Assembly: GCF_036967205.1 (NCBI RefSeq)
Contig: NZ_CP146022.1
Span: 868,001-932,000 of the forward strand
Reading direction: 5' to 3'
Source: Streptomyces sp. Q6
GTDB taxonomy: Bacteria > Actinomycetota > Actinomycetes > Streptomycetales > Streptomycetaceae
Length of the DNA: 64,000 nucleotides
Below, piece after piece: positions 1 through 64,000 of this stretch (position 1 is the first letter of the stretch; the number at the start of each line of letters is the position of its first letter). The position numbers and the translations under genes were made by a program. The notes under the pieces were generated by a model. It saw only the letters and a program-made list of their open reading frames with translations, did not search any database and had not been told where the DNA came from.

Positions 1-49
1 TCGTCACCGGCGCACGGCACCACGCGTCCCGTACGGCCTCGACCACACG

Positions 50-568
50 GTGACCCACGCGAACGCACCATTGTCCGTGGAGGGTCGCCGCCGATTGATC
101 GAGCGTTGCAGGACTCGTCCGATCGCGCATGTCGCCGCAGAGATGGGGATTTCCCGAGCAACGGCGTCGAAGTGGGTGAACCGGCACCGTCGACACGGCG
201 AACTCGGATTGATTGATCGAGGCTCGACGCCGCATCATCAGCCGAGTGCGACACCGGTCGACGTGGTCACACGCATTGAGGAGATGAGGCGTGCCCACAA
301 GTGGTCGGCCACTCGCATCGCCCACGAGCTCGCCGTCGACGGGATTGCGATCTCGCGCCGTACGGTCACCCGCCACCTGGCCATCCTCGGTCTGAACCGA
401 CGGAAGTTCATCGACCCCAACGGCAGAACCAACCGTCTTCTCGACTGGGTCGAACAGGACGTGCGCACTTACGCCGACGGCGAACCGCACGACGACGCCG
501 CCCTGCTCGCCCTCACCTGGCTCCCCCGCCTTGGCAAGGAAGACGAAGGCGCAGCCGGCGACCACTGA
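50..568 (+). pseudogene. Truncated IS481-type transposase (N-terminal part)
   Basis: The 172-residue product matches the N-terminal part of IS481-family integrase-like transposases: a helix-turn-helix around residues 20-60 (IARAT-type segment 'GISRATASKWVNRHRRHGE') followed by a second winged-helix region near residues 80-120 ('RRTVTRHLAILGLNRR'). A full transposase has about 320 residues and a DDE catalytic core. Here the core is absent and the reading frame ends in unrelated sequence after about residue 130, so this is a broken copy. No terminal repeats are visible within the window. The family call rests on the general look of the HTH pair and is inference. Confidence 0.7.
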
Positions 569-622
569 CGGCCTCCACCGACGCCTCACACTGCGACGAA
601 CCGCCGCCGCTCGCGAAGGCGG

Positions 623-835
623 TCACGCCGCCTCATAGTGGTGCGCGCGCCCGCCCCGCCACTTCACCCACGCCGGATCATCCAAAAGCCCCTCCCCGGC
701 CTCCAGCCCGGCACGACGCAGGAACTCGACGACATCGTGGTCCGACTGCGCGAGGCCGAGGATCTGTCCGCGCGCGGTCACCCGCCGGCCACCGGTACCG
801 AGTGGCGGGTGCACGACTATCGGGGCGCTCGCCAT
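623..835 (-). CDS. Small conserved-looking hypothetical protein
   Basis: A 70-residue ORF starting with ATG at 835 behind a clear ribosome site (CTGGAGGT). The product begins MASAPIVVHPP, has a Gly-Arg-Arg turn and a repeated acidic/hydrophobic pattern ('SDHDVVEFLRRAGL'), and ends with 'WRGGRAHHYEAA'. It has no signal peptide or membrane segment. It resembles small cytoplasmic proteins common in streptomycetes, but I do not know a function. Its isolated position beside a broken transposase suggests an accessory context. The codon pattern and ribosome site make it a real gene rather than a shadow. Confidence 0.6.
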   Translation of the reverse strand: MASAPIVVHPPLGTGGRRVTARGQILGLAQSDHDVVEFLRRAGLEAGEGLLDDPAWVKWRGGRAHHYEAA

Positions 836-1909
836 ACCTCCAGGATGCGTTCGCAGGCCAGCAAAGGCATCTAGACCTCCGCGCACACAGGAACACGCAA
901 ACGAGCCTGAGAGTGTGCCCGCCGCGTGAAGACCGGCCGGAGATGTGCAGGATTTCGTCAACACGGGTGGACCATGGCGGAACGTGGCAGATCGCAGCTC
1001 GTTGCCTCCGCTGAGACCAGCTGCGGAACCCATCGCGCGGACGAGCGAGCGGGGAAGTGCACACCCCGCAGCCGGACTCTTCCCCCTGGGACCTGGCCCC
1101 GCTTCCTCGAACCAAGCGGGGCCAGGTACTCCCCGACCGCCGACGACCGGGGAGCGACTGCCATCGGCCCTGCACGGGGTCCCGGTGCACAGCCGACTTG
1201 CCATGAACTACCGGCTCACGCCCGCGCACGGATGCAGCGCGCAGGACTTGGTCCGTGCTCACTGCCTTGGCCTCATTCCACGGAGCGTTACGCTTCTTCT
1301 GAATCACCTATTCCGGAGGCCTACCGGGAGGCGGATTGGTCGTGCCGTGGCCGGTCTGAGGAGCGGCGTGTGTGTCTGCGGGTTCCTGAGGCGTGTGCGA
1401 GATGGCTCTCAACACTGCTCCCCTCAGCTCCGCGGGCGGGATCACCGGGCTCGGCTTGCAGCTCATGTGGCAGGTCGTGGGGCGCATTTCACCTCGGCCA
1501 CACGCACCTTGCTTCCTCCTGCCGCGGCAGGCGCGGGCCGTGAACCGGCAACCAGGCGCAGGCTCGGGCCGTACCCGCCTCATCAACGATGCGAACAGGA
1601 TGTGCACTCTCACAGCTGCTCCCCTGGAGTAGTCGACCTGGCCGCTGAAGCGGCAGGTATCACCGCTTTCCTGCGGCGGCCATTGCCTCACCTGGTCGGG
1701 CGGTGTGGTGTGGATCCGTGTGCCCTCCGGTAATCCGGCGGCCTGTGACCCGCGGCTTGGTCTTCGCACAAGCCGTCACTCTTTCGCCCCACACACTGCC
1801 CTCCAGACCGTGGAATACCGACAACCCGGCGGCGCTGCCATCAGGGACCGCACTGCTCTGCCTGCTACTGCTGTCGCATGCCCCTTCATCCCCCAATGGC
1901 GTGAACGAC
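836..1909. other. Long stretch without a convincing gene
   Basis: About 1.1 kb in which every long reading frame has an unnatural amino-acid composition (Arg/Pro/Gly rich, no recognisable domain). The only structure I see is a perfect hairpin at 1091-1127. It probably consists of decayed accessory DNA left of the oxidoreductase gene. Confidence 0.5.
1091..1127. terminator. Perfect 14-bp hairpin, terminator-like
   Basis: ACCTGGCCCCGCTT (1091-1104) pairs perfectly with AAGCGGGGCCAGGT (1114-1127) around a 9-nt loop. No U-tract follows, which is usual for high-GC actinobacteria. It lies upstream of the minus-strand gene at 835 and is not linked to any clear gene end, so it may be the remnant of a terminator. 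Confidence 0.5.
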
Positions 1910-1937
1910 CAATCCAAGCGCAGCGCAAGAACGGATT
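1910..1937 (+). promoter_or_regulatory. SigK-like promoter of the molybdopterin oxidoreductase
   Basis: CAATCC (1910-1915), a 16-nt spacer, then CGGATT (1932-1937). The same arrangement precedes four other units of this locus. The -10 ends 7 nt before the ATG at 1945, so the transcript would be leaderless or nearly so. Assignment to SigK is by analogy with the mycobacterial SigK promoter and by linkage to sigK. Confidence 0.6.
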
Positions 1938-1944
1938 CACGGAC

Positions 1945-3618
1945 ATGGACGACGACTCGACTCCCACGCCGCTGCGCGGCATGAAACGCTTCTCTTTGGG
2001 CGCGCTCAGCGGCCTGCTCGCCGGATACGCGGCCATCGCGGTCGCCGAGCTGGTCTCCGCGGCAGTGCGGCCCGAATCTGGTCCGGTCATCGCGGTGGGC
2101 GGGGCGGCGATCGACCGCACCCCGCCTGCGGTCAAGGACTGGGCGATCCGGCAGTTCGGCACGAACGACAAGCTGGTGCTGCAACTGGGCATCCTGGCCG
2201 TGCTGACCGTGCTCGCCCTGGTGCTCGGGGCCCTCTCCGCAAGGTGGCGGCTGATTGGCTCACTGGGTGTCCTCGCGTTCGGCGTCGTCGGCGCTCTGGC
2301 CGCCACCAGCAGGCCCGACTCCACCAGCATCACGGACGCGCTGCCCTCCGCCGTGGGCGCCATCGTCGGGGCCTGCCTGCTCTACTACTTGATCGGCCGC
2401 CTAGGACGCACGGCGAACGTCGCCGGCCGGGCCACCGTCCCTCCAGGCTCGGTTTCGGAAGACTCCGCGGCGCAGGCACTGGATGACACAGCCCCCGTAC
2501 ATGACGCCGACGGCTCAGGTGAGTCCGGGTGGGACCGGCGCGGGTTCATCCTGGCCGCGACCGCCGCGGCAGCGGCTTCCACCGGTGCCGGGCTCGCGGG
2601 CAGGGCGTTGAACGGCTCGCAGGGCCAGAACGCCGTCGCCTCCCGCAAGGACGTGGTGATTCCCGCCCCCTCGTCGAAGGCGGCCCCGGTCCCGCGCGGC
2701 GCCGCCCTGCGCATCAAGGACATCAGCCCCTTCATGACGCCTAACAACGACTTCTACCGCGTCGACACCGCCTTGGTTGTCCCCAAGGTCGACGCCACCA
2801 GCTGGAAGCTGCGTATCCACGGCAAGGGCGTCGAGCGCGAACTGACCGTCTCCTTCGACGACCTGCTGAAGATGCCGCTCATCGAACGCGACATCACCCT
2901 GACCTGCGTCTCCAACGAGGTCGGCGGCCCCTACGTCGGCAACGCCCGCTGGATCGGTGTCCGCCTGGCCGACCTGCTCAAGCAGTGCGGGGTGAAGCCG
3001 CCGTCGAAGGGCGGGCCCGCCGACCAACTGGTGGCGCGGTCGGTGGACGGGATGACCATCGGCAGCCCCGTCGAGGATGTGATGGACGGCCGCGACGCGA
3101 TGCTCGCCCTCGGCATGAACGGCCAGCCGCTCCCCTTCGAGCACGGTTTCCCTGTGCGCATGCTGGTGCCCGGTCTCTACGGCTACGTGTCGGCCTGCAA
3201 ATGGATCCAGGACATCGAGCTGACCACCTTCGACGCCTACGACTCGTACTGGGTCAAGCGGGACTGGGCGCAGAAGGCGCCGATCAAGACCGAGTCCCGC
3301 GTCGACACGCCCAAGCCCTTCGCCCGCCCGAAAGCCGGCACCGTCATGGTCGCCGGAGTCGCCTGGGCCCAGCACCGCGGCATCGACAAGGTCGAGATCC
3401 GCGTCGACGACGGGCCCTGGGAAGAGACCCGCCTCGCCACCGAGGACACCCGCGACACCTGGCGCCAGTGGTCCTACCCCTGGCAGGCCACCAAGGGCGG
3501 CCACACCCTGACTGTGCGGGCCACGGACCGGACGGGCGAGACCCAGACCGAGAAGCGCACCCCGACCATCCCCGACGGCGCCTCCGGCTGGCACTCCGTC
3601 GTCGTCACCGTCGACTGA
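1945..3618 (+). CDS. Membrane-anchored molybdopterin-dependent oxidoreductase (sulfite oxidase fold)
   Basis: A 557-residue protein. Residues 1-150 contain four hydrophobic helices ('LSGLLAGYAAIAVAEL', 'LGILAVLTVLALVLGAL' and two more). Around residue 196 a DRRGF segment followed by an Ala-rich helix looks like a Tat-type or fifth membrane segment, which would place the catalytic part outside the cell. Residues 240-460 form the Moco-binding domain of the sulfite oxidase superfamily, with the likely molybdenum-ligand cysteine in 'TLTCVSNEVGG' (Cys321), followed by the C-terminal dimerisation domain. ATG 1945 is preferred over upstream in-frame codons because the protein before it looks unnatural and a promoter ends just upstream; ATG 1981 is an alternative. 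The substrate is unknown. It lies 112 bp upstream of sigK in the same direction. Confidence 0.85.
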   Translation: MDDDSTPTPLRGMKRFSLGALSGLLAGYAAIAVAELVSAAVRPESGPVIAVGGAAIDRTPPAVKDWAIRQFGTNDKLVLQLGILAVLTVLALVLGALSARWRLIGSLGVLAFGVVGALAATSRPDSTSITDALPSAVGAIVGACLLYYLIGRLGRTANVAGRATVPPGSVSEDSAAQALDDTAPVHDADGSGESGWDRRGFILAATAAAAASTGAGLAGRALNGSQGQNAVASRKDVVIPAPSSKAAPVPRGAALRIKDISPFMTPNNDFYRVDTALVVPKVDATSWKLRIHGKGVERELTVSFDDLLKMPLIERDITLTCVSNEVGGPYVGNARWIGVRLADLLKQCGVKPPSKGGPADQLVARSVDGMTIGSPVEDVMDGRDAMLALGMNGQPLPFEHGFPVRMLVPGLYGYVSACKWIQDIELTTFDAYDSYWVKRDWAQKAPIKTESRVDTPKPFARPKAGTVMVAGVAWAQHRGIDKVEIRVDDGPWEETRLATEDTRDTWRQWSYPWQATKGGHTLTVRATDRTGETQTEKRTPTIPDGASGWHSVVVTVD

Positions 3619-3730
3619 CTCCTGGCCGAAGCGCACTTCGGGCCCTGATTCGAGTGGAAGGGCAACGCTGTGCGTTACTGGTGTCTTTGACCTGCTCAGC
3701 CACAGCCCAGCGGTGTTAGGAAGGCGGCAC

Positions 3731-4315
3731 ATGACACACCCCAGGCCGGTCGAGCCCGGTCCAGCCCCTGGACCTGATCTGCAGGAGCAGCTTGCCCTCG
3801 TCGCGCAGGGGGATCGCGAGGCGTTCTCCGTCATCTATGAGGCGGTGGCTGCGCCCGTGTTCGGCGTCGCGTGCAAGCTGCTGCGCGATCATGCCCAGTC
3901 CGAGGAAGTCGCTCAGGAAGTGTTCGTCGAGCTCTGGCGGACCGCGGCGCGCTACCGCGCGGATCGGGGCACGGTCCTGAACTGGGTGCTCACCTTGGCG
4001 CACCGGCGCACCGTGGACCGGATCCGCTCGGTGGAGGCGGCTGCCGCGCGCGACCACCGGGTCGCGCTGCTCGATCAGGTCCCGGAGTTCGACGAGGTGA
4101 GTGAACAGGTGGAGGGGCAGTTGGAGCGGGAACAGCTGCGCCGCTGCCTGCGTTCCCTTAGCGAGATCCAGCGTCAGTCGGTGACGCTGGCGTACTACCA
4201 GGGCCTCACCTACAAAGAGGTCGCGGAGGCGCTGTCCACCCCGTTGGGCACGATCAAGACTCGCCTGCGTGACGGTCTCATCCGGCTTCGCGACTGCTTG
4301 GGGGTGACCGCATGA
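3731..4315 (+). CDS. sigK: ECF RNA polymerase sigma factor SigK
   Basis: A 194-residue ECF sigma factor. Region 2 is seen in 'HAQSEEVAQEVFVELWR' (about residues 55-75), which binds the -10, and region 4 in 'YYQGLTYKEVAEALSTPLG' (about 155-175), which binds the -35. ATG 3731 follows AGGAAGG; the longer start at 3713 has no ribosome site. The stop overlaps the anti-sigma gene start (ATGA), giving translational coupling. In Mycobacterium tuberculosis SigK is held by RskA and drives secreted fasciclin proteins MPT70/MPT83; fasciclin genes also lie next door here, so I use the name sigK. No CAATCC-type promoter is visible directly upstream, so it may be read through from the oxidoreductase gene. 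Confidence 0.88.
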   Translation: MTHPRPVEPGPAPGPDLQEQLALVAQGDREAFSVIYEAVAAPVFGVACKLLRDHAQSEEVAQEVFVELWRTAARYRADRGTVLNWVLTLAHRRTVDRIRSVEAAAARDHRVALLDQVPEFDEVSEQVEGQLEREQLRRCLRSLSEIQRQSVTLAYYQGLTYKEVAEALSTPLGTIKTRLRDGLIRLRDCLGVTA

Positions 4316-5061
4316 CCGCTCCGACCGACCTGCACACGCTGACGGGCGCCTACACATTGGATGCCCTGGAGGAAGACGAGCGCGTCGCGTTCGAGCAGCA
4401 CCTCGCCAAGTGCGAGGACTGCGCCCAGGAAGTACGTGAGCTGACGGCGACCGCTGGACGGCTGGCGCTCGCGGCCACAATGCCGCCACCGCCCCGCCTC
4501 AAGGACCAGGTGATGGAGCAGATCGCCGGTGTGCGGCAGGAGCGCCCTCATTCCGCGGTGACGGGTTTGTCGCGCACAGCACGTCGCGGGCACGCCATGC
4601 GCTGGGCGCTCGCCGCCTGTGTCGCCGCCGCTGCCGCGCTCGGCGGCACGACGTTGTGGCAGCACCAGCAGGCCGACAACGCCCGTCAACAGGCCCAGAC
4701 CGCACAGGAACAGGCCGACCAGATCACCGCCGTACTCGCCGCCCCGGACGCCAAGGTGACCTCGACGGTCGTCAAGGGCGGGGCACGCGGTTCTGTGGTC
4801 GTCTCGCACGACAGCGACAAGGCCGTCTTCATCGCCTCCGGCATGGCGAAGCCGCCGGAGGGCAAGGTGTACCAACTGTGGTTCGTCGACGGGGACCAGA
4901 TGCGCCCGGCCGGCCTGATGAACCCCTCCCGGACGAACCAGAGCGTCCTGATGACGGGTGCCGTCAACAAGGCGTCCGGCGTGGGCGTCACCCTCGAACC
5001 GGACGGCGGCTCCAAGCAGCCCACCAACCAGCCGGTGGCCCTGCTGATGCTGCCAGGCTGA
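4312..5061 (+). CDS. rskA: Anti-sigma-K factor RskA
   Basis: A 249-residue membrane anti-sigma factor. The N-terminus has the zinc anti-sigma motif His30-x3-Cys34-x2-Cys37 ('HLAKCEDC'), there is one membrane helix around residues 98-118 ('WALAACVAAAAALGG'), a Gln-rich coiled segment follows, and the extracellular C-terminal part ('YQLWFVDGDQMRPAGLM') matches the RskA domain. The ATG overlaps the sigK stop. The family works by holding the sigma factor at the membrane until regulated proteolysis (Rip1 in mycobacteria) frees it. It is followed by a convergent terminator at 5088-5118. Confidence 0.9.
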   Translation: MTAPTDLHTLTGAYTLDALEEDERVAFEQHLAKCEDCAQEVRELTATAGRLALAATMPPPPRLKDQVMEQIAGVRQERPHSAVTGLSRTARRGHAMRWALAACVAAAAALGGTTLWQHQQADNARQQAQTAQEQADQITAVLAAPDAKVTSTVVKGGARGSVVVSHDSDKAVFIASGMAKPPEGKVYQLWFVDGDQMRPAGLMNPSRTNQSVLMTGAVNKASGVGVTLEPDGGSKQPTNQPVALLMLPG

Positions 5062-5087
5062 TCGACCCCACCCTTCCTGGGCCTTGT

Positions 5088-5118
5088 TCAAGGGGTGCAC
5101 CTTCGGTGCCTCCCTTGA
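5088..5118. terminator. Bidirectional terminator between rskA and the fasciclin gene
   Basis: TCAAGGGGTGCACC pairs with GGTGCCTCCCTTGA around TTC, with one mismatch, and a CCCCTTTTCT tract follows on the plus strand. It sits between the convergent rskA and the minus-strand fasciclin gene. Confidence 0.75.
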
Positions 5119-5159
5119 CTCCCCTTTTCTCTGCGACGGCGCTTCGTACCGCCGCACAG

Positions 5160-5741
5160 TCAGCTCCTGGGCATCAGGACACTGTCGATGATGTGGACAG
5201 TGGCGTTCGAGGTCTGCACATCGCCGCAGACAATGTTCGCGCTGTCGTTCACCTTGAACTTCTCGCCGGAGCCCGAGGTCGTCAGCTTGCTGCCCTCCAG
5301 CGTCTTGAAGCTGCCGTCGGCCAGCTTGTCCTGCGTGACCTTGTCACCCACCACGTGATACGTGAGGATCTTGGTCAGCTGGGCCTTGTCGTTGAGGACC
5401 TTGTCCAGATCCGCCTTCGGGATCTTCGCGAACGCCTCGTTCGTCGGCGCGAACACCGTGATGTCCTTCGCGCTGTTCAGCGTGTCCACCAGACCGGCCT
5501 TGTTCACCGCCGTCACCAGCGTCGACAGGTCCGGGTTGTTCGAGGCGGCCGTCGCCACCGGGTCCTTGGCCATGCCGTCGAAGGAACCTGCACCGCCCTT
5601 GGGGACGGAGGAGCAGGCTGGCCCGAAGGGGCCTGTCATGTCGTCGGCCGACGCCGCCGGGGCCAGCGCCGCCAGCGAGAACGGCAGCGCGAGCGCCGCC
5701 GCCCCGACCAGGATCCGGGTGCTTACACGATGAGCAGTCAT
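5160..5741 (-). CDS. Secreted fasciclin-domain protein (MPT70-like), copy 1
   Basis: A 193-residue protein with a Sec signal peptide (Ala-rich core, cleavage near 'APAASA', residues 25-35) and one fasciclin (FAS1) domain over residues 60-193, including the H1 and H2 signatures 'DITVFAPTNEAFAKIP' and 'ILTYHVVG'. The two cysteines ('PACSS' and 'IVCGD') could form the disulfide seen in the mycobacterial MPB70 fold. ATG 5741 follows AAAGGAG. The family is thought to act in adhesion or surface interactions. It is nearly identical over the domain to the fasciclin lipoprotein at 7161-7808, in inverted orientation. A SigK-like promoter lies at 5854-5880. Confidence 0.9.
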   Translation of the reverse strand: MTAHRVSTRILVGAAALALPFSLAALAPAASADDMTGPFGPACSSVPKGGAGSFDGMAKDPVATAASNNPDLSTLVTAVNKAGLVDTLNSAKDITVFAPTNEAFAKIPKADLDKVLNDKAQLTKILTYHVVGDKVTQDKLADGSFKTLEGSKLTTSGSGEKFKVNDSANIVCGDVQTSNATVHIIDSVLMPRS

Positions 5742-5853
5742 GATCAACACTCCTTTGCGGCGGGCGAGCAGGTCCGCCGGCCCCCGAGCGGCCCGGGGCC
5801 GCTGAGAGCGCGGGCTACCGGGGGTCGGCGCGTCATTCGCGTCCTCACCAGGA

Positions 5854-5880
5854 ATTCGACGCCACGCGAGATTCGGATTG
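5854..5880 (-). promoter_or_regulatory. SigK-like promoter of fasciclin copy 1
   Basis: On the minus strand CAATCC (5880-5875), a 15-nt spacer, then TCGAAT (5859-5854). It points to the fasciclin gene starting at 5741 and is back to back with the plus-strand signal at 5910-5937. Confidence 0.6.
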
Positions 5881-5909
5881 CCCAGTTCTGAGAACTTTGT
5901 CACTTTCGG

Positions 5910-5937
5910 CAATCCGCAGCGGATACTGGTGCCGGAT
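5910..5937 (+). promoter_or_regulatory. SigK-like promoter of the SH3-like secreted protein
   Basis: CAATCC (5910-5915), a 16-nt spacer, CCGGAT (5932-5937). Similarity to the fasciclin copy 2 promoter continues into CGATGGAGG just downstream, near the expected transcription start. Confidence 0.65.
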
Positions 5938-6031
5938 TACCGATGGAGGGCGCACCGACGGTGCGGCGCCATTCGCAGCGGGACCCGCGGGCGCACGGGA
6001 CAGGAGGGGTGTTCCGAGGAGGAGTCTGGCC

Positions 6032-6484
6032 ATGAACCGATCGAAGATCCGCACCCGGGCCTGCGCCGCCGCCCTGACAGGGGCCTTCGCCCTGACCGGC
6101 TTCGCCGTCAGCGGCAGCGCCCACGCCTCCGGCTGGGACCCGGACGACTGGGGGCCCGGCAGCTCCTGGTCGGAGTCTTGGACCTGGTCGGGGTCCTGGA
6201 CGGTATCCGCGGCCGGGGCCTGGTCCTGGTCCGGGAACGGGCATGCCGACCATATCGCTCCGGCCGTCGTGACGGCACGGACCGAGGTCTACGTCCGTGA
6301 CGCGCCGACCGTGCACGCGAGGGCCACCGCCACGCTGCCCGCGGGTTCACACATCCGACTGTTCTGCCAGACCGACGGCGGCCACGCGGACGGCACCTCG
6401 GTCTGGTACTTCGACAACGACGCCCACGGCTGGATCAGCGCCGCCCACGTCCGGCCCACCGGCTGGCAGCCGCCCAGCTGCTGA
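6032..6484 (+). CDS. Small secreted Trp/Ser-rich protein with SH3-like domain
   Basis: A 150-residue protein with a signal peptide (residues 1-33, 'ALTGFAVSGSAHA'), a Trp/Ser/Gly-rich linker ('SSWSESWTWSGSW', about 40-70) and a bacterial SH3-like domain (about 80-150, 'YVRDAPTVHARATATLPAG' to 'GWISAAHV'). Such domains often bind cell wall. ATG 6032 is chosen because it follows GAGGAGGAG and begins a proper signal peptide. It stands between a SigK-like promoter and the DUF4383 gene 42 bp downstream, so the two are probably co-transcribed. Confidence 0.8.
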   Translation: MNRSKIRTRACAAALTGAFALTGFAVSGSAHASGWDPDDWGPGSSWSESWTWSGSWTVSAAGAWSWSGNGHADHIAPAVVTARTEVYVRDAPTVHARATATLPAGSHIRLFCQTDGGHADGTSVWYFDNDAHGWISAAHVRPTGWQPPSC

Positions 6485-6526
6485 CAGCTGCCCGTATCCG
6501 CCAGGAGGGGCAAGGAGGTTCTCGCC

Positions 6527-7027
6527 ATGACCACACTGCACGCCGGTCCCCACGCCCGACCGCGGGTGAAGCTCGACGATCACCTGCCGGTCGACCACCG
6601 CCTGAGCCGGGTCTACCGGTTCAGCGCCGGAATCATGGGCTTGTTCCTCGTGGCGTTCGGCGTCCTGGGGCTCATCCGCCGGGTCGGCTACTTCGACACC
6701 GGCGCCAACACCGCCCTCGGCCTCAACACCAACGGGGCCCTGAGCGTCCTGTCCCTGGTGGTCGGCGGCGTGCTCCTGGCGGCCGCCGTCCGCGGCGGGA
6801 ACACCGCGTCCACCGTGAACATGGTGCTCGGGATCGGCTTCCTACTGGCCGGATTCGCGTTCCTGTTCGCGCTAGACAGCCGGTTCAACTTTCTCAACTT
6901 CCGCATGCAGAACGTGCTGTTCAGCTTCGCCGTCGGACTGCTGCTGATGACCAGCGGCATGTACGGAAGAGTCAGCGGCGGGCTCCCGCACGACAACCCG
7001 TACTGGCGCTCCCGGCACCCGGACTGA
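6527..7027 (+). CDS. DUF4383 family membrane protein
   Basis: A 166-residue integral membrane protein with four predicted helices: about 32-50 ('SAGIMGLFLVAFGVLGLI'), 72-92, 98-116 ('NMVLGIGFLLAGFAFLFAL') and 124-142. The pattern 'DHRLSRVYRFSAG' at the start and 'GLLLMTSGMYGR' near the end fits DUF4383. ATG 6527 follows AGGAGG with 8-nt spacing. Function is unknown for the family. It probably shares the promoter at 5910-5937 with the SH3-like gene. Confidence 0.82.
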   Translation: MTTLHAGPHARPRVKLDDHLPVDHRLSRVYRFSAGIMGLFLVAFGVLGLIRRVGYFDTGANTALGLNTNGALSVLSLVVGGVLLAAAVRGGNTASTVNMVLGIGFLLAGFAFLFALDSRFNFLNFRMQNVLFSFAVGLLLMTSGMYGRVSGGLPHDNPYWRSRHPD

Positions 7028-7080
7028 CCAGGGCGTACGGGGCTCTCCTCCCCTTGGTTTCACTCTTTCGGGAAACCGAC

Positions 7081-7107
7081 CAATCCGCGGCGGCGACCGC
7101 ACCGGAT
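7081..7107 (+). promoter_or_regulatory. SigK-like promoter of fasciclin copy 2
   Basis: CAATCC (7081-7086), a 15-nt spacer, CCGGAT (7102-7107), then CGATGGAGG, as at 5910. It lies 54 nt before the fasciclin lipoprotein start. Confidence 0.65.
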
Positions 7108-7160
7108 TCCCGGCGATGGAGGCGGATGGCCTCCACAGTTCCGATCGTTGAGGGATTTTC

Positions 7161-7808
7161 ATGCAGACTCGCCTTCGTCGTGCCGCCGTCGTCGTCGCCG
7201 CCGCGGCCATGCTGCCGCTGGCCCTGACCGCATGCTCCGACAGCGACTCCAAGGACGAGGCCTCCAACAGCGCCTCATCCGCGTCGGAGGGGTCGGACAT
7301 GGCCAGCCCCTCCGACGACATGAGCACCGCCGACGAGCCGTTCGGCCCGGCCTGCTCCTCCGTACCCAAGGACGGCGCCGGTTCCTTCGACGGCATGGCC
7401 AAGGACCCCGTCGCCACCGCCGCCTCCAACAATCCGGCCCTGTCGACCCTGGTCACCGCGGTGAAGAAGGCCGGCCTCGTCGACACCCTGAACAACGCGC
7501 AGAACATCACTGTCTTCGCCCCCACCAACGACGCCTTCGCCAAGATCCCGAAGGCCGACCTCGACAAGGTCCTCAACGACAAGGCCCAGCTCACCAAGAT
7601 CCTCACCTACCACGTCGTCGGCCAGAAGCTCGCCCCCGCCGACCTGGAGAACGGATCCTTCGACACTCTGGAGAAGTCGAAGCTCACCACCTCCGGCTCC
7701 GGCGAGAACTACAAGGTCAACGACAGCGCCAACGTCGTCTGCGGCAACGTCAAGACCGCCAACGCCAACGTCTACATCATCGACTCCGTCCTCATGCCCA
7801 AGAGCTGA
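7161..7808 (+). CDS. Fasciclin-domain lipoprotein (MPT83-like), copy 2
   Basis: A 215-residue protein with a lipoprotein signal (residues 1-25, lipobox 'LALTAC'), a Ser/Asp-rich linker, and a FAS1 domain (about 80-215) nearly identical to copy 1 ('NITVFAPTNDAFAKIP', 'ILTYHVVG', 'NVYIIDSVLMPKS'). In mycobacteria the SigK targets are likewise a pair: soluble MPT70 and lipid-anchored MPT83. Here copy 1 has a plain signal peptide and copy 2 a lipobox, which reproduces that pair. ATG 7161 is the only start giving the lipobox signal. Confidence 0.9.
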   Translation: MQTRLRRAAVVVAAAAMLPLALTACSDSDSKDEASNSASSASEGSDMASPSDDMSTADEPFGPACSSVPKDGAGSFDGMAKDPVATAASNNPALSTLVTAVKKAGLVDTLNNAQNITVFAPTNDAFAKIPKADLDKVLNDKAQLTKILTYHVVGQKLAPADLENGSFDTLEKSKLTTSGSGENYKVNDSANVVCGNVKTANANVYIIDSVLMPKS

Positions 7809-8722
7809 CGGACCACGAGCCGACACAGCCGAGCAGAGGGAAGACGGGAAACCTGCGCCCCTCCTTCCTGCTGTCACCCACAGAAATCGGGGGCAGCATA
7901 AAAGAGGGGAACAGTTCCGGGCCGCTTGAGCGGTAGCCTCCCGACGGTTGTGTCCGGTGGGCGAGGCGGACGGCGATTCGGAAGCGCAGTCGCCGGCCGT
8001 CTCGTCCACCTTCTTCGTCTCCTGGCCATCTCCGAGAGGTTTGCGGACAGGGCCTCGCCGAGAGCTCGCAGCACGTTCAACTGAAGTGGGAAATGCGCGG
8101 GTGGACGTACTGAATGTGCTGGCCTGCCTACCCATTGGGGTGGTGGCGGCCACCCTGGGGCGTCTCCTGGACACCGGCGGCCCCGCGTGTCGGTCATGTG
8201 GACGATGGCGACCGCCGTACTGGCCGCGCTCATCGGCACGGGCGGTGCGTTCCTTGTCGCGCCCGCCTGACTTGCGGGTGGCGGCTGGATCTGTCTGATC
8301 CTTCAGGCCGGCCCCGCCATCGCTGCCGTGCTCTGTACGGAGTTCATCAGGCCCCGCAGCCAGACACCTCCGCCTCGATCCCCGGGGCCCGCCCCGCCGA
8401 AGACCTGACATCCATGGTGCCCACACGACCATGCAGCCCTTTTCCGACTCGCCGCGAACACCGGAGACCGGTCGAGGCGGGCCGGCACCGTCCGCAGCGG
8501 GTTTGGCGGATCATCAGATGGTTCCGGCCGGTCATGCTGTGGCGGGCGCACGAGTCCGCCCTGTCTCCCACCACGGGCCCGGTCCAGCGGCCTACAGAGG
8601 GCGCGTCATGCAGCATTCATACGCACCACATCCCCGGCGCCGCGTGATGCTGCGGCACCGGGTTGCGCGATACAGCGGAGGGGCCCCTGACGGGCCGACC
8701 GCCGGTACCTACGGGCGGTGGC
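7809..8722. other. Intergenic stretch with no supported gene
   Basis: About 0.9 kb between the fasciclin lipoprotein and the convergent chaplin gene. Around 8100-8270 two plus-strand frames together would read as a short hydrophobic protein ('VLACLPIGVVAATLGRLL', then in another frame 'MATAVLAALIGTGGAFLV'), which may be a frameshifted remnant of a small membrane protein. I cannot support an intact gene. Confidence 0.4.
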
Positions 8723-9052
8723 CTACTTCCACATGCCCCTGTCGGCGTCGTGGTTCATCGAGCCGTGGTGGCCCATGTGGCCCTCGTCCCAGGCGTGATG
8801 GCCCCAGTTGCCCGAGCCGTTGGCGCAGCTGTTGCCGAAAGCCGGGTTGAGCAGGCCGATGAGGTTGACAGTGTTGCCGCAGGCGTTGACCGGGACGTGG
8901 ACCGGCACCTGGAGGACGTTGCCGGACAGCACCCCGGGCGACCCCACAGCGGCGCCCTGAGCTCCGGCGTCCGCGGACGCCGCGCCCGCACCGGCCAGGA
9001 CCGAACCGCCGATGGCCACCGCGATCGCCGCACTCTTCAGCACACGAGACAT
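8723..9052 (-). CDS. Chaplin with a His/Met-rich C-terminal tail
   Basis: A 109-residue secreted protein. Residues 1-28 form a signal peptide ('AGAGAASA'). Residues 38-78 form one chaplin domain with the typical 'NACGNTVNLIGLLNPAFGN' and paired cysteines (NACGN, NSCAN). Chaplins assemble into amyloid fibrils that coat aerial hyphae and lower surface tension. A short chaplin would end just after the domain, but this one continues for about 27 residues rich in His and Met ('WGHHAWDEGHMGHHGSMNH'), which looks like a metal-binding tail. ATG 9052 gives a complete signal peptide. A SigK-like promoter is found at 9127-9154, which would put it with the fasciclin genes rather than the developmental chaplins. 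Confidence 0.88.
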   Translation of the reverse strand: MSRVLKSAAIAVAIGGSVLAGAGAASADAGAQGAAVGSPGVLSGNVLQVPVHVPVNACGNTVNLIGLLNPAFGNSCANGSGNWGHHAWDEGHMGHHGSMNHDADRGMWK

Positions 9053-9126
9053 GAAACGCTCCACACTTCCGCACGGTCCCCTCCCCCTGAGGTCGGGGAC
9101 GAGAAGCGGTTGGCTTCTCACTGGCC

Positions 9127-9154
9127 ATCCGGAGCGTCCCTGAGGGCTGGATTG
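9127..9154 (-). promoter_or_regulatory. SigK-like promoter of the chaplin gene
   Basis: Minus strand CAATCC (9154-9149), a 16-nt spacer, CCGGAT (9132-9127), 75 nt before the chaplin start. Spacer and both hexamers equal those at 5910-5937. Confidence 0.6.
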
Positions 9155-9506
9155 GCTGCACGGCTGGAGTTCACCCGTCCGGACTACATGCCACCCGTCG
9201 GCGCCCGTTTCAAGTCGGTGGCCCACCGGCGTCCGGAAGACACAACTCATCGGCGCATGCTGTATTTCCACGGCCCTTTCGACGAGCGCGACGTCGATAC
9301 CCCAACCCGCGCCCACCCTGGCCGTCGAAAACTGGTGAACACCGCGTACGACTTGATGGGGCATCCCCCAGTGGAGCGCCCCTGCTGACGGTCCTCGACG
9401 CCGCGAACCGACCCCGCGCACTCGCCCAGATCTGCCTGTGCCTCACCGCAGTGTCACAAGGATCGGGGCGACGTCATCGCGAGTTGCCCGCCTTCTTGCA
9501 ACGGTG
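9155..9506. other. Intergenic stretch, nothing recognised
   Basis: Between the chaplin promoter and the end of the START-like gene I see no gene with normal codon use and no striking repeat. Confidence 0.5.
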
Positions 9507-10028
9507 TCAACCCGTCGCACCCGCCGGAGACTTCTCGACGGTACGCGCGAGGATGTCGAGCGTCGCGCGCAGGCCAGCCTCCGGGATCACCGGAAAGACG
9601 CCCGCCTCGCGGTACCTGTCATCAATCTTGCTCCAGTCGTAGTACGACGTGACGACCGTGGCGGAATCGGAGGGTTCGAGCCGGTAGCCGTACAAGTGAC
9701 GGATAGGCGGCTGGATGGTGCCCGAGATCGTCCATTCCAGCAGGGCGTCGCGTTCGAAACGCATGATGATCACAGTCACGTCGTAGCGGCCCACGGGCAG
9801 GTCACCCAGCGCCTCCCGGTCCATGTGCACAACGAACTCGTCCCCGACCGCTCCCACGGGGTCGCCCTGCGCGGACTGCAGCATGCCCGAGCTGTCGATG
9901 CTCACATGTCCCTGCGGAGAACGCAGCACATCGAAGCTCACATGTCCCTGCGGAGAACGCAGCACATCGAAGACCGCAGAGGGCGAGGCGGCGATGTGAC
10001 GCGTGACTTCGAAGCGTTCAGCTGTCAT
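9507..10028 (-). CDS. SRPBCC/START-like protein with an internal 12-residue duplication
   Basis: A 173-residue cytoplasmic protein with the SRPBCC (polyketide cyclase/dehydrase, lipid-binding) fold pattern: N-terminal strand and 'IAASPSAVFDVL', a middle beta region ('GDEFVVHMDREAL'), and the long C-terminal helix ('GLRATLDILARTVEK'). The family binds hydrophobic ligands; the ligand here is unknown. Residues about 20-43 contain the 12-residue unit FDVLRSPQGHVS twice in a row, from a perfect 36-bp tandem duplication at 9901-9972; related proteins would have it once. The duplication is in frame and the protein stays open. ATG 10028 is chosen because it opens the fold. A weaker SigK-like signal lies upstream at 10166-10192. 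Confidence 0.8.
   Translation of the reverse strand: MTAERFEVTRHIAASPSAVFDVLRSPQGHVSFDVLRSPQGHVSIDSSGMLQSAQGDPVGAVGDEFVVHMDREALGDLPVGRYDVTVIIMRFERDALLEWTISGTIQPPIRHLYGYRLEPSDSATVVTSYYDWSKIDDRYREAGVFPVIPEAGLRATLDILARTVEKSPAGATG
9901..9972. repeat. Perfect 36-bp tandem duplication
   Basis: The 36 bases at 9901-9936 are repeated without change at 9937-9972, inside the START-like gene and in frame. Perfect identity indicates a recent event. Confidence 0.95.
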
Positions 10029-10720
10029 CCCTCCACCCTTGCACTCCCCCGTCGATCGTCCTACTGCCGGGGCGCCTGAATCTCGCAGGGCACCGCACGC
10101 GCCCGCCGATTACGGAGCAGTGGAGAATTCCTACACCTACAGCAATAGACATTGACGGCTATGACATACGGAGCAGATACCGTTCCGGATTGGTTCACGT
10201 CACCGAATCCCTTCGATCGGCTCAGCGGCGAACTTTCCTACCGCGCGGGGAAACGCTTCACCACTCAGGCAAGAGAACGAATTGCGCATGTTCGATGCGG
10301 TATCTACGAGCATCATCCGACCTGTTGAACGGGGTTGCAGTGCCACGTTTCACGTCTCCCGACCGCCAGTCGCGCCTGGGTGAGCGCCGACACTCATCCC
10401 TCTTTCGGCGCAACGCCCGTACGCACCCTGCATAACTTCTGGAGGTCCACTCTTCGCGCACAGGGGCCTCCTACCTGCGGTTCCCGAAGTTTCCGAAGTG
10501 CGACTCATGAATCGCGCCGCGAGAAATGGTCACTTGCGATGCGGCTCCCGTGCTTTTCTCCGTCAAGACATTTCCCATGTCTCGCAGTGAAGTCAGACTC
10601 TGATTGGCCGTCAGGTCCACAGCGCGCTGTTGGCGACGGGCCGGCCCGCACTGCGTCCACACTCCCCAGGCCGCACCGCTTCTTCGGACGGGCGTCCTGT
10701 CACGGAAGGAACCTCCGCTC
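10029..10720. other. Intergenic region upstream of the DUF4331 operon
   Basis: About 690 bp without a supported gene; several parts are lower in GC than the neighbours. It must hold the DUF4331 operon promoter. I see no CAATCC/CCGGAT pair pointing to that operon. A TTGACG with 17-nt spacing to AGATAC near 10152-10180 on the plus strand is a possible housekeeping promoter but is more than 500 nt upstream. Confidence 0.4.
10166..10192 (-). promoter_or_regulatory. Possible SigK-like promoter of the START-like gene
   Basis: Minus strand CAATCC (10192-10187), 15-nt spacer, CCGTAT (10171-10166). The -10 differs by one base from the CCGGAT of the other sites and lies 138 nt before the gene, so this one is weaker. 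Confidence 0.3.
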
Positions 10721-12286
10721 ATGTCCCGTACCAAGAGGCCGGCCAGACGTGTGGTCGACCAGGCGCTTGTCGTTCTAGGCTCCAGCGCACTGGCCGCGGG
10801 TCTGGCCGGGCTGGCCCTCGCGCCGACCCCCAGCGCCGCCTCCAGCCACCGCGAGGCGCCCCTGATCGCCGGAGATCCGCGGGCCGACAACACCGACGTC
10901 TACGCCTTCACCAGCCCCGACCGCAGTGACACGGTCACCCTGGTCGCAAACTGGATTCCCTTCGAAGAGCCCAACGGCGGGCCCAACTTCTACGCCTTCG
11001 CGGACGACGCCCGCTACCACATCAAGATCGACAACACCGGTGACGGGCGCCCGGACCTGACCTACACCTGGAAGTTCCGCAACCAGGTACGCGACGCGGG
11101 CGGACAGTTCCTTTACAACACCGGGCAGGTCACCTCACCGACCGACCCCGACCTGAACTTCCGGCAGACCTACGACCTCACCGTCTCCGACGGCCGGCAC
11201 CGCACCCGCACCCTGCTGCGCAACGCCCCGGTGGCCCCTTCCCGCACCGGCAGCGCCTCCATGCCCAACTACGGCGCCCTGCGGACGCAGGCCGTACGCC
11301 CGGTCAACGGCGGAGCGAAAGCCTTCGCCGGGCAGGCCGACGACCCGTTCTTTGCCGACCTGCGCGTCTTCGACCTCCTGTACGGAGGAAACCTGAGCGA
11401 GCGCGGCCAGGACACTCTGGCCGGGTACAACGTGAACACCGTCGCGCTGCAGATCCCCAAGAAGGCCCTCGCGCTGCGCGGCAACAGCTCACGCAACCCG
11501 GTCGTGGGCGTGTGGTCGACCACCGAACGCCGCGGCGCCCAGGTGTCCGACAGCCGCTCCGGCCACCACGACGGCTGGCGCCAGGTGTCCCGCCTGGGCA
11601 ACCCCCTGGTCAACGAGGTCGTCGTCCCCCTCAAGTACAAGGACGCCTTCAACTCCCTCTCTCCCGACCAGGACCGCACGGTCAAGCCCGTCGTCGACAA
11701 GGTCCTCGACCCGGTCCTGCCCAAGCTGATCCAGAAGGTCTACGGGGTACCGGCGCCCGCTACCCCGCGCAACGACCTCGCCGAGATCTTCCTGACCGGA
11801 ATCTGCAAGGCATGCGGCCCCGTCAAGGCCGACCTCAACGCCCACCGCCTCAACAAGGACGCAGATCAGCGAAGGATCGTCCCCGCCGAGGAACTCCGCC
11901 TGAACATGGCCGTGGCTCCCACCGCCAAGCCCAACCGGCTCGGGGTGCTCGCCGGCGATCTCGGCGGCTTCCCCAACGGCCGCCGCCTCAGCGACGACGT
12001 CATCGACATCTCGCTCCAGGGCGTCGAAGGCGCAGCGCAGAGCGGCAAGCTTGTGCCCGCACTCGCCGACGGCGACAAGGTGAACGCCAACGACACCGCC
12101 TTCGGCACGTCATTCCCCTACCTGGCGCTGCCCAACACCAAGAGCGTCAACAAGTCGGCCGCGGGAAGCCCTGGCGCCCAGCAGTCGTCGCTGAAAACCT
12201 CGCAGGCGTCGACCGTCACCGCGGCCGGAGCACTCCTGCTCGGCGCCGGCGGCTACCGGATGCGCCGCAAGCGCACCACCGCCTGA
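10721..12286 (+). CDS. Secreted DUF4331 protein
   Basis: A 521-residue protein with a signal peptide (residues 1-42, 'LAPTPSAASSHREAP') and the DUF4331 signature right after cleavage ('SSHREAPLIAGDPRADNTD'), typical of the family. It ends with a hydrophobic helix and a basic tail ('ALLLGAGGYRMRRKR'), so it is probably anchored to the membrane by its C-terminus. No enzymatic role is established for the family. ATG 10721 follows GGAAGGA. It starts a three-gene run with the TPR protein (83 bp further) and the NicO transporter. Confidence 0.88.
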   Translation: MSRTKRPARRVVDQALVVLGSSALAAGLAGLALAPTPSAASSHREAPLIAGDPRADNTDVYAFTSPDRSDTVTLVANWIPFEEPNGGPNFYAFADDARYHIKIDNTGDGRPDLTYTWKFRNQVRDAGGQFLYNTGQVTSPTDPDLNFRQTYDLTVSDGRHRTRTLLRNAPVAPSRTGSASMPNYGALRTQAVRPVNGGAKAFAGQADDPFFADLRVFDLLYGGNLSERGQDTLAGYNVNTVALQIPKKALALRGNSSRNPVVGVWSTTERRGAQVSDSRSGHHDGWRQVSRLGNPLVNEVVVPLKYKDAFNSLSPDQDRTVKPVVDKVLDPVLPKLIQKVYGVPAPATPRNDLAEIFLTGICKACGPVKADLNAHRLNKDADQRRIVPAEELRLNMAVAPTAKPNRLGVLAGDLGGFPNGRRLSDDVIDISLQGVEGAAQSGKLVPALADGDKVNANDTAFGTSFPYLALPNTKSVNKSAAGSPGAQQSSLKTSQASTVTAAGALLLGAGGYRMRRKRTTA

Positions 12287-12369
12287 GCCCTCCCACCGCA
12301 CACCACCCCCGGCGGGCCAGACGATGATGCCTGGCCCGCCGGGGTCCACTCCTTGTTCCGGAGGTCTTC

Positions 12370-13701
12370 GTGGCCAGCGACCGTTCCCGCCGAACGCCTC
12401 TGCGGCGCAGACATCTACGCAGTGCGGCCGTCTGCATCGCCCTGGGCGCCGCCCTGTTCACCGCCGGGGCTCTGGGCTTCTCGCCACTGGGCTCCGCCAC
12501 CCCAGAAACCGCAACTTCCGCCCACACCCTGCACGGTGGATCACTGGCCGCACTCCAACAGCGCGTGCGCCAACTCCCCACAGATCCCGACGCCTGGTCG
12601 GCCCTCGGAATGGCATACGTGCAGCAGGCCAGGCAGAACCCCGACCCGCCCACCTATGCCAGAGCCGAGTCAGCACTACGCCGGTCACTGAAGGTGCAAC
12701 CGGCCGAAAACGATCATGCAGAGACAGCGATGGCGGCACTCGCCGCAGGCCGGCACGACTTCCAGCGAGCACTCTCCTGGGCGCTCCAAGCAACCACGAC
12801 GAATCCGTACAGCGCACCGGCCTACGGTGTCCTCGCCGACGCCTACACCCAACTCGGCAGATATCAGCAGGCGTTCGATGCCGTCCAGCGCATGGTCGAC
12901 CTCCGGCCGGACAGCACCTCTCTGGCCAGGGCCTCCTACATGTGGGAACTACGGGGCGACGAGCGTCAGGCTCGCACCCTGATGAGTCGCTCCCTCAAGG
13001 CCGCCGCTTCGCCCGCCGAGCGTTCATTCGCCTACACCCATCTCTCCCTCCTCGCCGCCGACACCGGTGACGCACAAGCCGCGCTGAATCAGGCACAGAC
13101 AGGACTGAAGGAGACTTCTCACGACAGCGGGCTGCTGGAGGCACGCGCTCGTGCCCACACCGCGCTCGGCGACACCACGCAGGCTGCACGGGACTACAGC
13201 AAGGCCATTGCCATCGCACCGTTGCCGCACTACCTGCTGGCGCTGGGCGAGCTCCAGCAGTCCCTGGGACGAACCGATCAGGCGCGGAACCAGTACGCCG
13301 TCCTACGCGCCCAGGACGCCGTGCGAAAGGAGACCGGGGCACGGCCCGACACGGACGCGATCCTCTTCGAGGCCGAACACGGCGATCCCCGAACGGCCGT
13401 CGCCATGGGCCGCCAGGCCGTCGCCGCGCGGCCGTTCATCGCCGTGCACGACGCCTATGCCTGGGCCCTGCACCGCGCCGGCCGGAACGAGCAGGCCCTC
13501 GCCGAGGCCGACCGGGCCCTGGCACTCGGCACCCACAGCGCCCTCTTCCTGTTCCACCGCGCGATGATCCATCAGTCACTCGGCCATCGCTCGGCGGCCC
13601 GTGACGACCTTCGACACGCCCTCAGCATCGACCCGTACTTCCACCCCGTGCACGCCCCTGAGGCCCGCGCCACCCTCAGCACGATCGACGGAGCCCGATG
13701 A
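12370..13701 (+). CDS. Secreted or anchored tetratricopeptide-repeat protein
   Basis: A 443-residue protein starting with GTG at 12370 behind CCGGAGG. It has an N-terminal hydrophobic segment (about residues 17-40) and then a solenoid of TPR units through residue 440; typical repeats are 'DAWSALGMAYVQQARQ', 'PAYGVLADAYTQLGRYQQAF' and 'FLFHRAMIHQSLGHRSAARD'. TPR proteins mediate protein contacts. Its stop overlaps the start of the NicO gene (ATGA), so the two are translationally coupled and probably work together, with the DUF4331 protein. Confidence 0.85.
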   Translation: MASDRSRRTPLRRRHLRSAAVCIALGAALFTAGALGFSPLGSATPETATSAHTLHGGSLAALQQRVRQLPTDPDAWSALGMAYVQQARQNPDPPTYARAESALRRSLKVQPAENDHAETAMAALAAGRHDFQRALSWALQATTTNPYSAPAYGVLADAYTQLGRYQQAFDAVQRMVDLRPDSTSLARASYMWELRGDERQARTLMSRSLKAAASPAERSFAYTHLSLLAADTGDAQAALNQAQTGLKETSHDSGLLEARARAHTALGDTTQAARDYSKAIAIAPLPHYLLALGELQQSLGRTDQARNQYAVLRAQDAVRKETGARPDTDAILFEAEHGDPRTAVAMGRQAVAARPFIAVHDAYAWALHRAGRNEQALAEADRALALGTHSALFLFHRAMIHQSLGHRSAARDDLRHALSIDPYFHPVHAPEARATLSTIDGAR

Positions 13702-15338
13702 ACCCGATCCCCCCACGCGCCGTTGCAGCCGCGCTGGCGGCCGTCGCGTGCCTCGGCACCGTGACCGTCGCCACCGCCCCCTCCGCGGCAGCTCACCCCC
13801 TGGGCAACTTCACCGTCAACCACCACACCGGGCTCATCCTGCGACCGGAACGTGTCGACGCCCGCATCGTCGTGGACCGAGCGGAAATCTCCGCTACCCA
13901 GGAACTCCCCGACATCGACACCGACCACGACGGACGCCTTACCGACAACGAGCGTGTGCGCTACGCACGTACGACCTGCCGCACACTGGAGCGGCAGCTC
14001 GTCACGACCGTGGACGGGAACCGGCTGCAATGGCGCCTCGGCTCCAGCGACTTCAGCCGCCACCCCGGAGAGGCCGGACTCCCGACCAGCCGCCTCCAGT
14101 GCGACCTCACCGCCCCGGCCGACCTGGGCTCACCGGCCGCGATCAGCCTGCGCACGGCGTACGACACCCGTCGCGTGGGGTGGCAGGAGATCACCGCGCG
14201 CGCCGACGGCCTCGCTCTGGCCTCCGCCAACGCGCCCGCGCAATCGCCGACCGCCGAACTGCGGCACTACCCCGCAGACCCCCTGGCGTCGCCACTGAAC
14301 CAACGCAGTGCCGATCTGCGCACAGAGCCTGGCCACCAACAGGCCCTGGCCTCGGTGCGCGACGCCATGCCCTCGACCGGCCCTGTCGCCGCAGCCCTGT
14401 CCACCGTGCAGAACACCTTCGACTCTCTGCTGCGTGCCCGGAAACTGACCGTTCCCGTCGGACTGCTGGCATTCCTGCTCTCACTGCTGCTGGGCGCCTC
14501 CCACGCCGCCATGCCCGGACACGGCAAAACCCTGATGGCGGCTTACCTGGCCGGGAAACGCGGCACACCGCGGGACGCCCTCACCGTCGGCGCCACCGTC
14601 ACCTTCACCCACACCGCAGGCGTCCTTGCCCTCGGACTCGCCCTGCCCCTCGCCACTCACCTCGCCGGCGAAACAGTTCTCACCTGGCTCGGCCTCACCA
14701 GCGGACTCATGATCACCGGCATCGGCCTGTGGCTGCTGCGTTCCGCACTCCTCAACCGCCACACACCTCACCATCATCACCACGGCCACAGCCACAGGCA
14801 CCCCCATGTCCACGGCCACCACGACCACGCGGCGAGTGAGCCAGACCACTCTCACGAGACATCCGGCGACAACGGCCCGCGTCTCAGGCTCCCTGCCCCC
14901 CACCGAGGCGACCATGGACCGCACAACCATGCCACGTCAGGCTCCGTCGCCCTGCTGACCAAAAAGCGCCCGCACGCTCACACGCACACCGCTCCGAAGG
15001 CGAAACGCAGCGGGCTCATCGGCATGGGCGTCGCCGGCGGCCTCGTACCGAGTCCCTCCGCCCTCGTAGTCCTGCTCAGCGCCACGGCCCTGGGCCGCAC
15101 CGCCTTCGGCATCATGCTCGTCATCGGCTACGGCATCGGCATGGCCGGTACGCTCACCCTCGCCGGGCTCCTGCTGGTACGCCTGCGAGACGGCATCGAC
15201 AACGGCCTACGCAAAGCTGACGCCGCCCGGTGGACGCGCATGCGCCGAATGACACGCTTCGGCCCTGTCACAACAGCCGCACTCGTGTCGGTCGTCGGAA
15301 TCGGACTCATCTTCCGCGCTGCCGCCGGCCCCTGGTGA
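13698..15338 (+). CDS. NicO-type nickel/cobalt transporter with extracytoplasmic N-terminal domain
   Basis: A 546-residue membrane protein. Residues 1-35 are a signal peptide. Residues 36-240 form a soluble domain starting 'HPLGNFTVNHHTGL', with an EF-hand-like acidic loop ('DIDTDHDGRLTDNE', about 75-88). The transporter part follows, with six or so helices and the NicO/RcnA signature 'LGASHAAMPGHGKTLMAAYLAG'. A long cytoplasmic loop (about 350-430) is extremely His-rich ('HHHHHGHSHRHPHVHGHHDH'), the hallmark of Ni/Co exporters or permeases. Direction of transport cannot be told from sequence; RcnA relatives export. Coupled to the TPR gene. Confidence 0.87.
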   Translation: MNPIPPRAVAAALAAVACLGTVTVATAPSAAAHPLGNFTVNHHTGLILRPERVDARIVVDRAEISATQELPDIDTDHDGRLTDNERVRYARTTCRTLERQLVTTVDGNRLQWRLGSSDFSRHPGEAGLPTSRLQCDLTAPADLGSPAAISLRTAYDTRRVGWQEITARADGLALASANAPAQSPTAELRHYPADPLASPLNQRSADLRTEPGHQQALASVRDAMPSTGPVAAALSTVQNTFDSLLRARKLTVPVGLLAFLLSLLLGASHAAMPGHGKTLMAAYLAGKRGTPRDALTVGATVTFTHTAGVLALGLALPLATHLAGETVLTWLGLTSGLMITGIGLWLLRSALLNRHTPHHHHHGHSHRHPHVHGHHDHAASEPDHSHETSGDNGPRLRLPAPHRGDHGPHNHATSGSVALLTKKRPHAHTHTAPKAKRSGLIGMGVAGGLVPSPSALVVLLSATALGRTAFGIMLVIGYGIGMAGTLTLAGLLLVRLRDGIDNGLRKADAARWTRMRRMTRFGPVTTAALVSVVGIGLIFRAAAGPW

Positions 15339-15419
15339 GCAGACGGCCGAGGAGCCACGAGAGCGGGCGGTCCCCTCGCCCAGAGGCCCACCCGCTCCTC
15401 TCATCCCGGCTTCAGACGG

Positions 15420-15656
15420 TCAAAGCCCGATGCCCAGGCCCAGACCGATACCGAGACCAATGCCCCCTCCGTAGTAGTGATCGTGACCCCAGTAGCCGCC
15501 GTGGTGATGCCACGGCCCGTCATCCGCAGGAAGGGTCCGAACCGACTGGACCGTGTTCCGCGCCGGGGTCGCCGCCTGCGCGGCGCCGACCATCGGAAGA
15601 GCGACAGCACAAGTGAGAGCGGCAACAGCCACACCTCGGACGAACGTGATGCGCAT
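15420..15656 (-). CDS. Small secreted His/Gly-rich protein
   Basis: A 78-residue protein with a signal peptide (residues 1-28, 'PMVGAAQAA') followed by a His/Tyr/Gly stretch ('GPWHHHGGYWGHDHYYGGG') and a C-terminus of alternating Gly, Ile and Leu ('IGLGIGLGLGIGL'). ATG 15656 follows AGGAG. It resembles no enzyme; the His-rich part may bind metal, in line with the neighbouring Ni/Co transporter. The IS630 element inserted 44 bp upstream of its start has separated it from its native promoter, so it may now be silent or driven from the element. Confidence 0.65.
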   Translation of the reverse strand: MRITFVRGVAVAALTCAVALPMVGAAQAATPARNTVQSVRTLPADDGPWHHHGGYWGHDHYYGGGIGLGIGLGLGIGL

Positions 15657-15816
15657 GAGGAACTCCTATGTCCTGGTGCAACAACAACACGCTCGACGCT
15701 AGTGCCCTGACCGGGAAGGTTCGCCGGGTTGAGCGGGCGGTGGATGGCGTGATGGCTTCCGATGAGGGAGATCTGCCTCATAGGATCTTGAGCCCAGGCT
15801 CGGATGTCGGAGGGCG

Positions 15817-16218
15817 ATGATGGAACTACCGCGGATACGCCTCGGCAGCGACGACGTGTGGGTGGAACTGGCTCGGACCGATGGCGACACCTGGCAGGTC
15901 ACTGCCGATTGGTGCTCGTGGCTGACGGCTGACTTCACCGCGGATGTCAGCGCTGCGGAGGTCATGGACTTCGCGGCCCGCGTGCTCTCTCACCTGCGCG
16001 CGCCGTCGGGTGGACGCTTTTCGGTGGCGGTGACTCCGGGCCGGAGCAATCCGATGACGTTGAAGGCGGAGCCCGTCGGGGACGGTTTCGCCTTTTTCGT
16101 GCGTCTGACTCCCAACGGCGACGACGGCGTGTGTCATTTGCAGATGGAGATCGATCCGATCGCCACGTTGGAACTTCGTGAAGCATTCGATGCGCTGCAC
16201 GCGGCGCTGGTTGTCTGA
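15817..16218 (+). CDS. DUF5959-like passenger protein of the IS630 element
   Basis: A 133-residue soluble protein ('WVELARTDGDTWQVTADW', 'VMDFAARVLSHLRAPSGG') with no signal peptide or membrane helix. The pattern resembles DUF5959 proteins of streptomycetes, which have no known role. ATG 15817, or 15820, follows GGAGGG. It is inside the IS630 terminal repeats and converges on the transposase, so it moves with the element. It could be an accessory or regulatory factor for the transposon, or a captured host gene; the sequence cannot decide. Confidence 0.6.
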   Translation: MMELPRIRLGSDDVWVELARTDGDTWQVTADWCSWLTADFTADVSAAEVMDFAARVLSHLRAPSGGRFSVAVTPGRSNPMTLKAEPVGDGFAFFVRLTPNGDDGVCHLQMEIDPIATLELREAFDALHAALVV

Positions 16219-16235
16219 CCCGCCGGAACATCTGG

Positions 16236-17357
16236 TCAGGCCGCCATCGTGAGCGGGCGTCCGCCCCATCGGATGCCCTTCTCGCTGCGGATGCGGGCGC
16301 GTTCCCTGCGTTCGGCGGCCAGGACGTCACGATGGCGGGCGTTGACGTTGCGCCAGCGCAGGTAGGCGTGCAGAGCCTTGGTCTGCACGATGTGGTTGGG
16401 GTGGTGGGAGTTGGCGATGGTGAACTGTCTCAGCGGTCCGAAGTGGGCCTCTATGGGGTTTGCCCACGAGGCGTAGGTCGGGGTGAAGCACAGCTCGACC
16501 TTGTTCTTCTTCGCCCAGCGGCGGATGTCGGCGCCCTTGTGGGCAGACAGGTTGTCCAGGATCACGTAGATCGGTGCGCCGTCGGGGCGGGCGGCACGGA
16601 TCGACTTCAGCGCGGCCAGCGTGTTCGCGGCGCCCTTCTTGCACCGGTTGACGCCCCACAGGCGGTCGTCCCCAACCGAGTAGCAGCCATGGAAATAGCG
16701 CACCCCGTGGGTGCGGTGATATGTGGCGGGCAGTCGGCCGGGGCGCTTTCGTTCGGCCCAGCACGAGCCGGCGGTGGGCCGGATCCCGAGCGGGCCGAAC
16801 TCGTCGAAGGCGAAAACCCGGTCGGAGAAGCGGTGAAGGACCTCTTCGATCCGGTCCAGCTTCGCCTCGCGGTCCGGGTCCGGCGACTCCTTCCATGTCT
16901 TGGTGCGCTGGAAGGTAACGCCGCGGCGGGCGAGCAGGCCACGTAACGCCTCGCGGCCGATGCGGATCACCCGGCCGTGAACTTTCCGCAGGTAGGCGAC
17001 GAGCTTGCGCAGCGACCAGCGGGTGAAGGGCTGGCCGAGCTTGGTGGGGCGGGTGATGGCCGTCTGGATGACGAAGTCCTCGTCATCACGATCGAGCAGG
17101 CGGGGACGGCCTCCCGCCCACCGAGGGTCCAGGCAGGCCAGGCCGATCTCGTTGAACCGGTGGATCACATCGCGCACGGTGTCCTCGTCGGCCTGCACCA
17201 GCTTCGCGATCACCGGTGCCCGGTTCCCGCCGGCCGAGGCCAGCAGCATCATCGCCCGCCGGTACCGCACCGAACTGGTGCTGCCCCGGCGCACGATCTG
17301 CTGCAGCTTCTGCCCTTCCTGGTCAGTCAGTCTGCGCACCCGAACAGGCTCAGCCAC
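16236..17357 (-). CDS. IS630-family transposase
   Basis: A 373-residue transposase. The N-terminal half holds a helix-turn-helix ('ADEDTVRDVIHRFNEIG') and a winged-helix part ('RWSLRKLVAYLRKVHG'). The C-terminal half is the DDE domain with visible acidic residues in 'FAFDEFGPLG', 'VILDNLSAHKGAD' and 'WANPIEAHFGPL'. The start is taken as GTG 17357 after GGGGGT because relatives start at AEPVR; ATG 17414 in the same frame is possible. The gene is intact and bounded by complete terminal repeats. Confidence 0.9.
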   Translation of the reverse strand: MAEPVRVRRLTDQEGQKLQQIVRRGSTSSVRYRRAMMLLASAGGNRAPVIAKLVQADEDTVRDVIHRFNEIGLACLDPRWAGGRPRLLDRDDEDFVIQTAITRPTKLGQPFTRWSLRKLVAYLRKVHGRVIRIGREALRGLLARRGVTFQRTKTWKESPDPDREAKLDRIEEVLHRFSDRVFAFDEFGPLGIRPTAGSCWAERKRPGRLPATYHRTHGVRYFHGCYSVGDDRLWGVNRCKKGAANTLAALKSIRAARPDGAPIYVILDNLSAHKGADIRRWAKKNKVELCFTPTYASWANPIEAHFGPLRQFTIANSHHPNHIVQTKALHAYLRWRNVNARHRDVLAAERRERARIRSEKGIRWGGRPLTMAA

Positions 17358-17443
17358 CGCACCCCCAACGGTCGGATCGGACGTCACCGCACATCCAACC
17401 GCCACCACCAACAACCCGGCGAACCTTCCCGGTCAGGGCACTA

Positions 17444-18604
17444 GGGGCATCCCTCGGCACCATCACCGAACTCTTCTACCGCCGCATGTTCGAGGAACGG
17501 CCCGAACTGTTGCGCGACTTGTTCAACCGGGCGAACCAGGCGAACGGCGCCCAGCGTGAGGCGCTCGCCGGCGCCGTCGCCGCCTTCGCGACCGCGCTGG
17601 TGGACCACCCGGACGAGCGCCCGGACGCCGTCCTGGGCCGCATCGCGAACAAGCACGCCTCGCTCGGCATCACCTCCAACCAGTACACGCTGGTCGCCCG
17701 CCACCTTCTGGGAGCCGTCGCCCAGGTCCTCGGTGACGCCGTGACCCCTGAGGTGGCGGCCGCCTGGGACGAGGTCTACTGGCTCATGGCCAACGCTCTC
17801 ATCGCCATGGAGGCGCGCCTGTACGCGCAGGCGCAGGTCAAGGACGGTGCCGTCTGGCAGACCATGGAGGTCAGCGACCGCCACGAGGAGACCCCCGACG
17901 CGGTCTCCCTCGTCCTGCGACGCGCCGACGGGGCACCGACCGGCCCCGTCGTCCCCGGCCAGTACGTCAGCGTGCGGGTCGAACTGCCCGACGGGGCACA
18001 CCAGATACGGCAGTACAGCCTCTCCTCGGCCCCTGGCCTCAAGACCTGGCGCATCACCGTCAAGCGGGAGCACTCCCCCGGCGGCAGCGTTCCCGAGGGT
18101 GAGGTCTCCTCGTGGCTGCACGCCCACGCCCGCCCCGGCGACACGCTCCAGGTCTCCCTCCCCTTCGGCGACCTCCTGCTCGACCAGGGTGACGGCCCGT
18201 TGCTGCTCGCCTCGGCGGGCATCGGCATCACCCCCATGCTGGCGATGCTGGAGCACCTGGCCACTGTCTCGCCCGACCGACCCGTCACCGTCGTCCACGC
18301 GGACCGCTCCCCCGCCGATCACGCCCACCGGCTCGAACTCGTCGAACTGACCGAGCGGCTCCCGCACGCCTCACTACACGTGTGGTACGAGGACATCGAC
18401 CACCCGGACGCCGTCGCGGTCCATGTGAACGAGGGCCTGACCGACATCGCCCGCCTTTCCCCCGCGCCCGACACCACGGCATTCCTGTGCGGCCCCCTGG
18501 CCTTCATGAAGGCCGTCCGCACGGACCTGCTCGACCACGGCCTGAGTCCCCGGTCGATCCACTACGAGGTGTTCGGCCCCGACCTGTGGCTCAGCAAACC
18601 GTGA
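17444..18604 (+). pseudogene. hmp: 5'-truncated flavohemoglobin (nitric oxide dioxygenase)
   Basis: Sequence from 17444 encodes a flavohemoglobin lacking its first residues: globin domain ('ITELFYRRMFEERPELLRDL', including the Tyr equivalent to Tyr29 of E. coli Hmp), FAD-binding domain ('IRQYSLSSAP', about residue 190) and NAD-binding domain ('ASAGIGITPMLAMLE', 'FLCGPLAFMKAV'). The enzyme turns NO and O2 into nitrate. The IS630 right end lies at the point where about 20 N-terminal codons should be. No start codon precedes the Tyr; the first in-frame ATG (about 17486) is just after it and would delete helix A and most of B. It is therefore probably inactive. The downstream tetR gene overlaps its stop (GTGA). 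Confidence 0.8.
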
Positions 18605-19272
18605 CCACCGACCTGCCGCCGGGCCCGAAACCCGCGGAGGCACTGCGCGCCGACGCCGAGCGCAACCGCCAGCGCATCCTGGCGGCGGCCCACCGCCTCT
18701 TCTCCCGCGAAGGGCTCGGTGTCTCGATGACAGCTGTCGCACACGAAGCCGACGTCGGCAACGCCACCCTGTTCCGTCGCTTCGCCACCAAGGAACTCCT
18801 CATCGAAGCCGTGTTCAAGGACCGCGTCGACGTCTACAACAACCTCGTGACCACCTGCTCGAAAAACCCGGACCCCTGGCAGGGCTTCACTGACTACGTC
18901 CAGTGCGTCTGCACCTTGCAAGCCTCGGATCCGGCCTTCCTCGAAGTCCTGACCCTCACATTCCCCGATGGCACCGTGGAGACCCGACGTGCCGAAGCGG
19001 AGCGTCATGTCCTCGACCTCATCTCCCAGGCCAAGGAGATCGGTCATCTGCGCCAGGACTTCAGCGAGCGCGACCTCACCATCCTGCTGATGGCCAACTC
19101 CGGTGTCCTGCGCGCGGCAGGCGCGACCTCCGATGCCTCGCGCCGGCTCACCGCACAACTGCTGCGCGCCTACGCCACCAGGGACGCGCCCCCCGTCGCC
19201 CTGCCCAAGGCACCACCGCGTGCGGAGCTCTACCACGCCATGATCCGTCTCCTACGGGGACACTCCACTTGA
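18601..19272 (+). CDS. TetR-family regulator coupled to the flavohemoglobin gene
   Basis: A 223-residue TetR protein. The N-terminal DNA-binding domain lies at about 18-65 ('RILAAAHRLFSREGLGVSMT' and 'VGNATLFRRFATKELLIEAV'), followed by an all-helical ligand domain ('FLEVLTLTFPDG'). The start is GTG 18601, overlapping the hmp stop (GTGA), which removes a long unnatural N-terminal extension. It probably controls the hmp operon; the signal is unknown. Since hmp has lost its 5' end, this gene may also have lost its promoter. A strong hairpin follows at 19284-19323. Confidence 0.85.
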   Translation: MTTDLPPGPKPAEALRADAERNRQRILAAAHRLFSREGLGVSMTAVAHEADVGNATLFRRFATKELLIEAVFKDRVDVYNNLVTTCSKNPDPWQGFTDYVQCVCTLQASDPAFLEVLTLTFPDGTVETRRAEAERHVLDLISQAKEIGHLRQDFSERDLTILLMANSGVLRAAGATSDASRRLTAQLLRAYATRDAPPVALPKAPPRAELYHAMIRLLRGHST

Positions 19273-19283
19273 CCCGTCCCGCC

Positions 19284-19323
19284 CATGCTGTGGCCCCGGG
19301 CCCCTGTCCGGGGCCACAGCATG
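19284..19323. terminator. Terminator after the tetR gene
   Basis: A perfect 16-bp stem, CATGCTGTGGCCCCGG (19284-19299) with CCGGGGCCACAGCATG (19308-19323), and an 8-nt loop, 12 bp after the stop. Confidence 0.8.
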
Positions 19324-19429
19324 GCGGCCGCCGCTCGTTCACCGCTGCGGGACCTCGACACGGCCGATACCGGCTCACTCCCCAGGCCAAAGCCCACGGA
19401 TGCCGAGGCGGGGCGGGCGCGGACGCAAC

Positions 19430-19612
19430 CACCCGCAGGCAATCGACGCGATCGCCTGGACGCTCCAGAGAGGCTCGCGATAGTGCGCCTCCCGGCGGAG
19501 TACGGCTCGTGGCACGGCCGGCCCGCCACCAGCGATGGCGGACCCGTCGTCGATCATCGAGCCTCTTCCAAGCTGGCGGCGTTGACCGCGAGTTGGACAA
19601 GCCTGCGCAATG
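19430..19612 (+). pseudogene. Decayed IS5-type transposase fragment (tentative)
   Basis: Pieces in different frames resemble the N-terminal region of IS5-type transposases: 'AIDAIAWTLQRGSR', then 'LPAEYGSWHG', then, after a frame change, 'ELDKPAQ'. There is no intact frame. I read it as a short remnant between the hmp-tetR unit and the IS110 gene. The evidence is only pattern resemblance. Confidence 0.35.
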
Positions 19613-19680
19613 ACGAAGCTCCTGGTAGACGGGTTCTCGACCAAGATCACCCGTGTCTGCCAGGAGTTTCAATGACGATG

Positions 19681-20889
19681 TCAAGCTGCCTGTGCGAGCT
19701 GCGGCGCGGCGGCGGTGAAGACCCGGTGGTCGCGCAGGAGTGCCCACAGGACGCTCGCGCGTCGGCGGGCCAGGGCGATGACGGCCTGGACGTGCTTGCA
19801 GCCTTCGCCGCGCTTCTTGAGGTAGAAGTCCCGGTTCGGACCGTCTCGCATGATGCTGATCTGTGCGGACAGATAGAACACTCGGCGCAGGCGGCGGCTA
19901 TAGCGTTTGGGGCGGTGCAGGTTGCCCGTGCGGCGCCCGGAATCCCGGGGCACGGGTACCAGTCCGGCAGCAGATGCGAGGTGGCCGGCGTCAGCGTAGG
20001 ACGCCAGGTCCCCTGCTGCGACGACGAAATCCGCGCCCAGGATCGGGCCCATCCCCGGCAGGGACTCGATGATCTCTGCTTGCGGATGCGTGCGGAACGC
20101 CGCCTTGATCCGTTGATCGGTCCGCTTGATCCGGTCGTCCAGCGCCAGGACTTCGGTGGCCAAGTCCGCGACGATCTGGGCTGCGATGTCCTCGCCGGGC
20201 AGCACGGTGTGCTGGGCTGCGGCAGCCTCCAGCGCCGTGGCGGCCACCGCATCGGAACTGCGTACGCTGCGGTTGGCCAGCCATGCGGACAGGCGCGTCC
20301 GGCCGCGGCGGCGGATGGCCTGCGGGGTCTGATAGCCGGTCAGCAGAACCAGTGCACCCTTGTGGCTGGAGTAGTCGAAGGCCCGCTCCAGCGCGGGGAA
20401 GACGCCGGTGAGGACGTCGCGCAGCCGATTGATCATCCGCACCCGGTCGGCAACCATGTCGGTGCGGTGCGCGGTCAGCAACGCGAGATCAGCAGCGAGC
20501 TGTGCAGGTACGAGGATCGTGGTGAAGTCGCGGCGCTGGCGGGCTGTTTCAGCGATGACATAGGCGTCACGGGCGTCGGTCTTGGCCTCGCCCCGATAGG
20601 CCCCAGCCATGCGGTTGACAGTGCGACCGGGCACATAGACGGCCTGCTGACCGTGGGCTGCGAGCAGTGCCAGCAGAAGTGCCGAGGTGGTGCCGGAGAT
20701 GTCCACCGCCCAGTGGATCTCGTCCGCGAGATCGAGGATTTCGCCGATCGCGGTCAGGATCGCCGACTCGTCGTTGTCGATCTTCTTGGACCATAGGGTT
20801 GCTCCGGTCTCATCCACCACCGATCCCCAGTGGTGGCCCTTGCCCGCGTCGATGCCGGCCCATAACCGGACCCGCCTGCTGATGTCCAC
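19681..20889 (-). CDS. IS110-family transposase
   Basis: A 402-residue transposase of the IS110 type (DEDD nuclease plus serine transposase domain). The N-terminal DEDD part begins 'LWAGIDAGKGHHWGSVVD' and has 'GEAKTDARDAYVIAETAR' about residue 110. The C-terminal IS116/IS110/IS902 part shows 'SLPGMGPILGADFVVAAGD' and 'RDSGRRTGNLHRPKRYSRR'. GTG 20889 is chosen because it follows GAGGAG; the in-frame ATG at 20979 has no ribosome site. These elements normally lack inverted repeats, and I could not define the ends. The gene appears intact. Confidence 0.9.
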   Translation of the reverse strand: MDISRRVRLWAGIDAGKGHHWGSVVDETGATLWSKKIDNDESAILTAIGEILDLADEIHWAVDISGTTSALLLALLAAHGQQAVYVPGRTVNRMAGAYRGEAKTDARDAYVIAETARQRRDFTTILVPAQLAADLALLTAHRTDMVADRVRMINRLRDVLTGVFPALERAFDYSSHKGALVLLTGYQTPQAIRRRGRTRLSAWLANRSVRSSDAVAATALEAAAAQHTVLPGEDIAAQIVADLATEVLALDDRIKRTDQRIKAAFRTHPQAEIIESLPGMGPILGADFVVAAGDLASYADAGHLASAAGLVPVPRDSGRRTGNLHRPKRYSRRLRRVFYLSAQISIMRDGPNRDFYLKKRGEGCKHVQAVIALARRRASVLWALLRDHRVFTAAAPQLAQAA

Positions 20890-21096
20890 GCTCGCTCCTC
20901 GTGCCGTGAGACTCGCCCGTCGGCCCGAGGAACACCCCGCCGTCAGCTCCGTAAACAGCGACAAGATCGCAGATTTCAATCAGCAGCCAGGGCGCCCCGA
21001 AGAACCGGGCGGCCACTCCTGGCGAGCCACTGAAGACAGCTTCGCGTAAGCCACACCCGGCCCTCCCGGGCCAGCCAACAACTTACGGAGCTCCGC

Positions 21097-21850
21097 GTGC
21101 TGTCTACCCGCCCTCGATCGACTTGTCCACCCGCGCTCTGCGGTTCCTGGCCGGACAACTGACAACCAGGCGCCGGGACATCGGGACCCGGTGGCGACGG
21201 CTTCCCGTGGCACGGCAGGCCCTGCTCGCCCTGGCCCACCTGCGGTGCGGCGACACTTACGCACGGCTCGCCGCCAGGTTCGGCATCGGGATCGCAACCG
21301 CCTACCGCTACATACGTGAAGCCATCGAGGTCCTGACCGCCCTCGCCCCGACCCTGACCGAGGCGATGAGGACCATCCGCACGAAGGCGTTCGTCATCCT
21401 CGACGGCACCCTGCTGCCCATAGATCCCATCGCCGCCGACACCCCTACTACTCTGGAAAACACAAACGCCACGGCATGAACGTCCAGGTCCTCACCGATC
21501 CGTTCGGACGGCTGCTCTGGGCCTCACCAGCCCTGCCCGGCTCGACCCACGACCTCACCGCCGCCCGACAGCACGGGATACTCGACGCCCTCGCCGCAGC
21601 GGGCCTCAAGGGCTGGGCGGACAGGGCGTATCAAGGCGCTGACAGACTCGTCCGCGTCCCGTTCCGTCGCCGCCGCCTCAAGCATTGGAAGCGTCGCCAC
21701 AACACCACCCACGCCAAGATCCGCTGTGTCGGTGAGCAGGCCATGGCCATGCTCAAGGGCTGGCGGCTCCTGCGGAAACTCCGCTGCGGCACCAACCGCG
21801 TCACCAACATCGTGAAGGCCGTCCTCGTCCTTCACCACGCATCAGCGTGA
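21097..21850 (+). pseudogene. Frameshifted IS5-type DDE transposase
   Basis: Two overlapping frames together give one transposase: 'STRALRFLAGQLTTRRRD' and an HTH ('YARLAARFGIGIATAYRYI') in the first (21123-21479), and the DDE_4-type core ('MNVQVLTDPFGRLLW', 'GSTHDLTAARQHG', 'WADRAYQGA') in the second (21476-21850). A missing base near 21450 ('ADTP' should be followed by YYSGKHKRHG) causes the break. A second missing base near 21105 separates GTG 21097 from the rest. Some IS5 relatives use programmed -1 shifting, but no typical slippery heptamer is seen, so decay is more likely. Confidence 0.75.
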
Positions 21851-22095
21851 GGTTGGAAAGAGCTCACTGGACGGGGCCACCGGCACCCTCAAGAGCCCTT
21901 GCCACCGCCGCGGTCGATCCCTTGCCCCGGACGATCACCCTGCGCGGCCGCGCACCCATCTCAGCAAGAGGTTGACGGACCGTCAGGAAAGTCAGCAAGC
22001 CGTCAGCATGCACCCTGGCTCACCTGACAACACTCGACCAAAGGTGCGACGCACCCAAACTTCCGGAACTGCACTCTGACCAGCTAAAACACCTG

Positions 22096-22551
22096 CTATG
22101 CGAGGCAGCGCGTACGCGGTGCCCTTGACACGGCGAAGAACATCATGAACGCGAAGACGCCGAGCGAGTGGCCGCGCGGGCCGAACCTGCGGGCGTACAC
22201 GCCCGCGCCGACGACGGCGAGGAACGCCAGGTCGCGGGCGACCGGCACGCTGTGCAGCCCGGCCGCGAGCGCCAGGACCGGGAGGCCGACGACGGGCAGC
22301 AGCGCCGTCGTCACGGCCTGGCCGCGCACCGTCGGATCGGCCACCGTGAACAGGGCCAGCAGCGCGGCGAGGCCGCCGGTGATGGCCGCCACCAGTGAGT
22401 GCCCGCTCGCGCCGCACAGTGCGACGGCGAGCCCGATGCCGAGGACGGCTCGGCTCGCGAACCGCAGCCGCATCCGTCCCGGATCCGGTGCCACGAACGC
22501 CCTCTTCAGCAACTTGCCCCGCCCCTTACGTACTCGGTTCTTCGCGGACAT
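22096..22551 (-). pseudogene. 3'-truncated FUSC-like membrane protein
   Basis: From ATG 22551 the product starts 'MSAKNRVRKGRGKLLKRAF' and continues with three to four hydrophobic helices ('LGIGLAVALCGASGHSLVAAI', 'LFTVADPTVRGQAVTTALLP', 'HSLGVFAFMMFFA'), a pattern seen at the N-terminus of fusaric-acid-resistance (FUSC) or aromatic-acid exporter proteins, which have about 600-700 residues. After about residue 137 the frame leaves the family and stops within a few codons. The break near 22130 borders the IS-rich zone, so the rest was probably lost in a rearrangement. Confidence 0.6.
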
Positions 22552-22996
22552 GAGAAAGGCGCCGCGGAGATCCTCGGGGGATCCGCAGCGCCATCGACCC
22601 GCCCATCTCAGCACCTGACGGGCTGATGGTTCAACAGGGGCTGAAAGCCCTGAGCCAATGGTCCAGTGCGCGTCGGCGCGGCTCGGCCACGACCGGGCCA
22701 ACGGACCATCCCGGGCCGGACCGAATCAGGAGGCCCGGGATCGGCGCGTCCGCGGCTCGGTCGCGATGGAGCGGTCGAAGCCCGCACAGAAGGCCGTGCC
22801 CTCGGCGGGGGCGACGGCGATCCACCCTCGCCCGAAACTCGCATGCAACATGCGGGAATCAGTCCCAAACTAGCGGTCCCCGGGCGCGTTCCTGGAGAAG
22901 AAGTGCAGATACAACGTGCAAGAGGGTTGACGCTGTTGCGGAATATGGACAACGATCCCGCATGCCGCAACTCAGTTTCACCGAGAGGACAGAGCA
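22552..22996. other. Regulatory region upstream of the sugar importer
   Basis: About 445 bp between the truncated FUSC gene and the first permease gene. It shows GCATGC-containing dyads near 22840-22857 and 22955-22970, a -35-like TTGACG at 22927 and the candidate operator at 22935-22971. No gene is supported. Confidence 0.5.
22935..22971. promoter_or_regulatory. Candidate IclR-type operator before the sugar importer
   Basis: A partly symmetric site GTTGCGGAATATGGACAAC (22935-22953), and GTTGCGG is matched by its inverse CCGCAAC at 22965-22971. IclR-family operators are often of the form GTTGCG...CAAC. It overlaps the likely promoter. The regulator at the end of the operon (26210-27013) is IclR-type, so autoregulation is plausible. 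Confidence 0.4.
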
Positions 22997-23926
22997 ATGA
23001 GTACCGCCGCACCCCCCGAGCCCGCCGCGCGTCCCCGCGCGCGGCACGGCGGGCGTCTGTCCAACGGCGCCTTCGCGCTGCTGCTCACCGCGCCGGGCCT
23101 CGCCCTGTTCGCGGCGATCATCGTCTACCCGCTGGTGTCGGCGCTGTTCACCGGCTTCTTCAAGCAGGATCTCCGTCTTCCGGGACGGGAGTTCGTCGGC
23201 CTGGAGAACTTCACGTACTGGCTGGACGGCGACTTCCTCACGATCCTCAAGCAGACGCTGGTCTTCACCGTCGGCGCGACGATCGTCCCGTTCGTCATCG
23301 GCTTCGCGCTGGCGCTCGCGCTCAACACGGGCCTGAAGGGCAGCGGCTTCCTGCGCGGCCTCTTCCTGTTCCCGTGGGTGATCCCGGGTGTCGTGGTCTC
23401 GTTCCTCTGGATGTGGATCTTCAACGCCAACTACGGCGTGCTGAACGGGATCCTCATGGACACCGGGATCATCGACGAGTCCGTGACCTGGCTCGGGCAG
23501 CCCGGCACGGCGATGCTCGCCGTCATCATCACCAAGACCTGGGCCAGCTTCCCCTGGATGATGGTGATGCTCCTGGCCGGTCTCCAGACCGTGCCGAAGG
23601 AGCTGCACGAGGCCGCCTCGATGGACGGGGCCGGTGCGGTGCGCCGCTTCGTCGCCGTCACCTGGCCGCAGGTCCGCGGCGTCGCCTCGATCGTGCTGCT
23701 CCTCGAATTCATCTGGAACTTCCAGCACTTCGACACCATCTACGTGCTCACCGGCGGCGGCCCCGCGGGCGCCACGGAGACCTTCGCGACCGCCGTGTAC
23801 CAGTCCGCCTTCAAGGGCTTCGACCTCGGCCGGGCGACGGCCCTGGGCGGCCTGTGGATGCTGCTGCTCCTCGTCCTCGTCGCCGTCTACCTCAGGATCA
23901 CCGAGCGGAAGGGCGACGCCCGATGA
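22997..23926 (+). CDS. Sugar ABC transporter permease (MalF type)
   Basis: A 309-residue permease of the carbohydrate-uptake CUT1 type with six membrane helices (first about 28-50, 'LTAPGLALFAAIIVYPLV'). The cytoplasmic EAA loop that docks on the ATPase is visible as 'ELHEAASMDGAGAVRRF' (about 205-221). ATG 22997 follows GAGAGGA. It overlaps the next permease by ATGA. No ATPase gene is present; CUT1 systems of streptomycetes usually share the MsiK ATPase encoded elsewhere. Confidence 0.92.
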   Translation: MSTAAPPEPAARPRARHGGRLSNGAFALLLTAPGLALFAAIIVYPLVSALFTGFFKQDLRLPGREFVGLENFTYWLDGDFLTILKQTLVFTVGATIVPFVIGFALALALNTGLKGSGFLRGLFLFPWVIPGVVVSFLWMWIFNANYGVLNGILMDTGIIDESVTWLGQPGTAMLAVIITKTWASFPWMMVMLLAGLQTVPKELHEAASMDGAGAVRRFVAVTWPQVRGVASIVLLLEFIWNFQHFDTIYVLTGGGPAGATETFATAVYQSAFKGFDLGRATALGGLWMLLLLVLVAVYLRITERKGDAR

Positions 23927-24843
23927 CCTCCACGACCACCTCCCCCCTGTCCGGCACGGAGCCGCTGAAGTCGGTGGCCACGCGCACCGGCGGCTCGACG
24001 CGACGCCGGATCCGCAAGGACCTGCTGCGCTCCCGCGTCGCCGCCTGGTCGGCGGTCCTGGTGATCGGCGCCTTCGGGATGGCGCCGGTGTACTGGCTGC
24101 TCGTCACGGCCCTGAGCCCCACGGACCAGGCCTTCCAGTTCCCGCCGAAGCTGATCCCCACCGAGATCACCTTCCACAACTTCTCCGCGCTCGCCGAGAA
24201 CGACCAGCTCCTGAAGTACCTGGTCAACTCGATGATCGTCGCGACGATCACCGCGGTGCTCAGCGTGGTCGTCGCCACGTACATGGGCTACTCGTTCTCC
24301 AAGTTCCGCTACCGCGGCCGCCGTTCGCTGATGCACCTGGTGCTCGCGTCCCAGATGTTCCCGCAGGCGCTGCTTCTGGTGACGCTCTACACGGTGTTCT
24401 CCAGCTTCGGTCTGCTGAACACGTACACCGCACTGGTGCTCTCGTTCACGACGTTCACGATGCCGCTGTGCGTCTGGATGCTGAAGGGCATCTTCGACAC
24501 CATCCCGGACGCCCTCCTGGAAGCAGCCTCCATCGACGGCGCCTCGCGCTGGCGGACGCTGCACTCGATCGTGGCGCCGCTCGCGGCCCCCGGCATGATC
24601 GCCGCCGGCCTCTTCGCCTTCGTACGCGGCTGGAACGACTTCATCTTCGCGCTGACGCTGGCCGACAAGGAGAAGCAGACGCTGCCGCCCGGCCTCGTGT
24701 CCACGTACATCGGTGAGTTCCAGACCGCCTGGCCCGAGCTGATGGCCGCGTCGCTCGTCGTGTCGATCCCCGTGGTCGTCGCCTTCATGTTCTTGCAGCG
24801 CTACCTCGTCGGCGGGATGACCGCCGGCTCGGTCAAGAGCTGA
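23923..24843 (+). CDS. Sugar ABC transporter permease (MalG type)
   Basis: A 306-residue permease, partner of the preceding one. It has six helices and the EAA loop 'DALLEAASIDGASRWRTL' (about 195-212), and ends 'VGGMTAGSVKS', a typical MalG-type C-terminus. ATG 23923 overlaps the stop of the upstream gene (ATGA), giving coupled translation. A basic segment ('TRRRIRKDLLRSR') precedes the first helix. Confidence 0.92.
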   Translation: MTSTTTSPLSGTEPLKSVATRTGGSTRRRIRKDLLRSRVAAWSAVLVIGAFGMAPVYWLLVTALSPTDQAFQFPPKLIPTEITFHNFSALAENDQLLKYLVNSMIVATITAVLSVVVATYMGYSFSKFRYRGRRSLMHLVLASQMFPQALLLVTLYTVFSSFGLLNTYTALVLSFTTFTMPLCVWMLKGIFDTIPDALLEAASIDGASRWRTLHSIVAPLAAPGMIAAGLFAFVRGWNDFIFALTLADKEKQTLPPGLVSTYIGEFQTAWPELMAASLVVSIPVVVAFMFLQRYLVGGMTAGSVKS

Positions 24844-24874
24844 CCCCCCACTCTCGTTCGCTCCGCCGCTCCTC

Positions 24875-24911
24875 TCTTTCCGTACTCGCACGCTTCTTTC
24901 CGTACTCGCAC
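24875..24911. repeat. Two 17-bp direct repeats between permease and binding-protein genes
   Basis: TCTTTCCGTACTCGCAC occurs at 24875-24891 and again at 24895-24911, just before the ribosome site of the binding-protein gene. It may be a slippage duplication in the leader; no function is evident. Confidence 0.85.
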
Positions 24912-24921
24912 TGGAGACACC

Positions 24922-26223
24922 ATGACCACCTCTGGCATCAGCCGGCGCAACGCTCTTCGGATGTTCGGCATCGGCGCGCTCGGCGTGGCCGGCGCCGGAG
25001 CGCTCGGCGCCTGCGCCCCGTCCGGCGGCAGCACCACCTCCGGCGGGGGCGACACGAAGTCCAAGAACTTCGACTTCTCCTCCTGGTCCCTGAACGAGGC
25101 GACCGCCAAGCCCGCCATCGAGAAGATCATCGCGGCCTGGGAGAAGGCCGAGAAGTCGAAGATCCGCACGGTCTCGTACCCCTACAACGAGTACCTGAGC
25201 CAGCTCACGCTCAAGCTCGGCGGCGGCGAGACCACCGGCGCGGTGCACCTCGACATGGCGTGGCTCGGCACGGTGGCGCAGATGGGCAAGCTCGCCGACC
25301 TCGGCTCCGTGGCCGGGAAGGGCGGCTACACCGATGTGGCGCTGAACAGCGGCAAGTTCGACGGCACCCAGTACGGCCTGCCGTGGAACACCGGCTCGAT
25401 CGGCCTGATCGCCAACGCCAAGCTCCTCAAGAAGGCCGGGATCAAGGAACACCCCACGACCATCGAGGAGTTCGAGGCCACGCTGCGCGAGCTGAAGGGC
25501 CTGGGCGGCGGGATCGTCCCCTACGCCGCGGCCACCAAGGTCGCCCAGCTCAAGGACATCTTCCCGTGGATGCAGACCTTCGGCTGCACCCTCGTGGACG
25601 GCGACAAGGTGACCATAGGCGACGACGCCTCCATCGACGCGCTCACCTGGTACAAGAAGCTGCACGACGCGAAGCTGATCGCGGCGGACGTGGACCGCTT
25701 CGACGCGCGCGCCCTGTTCGGGCAGGGCAAGGCCGCGTTCTACGACGACGCGATCATCGGCAAGGGCGTGACCTCCGCGCAGTCCAAGGACAAGACGCTG
25801 GCCGAGGCGATGCAGCCGGTGCCGCGCCCGGTGCTGCGCGCCGGTGACTCGCCGCGCGCCCTGCTGTGGGGCGGCGTCATCGCCGTCGTGAAGGGCAAGG
25901 GGCAGGACGCGGCGACGGAGTTCGCGCTGCACACCACCTCGGACCGGGCCACCACGTCCCAGTACTTCGCGGACCTTGCCCTGCCGCCGTCCACCACGGC
26001 GGGCCTCGCCGATCCGAAGGTCGCGCAGGACACGTTCACCACGGAGTGGACCGAGAAGATCACCAAGACGGCGACCGGTAGCCCCTTCTGGCGGTTCGCG
26101 CAGAACGCGCAGATCGAGGAGGCGGTGGCCAAGCAGGTGCAGGCCGCGCTGGTCGGCAAGGCGTCGCCGAAGGACGCGATGAAGCAGGCCGGCAAGGAGG
26201 TCGCCGACCTTGTCAAGCGCTGA
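24922..26223 (+). CDS. Sugar-binding lipoprotein of the ABC importer (Tat-type signal)
   Basis: A 433-residue extracellular solute-binding protein (family 1). The signal has a twin-arginine motif ('SRRNALRMF') and a lipobox ('ALGACA', Cys about residue 33), so it is probably exported folded by Tat and then lipid-anchored. The mature part shows the typical 'WSLNEATAKPAIEKIIAAWE' start and 'YGLPWNTGSIGLIANAKLLK' hinge area. The sugar cannot be told: no glycosidase is next to it. It ends 13 nt into the IclR gene, with which it overlaps. Confidence 0.9.
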   Translation: MTTSGISRRNALRMFGIGALGVAGAGALGACAPSGGSTTSGGGDTKSKNFDFSSWSLNEATAKPAIEKIIAAWEKAEKSKIRTVSYPYNEYLSQLTLKLGGGETTGAVHLDMAWLGTVAQMGKLADLGSVAGKGGYTDVALNSGKFDGTQYGLPWNTGSIGLIANAKLLKKAGIKEHPTTIEEFEATLRELKGLGGGIVPYAAATKVAQLKDIFPWMQTFGCTLVDGDKVTIGDDASIDALTWYKKLHDAKLIAADVDRFDARALFGQGKAAFYDDAIIGKGVTSAQSKDKTLAEAMQPVPRPVLRAGDSPRALLWGGVIAVVKGKGQDAATEFALHTTSDRATTSQYFADLALPPSTTAGLADPKVAQDTFTTEWTEKITKTATGSPFWRFAQNAQIEEAVAKQVQAALVGKASPKDAMKQAGKEVADLVKR

Positions 26224-27013
26224 TCCCTCGCCCGGCGGTGACCGCGGTGCCGGGACGAACCAGAGCGTGGAGCGGGCCATCTCCGTGCTGCGCTCGCTCG
26301 ACTCCGGGCGCGCCGAACTGCGCGTCTCCGACATCGCCGACCTGACCGGGCTCGGCTCCTCCACGGCCTCCCGGCTGCTGTCCACGCTCGAACGCCTCGA
26401 CCTCGTCGAACGCGATCCGGTCAGCAGCCTCTACCGCCTCAGCCTCGGCACCCTGCCGCTGGCCGCGACGGCCGTCAACCGCCATCCCGTCCACCGCGCC
26501 GCCCGCACCGTGCTGCAGGACCTCGCCGCACGCACCGGGCTCGGCGCCAACGTCGCGGTCCGCCGCGACGACGTCCTGATGTTCCTCTGCAACTTCGAGG
26601 GCTCCCGGGCCCCCAAGGCGCAGAGCCAGGCCGGACACACCGCGCCGCTGCACGCCACGGGCATCGGCAAGTGTCTGCTGGCCGCCCTCTCCCCCAAGGA
26701 GCGGCGCACGCTGCTCACCGAACCCCTGGAGGCACATACGGAGTTCACCACCGTCAGCCACGACCTGCTCGACGAGGAGATCGCCGCGGTCCGCCGGACG
26801 GGATACGCCGTCGAGGCCGAGGAGCGCGCGCTCGGCCGCGCCTCGCTCGCCGCTCCGGTCCGCGACGCCTTCGGCGACATCGTGGCGGCCGTCTCCCTGT
26901 GGGGGCCGATGTCCGTCCTCGGCTCCACCGTCGGCGACGAGGCGCGCGGCACGCTGGCCCGCGAGGTCGTGGAGGCCGCCGACGCGGTCAGTCAGGCGCT
27001 CGGCGCGGGCTGA
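26210..27013 (+). CDS. IclR-family regulator of the sugar importer
   Basis: A 267-residue IclR protein: N-terminal winged helix (about 18-80, 'SVERAISVLRSLDSG', 'SSTASRLLSTLERLDLVER') and C-terminal ligand domain ('HATGIGKCLLAALSPKER', 'GYAVEAEERALGRASLAAPV'). The start is TTG 26210, 9 nt after AAGGAGG and inside the end of the binding-protein gene, so it is translationally coupled. It is expected to sense the imported sugar or a breakdown product and act on the region at 22935-22971. Confidence 0.88.
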   Translation: MSSADPSPGGDRGAGTNQSVERAISVLRSLDSGRAELRVSDIADLTGLGSSTASRLLSTLERLDLVERDPVSSLYRLSLGTLPLAATAVNRHPVHRAARTVLQDLAARTGLGANVAVRRDDVLMFLCNFEGSRAPKAQSQAGHTAPLHATGIGKCLLAALSPKERRTLLTEPLEAHTEFTTVSHDLLDEEIAAVRRTGYAVEAEERALGRASLAAPVRDAFGDIVAAVSLWGPMSVLGSTVGDEARGTLAREVVEAADAVSQALGAG

Positions 27014-27092
27014 GCCGAGGGGCGGGACGGGCCACCGCGCAAGTGGCCCGTACGGGTGGGGAGATGGACGCCGCACGAGGGCATCACGCACC

Positions 27093-29066
27093 ATGGCTCA
27101 CGTGCCACTTCCCCACCAGGATTCCCGCCCCGCCGCCCTGCCCGGCCACATGATCGTCTGCGGCGACGACGCGCTGGCCGAGCGGCTCGCGGCCGAACTG
27201 CGCGAGCTGTACCGCAGCCAGGTCACGATCGTCGTCCCCTCCGCGCCGTCGGCGTCCGCGCCGGAGCCGGGCGGCGTCGGGCGGATGCGGGCGGCGGCGC
27301 TGCTCGGCCGGGTGCAGGCCGCGATGAACCGGACCCCGCCCAGCGCGTCGGACTCGCTCGCCGGGCAGACCCCGCGCGTACTGGAAGCGCCGGTGCTCGA
27401 CGAGGAGACGCTCACGCGGGCGGGCGTGGCGCGGGCCGACGCGCTGGCCTTGGTGCACGACGACGACGAGACCAACATCCGTGCCGCGCTCGCCGCCCGC
27501 CGGCTCAACCCCCGGCTGCGCCTGGTGATCCGGCTCTACGACCGCAGGCTCGGCCAGCATCTGGCCGACCTGCTCGACCAGGCCGCCGCGGTGGCCAGTC
27601 CGGGGCTCGACCTCGACGCCCTGGACACGTCCACCACCGTGCTGTCCGACGCGGACACGGCGGCGCCCGCGCTCGCCGCGACCGCCGTGGCAGGGACCAG
27701 CAAGGTCGTCCAGGCGGACGGGCTGCTGCTGCGCGCGGCGGAGCGTCCGCCGCCGGGCCGCGGGCAGATCACCGACCCGGGCCTGTGCACGCTCGCGCTG
27801 CTCTCCGCGACCACCAACGATCCCGCGGGCGCCGAGGGTTCGGACGCCTCGGGGCAGGACGCGCCGCTGCTGCTGCCGGACGACCGCACCGTCGCCGCGG
27901 CCACCGGGCGCGGCACCGTCGTCCTGGAGACGGTCACCCATGCGGCGCGGAGCCGTCCGCAGCGCGGTCTCGCGGGGCGCGGGCTGCCGCTCGGTTCACT
28001 GTTCTCGCGCCGCCTGCGGTGGACGGTCGCGGGTCTGGCCGCCGTGGTGCTCGGCCTTGCGCTCGCCACCTGGGCGACGACGGACTGGCACCCGCTGCGC
28101 GCCGGGTACGTCACGCTGCTCGATCTGTTCGCCATCGACGACCCGGCGATCGGCGAGCCCGCCTCCCGGCAGGTCCTCCAACTCCTCACCGGGCTGGCCG
28201 GGTTGCTGCTCCTTCCGGTGCTGCTCGCCGCGGCCCTGGAAGCCCTCGGCACGTTCCGCTCGGCGTCCGCGCTGCGCCGTCCGCCGCGCGGCCTGTCCGG
28301 GCACATCGTGCTCCTCGGCCTCGGCAAGGTCGGCACCCGCGTCCTGGCCCGGCTGCACGAACTGGGCATCCCCGTGGTGTGCGTGGAGGAGAACCCCGAG
28401 GCGCGCGGCATCCCGCTCGCCCGGCGGCTGCGCGTGCCGACCATCCTCGGCGACGTACGCGACGAGGGGGTCCTGGAGGCCGCCAAGGTCCGCCGCGCGC
28501 ACGCCCTGCTCGCCCTCACCAGCCACGACACCACCAACCTCGAAGCCGCCCTGTACGCGCGCTCCGTGAAGCCCGACCTGCGGGTGTCGCTGCGCCTGTA
28601 CGACGACGCGTTCGCCACCGCCGTCTACCGGACCCTGCGCGCCGCGCACCCGCTGGCCCTCACCCGCAGTCGCAGCGTCTCCTCGATGGCGGCGCCCGCG
28701 TTCGCCGGGGCGATGATGGGGCGGCAGATCCTGGGCGCGATCCCGGTCGAGCGCAAGGTGCTGCTGTTCGCCGCGCTGGACGTGGCGGGGCACCCGCAGT
28801 TGGAGGGGCGGACGGTCGCCGAGTCGTTCCGGCCCGGGGGCTGGCGGGTCCTGGCCATCGACTCGACGGCGCCCGGTGAGCGGCGTCCGGATCTGGCGGC
28901 CTCCCGGGAGGAGGACGCCCCGGCCGCGCCGCCCGCGCTCATCTGGCAGCTGCACCCCGGGTACGTCCTGCGCGCCACGGACCGGGTGGTCGTGGCCGCC
29001 ACCCGGCAGGGCCTGGCCGAACTCCTGGGTCCGCAGGCGCGGGTGGACCGGGTCGCCAACTCCTAG
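27093..29066 (+). CDS. Membrane protein with two RCK (TrkA-N) NAD-binding domains
   Basis: A 657-residue protein. Residues 15-190 form a first, partly degenerate RCK/TrkA-N region ('GHMIVCGDDALAERLAAELR', 'ADALALVHDDDETNIRAALAARR'). Two membrane helices follow (about 310-335 and 365-390). The second RCK domain at 405-530 has a good Rossmann motif ('HIVLLGLGKVGTRVLARLHE') and 'HALLALTSHDTTNLEAALYAR'; TrkA-C-like parts end the protein. Such proteins regulate or form potassium channels or castor/pollux-like channels; no selectivity filter (TVGYG) is seen, so the ion role is inferred. ATG 27093 is the first plausible start. The stop codon TAG is formed by the MITE inserted at 29064. Confidence 0.8.
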   Translation: MAHVPLPHQDSRPAALPGHMIVCGDDALAERLAAELRELYRSQVTIVVPSAPSASAPEPGGVGRMRAAALLGRVQAAMNRTPPSASDSLAGQTPRVLEAPVLDEETLTRAGVARADALALVHDDDETNIRAALAARRLNPRLRLVIRLYDRRLGQHLADLLDQAAAVASPGLDLDALDTSTTVLSDADTAAPALAATAVAGTSKVVQADGLLLRAAERPPPGRGQITDPGLCTLALLSATTNDPAGAEGSDASGQDAPLLLPDDRTVAAATGRGTVVLETVTHAARSRPQRGLAGRGLPLGSLFSRRLRWTVAGLAAVVLGLALATWATTDWHPLRAGYVTLLDLFAIDDPAIGEPASRQVLQLLTGLAGLLLLPVLLAAALEALGTFRSASALRRPPRGLSGHIVLLGLGKVGTRVLARLHELGIPVVCVEENPEARGIPLARRLRVPTILGDVRDEGVLEAAKVRRAHALLALTSHDTTNLEAALYARSVKPDLRVSLRLYDDAFATAVYRTLRAAHPLALTRSRSVSSMAAPAFAGAMMGRQILGAIPVERKVLLFAALDVAGHPQLEGRTVAESFRPGGWRVLAIDSTAPGERRPDLAASREEDAPAAPPALIWQLHPGYVLRATDRVVVAATRQGLAELLGPQARVDRVANS

Positions 29067-29242
29067 GGCCTGTCTCCCAGATCCCTCCTGCCCCGCGACG
29101 CCTGGCACGCGCTCTCGCCGCACCGGGCCCAAGGCCAAGTACATCCAGTACGAGGCCCTGCACCCGGCACGCCGAGAGCACGCACCAGACGCCGCAGGGC
29201 CCGCCCTTCGGGCGGACGGAGGGATCTGGGAGACAGGCCCTA
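29064..29242. mobile_element. 179-bp palindromic MITE
   Basis: Perfect 25-bp terminal inverted repeats, starting TAGGGCCTGTCTCCCAGATC (29064-29088) and mirrored at 29218-29242. The ends carry TA, suggesting TA-target insertion. The inner parts are also imperfectly complementary (for example ACGCCTGGCACGCGCTCTCG near 29098 against the region near 29170-29195), so the whole element can fold into one long hairpin. It has no coding capacity and needs a transposase in trans. Confidence 0.85.
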
Positions 29243-29261
29243 GTTCTATGTCCTGCCCGCC

Positions 29262-29748
29262 CTATCGGGCGCTGTCGAGCAGTACGGCCGCCGCCTCGCG
29301 GGCGTGGGCGGCGGCGGTCGGGTCCCCGGTGATGCCCGCGGTCACGATCGCCCCCTCCGCGAGGAGGAAGAGCGGCTCGGTGCGGGTGACCCCCGCGGCG
29401 CGCGCCCACCGGGCGAGCTGGTCGTGGAACTCCCTCTTGTGGGACCGCACTTCGGCCAGGACCGCCTCGGACGTGGAGCCGAGTTCGCCGTGGATGTTGA
29501 TCCAGGCGCAGCCGCGGAAGCCGGGTTCGGCGAACCAGCGGGCGAGCCGGTCGAAGACGGCGAGGACGCGCTCGCGCGGGTCCTCGACCTGTTCCACGAA
29601 CGCGGTGAGGTCGCCGCGCCAGCGGATGTCGCGGCGCGCGAGCATCGCGACCACGAGGTCGTCCTTCGCGGCGAAAAGACGGTAGATCCGCTTGAGCGGC
29701 AGTCCGGACGCGGCGCGGACCTCGTCCATGCCGACGCCGCGCACGCCC
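29262..29748 (-). pseudogene. TetR-family regulator lacking its N-terminus
   Basis: The plausible part reads '[15 protein letters not shown]' '[20 protein letters not shown]' at its start, which is the second half of a TetR DNA-binding domain, followed by the ligand domain ('[20 protein letters not shown]'). The helix before 'GVRGVG' is missing: upstream of about 29748 the frame continues into the antisense of a DUF1348 gene. About 20 N-terminal residues with the usual start are gone. An internal ATG (about 29730) would give a protein without an intact HTH. It is most likely inactive. Confidence 0.7.
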
Positions 29749-30182
29749 CGTTCACCCGGGAGACGGCCCTGCGGAAGGTGCAGGCGGCGGAGGACGCCTG
29801 GAACACCCGCGACCCGCGGCGCGTGGCCCTGGCCTACACGCCGGACTCGGTGTGGCGGAACCGGGACACGTTCGTGCGGGGCCGCGCGGAGATCGTGGAC
29901 TTCCTGACGGCCAAGTGGGAGCGCGAGCGGGAGTACGCGCTGCGCAAGAGCCTGTGGTCGTTCGACGGGGACCGGATCGCCGTGCGGTTCCAGTACGAGT
30001 GGCACGACGCGCGGGGGCGGTGGTGGCGCAGTTACGGCAACGAGTTGTGGGAGTTCGACGCGCACGGCCTGATGCGGCGCCGCGAGGCGAGCATCAACGA
30101 CGTCGCCATCGCCGCGTCCGAGCGGCGCATCCACGGCCCGCGGCCCGAGGAGGAGCACGGGGTCGCACTGCCGCTCCGGTAG
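29742..30182 (+). pseudogene. DUF1348 (NTF2-like) gene lacking its start
   Basis: From '[20 protein letters not shown]' to the end the product matches DUF1348 proteins, NTF2-fold proteins of about 150 residues ('[16 protein letters not shown]', '[13 protein letters not shown]', '[15 protein letters not shown]'). The family normally starts 8-12 residues before this point; here the sequence enters antisense of the tetR gene and no fitting ATG with ribosome site exists. The two genes are usually divergent, so a deletion between them removed both 5' ends and their promoters. Confidence 0.7.
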
Positions 30183-30279
30183 GCGGATGACTGAACGGGA
30201 GTGTCCGGTTCCCGCCATGGCGGAGATCGGACAGCGGCGGGTGCTGTGCGGGCGCCGCGGCGCACGTTAAATCCTCTGC

Positions 30280-33200
30280 ATGAGATCCATATCCAGACGC
30301 CGGCCCGGTCGGACCGCCGCCCTGACGCTGGTGCTCGCGGGCCTGACCATGGCCGTGCCGGGCCGGGCCGGCGCCGTGCCGGTCGCGGCGGAGACCCCGC
30401 CGCGGCCGGCACGGCGTACGACATCACCCTTGTCACCGGCGACCTCGTCCACTACACCGACCTGCCCGGCAGCCACGACATCGTGACGGTCGATCCCGCC
30501 GGTGACCACGGCGTGCAGGTGTCGACCCAGGGCGACGACACCTACGTCGTACCGGAGACGGCGACGTCCCTGCTGGCGGCGGGCAGGCTCGACCCCCGGC
30601 TGTTCGACGTCACCGCACTGGCGGCCATGGGCTACGACGACGCGCACACCGACACCGTCCCGCTGATCGCGACGGCGTCCGCCACGGGCCGCACCGCCCG
30701 GCCGCCCGCCGCGCCGAGCGGCGCCAAGGCGGTGCGCACCCTGAAGTCGATCGACGCGACCGCGCTGCGCACCGACAAGGCGAAGGCCCACGCGTTCTGG
30801 AAGGACATCGCCCCCGGGAGCGCGCCCCGCACCCTCGACGGTGGCGTCGGCAAGCTGTGGCTCGACGGCAAGGTGAAGGCGTCCCTCGCCGACGACACGG
30901 CGCAGATCAAGGCGACCGACGCCTGGCGGAAGGGCTTCGACGGCACGGGCGTCAAGGTCGCCGTGCTCGACACGGGCGCCGACCTCGACCACCCGGACCT
31001 CGTCGGGCAGGTCGACGCGTCCGCGTCCTTCGTGCCCGGACAGGGCGTCGACGACGGCAACGGCCACGGCACCCACACCGCTTCGACCGTCGCGGGCACC
31101 GGCGCCGCCTCCGACGGCAAGGAGAAGGGCGCCGCCCCCGGGGCCCGGCTGCTCATCGGCAAGGTCCTCGGCGACGCGGGCACCGGTGACGAGTCGTACT
31201 CCATCGCCGGTATGGAGTGGGCCGAGGCGCAGGGCGCGGACATCGTGTCCATGAGCCTCGGCTCCACCGAGGGGTCCGACGGCAGCGACCCGATGTCGCA
31301 GGCCGTCGACGCGCTGTCCGCCGACGGCGGGCCGCTGTACGTGATCGCCGCGGGCAACGCCTACGACCCCGGCACCATCGGCACCCCGGGCGCCGCCGAG
31401 GCCGCGCTGACCGTGGCCGCCGTCGACGGCGACGACGAGCGCGCCGAGTTCTCCAGCCAGGGCCCGCTGCCCGCGAGCCACGCCCTGAAGCCGGACATCT
31501 CCGCGCCCGGCGTCGACGTGACGGCCGCCGCCTCGCAGTCCGTGCCGGGCTGGACCGGCGGCCTCTACCGCACCATGAGCGGGACGTCGATGGCGACGCC
31601 GCTCGTCGCGGGCACCGCCGCGATCCTCAAGCAGCGCCACCCCGACTGGAGCGGCGAGCGCCTGAAGAACGCGCTGATGACCACATCGCACCGGACCGGC
31701 GAGACGCCGTACGAGGTGGGGACCGGCCGGGTCGACGTGGCCGCCGCCGTGGACTCCACCGTCGAGGCGACCGGGTCCGTCGCGGCAGCCGCCTACGACT
31801 GGCCCCACGCCGACGCGAAGGCGGCCACGCGCACGATCGACTACCGCAACGACGGCGACGCCGACGTCACCCTCGACCTCGCCACCGGCACGGACAGCGC
31901 CGCCTACCGCCTCTCCGCGTCCTCGGTGACGGTCCCGGCGCACGGCACCGCCGATGTGACCCTGACGCTCGACCCGTCGAAGGTGGAGGCGGGCACCACG
32001 TTCTCCGGGCAGGTCACGGCCACGGACGCCGCGTCGGGCGGGGTCGTCGCGCACACCGGCTTCGCGCTCTTCAAAGAAGCGGAGAGGTACGACCTCACCC
32101 TCAAGGTGAAGGACCGTGACGGGCACGCCGGTTCGTCGACGGTGGTCGTCCACGACGCCGCCACCGAGGACCCCCTGTACGTCACCGTCGAGGGCGAGAA
32201 GACGCTGCGCCTGCCGCCGGGCCGCTACACGGCGACGACGTACATGGACGTCCCGGGCGACACCTCCGACTCCCTCGGCCAGGCGTTCCTCGCCGCCCCC
32301 GAGGTCACCCTCGGCGCCGCGCACACCGACGCCACCGCCGTCCTGGACGCCTCCACGGCGCGCAAGGCGTACGTGGTGCCCGAGCGGGAGAGCGAGACCA
32401 CCCAGATGGTCTTCGGTCTCCACCGTGACTACGCCGCTGCCGCCGACCACGACTGGTCGACCTCCTGGCAGTTGGCCACCAAGTACGACTCCGTCTACCT
32501 GTCACCGACCGAGAAGGTCGCCGACGGCTCGCTGAAGGCGTTCCTGCACTGGCGGCTGCGGCAGAAGGCGCTCGACGCCGAGACCGGCAGCGGCCGCGAC
32601 GTCACGCTCGCGGCGCAGCCGAACACCGCCTTCCACGACGGCGTCTCCACCTTGCGGACGGTGTACGCCGGACCGGGCGCGGCGGCCGACTACACGGGGC
32701 TCGACGCGGACGGGAAGGCCGTCATCGTCGACCGGAACGACACGGTCACCGCGAACGAGCGGGCGCGGGCCGCGGCCGACGCGGGAGCGGCGCTGCTCAT
32801 CGTCGTCAACGACACGCGGGGCCGCCTCAACCAGAGCTACTCGGGCGCCGACGGTCTGACCGTCGCCTCCGTGGCGCGGGAGACCGGCGCGCAGCTGATC
32901 CGCGAGGCCGCGTCGGGCACGGGGACGCTCCACGTCCGGCAGCGCCAGTACCCGGACTACACCTACGACTTGGTGCAGACGTTCGACGGCGTCATCCCTG
33001 ACGCCTCGCTCGCCTACCGGCCCGCCAACAGCGATCTGGCGCGCGTCGACAACCACGTCCACGCGACGGACGGCACGCTGGGCTACGGCGGCCGGTACTT
33101 CGTCCCGTCCTGGGGTCCGGCCCTCGGCGTCGAGACGTACGAGCGCTGGTCGCGCACCACCACCGAGTACGTCACCGGCGGCACCGGCGCCATGGGGTCG

Positions 33201-33953
33201 TGGTTCGAGCAGCACACCGGACTCGGCGCCGCCGGCGGCTACTTCGAGCGTGGGCAGACGGCGTCGTACACGGCGGGCCGGCGGTACGACGGGTCGTGGT
33301 TCGCGCCGGTGCAGGCACCGCGCTTCAAGGACACCTACACGGCGTACGCGACGAGCAGCAACACCTTCTCCTGGAACGCCGCGATGTGGTCGGGCGGTGC
33401 CGACGACCACGTCGGCACCGGGGGCGGGACCAGGCAGACCGCGCTCTACCGGGGCGACACCCGGGTCGCGGGGTCCAACTCCCAGTCGGGCCGCGCGTAC
33501 AACCTGACGGCCGGCTCGTACCGGCTGACGGCGACGGGGCAGCGCTCCACGTCGGCCTGGCCGACGTCCACGAAGACGTCCACCACGTGGGGCTTCGACT
33601 ACCGGCCGCTGCCGTCGGGCACGGCGCGCGCCGACGTGCCGCTCCTGAACGTCTCGTACGACGTCGACACCGATCTGGAGGGCCGGGCCCGGGCGGGCGC
33701 GCGCCTGCGACTGGGGCTGCGCTCGGCCACGTACGACGAGGCGCGCGCCGCCACGTCGGCCACGCTCCAGGTGTCGTACGACGACGGCGCGACCTGGCGG
33801 GACGCGGACCTGGAGCGGACGGCCGAGGGGCGGTGGACGACGGTCCTCGACACCCCGCGCGACGCGGCGTCCGTGTCGCTGCGGGCGACGGCCCAGGCTC
33901 CGGGCGGCCTGTCGATCGCGCAGGACGTCGTCCGGGCGGTCGCCCTGCGCTGA
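30280..33953 (+). pseudogene. Large secreted S8 peptidase, frameshifted after its signal peptide
   Basis: The signal peptide (ATG 30280: 'MRSISRRRPGRTAALTLV', then 'MAVPGRAGA') is in one frame; the rest, from 'GTAYDITLVTGDLVHY' near 30410, is in the frame one base back. A missing base near 30398 (CCGCCG-CGGCC) explains it. The body has a prodomain ('LLAAGRLDPRLFDV'), the S8 catalytic triad ('VAVLDTGADLDHPDL' near 30955, 'GHGTHTASTVAG' near 31065, 'GTSMATPLVAG' near 31585) and a long beta-rich C-terminus of about 800 residues. It is related in layout to the protease at 40527. If the frameshift is real the enzyme is not exported; if it is a sequencing error, the gene is intact (about 1220 residues). 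Confidence 0.8.
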
Positions 33954-33963
33954 CCTGACAGAC

Positions 33964-34003
33964 GTGTGACGGGCCGGGGGCCGGAGGGGACGGCCCGTCA
34001 CAC
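33964..34003. terminator. Convergent terminator
   Basis: A perfect 12-bp stem, GTGTGACGGGCC (33964-33975) with GGCCCGTCACAC (33992-34003), between the S8 gene and the minus-strand regulator; it overlaps the last codon of the latter. Confidence 0.8.
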
Positions 34004-34954
34004 CCAGCCGTGGTGCCGGGCGTGCCACCCGAGTTGCATCCGGGTGGTCACCCCGGCCCGCGCCATGAGTGTCTGGAGGCGGCGCTGCACGGTGCGCACC
34101 GACAGGTCCAGCTGGCCGGCGACGGCGCTGTCGGTGAGCCCCGCGAGCAGCAGCCGCAGGATGTGCAGGTCCAGCACGTCGATGCCGGAGTCCGGGGCCC
34201 GGTAGGGGCGGGCGCGTTCCCACACCTGCGTGAACAGGTCGACGGCGAGCCGGGCGAGGCCGCCGCGCAGCACCATCGCCGGATCCACGGAGGCGCCCCG
34301 GCCGTTGAGGGGCAGCAGCGCCGCCTCGCCGTCGGCGACGATGAGTTTGCACGGCACCTCGGCGACGGCGCGGACCTCGACGCCGTCGGCCAGGGACTGG
34401 TGGAGGTGGGCCGCGGCCCCGGGTTCGGTGAGGAAGCCCTGGTCGACGACGGCGCGCACCCGGACGCTGCGGCTCATCGCGGTGACCTCCTCGCTGTCGT
34501 CGGGGGTGACGGCCTGCGGCTCGCCCGCGGAGAGGATGTCGAGGCTGTGCCGGGCGGACAGTTGGAGCTGGCGGTAGCACGTGCCGATCGCTTCGGTGCC
34601 CTCGACGATCTCGACGAGTTCGCGCTGGACGCGGTCGACGGCGGCCGTGCGGTAGACCTCGACGAGGCGGGCGACGGTCAGTTCGGCGCGGTGCAGGCGT
34701 TCGCGGTGCGCGGCGAGGTGGGCGCCGAGGGCGACGGCCGGGTGGGCGACGGTGTAGCGCTCGCCGTGGGCCGTGACGAGTCCGCGGTCGAGCAGGACGC
34801 GCAGCGCCGGGTCGGCTCGGCGCGGGGTCAGCCGGGACAGTGCGGCGATCTCGGCCCCGCTCGCCGCGGGGACGCCGACGAGCGCCCGGTAGACGGTGTC
34901 CTCGTCCGCCGTGAGCCCCAGATCCTCCAGACCCACCTCTGTCCGCTCCCTCAT
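33998..34954 (-). CDS. LuxR-type regulator with TrmB-like N-terminus
   Basis: A 318-residue regulator. The N-terminus (about 8-75, 'GLTADEDTVYRALVGVP', 'RRADPALRVLLDRGLVTAHG') resembles a TrmB-type winged helix. The middle ('RVRAVVDQGFLTEPGAAAHL') resembles the sensor part of streptomycete TrmB/LuxR hybrid regulators, and the C-terminus holds a LuxR/GerE HTH ('LLLAGLTDSAVAGQLDLSV', about 270-300). ATG 34954 is chosen as first good start. It lies between two protease genes and is homologous in its second half to the next gene (35047), so both may control the protease cluster. Confidence 0.82.
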   Translation of the reverse strand: MRERTEVGLEDLGLTADEDTVYRALVGVPAASGAEIAALSRLTPRRADPALRVLLDRGLVTAHGERYTVAHPAVALGAHLAAHRERLHRAELTVARLVEVYRTAAVDRVQRELVEIVEGTEAIGTCYRQLQLSARHSLDILSAGEPQAVTPDDSEEVTAMSRSVRVRAVVDQGFLTEPGAAAHLHQSLADGVEVRAVAEVPCKLIVADGEAALLPLNGRGASVDPAMVLRGGLARLAVDLFTQVWERARPYRAPDSGIDVLDLHILRLLLAGLTDSAVAGQLDLSVRTVQRRLQTLMARAGVTTRMQLGWHARHHGWV

Positions 34955-35046
34955 CCGCTCGGCGGCTGTGCCGTGCGCAGTGTCGCAGGTGGGGGCCGGG
35001 TGGGGGCGGTCGGGGCGGGTGCGACGGGAGGCGCGACACTGTACGC

Positions 35047-35850
35047 ATGTCGTCCGATCGTTCCGATGCTGTTGATCGTGCGGCGGCCGGTGCCGCCGCT
35101 CCGCTGTTCTCCCCCGCCCGGCTGCGGGCCGACCTGGCCCGCGCCCAGGCGTCGTTGAGCGCGGCCCTCGCGGCGTGGGAACCGGCCGCCGTCCCGGGCG
35201 GCGACGGCTACGTCGAGTTCTGCGAGGGCCGGCAGGCCCAGGCCGCGCGGCTGTACGAGCTGGAGTACGGGGCCCGTTCCTCGCTGTGCGTCTTCCAGTC
35301 GGGGGCGAACACGGTGGCGCCGGTGCCGACGACGCTGCCCGAGCCCGCCGAGGAGGCGCCGGTGGTTCCCGGCCCCCGCAGGGACGGCAACCCCGACGCC
35401 ACCTACCGTGTCGTCGTGGACCGGGACTTCCTCGCGGAGCCCGCCGCGCTGCACGCGCTCGACGAGCGGCTCGCCTCGGGGCATCAGGTGCGGGTCGTGG
35501 ACCAGCCGCTCATCAAGCTGGTCGTCGCGGACGGGGAGGCGGCGATGGTGCAGGTGGAGCCGGGCCGGGCGATGCTCCTGCGGGCGCCGCTGGCGCTGCT
35601 GGCCACGGAGTTGTTCGAGGCGGTGTGGCGCCGGTCGCGCCCGTATCTGCGCGAGGACGGCGATCTGAGCCCCACGGACCGCCGCATCCTGCAACTGATG
35701 CTGTCCGGCCTGACCGACGCCGCCACCGCCCACCAGCTCGGCACGTCCTCCCGGACGGTGCAGCGGCGGGTCCGCGCGCTGATGGACGTCGCGGGGGTCT
35801 CCTCGCGGGTCCAGCTCGGGTGGTACGCGATGCGCAACAACTGGGTCTGA
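35047..35850 (+). CDS. LuxR-type regulator, shorter paralogue
   Basis: A 267-residue protein that matches the C-terminal two thirds of the preceding regulator: sensor-like part ('TYRVVVDRDFLAEPAALHAL', 'IKLVVADGEAAMVQVEPG') and LuxR HTH ('LMLSGLTDAATAHQLGTSS', 'TVQRRVRALMDVAGV'), ending in the same type of motif (GWYAMRNNWV against GWHARHHGWV). The N-terminal winged helix is missing and replaced by an Ala-rich helix. The two genes are divergent, with 92 bp between them. ATG 35047 is the first start. Confidence 0.8.
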   Translation: MSSDRSDAVDRAAAGAAAPLFSPARLRADLARAQASLSAALAAWEPAAVPGGDGYVEFCEGRQAQAARLYELEYGARSSLCVFQSGANTVAPVPTTLPEPAEEAPVVPGPRRDGNPDATYRVVVDRDFLAEPAALHALDERLASGHQVRVVDQPLIKLVVADGEAAMVQVEPGRAMLLRAPLALLATELFEAVWRRSRPYLREDGDLSPTDRRILQLMLSGLTDAATAHQLGTSSRTVQRRVRALMDVAGVSSRVQLGWYAMRNNWV

Positions 35851-35878
35851 CCGGCCGCCGGGAATCCGCACGATCCGA

Positions 35879-35919
35879 GAGGCCGGTGTCCGGGTCCCCG
35901 CCCTCCGGACACCGGCCTC
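35879..35919. terminator. Convergent terminator, 15-bp stem
   Basis: GAGGCCGGTGTCCGG (35879-35893) pairs perfectly with CCGGACACCGGCCTC (35905-35919), between the LuxR gene and the end of the minus-strand protease. Confidence 0.85.
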
Positions 35920-35921
35920 GG

Positions 35922-38900
35922 TCACATCAGCCGCACGTAGTCCGCGAGGGACTTTCCGTGCACCTTCCGCACCGGCGCGGTCACTTGGTCCGTCATGGAG
36001 TTCTGCCGGAGGTAGTTCTCCACGACCCAGGCCAGGTCACGGGCGTCGACGGTGCCGTTGTGGTCGATGTCGGCGGCCCGGTCCGCGGTGCCGCGCGCGG
36101 CATGGACGAGGGCCGCGTCCCGTACGTCGATGACGTCGTCGCCGTTGACGTCTCCGGCGACCAGCGCGGCCTCGGAGTGGGCGACGGTGCCCGCGAGGCC
36201 GCCGTCGACGTGGGCCGCCAGGTCGATGTCCTCGCTCCAGGTGAAGTGGCCGGGGACCTTGACGGTGAAGCGGTACGGCTTCCCGGACGGTGCGAGGGAA
36301 TCGGCCCCCATCCGGGCCGCCGTGTCGGCGGTCAGCGTGTGCCGGGTGCCGTCCGGAGCGGTGAGGCTCGCCTCGATGCCGTCGGCGCTGTAGTCGCGGG
36401 CCGTGTCGAAGGCCGAGCCCTTGGTCAGCAGGGCCTGCGCGGCGGGGCGCGCGCTGAAGGAGGAGGTGGCGTTCAACTTCCGTACGCCGCCGTAGAACTG
36501 GATGTTCAGGGGCACCTTCACCCCGGCGGTGTCGACGGCGGAGGTGGTGCCCGTGCCGAGACCCGCCGAGGCGGCCCAGACCCCCTCCTTCACCTTGTAC
36601 GTGACGGTGACGAGCGGCATGGCGTCCGCCGTGAGTCCGTCGGTGTCACCGACGTCGAAGGAGAGCGTCGTCGACGAGGAGGACCCGGCCGACACGTCGG
36701 TGGAGCGGATCGCGGACGGGTCGTGGGCGGCGAGTTCGGCGGTGGGTTCGACGGCGACGACGTCCAGGTTGCGGTCGTCGTAGCGGATCTGCGACGAGAA
36801 GCTCTTCCAGTGCTTCAGGTCGTGCGCGGTCAGGGTGTACGTCACCGTGTCGCCCGCGCGGGCCTGCGCCGTGCTCGCGTCCCCGACGACGTACGCCTTG
36901 TCGTCCGCGATCAGGTTGATGGACCGCACGGCGCCGATGTTGCCCGCGGCGTCGGTGGGCCACAGCTTCACGTAGTTGGTGGGCGGCCCCTTGGGCAGGG
37001 CGATGGAGGTGCTCACCCTGCCCTGTGCGTCGGGCCGGGTGCTGCCGTTGGGGGCCAGGGGGCTGTAGAGGGAGTAGTAGAGGACGTTGTCGTCCTGGCC
37101 GATGTCGAGGCCCGCGGCGCGGATCGCGTCGGTCTCGGAGTCCTTGAGGGTGCCGGCGACGGCGAACGACGTGGCGTCGGCGGGGCGTTCGACGACCGTG
37201 GGGTGGGCGGGGTCGGCCGCCCCGTAGGCGTCCTCGTACGACGGGGTGTGCTCGTCGACGTAGATGTCGCGCAGTGCGGTGTCGGTGTGGCCGAAGCCGT
37301 CGGTGCCGACGATCCGCAGCTTGTAGTGGCCGTCCTCGACCCAGCGGCCGCGCGGGTCGAGAGGCATGTCGTCGCGCCCGGTGAACGGCAGGTACCAGCC
37401 GCCTACGGTGGCCGGGCCGTACAGGACGCCCTCGGTCAGGCCGACGGTGCCGACGCCGCCGATGTAGCCGAGGTCCTTGCCGTCGGCGTCGGCGAGGAAC
37501 ACGTCGACGCTGCGCAGTTGTCCGGCCATCCGCAGGTCGAAGGTGACCGCGCCGCCGCCGACGGAGCCTTCGTCGGAGGCCCGGCCCGTCGACATGACCG
37601 GCTTGGTCATGTCGATCTCGGCGAACCCGGACTTCCCGACGCGCAGTCCGAAGGGGACGCGCAGCACGTGAAGTGCCGTGCCCTTGGCGGGGGTCAGGGT
37701 GACGACACCCTCGTAGTAGGCGGCGGGAGCGTCGTCGGGGACGTGCAGGGCGGTGCGTACGGTGGCCTTCCCGTGGGCGCCGACGGTCACGGTGTCCCGG
37801 TCGGGCGTCAGGCGGATCCCGGCGGCCCGCGCGTCGCCGGAGGAGCCGGAGCCGCGCGTGAAAGCGACGTCGACCGAGTAACGGGCAGGCGCCGCGGCCT
37901 TGTTGGTCAGAAGCAGACGGCGCCGGAGATCCGTGGTCTCACCCACGGGCAGCAGCCCGAGGTCCAACGCGCCGGTCCGCTGGTCGAGTTCGCCGAACGT
38001 GCCGTCGTCCTCGGTGATCGGGGTGGTCGCCGGGACGGTGAGCGCGGTCGTGGTGTGCACGGCGTCGTAGGCGTCGACGGCACCGGCGCCCGCCTCGAAC
38101 ACGCTGACGTCGCCGGGGAGCGGGCGCGCGGTGTTCATGAGGGCCGTCTTGATGTCGTCCGGGGTGCGGTCCGGGTCGTCCTGGAGCATCAGGGCGGCGA
38201 CGCCCGCGACGTACGGGGTGGCCATCGAGGTGCCGCTGAGCCGGGCGTAGGCGTACGTGTAGTCGTCGCTTCCGGGGGTGACGGTGTCGGCGGGCACGGA
38301 GGACAGGATGCTGACGCCGGGGGCGGTGATCTCGGGCTTGATGGCGCCGGTGCCGTAGACCGGGCCGCGCGAGCTGAAGTCGGCGAGGCCTTCGCCGCCG
38401 AGCCGGAAGGTGCCCGCTGTGGTGAAGGTGACGTGTCCGGTGAGGGCCGGTCCGTCGGCGGCGCTCACGGAGAAGGTGGGGACGTAGGCGGCGCTCTCGC
38501 CGAGGTAGTACGGGATGTGGCCCTCGTCGGCGTCGTCGTTGACGAGCAGCACGGCGGCCGCGCCCTTGGTCTTCGCGCGGCGCACCTTCTCGTCGAGGGG
38601 GACGGCTCCCCGTACGATCCTGACGGCCTTGCCGGTCACGTCCTTGCCGGTGTATCCGGCGGCGGTGCCGGTGGCGACGTCGACCACGTCGAGGCCGGCG
38701 CCGTCGGTGAGCTGGTCGAGGCCGTCGCCGTACGGCTGGGCGAGCAGCCGGCCCTCGACGCCGGAGCCGCCCGCGGTGAGCGTGTACGACGGCAGGGTCA
38801 GCGGCGCGTCGTGGGCGCCGACGGTGAGGGGCAGGGCGGCGGCGCCCGGCGTGCCCAGGGTCTTCGCGTCGGGGCCGCTGTTCCCGGCGGCGATGACGGT

Positions 38901-39995
38901 GGTGATCCCGGCGAGGACGAGGTTGTCGGCGGCGACGGCCTGCGGGGTGAGCGGGTCGTTCAGGGTCGCGCCGAGCGACATGTTGACGACGTCCATGCCG
39001 TCCTTCGCCGCGCGGTCCATCGCGGCGAGGATGTCGCTGGTGTACCCCATGCCGTACGGGCCGAGCGCCCGGTACGCGTAGACGGAGGCGCCCGGGGCGA
39101 CGCCGTGCGCGGCGCGCTCCGTGCCGCTGTCGCCCCGTCCGGCGACGATGCCCGCGACGTGGGTGCCGTGCTCGGTGTAGTAGGGGGAGCCGTAGTTGGT
39201 CTCCGCCTTGCCGGACGCCTTCCAGTCGGCGTACGTGGTCTCCATCGGATCGTCGTCGTCGTCCACGAAGTCGTGGCCGCCGGCGTAGGCCGCCTTCAGG
39301 TCAGGGTGCCGGTAGTCGATGCCGGTGTCGATGATGCCGACCTTGACGCCCTTGCCGGTGAGGCCCTCGTCGTGCAGGCGGGCGAGACCTTGGGCGTCGG
39401 CATTCTCCTTTTCCGTGGCGGGAGTTGAGGGTGCCTCGGTCGTGGCGGTGGCCTTGACCTCGGTGTCGGGCCAGACCGCCGTCACGCCGTCCTGGTCGAG
39501 GAGGTCGGCGACGCGATTTCCGGGCAGCCGCACGTTCACCCCGTCGAAGCTGTGGGTGTAGGCGCGGCGCACCGTGGCGTCCTGCGCGCCCATCATGGCG
39601 TGGAGGCGTCCGCGGAACCGCTTCTGTGCCGTGCCCACGGCCGCTTCGGCGGCGTCCGCGCTCAGGCTGTGGCCGCGCGTGGCGGCGAGCAGTCGGGCCG
39701 TGCGGGCGGGCGGCGTGTCCAACTGCACGATGACGTCCACGGGTTGGGCGGACTTCAGCGCCTTCCGGTCCGTGACGTGCAGGCCCCCGAGGTTCAGGGA
39801 GGCCGTACGGTGCAGCGCCCGCAACTCCTGGTCGTCGAGCGAGGCGAGCACGTCGCGGGCGCTCGCCGCGGACGCGTTCGGGGCGGCCGGGGCGGCTGGT
39901 GCGGCTGTCGCTGAGGGCGCCGCCCCGGCGAGCAGGGCGAGGACGGTGACCGCGATCGCAAGGGTGGGGCGCCCGCGTCCGGGAACGTGCCGCAT
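35922..39995 (-). CDS. Secreted S8 peptidase with PA, cohesin-like and dockerin-like modules
   Basis: A 1357-residue secreted protease. Signal peptide 1-32; inhibitor-I9-like prodomain about 85-180 ('VDVIVQLDTPPARTARL'); S8 catalytic domain with Asp223 ('GIIDTGIDYRHPDL'), His276 ('YTEHGTHVAGIVAG') and Ser590 ('LSGTSMATPYVAG'). A protease-associated (PA) domain is inserted at about 400-490. A beta-rich middle follows. A cohesin-like segment ('ARAGDTVTYTLTAHDLKHW', about 1040-1160) and a dockerin-like pair of Ca-binding repeats ('GDVNGDDVIDVRDAALV' and 'ADIDHNGTVDARDLAWV', about 1270-1325) end the protein. Dockerins normally bind cohesins in cellulosomes; both on one actinobacterial protease is odd. 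ATG 39995 is supported by the signal peptide. Confidence 0.88.
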   Translation of the reverse strand: MRHVPGRGRPTLAIAVTVLALLAGAAPSATAAPAAPAAPNASAASARDVLASLDDQELRALHRTASLNLGGLHVTDRKALKSAQPVDVIVQLDTPPARTARLLAATRGHSLSADAAEAAVGTAQKRFRGRLHAMMGAQDATVRRAYTHSFDGVNVRLPGNRVADLLDQDGVTAVWPDTEVKATATTEAPSTPATEKENADAQGLARLHDEGLTGKGVKVGIIDTGIDYRHPDLKAAYAGGHDFVDDDDDPMETTYADWKASGKAETNYGSPYYTEHGTHVAGIVAGRGDSGTERAAHGVAPGASVYAYRALGPYGMGYTSDILAAMDRAAKDGMDVVNMSLGATLNDPLTPQAVAADNLVLAGITTVIAAGNSGPDAKTLGTPGAAALPLTVGAHDAPLTLPSYTLTAGGSGVEGRLLAQPYGDGLDQLTDGAGLDVVDVATGTAAGYTGKDVTGKAVRIVRGAVPLDEKVRRAKTKGAAAVLLVNDDADEGHIPYYLGESAAYVPTFSVSAADGPALTGHVTFTTAGTFRLGGEGLADFSSRGPVYGTGAIKPEITAPGVSILSSVPADTVTPGSDDYTYAYARLSGTSMATPYVAGVAALMLQDDPDRTPDDIKTALMNTARPLPGDVSVFEAGAGAVDAYDAVHTTTALTVPATTPITEDDGTFGELDQRTGALDLGLLPVGETTDLRRRLLLTNKAAAPARYSVDVAFTRGSGSSGDARAAGIRLTPDRDTVTVGAHGKATVRTALHVPDDAPAAYYEGVVTLTPAKGTALHVLRVPFGLRVGKSGFAEIDMTKPVMSTGRASDEGSVGGGAVTFDLRMAGQLRSVDVFLADADGKDLGYIGGVGTVGLTEGVLYGPATVGGWYLPFTGRDDMPLDPRGRWVEDGHYKLRIVGTDGFGHTDTALRDIYVDEHTPSYEDAYGAADPAHPTVVERPADATSFAVAGTLKDSETDAIRAAGLDIGQDDNVLYYSLYSPLAPNGSTRPDAQGRVSTSIALPKGPPTNYVKLWPTDAAGNIGAVRSINLIADDKAYVVGDASTAQARAGDTVTYTLTAHDLKHWKSFSSQIRYDDRNLDVVAVEPTAELAAHDPSAIRSTDVSAGSSSSTTLSFDVGDTDGLTADAMPLVTVTYKVKEGVWAASAGLGTGTTSAVDTAGVKVPLNIQFYGGVRKLNATSSFSARPAAQALLTKGSAFDTARDYSADGIEASLTAPDGTRHTLTADTAARMGADSLAPSGKPYRFTVKVPGHFTWSEDIDLAAHVDGGLAGTVAHSEAALVAGDVNGDDVIDVRDAALVHAARGTADRAADIDHNGTVDARDLAWVVENYLRQNSMTDQVTAPVRKVHGKSLADYVRLM

Positions 39996-40526
39996 GATTC
40001 CTTCTCCGCTCTGCTGCTCCGCTGCCGACGAATCGAACGATCATGAGCTCGGGGGCTGTTGGGGTGGAAGGGATGAGGCTGGCGGGATTACGACGTGTCG
40101 GCAATACGACGCGGCGACGGGTCGGCGCGGGTGGTGCGCACGGCCACGCCGGTCCTCTTCGTCCGCACGACCCGGCGACAGGTCGGCGCGGGTCAGGGAC
40201 GGGCGTCACGCCGGCCCTCTTCGTCCGTACGACGCGGCGACGGTCGGTCCCGGTGGTGCGCGCGGGCCACGCCGGCCCTCTTCGTCCGCACGACGCGGCA
40301 ACGGTCCGTCCCGGTGGTGCACGCGGGCCACGCCGATCCTCTTCGTCCGTCCAACGCGGCGACGGTCGGTCCGGGGCAGGGACGGGCGTCACGGCGGCGC
40401 TCTCCGCCGCCCCCTGGCAACAATGCGTCGTGTCGTCAAGTCGCCACCGCTCAGGCCGCTTTGACCGGCGGCACGCTGTCAACATCGGCCGGGTCGTTCC
40501 CCTGCGAGCACCGGGAGACCCCCTCC
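39996..40526. other. Divergent promoter region with tandem repeats
   Basis: The 531 bp between two divergent protease genes must hold both promoters. Most of it is taken by the five-copy 61-bp repeat at 40106-40410. I found no clear -35/-10 pair. The plus-strand gene has a ribosome site just before 40527. Confidence 0.55.
40106..40410. repeat. Five tandem repeats of about 61 bp
   Basis: Units begin at 40106, 40167, 40229, 40290 and 40351 (periods 61, 62, 61, 61). Each starts near ACGACGCGGCGAC and contains CACGCCGG and CTCTTCGTCCG. Copies 1-4 are most alike, copy 5 diverges at its end. The period is not a multiple of three and frames through it give unnatural proteins, so it is not coding. 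Confidence 0.9.
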
Positions 40527-43500
40527 GTGCATCCGAGACCCGCCGCAACCGCGGCCGCCCTCGCGGCCGTCGCCGCGTTCCTGCCCGCCACCGCCGTCCA
40601 CGCGACGGCCGCCGCCGACCGGGCCCCCGCGTCGGCCCGCGCCCCGATCACGACGGCCGGTGTGCCGCTGCCCACCGGTGACACGGTGACGGTGGAGCGG
40701 CGTGGCGACACCGTCCGTTCCGCCACCGTCACCCCCGCGCCGGGCCGTTCGGGCCAGAGCTTCAGCATCACCACGCTGCCCTCCGGGCATGTCAGCGTCG
40801 TCCCCGCCGACGCCGAACCGCTCCTCGCCGCGGGCCGGATCGACCCGCGCCTGTTCGACGTCCAGGAGTTGCTGGACGCCGGGTACGGCACGAAGGGGCG
40901 CGCCGCGAAGCGCACCGTCGCCATGCTCGTGCAGCACGGCAAGGGCGCCGCCGCCGGACGCGAGGCCCGCAACGCCGCCGGTGACGCCGCGCACCCGGGG
41001 CGCACCCTGTCCCGGCTCGGCGTGACCGCCCTCTCGCCCGGCAGCCGCGCCGACGCCGCCACCACCTGGCGGCACCTCACCGCGACCGGCCACGGCCGCA
41101 CCCTCGCGGGCGGCGTCCGGAAGGTGTGGCTCGACGCCGGCATGCGTGTGGCGCTGGACAAGAGCGTGCCGCAGATCAACGCCCCGCAGGCGTGGCGGGA
41201 CGGCTACACCGGCAAGGGCGTCACCGTCGCCGTCCTCGACACCGGCTACGACTCCGACCACCCGGACCTGGCGGGCCGCGTCAGCGTCTCGGCGGACTTC
41301 ACCGGAGCCGGCAGCGCGGAGGACGACAACGGCCACGGCACGCACGTGGCCTCCACCATCGCGGGCGTCGACAGCACGTACCGCGGTGTCGCGCCCGACG
41401 CGTCACTGGCCGTCGGCAAGGTCTGCGACAGCAGCGGCAACTGCAAGACGTCCGCCGTCCTCGCGGGCATCGACTGGGCCGTGAACACCGTGCACGCCAA
41501 GGTCGTCAGCATGAGCCTCGGCGGTCCCGCCGACGAGACGGACCCGGCGATCGCCGTCATCAACGAGCTGTCGAAGAGCACAGGGACACTGTTCGTCGTC
41601 GCGGCCGGCAACGACGGCGAGTCGGGTACCGCCACCGTCGGCGCCCCGGCCATCGCGGACTCCGCCCTCGCCGTCGGCGCGGTCGACTCCGACGACGCGC
41701 TGGCCGCCTTCTCCAGCCGTGGTCCCCGCCCCTCCGACAACGCCGTCAAGCCCGACATCACCGCCCCCGGCGTGAGCATCGTCGCGGCGAAGCTGGGCGG
41801 CGGCCACACCGCCAAGAGCGGTACGTCGATGGCGACTCCGCATGTGTCCGGTGCCGCGGCGCTGCTCGCGCAGGCGCACCCCGACTGGAGCGGCGAACAG
41901 CTGAAGACGGCGCTGATGACCAGCGCCGACCCGACCGCGGGTCTCTCCCCGTACCAGCAGGGAACGGGCCGGGTCGACGCGGGCCGTGCCGTGGAGCAGA
42001 AGGTCCTCGCCTCTCCGCCCAACCTGACGACGACCGCGGGCTGGGCGGACACGGCGGGCAAGGACACCGAGCACACCGTCACCTTCACCAACACCGGTGA
42101 CGAGGAGACGACGCTCGACCTGGCGATCGGCACGCCGCTGTCGCCGAAGGCCCAGCCGGGCAACGCCGCGCAGTTCTCGGTCGACCGGGACTCCGTCACC
42201 GTGCCCGCGCACGGCACCGCGACCGCGCAGGTCACCGCCCGCGCCTCGCTGCTGCCGCACGGCCCCTGGTCCGCGATCCTCACCGCCTCGCACGCCGGAA
42301 CCCCGGTGACCCGTACCGTCCTCGGCGTCAACAGCCCGCTCCCCACGCACCAGGTGACGGTCCGCGCGATCCAGCGCGACGGCGCCGCCGCCACCGGCAC
42401 CGCGCTGCTGGTGAACCGCTGGACCGGCGACCGCTACCCGGTGCGCCTGACCGGGGGCACCGGCACGGCGTCCGTGCCCGAGGCGCAGTACTGGATCGGC
42501 ATGACCATCTCCTCCGGTGCCGGCACCGAGCGGACCACCACGATGGCCGCCGCGACCGTGACGCCGCTGGCGGACACCTCGGTCGACCTGGACGCGCGCG
42601 ACGGCGTCCCGGTCGGCGCCGACGTCCACGACGACAGGGCCGCGGCCACGGCCGTGCAGGCGGCACTCGCCGTCCCTGCCGGCGAGGGCGTCTACACGAT
42701 GAGCGCGGTGACGACCGGTGCGAACGCGGGCCGCTCGCTCTACGCGGTCCCGTTCGACGCACAGGGCACAAACGACGCCACGTACCGGACGTTCGCCGTG
42801 CTCGCGGCCGAGGGCGCCTCGTCGTCCGCGCCGAGCCCATTCTTCTACCACGTGGCCCGGACCTGGACCGGCGGCGTCCCCTCCGACCCGTCCGTCTCGG
42901 TGCGCCGCGCGGACCTGACGGACGTGCGCGTCGGTTTCCACGCCCAGGGCGCGCCCGCGGCGGGCACCGCCGGGGCCGCGCCGGACCACGCGTCGCTGCT
43001 GCCGGTCTTCATCGACCAGTCGGTCCGCTTCCCGACGACCGTCCACGACTACCGCACGACCGGCGACTGGCTCGACCGGGTCACGATCGCCGGGCGTCAG
43101 TCGCTCGCCACCGCGTCGCGGGCGTTCGGCCCGAAGGCGCTCGACCGTCTCGACTTCGCCGCCGCGGTGATCGGCCCGGCCCTGCCGTCCGCGCCCCTGC
43201 GCCGCACGGGCAACACGATGGCGTGGACCGGGAGTTCGTGGTTCGTCGACGGTGACGGCAGCCGCGGCGGCACCGACTGGGGCGCCACCGGCACCCTCGC
43301 CCTCACCGCCGACGGCGCGCCGGTGAGTTCGTGGAACGCGGTCGGCTCCGGCAAGACGCTGACCGTCCCCGCAGGCAGCCGCCGCTACACGCTCAGCGCC
43401 GACCTCACCCGCGCCCAGTCCTACGCCGCGCTGTCCACCCGGGTGCGGTCGGTGTGGGGCTTCGACTCCGCCGCGGACGACGGCTCGGGCACGGTCCTGC

Positions 43501-43847
43501 CGCTCATGGCCGTCCGGCTGACCCCGCGCGACCTGGACGCGTCCGGTTCCGCGGCACCGGGTGCGACGACCCGCGTCGACCTCGCGGTGCGGCGGGCGCC
43601 CGGCGCCGCCGAGGCCACCGTCGGCCGCACCCGGCTCGACGTCAGCTGGGACGACGGCGCGACCTGGACGTCCGTCACCGTCAAGGCCGACGCCACGGGA
43701 CCCGGTGAGCACGCCGACCTGACCCCGCCGGCCGGCGCGTCCTTCGCCACGCTGCGCGCCGAGGTCTCGGCGAGCGACGGCAGCACGGTGACGCAGACGA
43801 TCACCCGCGCCTTCGGTGTCGCGCCGAGCACCTCGACCACGCCATGA
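40527..43847 (+). CDS. Large secreted S8 peptidase
   Basis: A 1106-residue protein starting with GTG 40527 (GGGAG 7 nt upstream); the long upstream extension in the same frame is repeat-derived and unnatural. Signal peptide about 1-31 ('LAAVAAFLPATAVHA'). The prodomain contains 'LLAAGRIDPRLFDVQELL', shared with the frameshifted protease at 30280. The S8 domain shows Asp in 'VAVLDTGYDSDHPDL', His in 'NGHGTHVASTIAG' and Ser in 'SGTSMATPHVSGAAALL' (near 41825). About 600 residues of beta-rich sequence follow with no recognised domain. It is 38 bp upstream of the next protease gene, so the two probably form an operon. Confidence 0.87.
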   Translation: MHPRPAATAAALAAVAAFLPATAVHATAAADRAPASARAPITTAGVPLPTGDTVTVERRGDTVRSATVTPAPGRSGQSFSITTLPSGHVSVVPADAEPLLAAGRIDPRLFDVQELLDAGYGTKGRAAKRTVAMLVQHGKGAAAGREARNAAGDAAHPGRTLSRLGVTALSPGSRADAATTWRHLTATGHGRTLAGGVRKVWLDAGMRVALDKSVPQINAPQAWRDGYTGKGVTVAVLDTGYDSDHPDLAGRVSVSADFTGAGSAEDDNGHGTHVASTIAGVDSTYRGVAPDASLAVGKVCDSSGNCKTSAVLAGIDWAVNTVHAKVVSMSLGGPADETDPAIAVINELSKSTGTLFVVAAGNDGESGTATVGAPAIADSALAVGAVDSDDALAAFSSRGPRPSDNAVKPDITAPGVSIVAAKLGGGHTAKSGTSMATPHVSGAAALLAQAHPDWSGEQLKTALMTSADPTAGLSPYQQGTGRVDAGRAVEQKVLASPPNLTTTAGWADTAGKDTEHTVTFTNTGDEETTLDLAIGTPLSPKAQPGNAAQFSVDRDSVTVPAHGTATAQVTARASLLPHGPWSAILTASHAGTPVTRTVLGVNSPLPTHQVTVRAIQRDGAAATGTALLVNRWTGDRYPVRLTGGTGTASVPEAQYWIGMTISSGAGTERTTTMAAATVTPLADTSVDLDARDGVPVGADVHDDRAAATAVQAALAVPAGEGVYTMSAVTTGANAGRSLYAVPFDAQGTNDATYRTFAVLAAEGASSSAPSPFFYHVARTWTGGVPSDPSVSVRRADLTDVRVGFHAQGAPAAGTAGAAPDHASLLPVFIDQSVRFPTTVHDYRTTGDWLDRVTIAGRQSLATASRAFGPKALDRLDFAAAVIGPALPSAPLRRTGNTMAWTGSSWFVDGDGSRGGTDWGATGTLALTADGAPVSSWNAVGSGKTLTVPAGSRRYTLSADLTRAQSYAALSTRVRSVWGFDSAADDGSGTVLPLMAVRLTPRDLDASGSAAPGATTRVDLAVRRAPGAAEATVGRTRLDVSWDDGATWTSVTVKADATGPGEHADLTPPAGASFATLRAEVSASDGSTVTQTITRAFGVAPSTSTTP

Positions 43848-43885
43848 CCCCACCGCATCCCCGCCAGACACGCGAAAGGGCACCC

Positions 43886-46800
43886 ATGTCCCGTTCCATC
43901 CCGCGCCCCGGGCGCCGGTGGGCCGCCGCCGCGCTCGCGGCCGGCCTGACCGGCTCCCTGCTGAGTCTCGTGGCACCGCCGGCCCAGGCGGCCGCCGTGC
44001 CGCACCCGCTCGGCACGGCCGTCACCGACTCCCCCAAGAAGACACCGCACACGAAGCACGACAAGCTCGGCACGCACGACCGCACACTGCTCCAGAAGGC
44101 CGAGAGCAAGAAGCGCAAGACCGTCACCGTGCTGCTCGCCACCGGCCAGGGCGACACCGCGGCGGTCCGCGAGAAGGTCGTCGAACTCGGCGGCCGCATA
44201 GGCGAGTTCACCGACAAGCTCGGCTACGTGCGGGCCACCGTCCCCACCGGCAAGGTCACCGCGCTGACCGCCCTCTCCTCCGTACGCGCCCTCGACCTGA
44301 GCGAGACGTACAAGATCCCCGACCCGTCGCCGGTCGCCGCGAAGGACCGGAAGGCGGGGGCGTCCGACGGGGACACCCCGGCCGCGCCCGGCAAGGACAC
44401 CCCGGCCGACAATCCGTATCTGCCGACCGGGGAGACCGGCGCCACCGACTTCACCGCCGATCACCCCACCTGGGACGGCCGCGGTGTGACCATCGGCGTC
44501 CTGGACACGGGCGTCGACCCCTCGCACCCCGCGCTGCGGACCACGACCACGGGCGAGCCGAAGATCGCGGACTGGGTGACGGCGACCGATCCGGTCACCG
44601 ACCCCGACCCGACCTGGTTGCAGCTGAACCTGAAGGTGTCCGCCGTCAACGGCGCCTTCACGTACGGCGGCGTCACCTTCAAGACGCCCACTCCGTCCGG
44701 GAGTTACGAGTTCGCGTACTTCGACGAGGACGAGACCTGGGGCAGCGAGCTGGAGGGCGACGTCAACCGTGACGGCGACTACAAGGACCGCTTCGGCGTC
44801 CTGTACCGCGCGTCGGATCACACGGTGTGGGTCGACGCGGATCTCGACCACGCCTTCGGTGCCGGGGACGTCGTCGAGCCGTACGCGAAGAGCGGGAAGT
44901 GGGCGCGGTTCGGCACCGACGACCCGCGGACGCCGGTCGCCGAGTCGATGCCGTTCACCGTGGAGCACCGCGACGACGTGGACCTGTCCGCGCGCGGCGG
45001 CACCAGCGTCGGAAAGACGGCCGACTTCGTGAACATCGGCATCGTCTCCGGCGCGCACGCCACCCATGTGGCGGGCATCGCCGCGGGCCACGGCATGTTC
45101 GGCGGCACGATGAACGGCGCGGCGCCCGGCGCGCGGATCGTCTCCGAGCGGGTGTGTCTGTTCGCTTCGGGCTGTACCTCGTACGCGCTCGCCGAGGGCA
45201 TGATCGACGCCGTCGTGAACAAGGGCGTCGACGTGGTCAACCTGTCGATCGGCGGGCTGCCCGCCCTCAACGACGGCGCCAATGTGCGGGCCGTGCTCTA
45301 CAACCGCCTGATCGACAAGTACGGCGTGCAGATCGTCTCGTCGGCGGGCAACGACGGCCCCGGCATGAACACCGTCTCCGACCCGGGGGTCTCCGACAAG
45401 GTCCTCGCGGTCGGCGCCTCCGTCAGCAAGGACACCTGGTGGGCGGATTACGGCTCGCGGGTGTCGGCGCGGCAGGGCCTGTTCCCGTTCTCGGCGCGCG
45501 GTCCCCGCGAGGACGGCGGCATGAAGCCCGAGGTGGTCGCCCCGGGCGCCGCCGTGTCGTCGATCCCGACGTGGCTCGCGGGTGAGGGCGTGCCGCAGAC
45601 CGGCTACGAACTGCCCGCCGGATACGGCATGTTCAACGGGACGTCGATGGCGTCGCCGCAGGCCACGGGCGACGCCGCGCTGCTCCTCTCGGCGGCGCGC
45701 GCGACCGGCAGGAAGGTGTCCCCGGCGGCGCTGCGCACGGCGCTGACCGGTTCGGCCCGCTTCCTCGACGACGTGCCCGCGTACGCGCAGGGCGCCGGCC
45801 TCCTCGACGTACCGGCGGCGTGGAAGACGCTCGCGAAGGGCGCGGAACCCACGGCGTACTCCGTCGAGGCCCCCGTGTGCACCGCGCTCGCCGGGCTGCT
45901 CGCCACCCCGGGGACCGGCACGGGCATCCACAACCGGTGCGCGGCCGGCGACGGTGGACAGGAGCTCGGCAGGGCCCGTACCTACGACGTCCGGCTCACC
46001 GCCGACACCACCGGCACCGCCGAGCTGTCGTGGCTCGGCAACGACGGCACCTTCACCGCCCCGAAGAAGGTGCGGCTCACCGCGGGCGAACCCGCGACCG
46101 TCGCCGTCCGCGCGCTGGCCCGGTCGGCGGGCGCGCACTCGGCGCTGCTGCGCGTCGACGACCCGGACACGGCGGGCGTCGACCGGTACGTCCCGGTGAC
46201 CGTCGTGATCGGCGACACGCCCGACCGGCCGTCGTACGCGGTGTCCGGCGCGGGAAGCGTCGACCGCAACGCGACCCGGTCGGTCTTCGTCACCGTGCCC
46301 GAGGGCGCCGCGGCCGTCACGGTCGACCTGTCGCGGGTCGCCGACGGCAGCCAGACCCGGTTCCTCGCCGTCGACCCGCAGGGCATGCCCGTCGAGGACA
46401 CCGGGGCGGGCCGCTGTTACACGCACTACTCCGACACCGACGACTGCGACCCGAAGACGCGCACGTACGCGCGACCGATGCCCGGCGTCTGGGAGTTCGA
46501 GGTGGAGGCGCGCCGCACCTCGCCACGGCTGGAGAACCCGTACCGGCTGACCGCGACCGTGCTCGGGGCCACGTTCGACCCGGCGTCGTCGGTGATCGAC
46601 GAGAGCGCGGTGCACGCGCCGGCCGAGAAGGCGTTCACCGCCGTCAACCGGTTCGCGCCGGTGACCGCGCACGCCACGGGCGGCGCCCTCGGTGCCCTGT
46701 CGCAGGCCACACCGACCCTCACCGACCAGGCGATGACGGGCAAGACGGTGACGGTGCCGCGCGACGCGACGCGCCTGGAGGTGTCGATGGGACACGCGTC

Positions 46801-48154
46801 CGACCCGGACGCCGATCTCGATCTGTATCTGATCGCCCAGTCCGGCGCGCTGGTCGCGTCGTCGACCAACGGCGGCTCCCGCGAGTCGCTGACGGTCGAG
46901 GATCCGAAGCCCGGCTACTACACGCTGTACATCGCGGGCACCTCGGTCCCGTCGGGCTCCACCACCTTCGACATCCAGGACACGCTGTTCTCCGCGTCGC
47001 TCGGCGCGGTGACCGTCGACGACGAGAAGCCGGTGCGGCTCGACGCGGGCGAGAAGACCCGGGTGGGCGGCCGCCTCGTCGCCGACACGGCGCCGCCGGC
47101 GGGCACACGTCTGGTGGGCCGGTTCTCGCTGGCCGCGGCCGACGGCACCGCGCTCGGCAGCGCGGACGTGCTGCTCGGCAAGGTGACCCAGCCGTCCGCG
47201 ACGGTCACGTCGTCGTTCGGGCCCGCGGTCGGCTTCTCCTTCGACGACGGCGGGCGGATCGGCGGCTCCCGGCAGGTCTCCGGGGTCAGCCGGCCGATGA
47301 TCTGGGACGCCGAGCACGGCATGAGGCTCATGGACGACGGGGGCGCGCGCAACGGGTACGTCCTCGGGCAGAGCCGTACGGGCGGCTACGCCACCGGTCA
47401 GCTGACCCTCAGCGGCGGTACCCGCGCCGCCCTGTGGGACAAGGACGGCGCGCTCACCGCGCTGCCGCTGCCCGACTGGGAGACGTACACGTACGACCGC
47501 GGGTTCGCCGTGAACGCGAGGGGCACGGTCGTGGGCAATGCCACCGGCTACATCAAGAACCCGGCGACCGGCGGAAACCAGCAGGTCAACGACGCGTTCA
47601 CGTGGAGCGCCGCGGACGGCTTCCGTAAGCTGGAGCACCTCACCGACAACCGGGCGCTGACCGAGCCGCTGGCCATCAGCGACACGGGGGTGGCCGTCGG
47701 CCACTCCTCGGTGGGCGGCAAGCGGCACGCCGTGCGCTGGGACGCCGAGGGGCACGCCACCGACCTCGGCACGCTGCCCGGTATGACCGACAGCACCGCG
47801 CGCGGCATCAACGCCTCGGGCGAGATCGTCGGTTCCAGCGGCGACGACGCGTTCGTCGTCCGGCCCGGTGGCACGATGACCCGGCTGCCGGACTTCGGCT
47901 TCGACGCGAAGGCGCTCGCGGTCAACGACGCGGGCTGGATCGCCGGCACCGCGGAGACGGCGCCCGACACGACGACCGCCGTGGTGTGGGACCCGCAGGG
48001 CCGGATGTACGACCTGCACGCCTTGGTCGACGCCTCCCTGTGGGTGCCGACCGAGGGCATCGGCCTCAACAACAGGAATGAAGTGGCCTTCTACGCCATG
48101 GACCTGAAGAACGGGGGCGACACGAAGATCCTCGTCGCCGGTCTGCCCGACTGA
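43886..48154 (+). CDS. Large secreted S8 peptidase with C-terminal HAF-type repeats
   Basis: A 1422-residue protein. Signal peptide 1-34 ('LLSLVAPPAQA'); prodomain ('TVTVLLATGQGDTAAVREKV'); S8 domain with Asp about residue 206 ('IGVLDTGVDPSHPAL'), His about 391 in the unusual 'GAHATHVAGIAAG' (normally HGTH), and Ser about 586 ('NGTSMASPQATG'). The Asp-His spacing of about 185 residues is long and holds a beta insert. A pre-peptidase C-terminal (PPC-like) domain lies near 950-1035 ('DPDADLDLYLIAQSG'). The last 300 residues consist of HAF-type repeats ('AINDSGVAVGHSS'-like: 'GVAVGHSSVGGKRHAVRW', 'GINASGEIVGSSG'), expected to fold as a beta-propeller. ATG 43886 follows GAAAGGG. Confidence 0.87.
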   Translation: MSRSIPRPGRRWAAAALAAGLTGSLLSLVAPPAQAAAVPHPLGTAVTDSPKKTPHTKHDKLGTHDRTLLQKAESKKRKTVTVLLATGQGDTAAVREKVVELGGRIGEFTDKLGYVRATVPTGKVTALTALSSVRALDLSETYKIPDPSPVAAKDRKAGASDGDTPAAPGKDTPADNPYLPTGETGATDFTADHPTWDGRGVTIGVLDTGVDPSHPALRTTTTGEPKIADWVTATDPVTDPDPTWLQLNLKVSAVNGAFTYGGVTFKTPTPSGSYEFAYFDEDETWGSELEGDVNRDGDYKDRFGVLYRASDHTVWVDADLDHAFGAGDVVEPYAKSGKWARFGTDDPRTPVAESMPFTVEHRDDVDLSARGGTSVGKTADFVNIGIVSGAHATHVAGIAAGHGMFGGTMNGAAPGARIVSERVCLFASGCTSYALAEGMIDAVVNKGVDVVNLSIGGLPALNDGANVRAVLYNRLIDKYGVQIVSSAGNDGPGMNTVSDPGVSDKVLAVGASVSKDTWWADYGSRVSARQGLFPFSARGPREDGGMKPEVVAPGAAVSSIPTWLAGEGVPQTGYELPAGYGMFNGTSMASPQATGDAALLLSAARATGRKVSPAALRTALTGSARFLDDVPAYAQGAGLLDVPAAWKTLAKGAEPTAYSVEAPVCTALAGLLATPGTGTGIHNRCAAGDGGQELGRARTYDVRLTADTTGTAELSWLGNDGTFTAPKKVRLTAGEPATVAVRALARSAGAHSALLRVDDPDTAGVDRYVPVTVVIGDTPDRPSYAVSGAGSVDRNATRSVFVTVPEGAAAVTVDLSRVADGSQTRFLAVDPQGMPVEDTGAGRCYTHYSDTDDCDPKTRTYARPMPGVWEFEVEARRTSPRLENPYRLTATVLGATFDPASSVIDESAVHAPAEKAFTAVNRFAPVTAHATGGALGALSQATPTLTDQAMTGKTVTVPRDATRLEVSMGHASDPDADLDLYLIAQSGALVASSTNGGSRESLTVEDPKPGYYTLYIAGTSVPSGSTTFDIQDTLFSASLGAVTVDDEKPVRLDAGEKTRVGGRLVADTAPPAGTRLVGRFSLAAADGTALGSADVLLGKVTQPSATVTSSFGPAVGFSFDDGGRIGGSRQVSGVSRPMIWDAEHGMRLMDDGGARNGYVLGQSRTGGYATGQLTLSGGTRAALWDKDGALTALPLPDWETYTYDRGFAVNARGTVVGNATGYIKNPATGGNQQVNDAFTWSAADGFRKLEHLTDNRALTEPLAISDTGVAVGHSSVGGKRHAVRWDAEGHATDLGTLPGMTDSTARGINASGEIVGSSGDDAFVVRPGGTMTRLPDFGFDAKALAVNDAGWIAGTAETAPDTTTAVVWDPQGRMYDLHALVDASLWVPTEGIGLNNRNEVAFYAMDLKNGGDTKILVAGLPD

Positions 48155-48168
48155 GCACGGCCGAGCAT

Positions 48169-48214
48169 GGCCGCGACCCCTGCCCCCCGTATCGAGGGGG
48201 CAGGGGTCGCGGCC
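48169..48214. terminator. Very strong convergent terminator
   Basis: A perfect 19-bp stem: GGCCGCGACCCCTGCCCCC (48169-48187) with its complement at 48196-48214 and an 8-nt loop, between the S8 gene and the amylopullulanase. Confidence 0.9.
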
Positions 48215-48227
48215 GTTCGAGCTCCTG

Positions 48228-51200
48228 CTACTTCCCGGTGAACACCGCCACCGTCCGGGCCGGCACCTGGAAGGTGCCCGAACCCTTGTCGTACGAGGCC
48301 GACTTGACGGCGTCGTCGGAGCCGGCGGCCTGCACCGGGTGCAGCCGGTACCCGTCACCCGCGACGGCCGCGACCGTCTGCTTCTGCCTCGTCGGCGTGG
48401 CGTTGAAGACGATCACCAGGTCGCCCAGGCGCATCGTGATGACGCCCGGCGTCTCCTCCTTGCCGGAGAGCGGGAAGGACAGCGCCTTCTGGACCTGCGC
48501 CGCCGAGGACAGGTGGAACGCGGGCTCGGCCGTGCGGATCTTCAGGAGGTCCTGGTACGCGGCCGACGCGCCGTCGATCTGCGCGCAGCCCGGCACCTTC
48601 ACCGACGCCAACAACGGCTTGGCGTAAGGCCACTTGGACCGGTTGTCGGCGGCCGGGGGCAGGCCGCGGCCGAAGCCGTTGCCCGCGGCGCAGTCCCAGC
48701 GGATCGCGTTGAACCAGTCGCCGCTGTCGAAGGAGTTGCGGTCGAGCGACTTCGAGCGGAGCAGGTCGCTGCCCGCCTGGGAGAGGGCCGGGCCCTGCGA
48801 GAGCGAGGCGGTGGCCATCGCGAGGACCTGCATCCGGGCCCGGTCGGAGGTCGACGTGCCCGCGGGCAGCTTGTACGTCAGCGCGTCGTACAGGGACTCG
48901 TTGTCGTGCGCGTCGGCGTAGGCGAGGGCGTCACCCGGCGCGTCCGCGTACCCGGCCGCCGCGCCGTTGTAGTCGACCTGGGACCCCTTCACCTTCTTGC
49001 CGTCGGTGTCGGTGAACTCGTACGCGGCGAGGTTGCCCGACAGGCCGACCTTGATGAGGTCCTGGTAGTGCAGGAGCCGCGCCTTCTGCTGGTCCGACGT
49101 GCCGTTCGCCCGGGACGCGTTGGGGTCGGTGTAGAGGCCGGAGGCGAAGCCCTGGACGCCGGGGTCCTCGTCGAAGGGGCCGCCGCCGCGGACCGCGTCG
49201 CGGGCCCGGTCGGAGAAGGTGGCGATGCCCGTGCCCGCCATGTTCTTCTGCGTGGCCTGCACGAAGCGGGCGTCGTCGGCGACCTCGCCGAAGTTCCAGC
49301 CCTCCCCGTAGATGATGATCTTCTTGCCGTCGACGCCGTCCTTCTCCAGGGTCAGCGCGTCGAGGGCCTTGCGGACCGCGAGGATGTTGGCCTTGGGGTG
49401 GTGGCCCATCAGGTCGAAGCGGAATCCGTCGACCTTGTAGTCCTTGGCCCAGGTGACGACGGAGTCGACGACGAGCTTGCCCATCATCGTGTTCTCGGGC
49501 GCCGTGTTCGCGCAGCACGTCGAGTTGGCCACGGTGCCGTCGGCGAGGAGCCGCTGGTAGTAGCCGGGGACGATCTGGTCGAGCACGGACGTCTTGTCCT
49601 GCCCCGCCGCCGCCGTGTGGTTGTAGACGACGTCCATGACGACGCGCAGACCGTCGTCGTTGAGGGACTTGACCATCTTGCGGAACTCGACGGTGCGGTC
49701 GGTCCCGTCCGGGTCGCCGGCGTACGAGCCCTCGGGCACCGTGTAGTGGTAGGGGTCGTAGCCCCAGTTGTAGGCGTCCTTCGCGGCCGTCTTCGCGACG
49801 CACTCCTGCTGCTTCTCGCTGTCCGCCGCGTAGGCGCTCGGGTCGCAGTCCGGGGTGGCCTGTTCGGACTTCTTCTCGGGGATCGTGGCGATGTCGAAGG
49901 CCGGCAGGAGGTGCACGTACGAGGTGCCGGACGCCGCCAGTTTCCGCAGGTGCTTCGAGCCGTCGCTGCCGGAGTCGGTGAAGGCGAGGTAGCCGCCGCG
50001 GTGCTTCGCCGCGACGGTCGTGTCGGCCACCGAGTAGTCGCGGATGTGCAGTTCCTGGATCTGCGCGTCCTTCATCGCGACGGCCTTCGGCTTCGTCAGG
50101 GTCGACCAGCCCCTGGGGGCCAGGGACTTGTCGGCGAGGTCGACGACCAGGCTGCGCTGCGAGTTCGCGGTCAGGGCGACGGAGTACGGGTCGGTGACCT
50201 TGTTCGTGACGAGCTTCTGGACGCTGGGCGCCCAGACGGTCACCGCGTACCGGTACTCCTTGCCGCGCCAGGCGGCGGCGGAGCCGGTGGCGGACCAGAC
50301 GCCGCTCGCGTCGTCGCGGCGCATGGCGACGTCCTTGCCGCCGAGGTCGAGGCGCACCGTGTGGGCGGTCGGCGCCCACACGGAGAGGGTGACCTTGCCC
50401 TTCGTGAAGACGGGTCCCAGGGACGCCTTCTCGGCGGCGGAGCCGTAGAGGTCGTCCAGGACGCCGGGGATCTGGACGCCGGTGGCCGCGAGGAGGGCGC
50501 CGTTCGCCGCGCGCTGCGTCGCGATGAGCTGGCCGCCGAGCGCGTCGCGTACCCGGTCGCGGTCGCGCGCGTCGACGGTGAACGCCGGATAGTCCTTCAG
50601 GTGCGGATGAGCGGCCTTCTGCGCGTCGGTCAGCGACGACGGCGTCAGGCGCAGCCAGTGCCCCTCACTGCTCAGCGCGCCGTCCTCGACCGTGATGCCG
50701 CCCTCGGGCGCGTACACGAGCTGCTGGCTGGTGGCGGCGGTCGCGGTCACCTTCCAGACGACGGTGTCGGCGTCGATCCACTGCGCCTGCGCCTTGGACA
50801 GGTCCAGATCGGTGCCCGAACCGACCGACGGCAGCAGGTAGTCGGTGTCACCGGAGTTCAGCCACACCTCCTTGCCGTACGTGGCGAAGTCGAGGGAGCG
50901 GTCGGTGGCGATGTCCTTCTCGTCGCCCTTGTGGACGATGTAGTTGAGGGACGTCGCACCGTCGGCGAGCGGCACCTCGAAGATCAGGCCGTACGCGTCC
51001 TCGCCGGTGGGCTGGAGCGGCTTGGACCAGTCGGTGGGCGTCGCGGCTCCGGTCCAGGTGTGCAGACCCCAGCCGTCGTAGTCGCCGTCGGCCCGGTGGA
51101 CGTGGACGATCGCCTTCTTCTCGTCCTGCGGCGGATACACCCCGTCGGGCGCCGTTGTCGCCTGGGCGTCCTTGCCCTGCTCGACCCAGACCTCCCCGGT

Positions 51201-53555
51201 CCTGCCGAGGTCGATGGTGCGCCGCGCGCCGTCGGCCGTGCCGGACTTCTCGACGGTGTACGTCAGCGAGCTCGCGCCGTCGGGGACCTTGACCCAGGCG
51301 AAGGCGCCGTAGGCGTCGCGCCCGCTGAACTCGGCGGCCTGGCCCTCGGAGGTGAGCTTCCAGCCGTCGTAGTCGCCGTCGGTGCGCCGGTAGTGGACGA
51401 CGGCGTGGTCGCGGTCGACGGCCGTCGGCTTCTCGGGCGCGGGCGCCTTCCCCGCCGTCGTGTCGGCGAGGGCGCTCGCGGTCCGTCCGGCGCGGTCCAC
51501 CACCACCGCCTTGTACCGCAGGGCGGTGCCGGCCGCGACCGTGTCGGCCACGTGCTGCGTGATCCGGTACGGGGCATGGTCGACGGAGCCGAGCGTGCGC
51601 CATGTGCCGTTGCCGACCTGCGCGGCGAAGACGACACGGGCGGAGGCGGTGTCGCCGGGGTCGGCGGCGAGGGTGACCGTGCCGGTGGCTCCGGCGGCCG
51701 GCGCCTTCAGGGAGAGCGTGGGCTTCGCGGCCGGTGCGGGCAGCTTGCTCTCGGCGCGCAGCACCAGGGACGACAGGGCGGGCACGGTGACCTCGACGGT
51801 GCCGCCGGTCGCCGTCCGGGTGCCCGAACCCCCGTACAGGGTGCGGAACCTCGCGGACTCGACGGGCAGCTCGACGGTCTTCGGCTCGTCGGCGTTGTTC
51901 ACGGCGACGACGTACTCGCGGTCGCCTCCGGTGCGCGAGAACGCGTACACCGAGTCCTTCGCGTACAGCTCCTTCTGCGTGCCGTCGGTGAGCGCCGGGT
52001 TGTCCTTGCGGAGCTCGGCGAGCGCGGCGATCGTCTTGAAGAGCGGGTGCGTGGTGTCGTACGCGTCGTCGGCGTGGGTGCGGTCGGTGCCGAGTTCGTC
52101 GTCGTCGAGGTAGTCGGCGACCTTCGAGGCGAACAGCGTCTGGCGGGCGTCCTTGTCGCCGCCGGCGCCGGTGAAGCCCTGTTCGTCGCCGTAGTAGACG
52201 ACGGGGTTGCCGCGGGAGAGGAACATCAGCTCGTTGGCGAGCCGGTCCCGGCGGAGGAGTTCGGCGTCGGAGGCCTTCGGGTTGTCGGTCTTGAGGAAGG
52301 TGCCGATGCGGCCCATGTCGTGGTTGCCGAGGAACGTCACCTGCTCGTAGGCGTTCGCCTTGTCGGTGGCGTACTTGTAGTCGTCGGCGAAGACCTTGGC
52401 GAGCTTGTCGGCGCTCGCGCCCTGCGAGGCGTAGGCGCGGGCCGCGTCCTGGAACGGGAAGTCGAGCGTCGCGTCGAGGCGGCCCCGGGTGACGTACGGC
52501 GAGGTCACGTCGGTGTCGGCGGAGTAGACCTCGCCGAACATGAAGAAGTCCTCGCGGCCGCGCGCGGCGGCGTACGTGTCGAGCGCCGTCGCCCACTGCG
52601 TCCAGAAGTCCAGGTTCACGTGCTTCGTCGTGTCGATGCGGAAGCCGTCGACGGCGAAGTCCCGCACCCACTTCTCGTAGATGTCCTCCATGCCCTTGAC
52701 GACCTCGGGACGCTCGGTCCACAGGTCGTCGAGGCCGGAGAAGTCGCCGTACGTGGTCGACTCGCCCTCCCAGGTGGAGTCGCCCCGGTTGTGGTACATG
52801 GTCGGGTCGTTGAGCCAGGAGGGGACCATCTCGCCGGTGTTGCGCGGCGTGTACGGGAACGCGTCCTCGTCGACCTCGGCGGTGACGCCCTTGCTGTCGT
52901 CGAAGGGGCGGCCCTCGGAGTCGAGGTACGGGTACGCGCCCTTGGGGCGGTAGCTGTACTTCTTCTCGGTGTAGTCGACGGTGTCGGCGGTGTGGTTCGT
53001 GATGACGTCGAAGAAGACCTTCATGCCCTTGGCGTGGGCCTTGGCGATGAGGTTCTTCAGGTCCGCGTTCGTGCCGAAGTGCGGGTCGACCTGGGTGAAG
53101 TCGGTGATCCAGTAGCCGTGGTAGCCGGCCGAGGCGTCCTTGCCCTCGCCCTGCACGGGCTTGTTCTTGAAGATCGGCGCGAGCCAGATCGCGGTGGTGC
53201 CGAGGTCCTGGATGTAGTCGAGCTTCTTCGTGAGGCCCTTGAGGTCACCGCCCTGGTAGAAGCCCTTGTCGGTGGGGTCGTAGCCCGTCGCGAGGCGTGA
53301 ACCGGTCAGGCCGCCGCGGTCGTTGGACGGGTCGCCGTCGGCGAACCGGTCCGGCAGGACGAAGTAGTACTGCTCCCGCGTGAGGTCGTGGCGGGCGGGC
53401 GCGGCGGCGAGCTTCGCGTCGGACGGCGGGGCGGGCGGGGCGGCCGCGCGGGCCGCCAGGGGCTGGGCGAGCGGACCACAGAAGGAGAGGAGCGCGGCGG
53501 CCGCGGTGTACGCGGCGGCCCGTCTGTGAGATATGCGGCTCGGGGTGCGGCTCAA
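48228..53555 (-). CDS. Two-headed secreted amylopullulanase (alpha-amylase + pullulanase)
   Basis: A 1775-residue protein with two GH13 enzymes. Signal peptide about 1-40. The first GH13 (about 60-560) has 'YFVLPDRFADGDPSNDRGG', nucleophile Asp in 'GFRIDTTKH' (about 305), acid Glu in 'FGEVYSAD' (about 342) and 'FLGNHDMGR' (about 410). Two pullulanase-associated starch-binding units follow ('VHYRRTDGDYDGWKL' about 718, 'VHVHRADGDYDGWGL' about 818). The second is a type I pullulanase (about 1030-1775) with 'GYDPYHYTVPEGSY', 'DVVYNHT', 'GFRFDLMGHH' (nucleophile about 1375), 'YGEGWNFGEV' and 'DAHDNESL'. It cleaves alpha-1,4 and alpha-1,6 bonds of starch. The start is taken as TTG 53555 after GAGGAG; longer frames lack a signal peptide. 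MalR-like boxes lie upstream at 53657-53690. Confidence 0.88.
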   Translation of the reverse strand: MSRTPSRISHRRAAAYTAAAALLSFCGPLAQPLAARAAAPPAPPSDAKLAAAPARHDLTREQYYFVLPDRFADGDPSNDRGGLTGSRLATGYDPTDKGFYQGGDLKGLTKKLDYIQDLGTTAIWLAPIFKNKPVQGEGKDASAGYHGYWITDFTQVDPHFGTNADLKNLIAKAHAKGMKVFFDVITNHTADTVDYTEKKYSYRPKGAYPYLDSEGRPFDDSKGVTAEVDEDAFPYTPRNTGEMVPSWLNDPTMYHNRGDSTWEGESTTYGDFSGLDDLWTERPEVVKGMEDIYEKWVRDFAVDGFRIDTTKHVNLDFWTQWATALDTYAAARGREDFFMFGEVYSADTDVTSPYVTRGRLDATLDFPFQDAARAYASQGASADKLAKVFADDYKYATDKANAYEQVTFLGNHDMGRIGTFLKTDNPKASDAELLRRDRLANELMFLSRGNPVVYYGDEQGFTGAGGDKDARQTLFASKVADYLDDDELGTDRTHADDAYDTTHPLFKTIAALAELRKDNPALTDGTQKELYAKDSVYAFSRTGGDREYVVAVNNADEPKTVELPVESARFRTLYGGSGTRTATGGTVEVTVPALSSLVLRAESKLPAPAAKPTLSLKAPAAGATGTVTLAADPGDTASARVVFAAQVGNGTWRTLGSVDHAPYRITQHVADTVAAGTALRYKAVVVDRAGRTASALADTTAGKAPAPEKPTAVDRDHAVVHYRRTDGDYDGWKLTSEGQAAEFSGRDAYGAFAWVKVPDGASSLTYTVEKSGTADGARRTIDLGRTGEVWVEQGKDAQATTAPDGVYPPQDEKKAIVHVHRADGDYDGWGLHTWTGAATPTDWSKPLQPTGEDAYGLIFEVPLADGATSLNYIVHKGDEKDIATDRSLDFATYGKEVWLNSGDTDYLLPSVGSGTDLDLSKAQAQWIDADTVVWKVTATAATSQQLVYAPEGGITVEDGALSSEGHWLRLTPSSLTDAQKAAHPHLKDYPAFTVDARDRDRVRDALGGQLIATQRAANGALLAATGVQIPGVLDDLYGSAAEKASLGPVFTKGKVTLSVWAPTAHTVRLDLGGKDVAMRRDDASGVWSATGSAAAWRGKEYRYAVTVWAPSVQKLVTNKVTDPYSVALTANSQRSLVVDLADKSLAPRGWSTLTKPKAVAMKDAQIQELHIRDYSVADTTVAAKHRGGYLAFTDSGSDGSKHLRKLAASGTSYVHLLPAFDIATIPEKKSEQATPDCDPSAYAADSEKQQECVAKTAAKDAYNWGYDPYHYTVPEGSYAGDPDGTDRTVEFRKMVKSLNDDGLRVVMDVVYNHTAAAGQDKTSVLDQIVPGYYQRLLADGTVANSTCCANTAPENTMMGKLVVDSVVTWAKDYKVDGFRFDLMGHHPKANILAVRKALDALTLEKDGVDGKKIIIYGEGWNFGEVADDARFVQATQKNMAGTGIATFSDRARDAVRGGGPFDEDPGVQGFASGLYTDPNASRANGTSDQQKARLLHYQDLIKVGLSGNLAAYEFTDTDGKKVKGSQVDYNGAAAGYADAPGDALAYADAHDNESLYDALTYKLPAGTSTSDRARMQVLAMATASLSQGPALSQAGSDLLRSKSLDRNSFDSGDWFNAIRWDCAAGNGFGRGLPPAADNRSKWPYAKPLLASVKVPGCAQIDGASAAYQDLLKIRTAEPAFHLSSAAQVQKALSFPLSGKEETPGVITMRLGDLVIVFNATPTRQKQTVAAVAGDGYRLHPVQAAGSDDAVKSASYDKGSGTFQVPARTVAVFTGK

Positions 53556-53656
53556 GGCGTGAACTCCTCGCGAGGTCAGGGCTCTTGGGGTGGTGAGACG
53601 AGGGCGCGGAACCGGAACGCGGGGAGGCGGCACCGGTCCGCCGCGTGACCGTATCG

Positions 53657-53690
53657 CTTGCAGGATCTTTGCTGCAAGACTCCTGCAACT
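53657..53690. promoter_or_regulatory. MalR-like boxes between amylopullulanase and amylase
   Basis: CTTGCAGGATC (53657-53667) and TGCAAGACTCCTGCAACT (53673-53690; minus strand AGTTGCAGGAGTCTTGCA) repeat the CTTGCAGGA/TTGCAGGA unit found around malR. They lie in the 279-bp divergent region and could control both genes. Streptomycete MalR is known to act on such TTGCAG/CTTGCA repeats upstream of amylase and malE genes. Confidence 0.7.
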
Positions 53691-53834
53691 CACAGCAAGA
53701 ACTTTCAACAGACCCATTGACGTGACCTTCTCAACTGCCCCACGCTCACGACGCGTTACCTGTGTTCCGGCCCGCGCCAGAGCCCGGCGAAACCGGCCGG
53801 AAGCCCCCCCATCAAGACCTTTCAGGAGCCGCAC

Positions 53835-55913
53835 ATGCGCCCGTCCCCCACCCGATCACTCCCCCGAAGGCGCCGCGCCGCCACCGCGCTCGCCGCCGGC
53901 GCCCTGGCGTTCGGCGGGCTCGTCACGCTGCCCTCCCCCGCCGCGTCGGCCGCGACCGCCGACACCGGCGCCCCCAACGGTGACGTGATCGCCAACCTCT
54001 GGTCCTGGAACTGGACCTCGGTCGCCAAGGAGTGCACCGACGTCCTGGACCCGGCCGGCTACGGCGCCGTCCAGGTCGCCCCGCCCGAGGAGTCCCTCAA
54101 GCAGGCGAACTACTACTGGTGGGACGTCTACCAGCCGTACTCGTACAGCCTGGACAGCCGGTTCGGCAGCGCGAGCGACTTCAGGTCGATGGTCGACACC
54201 TGCCACGCGGCGGGCATCGAGGTCTACACGGACGCCGTCATCAACCACACGGCCGCGCAGACCGGCACCGGGTACGCGGGCACCACCATCGGCAACAAGT
54301 ACGACACCCCGGACTACGACGCCGGCGACAGCGACGACTGCACGAAGACCATCGCCAACTGGTCGGACCAGTACGAGGTGCAGCACTGCGAGCTGCTCGG
54401 CATGCCCGACCTCGACACCTCCGAGCCGGGCGTCCGCGCCAAGATCGTGGGCTTCCTCGACAAGCAGATCGACCTGGGCGTGGACGGCTTCCGCGTCGAC
54501 GCCGCCAAGCACATCGCGACGGCCGACATGAACGCCATCGTGGGGGCGCTGCACACCACGAAGGCGGGCGACGCCCCGTACATCACCCAGGAGGTCTACC
54601 CGGGCAACCCGCCCGCCCTGAGCGACTACTACGCCAACGGCGACGTCCTCGACTTCACGTACGCGGCCGCCATGAAGTCGCAGTTCGGCGGCGGCGACAT
54701 CGCCAACCTGGCGTCGTTCGGCAGCAGTTGGGGTCTGGCGAACGAGGCGAACTCCACCACGTTCGTCACCAACCACGACACCGAGCGCAACGGCTACACG
54801 CTCAGCTACAAGGACGGCGCGACGGCCGTCCTCGCCAACGTCTTCCAGCTGGCACGGGGGTACGGCCGCCCGTCGGTCTACGCGGCCTGGAACTTCGGCC
54901 AGAGCGACGAGGCGCCGCCGAACAGCTCCGGCTTCGTCAGCGACACCGACTGCTCCCGCGGCTGGACCTGCCTGGACCGCGACACCGCCGTCTCCGGGAT
55001 GGTCGCCTGGCACAACGCGGTCGCGGGCGCCTCCGTCGCCCACTGGCAGTCCCCCGCCTCGAACGTGATCGGCTTCGGCCGGGGCAGCGGCGGGTTCGTC
55101 GCGATCAACAACTCGTCGTCCGCGCACACCCACACGTACACCACCGGGCTCGCCGACGGCACGTACAAGAACGTCATCGACGGCGGCGCCACCACGGTCA
55201 CCGTCTCGGGCGGCAAGGCCGCGCTGACAGTCCCGGCGAAGGGCGCTGTCGCCTTCTACGACGGCGCCTACGTGTGCACCGTGAACTGCGGTGGCGGAGA
55301 CGGGGGTTCGGGCGGCGGGGGCACCGTGACCGCCTCCTTCAACGAGTACGCGTCCACACCCTCGGGCACGGACGTCTACGTCGTCGGCTCGGTGGCCGCG
55401 CTCGGCTCCTGGAACACGGCGAACGCGGTGAAGCTGTCCTCCGGCGCCTACCCCGTCTGGAAGAAGGACATCGCCGTTCCGGCGTCGTCGTCCATCGAGT
55501 ACAAGTACCTGAAGAAGGACGCCGCGGGGAACGTCACCTGGGAGTCGAACGCCAACCGGGCGCTCACGACGGGAACGTCGTCCGCGGTGGTCAGCAACTC
55601 CTGGAACGTGGCGAACGCGAGCGCCACGGACGTCACCTTCACCGTGAACGCCACGACCGTCACCGGCACGAACGTCTACGTCGTCGGTTCGATCCCCTCG
55701 CTCGGCTCCTGGAACCCGGTCGACGCGATCCCGCTGTCGTCGGCGTCCTACCCCTCCTGGGGCAAGTCGGTCATCGTCCCCAAGGGCACGTCCTTCACGT
55801 ACAAGTACGTGAAGAAGGACGCCGCGGGGAACGTCACGTGGGAGTCCGGTGACAACCGCTCCTACACGACGGGGTCGAGCGCCGGGTACACGGCGAACGA
55901 CACCTGGAAGTAG
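53835..55913 (+). CDS. Secreted alpha-amylase with two C-terminal starch-binding domains
   Basis: A 692-residue enzyme that cuts alpha-1,4 bonds of starch. Signal peptide 1-39 ('LPSPAASAATAD'). The GH13 domain (about 45-480) shows 'AGIEVYTDAVINHT', nucleophile Asp in 'GFRVDAAKHIAT' (about 221), acid Glu in 'YITQEVYPG' (about 252) and Asp in 'FVTNHDTERNG' (about 315). A Gly-rich linker ('GGGDGGSGGGG') leads to two CBM20-type starch-binding domains in tandem (about 496-590 and 596-692: 'DVYVVGSVAALGSWN', 'NVYVVGSIPSLGSWN'). One CBM20 is usual; the second arose by duplication, since DNA near 55510 and 55810 is almost the same. ATG 53835 follows TTTCAGGAG. Confidence 0.92.
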   Translation: MRPSPTRSLPRRRRAATALAAGALAFGGLVTLPSPAASAATADTGAPNGDVIANLWSWNWTSVAKECTDVLDPAGYGAVQVAPPEESLKQANYYWWDVYQPYSYSLDSRFGSASDFRSMVDTCHAAGIEVYTDAVINHTAAQTGTGYAGTTIGNKYDTPDYDAGDSDDCTKTIANWSDQYEVQHCELLGMPDLDTSEPGVRAKIVGFLDKQIDLGVDGFRVDAAKHIATADMNAIVGALHTTKAGDAPYITQEVYPGNPPALSDYYANGDVLDFTYAAAMKSQFGGGDIANLASFGSSWGLANEANSTTFVTNHDTERNGYTLSYKDGATAVLANVFQLARGYGRPSVYAAWNFGQSDEAPPNSSGFVSDTDCSRGWTCLDRDTAVSGMVAWHNAVAGASVAHWQSPASNVIGFGRGSGGFVAINNSSSAHTHTYTTGLADGTYKNVIDGGATTVTVSGGKAALTVPAKGAVAFYDGAYVCTVNCGGGDGGSGGGGTVTASFNEYASTPSGTDVYVVGSVAALGSWNTANAVKLSSGAYPVWKKDIAVPASSSIEYKYLKKDAAGNVTWESNANRALTTGTSSAVVSNSWNVANASATDVTFTVNATTVTGTNVYVVGSIPSLGSWNPVDAIPLSSASYPSWGKSVIVPKGTSFTYKYVKKDAAGNVTWESGDNRSYTTGSSAGYTANDTWK

Positions 55914-55926
55914 TCCGCGGGGCACG

Positions 55927-55987
55927 CGGGAAGGGGTCGGTGCGCTGCACCGACCCCTTCCCGTGTCCTCATGTCCTCATGTCCTCA
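55927..55987. terminator. Convergent terminator followed by TGTCCTCA triplet repeat
   Basis: A perfect 16-bp stem, CGGGAAGGGGTCGGTG (55927-55942) with CACCGACCCCTTCCCG (55948-55963). It is followed by three exact copies of TGTCCTCA (55964-55987). Lies between the amylase gene and the end of aglA. Confidence 0.85.
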
Positions 55988-55998
55988 TGCGGACGACG

Positions 55999-57660
<1,662 letters not shown>

Positions 57661-57712
57661 GGTGTCCTTGCTGCGGGAAGGAGCGGGCAACTGGTCGGTC
57701 GTCAGGTGGGGT

Positions 57713-58633
57713 TCAGCCCTTGGTGCCGCCGGCCGTCAGACCGGTGACCAGGTGCTTCTGGACAAGGTAGAAGAAGGCCGTCACGGGGATGGCGATCAAC
57801 ACCGCCGTGGCCGCCATGAGGTTCCACTGCGCGTCGTGCTCGCTGATGAAGCTCTGGAGGCCCACCGCGAACGTGTACTTCGAGTCGTCGAGCATGAACG
57901 TCGAGGCGAAGGCGACCTCGGCGAACGCCGTGATGAAGCTGTAGAACGCGGCGACCGCGATACCGGGCTTCGCCAGCGGCAGGATCAGCCGGTAGAAGGT
58001 GCCGAACGGGCTGAGCCCGTCGATCCGGCCCGCTTCGTCGATCTCCATCGGGACCGTGTCGAAGTAGCCCTTCATCAGCCACGTGCAGTAGGGCACGATC
58101 GTGGTGCAGTTGACCAGGACGAGGCCCTGGTACGTGTCCACCAGGCCGAGTTCCGAGAAGATCTCGTACATCGGCACGATCAGGACGGCGATGGGGAAGG
58201 CCTGCGTGAGCAGCAGCACCCACATCAGCGGCTTGTAGCCGGGGAAACGCATGCGGGAGACCGCGTAGCCCGTCGTCGCGGCGAACATCACGCCGACGAG
58301 GGTGGTGCCCAGCGACACGATCAGCGTCGACGTCATCCAGTCGAAGAAGCCGGTGTGCTGGAGCACGTACGCGTAGTTGTCGAGGGTCGCCTTGCTCGCG
58401 ATGCCGCCCGGGTGCAGGTAGTCGTCCTTGTCCGGACCGACCGACAGGTACACCAGCCAGACGATGGGGAACAGGGCGATGAGGCTGGCCACGCCGAGGA
58501 TGCCGTGCGTGACCGCCCGGCCCGCCGGGCTCTGTTCGCCGCGCCGGCGCACCTTGCGCGGGGCGGCGGGGGCGTCCGGTGCGGCGGAGCGCTGCGCGGG
58601 GACCGGCGCGGTGACGGAAGTCGTGGTGCTCAT
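57713..58633 (-). CDS. malG: Maltose/maltodextrin ABC permease MalG
   Basis: A 306-residue inner-membrane permease with six helices (first about 40-62, 'ASLIALFPIVWLVYLSVG') and the EAA docking loop 'MEIDEAGRIDGLSPFGTF' (about 190-207). C-terminus 'VTGLTAGGTKG' is typical. ATG 58633 follows CAGGAG. The gene is 19 bp after malF. The ATPase is not encoded here and is probably MsiK in trans. Confidence 0.92.
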   Translation of the reverse strand: MSTTTSVTAPVPAQRSAAPDAPAAPRKVRRRGEQSPAGRAVTHGILGVASLIALFPIVWLVYLSVGPDKDDYLHPGGIASKATLDNYAYVLQHTGFFDWMTSTLIVSLGTTLVGVMFAATTGYAVSRMRFPGYKPLMWVLLLTQAFPIAVLIVPMYEIFSELGLVDTYQGLVLVNCTTIVPYCTWLMKGYFDTVPMEIDEAGRIDGLSPFGTFYRLILPLAKPGIAVAAFYSFITAFAEVAFASTFMLDDSKYTFAVGLQSFISEHDAQWNLMAATAVLIAIPVTAFFYLVQKHLVTGLTAGGTKG

Positions 58634-58652
58634 GGTGGTGGCTCCTGCGGCG

Positions 58653-59645
58653 TCAGACGGCGAGCTGCTCATTGCGCTTCAACCAGCGGTAGTAGAAGGA
58701 CGTGAAGACGGTCAGGATCGCGAGCAGCAGGACGCCGTACGAGGCGGACTGCGCGAAGTCACGCGGCTGCTGGCCGAAGCCGAGCCGGTAGGCCCAGGTG
58801 ACGAGGATCTGCGCGTCCGGCGCGGTGTTGCCGAACAGCAGGAAGATGATCGCGAACTGGTTGAACGTCCAGATCACGCCCAGCAGGACGACGGTCGAGC
58901 TGACCGACCGCAGGCCCGGCAGGGTGATGTGGCGGAAGCGCTGCCAGGCGGTCGCGCCGTCCATCTCGGCGGCCTCGTACAGGGAGGCGTCGATGGACTG
59001 GAGCCCGCCGAGCAGCGAGATCATCATGAACGGCACGCCGCACCAGGTGTTGACGAGGATCGCGGCGAGCCGCTGGAACGTCGGGTCCTCCAGCCAGGAC
59101 GGCTGGGGCAGGTGCAGGGAGCCGAGCGCCGAGTTGATGATCCCGGAGTCGGCGAGCATGATCCGCCACGCGAAGACGGTGACGAAGGTGGGCACGGCCC
59201 ACGGCAGGATCAGCATCAGCCGGTAGAAGGTGCGGCCGCGCATCTTCTGGTTGAGGAGCAGCGCGAGGCCGAGCCCGATGGAGTAGTGCAGGACCACGCA
59301 GGCCGCGGTCCACACGACGGTCCAGATGAAGTGCGACCAGAAGCGGTCGTACGAGGCGGGGCCCCACAGGATGTCGGCGTAGTTGTCGAGGCCGACGAAC
59401 TGGTAGGTGGCGTCGATGTGGTTGACGCCGATGGTGCGGGCGGAGTTGAGGCTGTTGGCGTCGGTGAGGGTCAGATAGAAGCCCCGCACCAGGGGGTAGC
59501 CGACGAGGACGCCGAGGACGACGACGACCGGAGCGATCATCGCGTACGCGTACCAGTACTTGCGGTACGAGTCCTTCAGGCGCCGGATCGGTCCTGGGCG
59601 CGGCTCACGGCTCGTGGCGGCCGGTCGGTCGACGGCGAGGGTCAT
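58653..59645 (-). CDS. malF: Maltose/maltodextrin ABC permease MalF
   Basis: A 330-residue permease with six predicted helices; after a basic start ('PIRRLKDSYRKYWYAYAMI') comes the first helix, and the EAA loop reads 'SLYEAAEMDGATAWQRF' (about 215-231). ATG 59645 is chosen over GTG 59654 because AAGG is 8 nt ahead. A hairpin in the 97-bp gap to malE probably lowers expression relative to malE. Confidence 0.92.
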   Translation of the reverse strand: MTLAVDRPAATSREPRPGPIRRLKDSYRKYWYAYAMIAPVVVVLGVLVGYPLVRGFYLTLTDANSLNSARTIGVNHIDATYQFVGLDNYADILWGPASYDRFWSHFIWTVVWTAACVVLHYSIGLGLALLLNQKMRGRTFYRLMLILPWAVPTFVTVFAWRIMLADSGIINSALGSLHLPQPSWLEDPTFQRLAAILVNTWCGVPFMMISLLGGLQSIDASLYEAAEMDGATAWQRFRHITLPGLRSVSSTVVLLGVIWTFNQFAIIFLLFGNTAPDAQILVTWAYRLGFGQQPRDFAQSASYGVLLLAILTVFTSFYYRWLKRNEQLAV

Positions 59646-59682
59646 GCGGGGCACCTTCTGAAATGGGCTGCGGCAGGAAGGT

Positions 59683-59720
59683 GCCGGTTCGCGCCCTCCC
59701 CCCGAGGGGCGCGAACCGGC
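59683..59720 (-). promoter_or_regulatory. Stem-loop between malE and malF
   Basis: GCCGGTTCGCGCC (59683-59695) pairs with GGCGCGAACCGGC (59708-59720). In ABC-importer operons such intercistronic stems protect the binding-protein mRNA or partly terminate transcription, giving more binding protein than permease. Confidence 0.75.
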
Positions 59721-59742
59721 TGGGACTACGAGGTCACCGACG

Positions 59743-61017
59743 TCACTTGGTGAAGTCCGGGACCAGCTTGGCGAACGCCGTCTCCAGGTTCGCCAGACCC
59801 TTGTCCAGGTCTTCCTTGCCGGTGGCGATCTTCGGCAGCTCCTGGTCCATCGGGGTCCACAGCGAGCTGTACTCGGGCAGCTCGGGCCGCGGCTGGGCGG
59901 CGGCGAGGACCTTCTGGTAGCCGGCGATGCCCGGGTCGGCCGTGACCTTCGCGGTGTACGCGTCGGAGCGCGTGGGCAGCGTCGAGTTCTTCAGGGCGAT
60001 CTGCTCCTGCGTCTTCGCCGACGTCATCCACTTGACGAACGTCAGGGACGCCGTCTGGTGGGCCTTGTCCGAGCCCGCGTAGACGGACAGGTTGTGGCCG
60101 CCCGTCGGGGCGCCGGCCTTGCCCGCGGAACCGGCCGGGACGGTGGCGATGCCGAGGTTCGACTTGTCCTTGAACGCCGAGCCCTTGTAGAAGTTCGTGA
60201 TCTCCCACGGGCCCTGGATGATCGAGGCGACCTTGCCGTTGACGAAGGCGTCCTGGATGTGGGCGTAGGCGTCGGCGGTGGCGTCGGCCTTGTGCAGGCC
60301 CTTGCCGGAGAAGAGGCCCTTCCAGGTGGTGTAGCCCTTCTTGGCCTCGGCGGAGGCGATGGTGATCTTCTTGCCGGAGGCGTCGACGGTGTCGGTGCCC
60401 TCGCCGAAGAGGAACGGCTGGGAGTAGTAGCCGGACGTGGACTGCCAGTAGCCGTCGGAGCCGGTCTTCGCCTTGACCTTGGCGGCGTCCGCCTTCAGCT
60501 GCTCCCACGTGGTGGGCGCCTCGGTGATGCCGGCCTTCTCGAAGAGGGCCTTGTTGTAGACGAGGGCGAGGGTGTCGGTGACCAGCGGCACGCCGTAGGT
60601 CTTGCCCTCGAACTGCGCCTGCTTGACCAGGCTCTCCTGGAACTTGCCCTTCTCCGAGAGCGCCTCCGTGCCGTCGAGCGGCAGCAGGTAGCTCTTCTTG
60701 GCGAACGCGGGGGTCCAGCCGACCTCGGCGCGCAGCACGTCCGGGGCACCGCTGGCGCCGGCCGCGGTGTCGAACTTGTTCTGCGCCTGGTCGAAGGGCA
60801 CGTTGACGTACTTGACCTTGATGTCCGGGTTGGACTTCTCGAAGTCCTTGACCAACGCCTTGTACGTGGGCGCCTCGTTGGTGGCGTTCGACGTGTCCCA
60901 CCACGTGATGGTGACCGGGCCCGACGCCTTGCCACTGTCGTCGTCGCTACCGCCGCAGGCCGTCGCCGCAAGTGCGAGGGACGCCACCATCGCGGTGGCC
61001 GCTATGCCACGCCGCAT
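59743..61017 (-). CDS. malE: Maltose/maltodextrin-binding lipoprotein MalE
   Basis: A 424-residue lipoprotein (signal 1-21, lipobox 'LAATAC'). The mature protein is a family 1 solute-binding protein: 'VTITWWDTSNATNEAPTYKA' and 'YGVPLVTDTLALVYNKALFE' are typical, and length matches the S. coelicolor MalE. It captures maltose and maltodextrins released by the amylases. ATG 61017 follows AGGAGAT; longer frames have no ribosome site. First gene of the malEFG-aglA operon, divergent from malR. Confidence 0.93.
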   Translation of the reverse strand: MRRGIAATAMVASLALAATACGGSDDDSGKASGPVTITWWDTSNATNEAPTYKALVKDFEKSNPDIKVKYVNVPFDQAQNKFDTAAGASGAPDVLRAEVGWTPAFAKKSYLLPLDGTEALSEKGKFQESLVKQAQFEGKTYGVPLVTDTLALVYNKALFEKAGITEAPTTWEQLKADAAKVKAKTGSDGYWQSTSGYYSQPFLFGEGTDTVDASGKKITIASAEAKKGYTTWKGLFSGKGLHKADATADAYAHIQDAFVNGKVASIIQGPWEITNFYKGSAFKDKSNLGIATVPAGSAGKAGAPTGGHNLSVYAGSDKAHQTASLTFVKWMTSAKTQEQIALKNSTLPTRSDAYTAKVTADPGIAGYQKVLAAAQPRPELPEYSSLWTPMDQELPKIATGKEDLDKGLANLETAFAKLVPDFTK

Positions 61018-61152
61018 GAGATCTCCTAGAGGGTGAAAGCCCGTGAGTGGGCGAGGAGCGGTCCCGTCCGCTGCCTCTGGCCGACTTGCCGACTGCACCG
61101 TTGCGGCCGCCGGGCGACGTGAACGTAACAGCGCGGCAAGCCGCGCGAAAGA

Positions 61153-61284
61153 CCTTGCTGAAAAAATTTGCAGGATCGGCGGCGAGTTACCGCTTCGTGA
61201 CCCGTAACTGTCGGCTCAAGCTGTGCACTTATGCCCGATTACGATGCTGTTTGCCGTCCTGCAAGAGTCCTGCAAGCTCTTGCC
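61153..61284. promoter_or_regulatory. MalR operator region between malE and malR
   Basis: Two clusters of the TTGCAGGA unit: CCTTGCTG plus TTTGCAGGATC at 61153-61176, and CCTGCAAGAGTCCTGCAAG with a further CTTGCC at 61258-61284 (minus strand: two head-to-tail TTGCAGGACs). They occupy the malE-malR divergent region, as expected for a LacI-type repressor. The rest of the 357-bp gap holds an A-rich stretch at 61160-61168 and no gene. Confidence 0.75.
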
Positions 61285-61374
61285 ACGGGGCGCTCGCACG
61301 GGGGATCATCGGGAGCCTTGCCTTTCCGTAGAGCGGTTCGCCGCCTCCACCGACCCGTTCTCCCGAGGAGCGCG

Positions 61375-62469
61375 ATGACGCAGCTGCCCGCCCAGGCCTC
61401 CCGGCGCCCGGCACAGTCCCCACCCGTGACCGCGCGCCTGGCCGACATCGCCGCCCAGGCGGGGGTCAGCGAGGCGACGGTCAGCCGGGTCCTGAACGGC
61501 AAGCCGGGCGTCGCCGCGGCCACCCGGCAGTCGGTGCTCGCCGCGCTCGACGTCCTCGGCTACGAGCGCCCGGTGCGGCTGCGTCAGCGCAGCGAGGGCC
61601 TGGTCGGCCTCATCACGCCGGAGCTGGAGAACCCGATCTTTCCCGCGCTCGCCCAGATCATCGGGCAGGCGCTGACCCGGCAGGGCTACACCCCGGTCCT
61701 CGCGACCCAGACGCCGGGCGGCTCGACCGAGGACGAGCTCACGGAGATGCTCGTCGACCGGGGCGTCACCGGCATCATCTACGTGTCCGGGCTGCACGCC
61801 GACACCACGGCCGACGCCCAGCGCTACGAGCAACTGCGGGCGCAGGGCGTGCCGTTCGTGCTCGTCGACGGGTTCTCGCCGAAGGTGCAGGCGCCGTTCA
61901 TCTCGCCCGACGACCGGGCCGCGATGCAGCTCGCCGTCACGCACCTGGCCTCGCTCGGGCACAGCCGCATCGGCCTGGCGGTCGGGCCGAAGCGTTTCGT
62001 GCCGGTGCAGCGGAAGATCGAGGGGTTCGTGCGCACGATGAAGGACCGGTTCGGCCTCACCCCGGACGAGATCGAGCGGGACCTCGTCCAGCACTCGCTC
62101 TACACGTTGGAGGGCGGGCAGGCGGCGGCGTCCGATCTGATGGACCGTGGTTGTACGGCGATCGTCTGCGCCAGCGACATGATGGCGCTCGGTGCGATCC
62201 GCGCGGCACGGCAGCGCGGTCACGAGGTGCCCGACGACATCTCGGTGGTCGGTTTCGACGACTCGCCGCTGATCGCTTTCACCGATCCGCCGCTGACCAC
62301 GGTGCGCAAGCCCGTGCAGGCCATGGGCCAGGCGGCGGTCCGCGCGGTGCTCGAGGAGATCGGCGGCACGCCGGCCCCGCACACCGAGTTCGTCTTCATG
62401 CCGGAGCTCGTGGTGCGCGGCTCGACCGCTTCGGGCCCCGGTGTCGTGGGCGTCACGAGCCGGAACTGA
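61375..62469 (+). CDS. malR: LacI-family repressor of maltose/starch use, MalR
   Basis: A 364-residue LacI/GalR protein. The HTH with hinge helix is at about 20-68 ('RLADIAAQAGVSEATVSRVL', 'ALDVLGYERP'), followed by a periplasmic-binding-like ligand domain ('VGLITPELENPIFPALAQII', 'GVPFVLVDGFSPKVQAPF', 'ISVVGFDDSPLIAFTDPPL'). Order and orientation relative to malEFG are the same as in S. coelicolor. ATG 61375 follows GAGGAG. It is expected to bind the CTTGCAGGA boxes at 61153-61284 and 53657-53690, with maltose or a dextrin as inducer. Confidence 0.93.
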   Translation: MTQLPAQASRRPAQSPPVTARLADIAAQAGVSEATVSRVLNGKPGVAAATRQSVLAALDVLGYERPVRLRQRSEGLVGLITPELENPIFPALAQIIGQALTRQGYTPVLATQTPGGSTEDELTEMLVDRGVTGIIYVSGLHADTTADAQRYEQLRAQGVPFVLVDGFSPKVQAPFISPDDRAAMQLAVTHLASLGHSRIGLAVGPKRFVPVQRKIEGFVRTMKDRFGLTPDEIERDLVQHSLYTLEGGQAAASDLMDRGCTAIVCASDMMALGAIRAARQRGHEVPDDISVVGFDDSPLIAFTDPPLTTVRKPVQAMGQAAVRAVLEEIGGTPAPHTEFVFMPELVVRGSTASGPGVVGVTSRN

Positions 62470-62860
62470 ACGCGGCGGGCCCGCCGTCCGTACCCTCCGA
62501 CGAGCCCGGCATCCACCGGGCGACCACGGGGGCCGTGCGGGAGGTACGGACAGTGCGCAGAACGCTCCACTGAGACGGGTGGTACGGCTGTCGACCGCAG
62601 CCGCGCCGCCCGTCTGATCTTTTCTCACCTTTCCTCAGGTAATTCCTGAGTTCTTTTTCCTGTGCTCGGAGTGCGGCTCACGCCTGCCCGAAAACAGGTT
62701 CACGGCGGCTCGAATTCCGATTCGACAGAGGCCCCCGAATTGATTTCCGGACCACTCGGTTCCTCGTTGACAGGCCCCTTTCGCGACCCCAATGCTGGCT
62801 GCACACCAGCGATTCCGGGAATTCGCACAAGGCCAATGAACCCCGGGAGGGAGGAAAGCC
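62470..62860. other. Intergenic region before the putative peptide gene
   Basis: Immediately after malR is a nested dyad: GTCCGTACC (62486-62494) with GGTACGGAC (62543-62551), and inside it GCCCGG/CCGGGC (62504-62521), probably the malR terminator. Further on, base composition drops toward AT (about 62610-62850). A perfect -35 TTGACA lies at 62767-62772, with AATGCT 18 nt later as a weak -10, about 65 nt before the peptide start. Confidence 0.5.
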
Positions 62861-62941
62861 ATGAAGAAGATTTCCGTCCGCAAGGCGGGCCCGATCCGTC
62901 TGACCACCGCCTGCTACTACCTCTGCGGCGACGCCGCGTAA
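62861..62941 (+). CDS. 26-residue putative RiPP precursor peptide
   Basis: ATG 62861 follows GGGAGGGAGGAAAGCC, an excellent ribosome site. The product has 26 residues: a basic first half starting MKKISVRKAG, then PIRL, and the end TTACYYLCGDAA with Cys18 and Cys22 three residues apart. It has no membrane helix and is too short to be an ordinary enzyme. Eighty-one bases downstream begins a PqqD-like/M50 peptidase gene, the kind of partner found near ribosomally made, modified peptides. My inference is that MKKISVRKAGPIRL is a leader and the Cys/Tyr end the modified core. No sequence family was recognised. Confidence 0.65.
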   Translation: MKKISVRKAGPIRLTTACYYLCGDAA

Positions 62942-63022
62942 TTCCAGTCCACAGGTGGGAGCCGGGCCGCCTTCGGGGCCCGGCTCCTTCCCACCGTTCC
63001 CACCCGCGGGAGGGGGTGCCGG

Positions 63023-64000
63023 ATGACGCAGCTGACGCGGACCGTGCGTCTGCACCGGCTCACGATGGTCGACGAGGACGACGGCGTGATGGTCGGCAGG
63101 CCCGACGTCGGCTCGTACGCGGTCTTCCCCGAGGAAGGGGCGCAGGCGCTGCGGATGTTCGCCGACGGGGTGCCCGTCGACGAGGTCGGCGCCTGGTACG
63201 AGCGCACCTGCGGGGCGCCGCTCGACATGGCGGACTTCCTGGAGACCCTGGCCGACCTGGAGTTCCTGCGTACCGACGAGGAGGCCGACGCGCCGGGCAC
63301 GGTGCGCTGGCAGCGTCTGGGCCGCGCCGTGTTCTCCTGGCCGGCGTGGCTCGCGTACGCCGCGCTCGTGGCGGGCGCGGTGACGGCGATGGTGCGCGAC
63401 CCCGGCCTGCGGCCGACGTACCACCAGGTGTTCTTCACCGACTACGTGTCGCTGATCCCCGTCACGATCTTCGCGCTCGCCATCCCGTGCATCGTCGTGC
63501 ACGAGGGCTCGCACGCGCTCGCCGGGCGCCGGCTCGGCCTGCCGTCGACGCTCGGGCTCGGGCGCAGGCTCTACTACCTGGTCGCCGAGACGCGGCTCGA
63601 TTCCCTGCTGAGCGTCGAACGCAAGAAACGCTATCTTCCGTTCTGCGCGGGCATGCTGGCGGATGTCGTCCTGTTCTGCGGGCTCACCCTCCTTTCGATT
63701 CCGCTCGACGGGCACGGTATTCCGTCCTGGATTCACAAACTCTGTCTCGCTGTCGCCTTCACCTGCGTCCTGCGCCTCATCTGGCAATTCCTGTTCTATT
63801 TGGAAACGGACCTGTATTACGTGGTGACGACAGCGGCCCGTTGTACGGATCTCCAGAACGCGACCCGTTTCCGGCTGCGCTCCGGACTGCGCCGGGCACT
63901 GCGCCGCCCGCCCACCGGGGCCGACACGGAGTACTCGCCGCGCGACCGTTCCGTGGCCCGCTGGTACGCGCCGCTGCTGGTCGCCGGGTACGGGTTCTCG
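63023..64000 (+). CDS. M50-type membrane metallopeptidase with PqqD-like N-terminus (partial)
   Basis: The first 326 codons of a gene that continues beyond the window. Residues 1-85 look like a PqqD/RRE-type winged helix ('GSYAVFPEEGAQALRMFADG', 'FLETLADLEFL'). Membrane helices begin at about 105 and 142. The zinc motif His160-Glu161-x2-His164 ('VVHEGSHALAGR') lies at the end of a helix, and 'YLETDLYYVVTT' (Asp263) fits the third ligand region of M50 site-2-protease relatives used in peptide systems. RRE domains bind leader peptides, so this protein could bind and cleave the leader of the peptide encoded just upstream. ATG 63023 follows GGAGGGGG. No stop codon in the window. Confidence 0.75.
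   Translation, partial: MTQLTRTVRLHRLTMVDEDDGVMVGRPDVGSYAVFPEEGAQALRMFADGVPVDEVGAWYERTCGAPLDMADFLETLADLEFLRTDEEADAPGTVRWQRLGRAVFSWPAWLAYAALVAGAVTAMVRDPGLRPTYHQVFFTDYVSLIPVTIFALAIPCIVVHEGSHALAGRRLGLPSTLGLGRRLYYLVAETRLDSLLSVERKKRYLPFCAGMLADVVLFCGLTLLSIPLDGHGIPSWIHKLCLAVAFTCVLRLIWQFLFYLETDLYYVVTTAARCTDLQNATRFRLRSGLRRALRRPPTGADTEYSPRDRSVARWYAPLLVAGYGFS

Follow-up and report, generated by a model that had tools for sequence, protein, structure and literature searches.

The stretch analysed here, called the window, is 64,000 nucleotides of Streptomyces sp. Q6 (G000:C1:868001-932000), and since it sits within a larger contig of the 8.95 Mb genome (two contigs), the operon that begins near its right-hand edge could be read beyond position 64000. 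The cassette of this strain consists of four genes, encoding a precursor peptide, an RRE-site-2 protease, a TPR protein and a flavin reductase, the last one being found in this lineage, and its upstream neighbours are a LacI gene and one encoding an extracellular solute-binding protein. The features are as follows:

62767-62796, plus strand: candidate promoter (TTGACA, 18-base spacer, AATGCT), partially conserved
62850-62854, plus strand: ribosome site GGAGG, read directly, upstream of the precursor ORF
62861-62941, plus strand: precursor peptide gene, 26 codons, made up of leader, core and stop
62861-62905, plus strand: leader part of the precursor gene, residues 1-15 (the core starts at 62906)
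62906-62938, plus strand: core part of the precursor gene before the stop, TACYYLCGDAA
62958-62987, plus strand: perfect 11-bp stem-loop in the gap between the precursor and protease genes, from a stem search
63023-64000, plus strand: RRE-site-2 protease gene as far as the window edge, codons 1-326 of 401 (whole gene L011:524-1729, 401 aa)
63038-63277, plus strand: RRE/PqqD-like domain of the protease, residues 6-85, from the predicted fold
63500-63514, plus strand: HExxH zinc motif HEGSH, residues 160-164, from conservation
beyond the window, from L011:1726: TPR gene, overlapping the end of the protease gene
beyond the window, L011:3917-4471: flavin reductase gene (Pfam Flavin_Reduct, E 1.1e-30)
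L011:4502-5362, opposite strand: LysR regulator gene, after the flavin reductase gene

The strong ribosome site and the 26-codon gene described in the earlier note are both present, and the short ORF, read from the sequence, encodes MKKISVRKAGPIRLTTACYYLCGDAA. Between this copy and its five close relatives the ORF has eight variable sites, seven of them at third codon positions, and a single amino-acid change is seen where random placement gives a mean of 13.6 (none of 2000 simulations was as low); since the variation is mostly third-position and so little of it reaches the protein, chance is excluded, and the precursor peptide gene is real and conserved. The GTTGACA of the candidate promoter is kept in the same six copies and absent from L017 and L036, while a consensus promoter scan gave no match. 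The folding energy of the entire gap between precursor and protease genes is unexceptional (z -1.75); in 39 of the 103 peptide-protease gaps examined there is a perfect stem whose length none of 50 mononucleotide shuffles attains, the stem sequences being different from one another. Hairpins 3' of precursor genes often maintain a surplus of the precursor mRNA.

Among 23 distinct peptides, residues K2, R7, G10, L14 and T15 are invariant and those past T15 vary. In the larger collection (earlier peptides, family draw and plasmid cassette together) there are 105 distinct peptides with 98 distinct cores, so the precursor is a short ribosomal peptide with a conserved leader and a variable core. Loci L013-L016, L035, L042 and L082 repeat peptides already listed and L083 is a contig edge, and no new peptide came from them. 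Two or three precursors stand in tandem before one protease gene at 5 of 100 loci (L162, L163, L165, L182 and L189), counting only the three best leader matches per locus above 20 bits, with a 14-bit second copy in L193 dropped. The earlier note did not recognise the precursor from a described class, and this is supported: no Pfam or NCBIfam family recognises the peptide of the window, and five further peptides gave one chance match in NCBIfam, far below the cut-off.

The protease has the features of a site-2 (M50) enzyme, namely HExxH with a distant Asp and a predicted membrane fold like those of RseP and SpoIVFB, and across 119 family members H160, E161, H164 and D263 each show at least 96% conservation. 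Its N-terminus has an RRE fold in the predicted structure. The PqqD label given in the earlier note is supported by the predicted fold and weak in sequence, the Pfam PqqD model hitting 3 of 13 family members with a best E of 0.053. Pfam Peptidase_M50 stays below threshold for the window protein (11.9 bits, cut-off 27.2).

A contig scan with the protease gave ten loci, seven of which carry an upstream CYYxC peptide, and L019, L020 and L022 have the same kind of leader with other cores. Searching with the single peptide found it in 13 of 392 Streptomyces genomes. The protease profile matches 54 of the 392, 20 of them above 400 bits and the other 34 with best matches at 46-235 bits; the profile of the TPR N-domain matches 21, of which 20 (above 200 bits) are the same 20 genomes and one, G343, scores 49 bits. 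The peptide stands upstream of the protease gene in 19 of these 20, the protease gene of the remaining genome (G028) being cut by a contig end. In the family sample, 75 of 395 genomes match at 1e-90, in 10 of 17 genera and at 106 places, up to four per genome, four of these places being already known from the genus draw. We fetched 100 of the 106 (of the other six, four were already in hand and two had low scores) and found the TPR gene at 100, the peptide at 99 and the flavin reductase at 30; L136 is counted as the peptide miss, with its core readable behind a broken leader frame. In the phylum sample, 4 of 396 genomes match at 1e-20, own genome included; one from another family, G588, has the peptide, protease and TPR genes, and the remaining two have low scores. 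One cassette, L102 (NZ_CP109482.1, 267821-282840), lies on a linear plasmid between transposase genes, and its leader departs from the leader rule.

The co-occurrence of peptide and M50 gene proposed for testing is borne out, as the short ORF is conserved wherever the protease subfamily occurs, and the conserved unit that the two genes were said to open does continue past 64000, into the TPR and flavin reductase genes. Neither of the outcomes named beforehand as contrary, unrelated housekeeping genes coming next or a short ORF lost beside a conserved M50 gene, was seen, and the unit is more widespread than the earlier note supposed. A second PqqD-M50 protease group was also noticed in 34 of the 392 Streptomyces genomes, and 7 of its loci were inspected, none showing the peptide; L103 belongs to this group, as do L084 and L088, where the gene before the protease is of the ThiF family and a further peptide pathway is possible.

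Of possible further partners, the TPR protein alone was found at every one of the 100 fetched loci. It begins with a degenerate AAA/STAND-like domain, no helix-turn-helix was seen in it, its TPR matches are generic, and its N-domain gave no match up to E 1 when compared by sequence with solved structures. A defence system was considered and rejected, PADLOC yielding one weak TPR-driven match. The flavin reductase was likewise rejected as an essential part, given its frequency in the family draw and its presence at 22 of 31 earlier loci (L015 and L035 among them are probably one genome). The TPR gene of this strain lacks the stop codon found at its end in five close relatives (L011:3905-3920); it is one base shorter there, so its frame continues through the flavin reductase gene, in another frame, which is either a real frameshift or an assembly error. 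L100:7919-10207 encodes a protein distantly related to the TPR protein of the cassette; it contains a P-loop-like PDGSGK stretch, has no peptide or M50 gene adjoining, and is possibly of an ancestor type.

The enzymes expected beyond 64000 did not appear: no radical SAM, YcaO, P450, lanthipeptide synthetase or ABC exporter gene is present in the cassette of this strain, where LysR follows the flavin reductase. None was recognised in the cassettes among families present in at least 3 of 23 loci or at least 4 of 100 loci (blastp clustering, genes not scanned singly), nor did the same kind of clustering in the 100 loci, again without scanning genes singly, give a recurring oxidative decarboxylase, aminotransferase or methyltransferase family. 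ABC-type ATPases lie near 3 of the 23 loci, and SARP genes near some cassettes. Across the loci L130-L229 (e.g., L183, L189) we also read an XRE-like gene near 13 of 100, an ImmA/IrrE-like gene near 10 and a membrane-protein gene near 9, the names being our own reading; a 90-aa fragment of the ImmA/IrrE-like product gave no Pfam match.

Turning to the core, the Cys-X3-Cys with Tyr-Tyr-Leu highlighted in the earlier note is present here, but it is confined to one clade and was dropped as a family rule; what the family keeps is the leader plus one or more Tyr and one or more Cys, whose positions change. Both residues are present in 97 of the 98 distinct cores, where the proteome background would give about 4. 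The exception is the plasmid core, which holds neither and so weakens a strictly universal rule. Tyr comes first in 61 cores and Cys in 36, and on a tree of 121 proteases built by a quick method (one core per locus, L102 and L136 left out) the order changes about seven times, five of which are forced by well-supported branches. When composition is kept and one core is taken from each of 13 clusters, one of which holds the plasmid core, 4 of 5000 permutations score as high as the real set, 13 of 13. Core lengths run from 9 to 24 residues, the C-terminal residues are diverse (A, N, C, F, G, H, V, Q and others), and Tyr is often found 4-7 residues past RLT. The Tyr and Cys rule hints at a common chemistry or at ligand binding but is no proof of either, given the shared descent of the cores and this frequent spacing of Tyr. 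Thioether or aryl cross-links in the core are possible, and an enzyme for them was not recognised in the cassette of this strain or at the clustered loci.

The order of the genes, their conservation and their linkage are shown by the data, as are the predicted folds and the invariance of the zinc ligands; four working steps are inferred. The precursor would be made in excess, perhaps aided by the stem-loop behind its gene; the leader KKIxVRKxGxVRLT would dock on the RRE domain of the membrane protease; the zinc site would cut near the leader end, around RLT, releasing a core of the above lengths with its Tyr and Cys; and the TPR superhelix would bind the precursor, or else the peptide once released, serving as a scaffold, a maturation partner or a receptor. 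On balance we consider it probable that a four-gene RiPP-type cassette working in this way begins in the window, and the cassette is best read as a RiPP-type or signalling unit built on a leader-guided membrane protease.

What the unit makes can be read in more than one way, and the first two possibilities are narrower versions of this main reading. A peptide-pheromone system, modelled on the Eep-type proteases and RRNPP receptors of Firmicutes, would have the protease free the core, which is then exported, re-imported and read by the TPR protein; this is a serious candidate that we still hold to be unlikely, as the TPR protein has an AAA-like N-domain, only generic TPR matches and no helix-turn-helix, the RRE domain is a RiPP hallmark, and neither the flavin reductase nor the Tyr and Cys rule would be accounted for. 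The rule, together with the repeated changes of residue order, is what speaks for a modified natural product, in which Tyr and Cys are linked to each other or modified together, the agent being the TPR protein, the flavin reductase where present or an enzyme encoded elsewhere; RRE domains usually serve modification, and SARP genes are nearby. This reading is itself doubtful, because the modifying enzyme was not recognised, the cores are related by descent with the permutation result given above, and the plasmid core has neither residue. With the same reserve, an undescribed RiPP class, frequent in the family to which this strain belongs, may be suggested, where a minimal machinery of RRE-site-2 protease and degenerate STAND-like TPR protein yields a short peptide whose obligatory Tyr and Cys are joined or jointly modified by an enzyme not recognised as such.

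Two further explanations fare much worse. If the short ORF were a regulatory uORF whose translation controls the protease gene, its position directly upstream and the stem-loops in the gaps would be accounted for, but not the amino acids kept across genera, the two or three copies at five loci, or the fixed first 15 residues that fit an RRE leader, and we give it hardly any credence. Very improbable, too, is a Pearlin-like route with the peptide as scaffold and the protease freeing a modified C-terminal residue, as described for the M50 proteases TglG and TmoG, which cut such residues off scaffold peptides (PMC10885120, available part); the core C-termini here differ widely and a residue-adding enzyme does not recur.

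A conserved peptide gene that accompanies the protease and a large TPR protein, with Tyr and Cys in nearly all of its cores, suggests that a family of bacterial peptides, either products or signals, has so far gone undescribed. The system of one peptide, one leader-guided membrane protease and one TPR protein is minimal, and its fixed leader and near-obligatory Tyr and Cys make it directly testable. Should chemistry lie behind the Tyr and Cys rule, easily grown actinomycetes would offer a novel linkage together with a novel type of enzyme; should the peptide act as a signal, actinomycetes would have peptide signalling based on a TPR protein. The leader profile also allows annotation of many overlooked genes of 25-40 codons.

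Among known systems, lasso-peptide B1/RRE proteins (5v1v, 6jx3) are stand-alone RREs that go with a soluble cysteine protease and a cyclase. That arrangement is not the one found here. The genes of our cassette also include no radical SAM epimerase, in which they differ from epipeptide operons. Epipeptide operons do carry such an epimerase. What they share with our locus is an M50 protease, EpeP, in a RiPP operon, and the pearlin proteases TglG and TmoG are similar in being membrane M50 enzymes acting on a small precursor, whereas the pearlin product is one modified C-terminal residue and enzymes for it are absent here (both in the available part of PMC10885120). The daptide class was found through RRE-site-2 protease fusions, and its protease MpaP resembles ours in an N-terminal RRE fused to an intramembrane site-2 protease, in short precursors with a conserved N-terminal motif and in occurrence in Actinomycetota (PMC10036551, available part); the ELExMEAP leader and the invariant C-terminal Thr are, however, absent from the peptides listed here. 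The aminotransferase, alcohol dehydrogenase, methyltransferase, oxidative decarboxylase and ABC exporter of daptides are absent from our cassette, and the daptide model NF041824 scores 8.5 bits on the window protease (E 0.97, cut-off 300) and is matched by 0 of 1 in the own genome. Neither M50 nor TPR turns up as a word in the main text of the RRE-Finder paper (PMC7470986) or in that of an RRE paper from 2025 (PMC12710340). No paper on the cassette or its leader was found in the open-licence literature, whose supplements are unsearchable, so large tables from RRE mining may already list the cassette without a name. Systems of RRNPP receptors and Eep-type proteases also bring together a TPR superhelix and an M50 protease beside a short peptide gene. 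Unlike them, our TPR protein, in which no HTH was found, has an AAA-like N-domain, and the leader of our peptide is of the RRE type.
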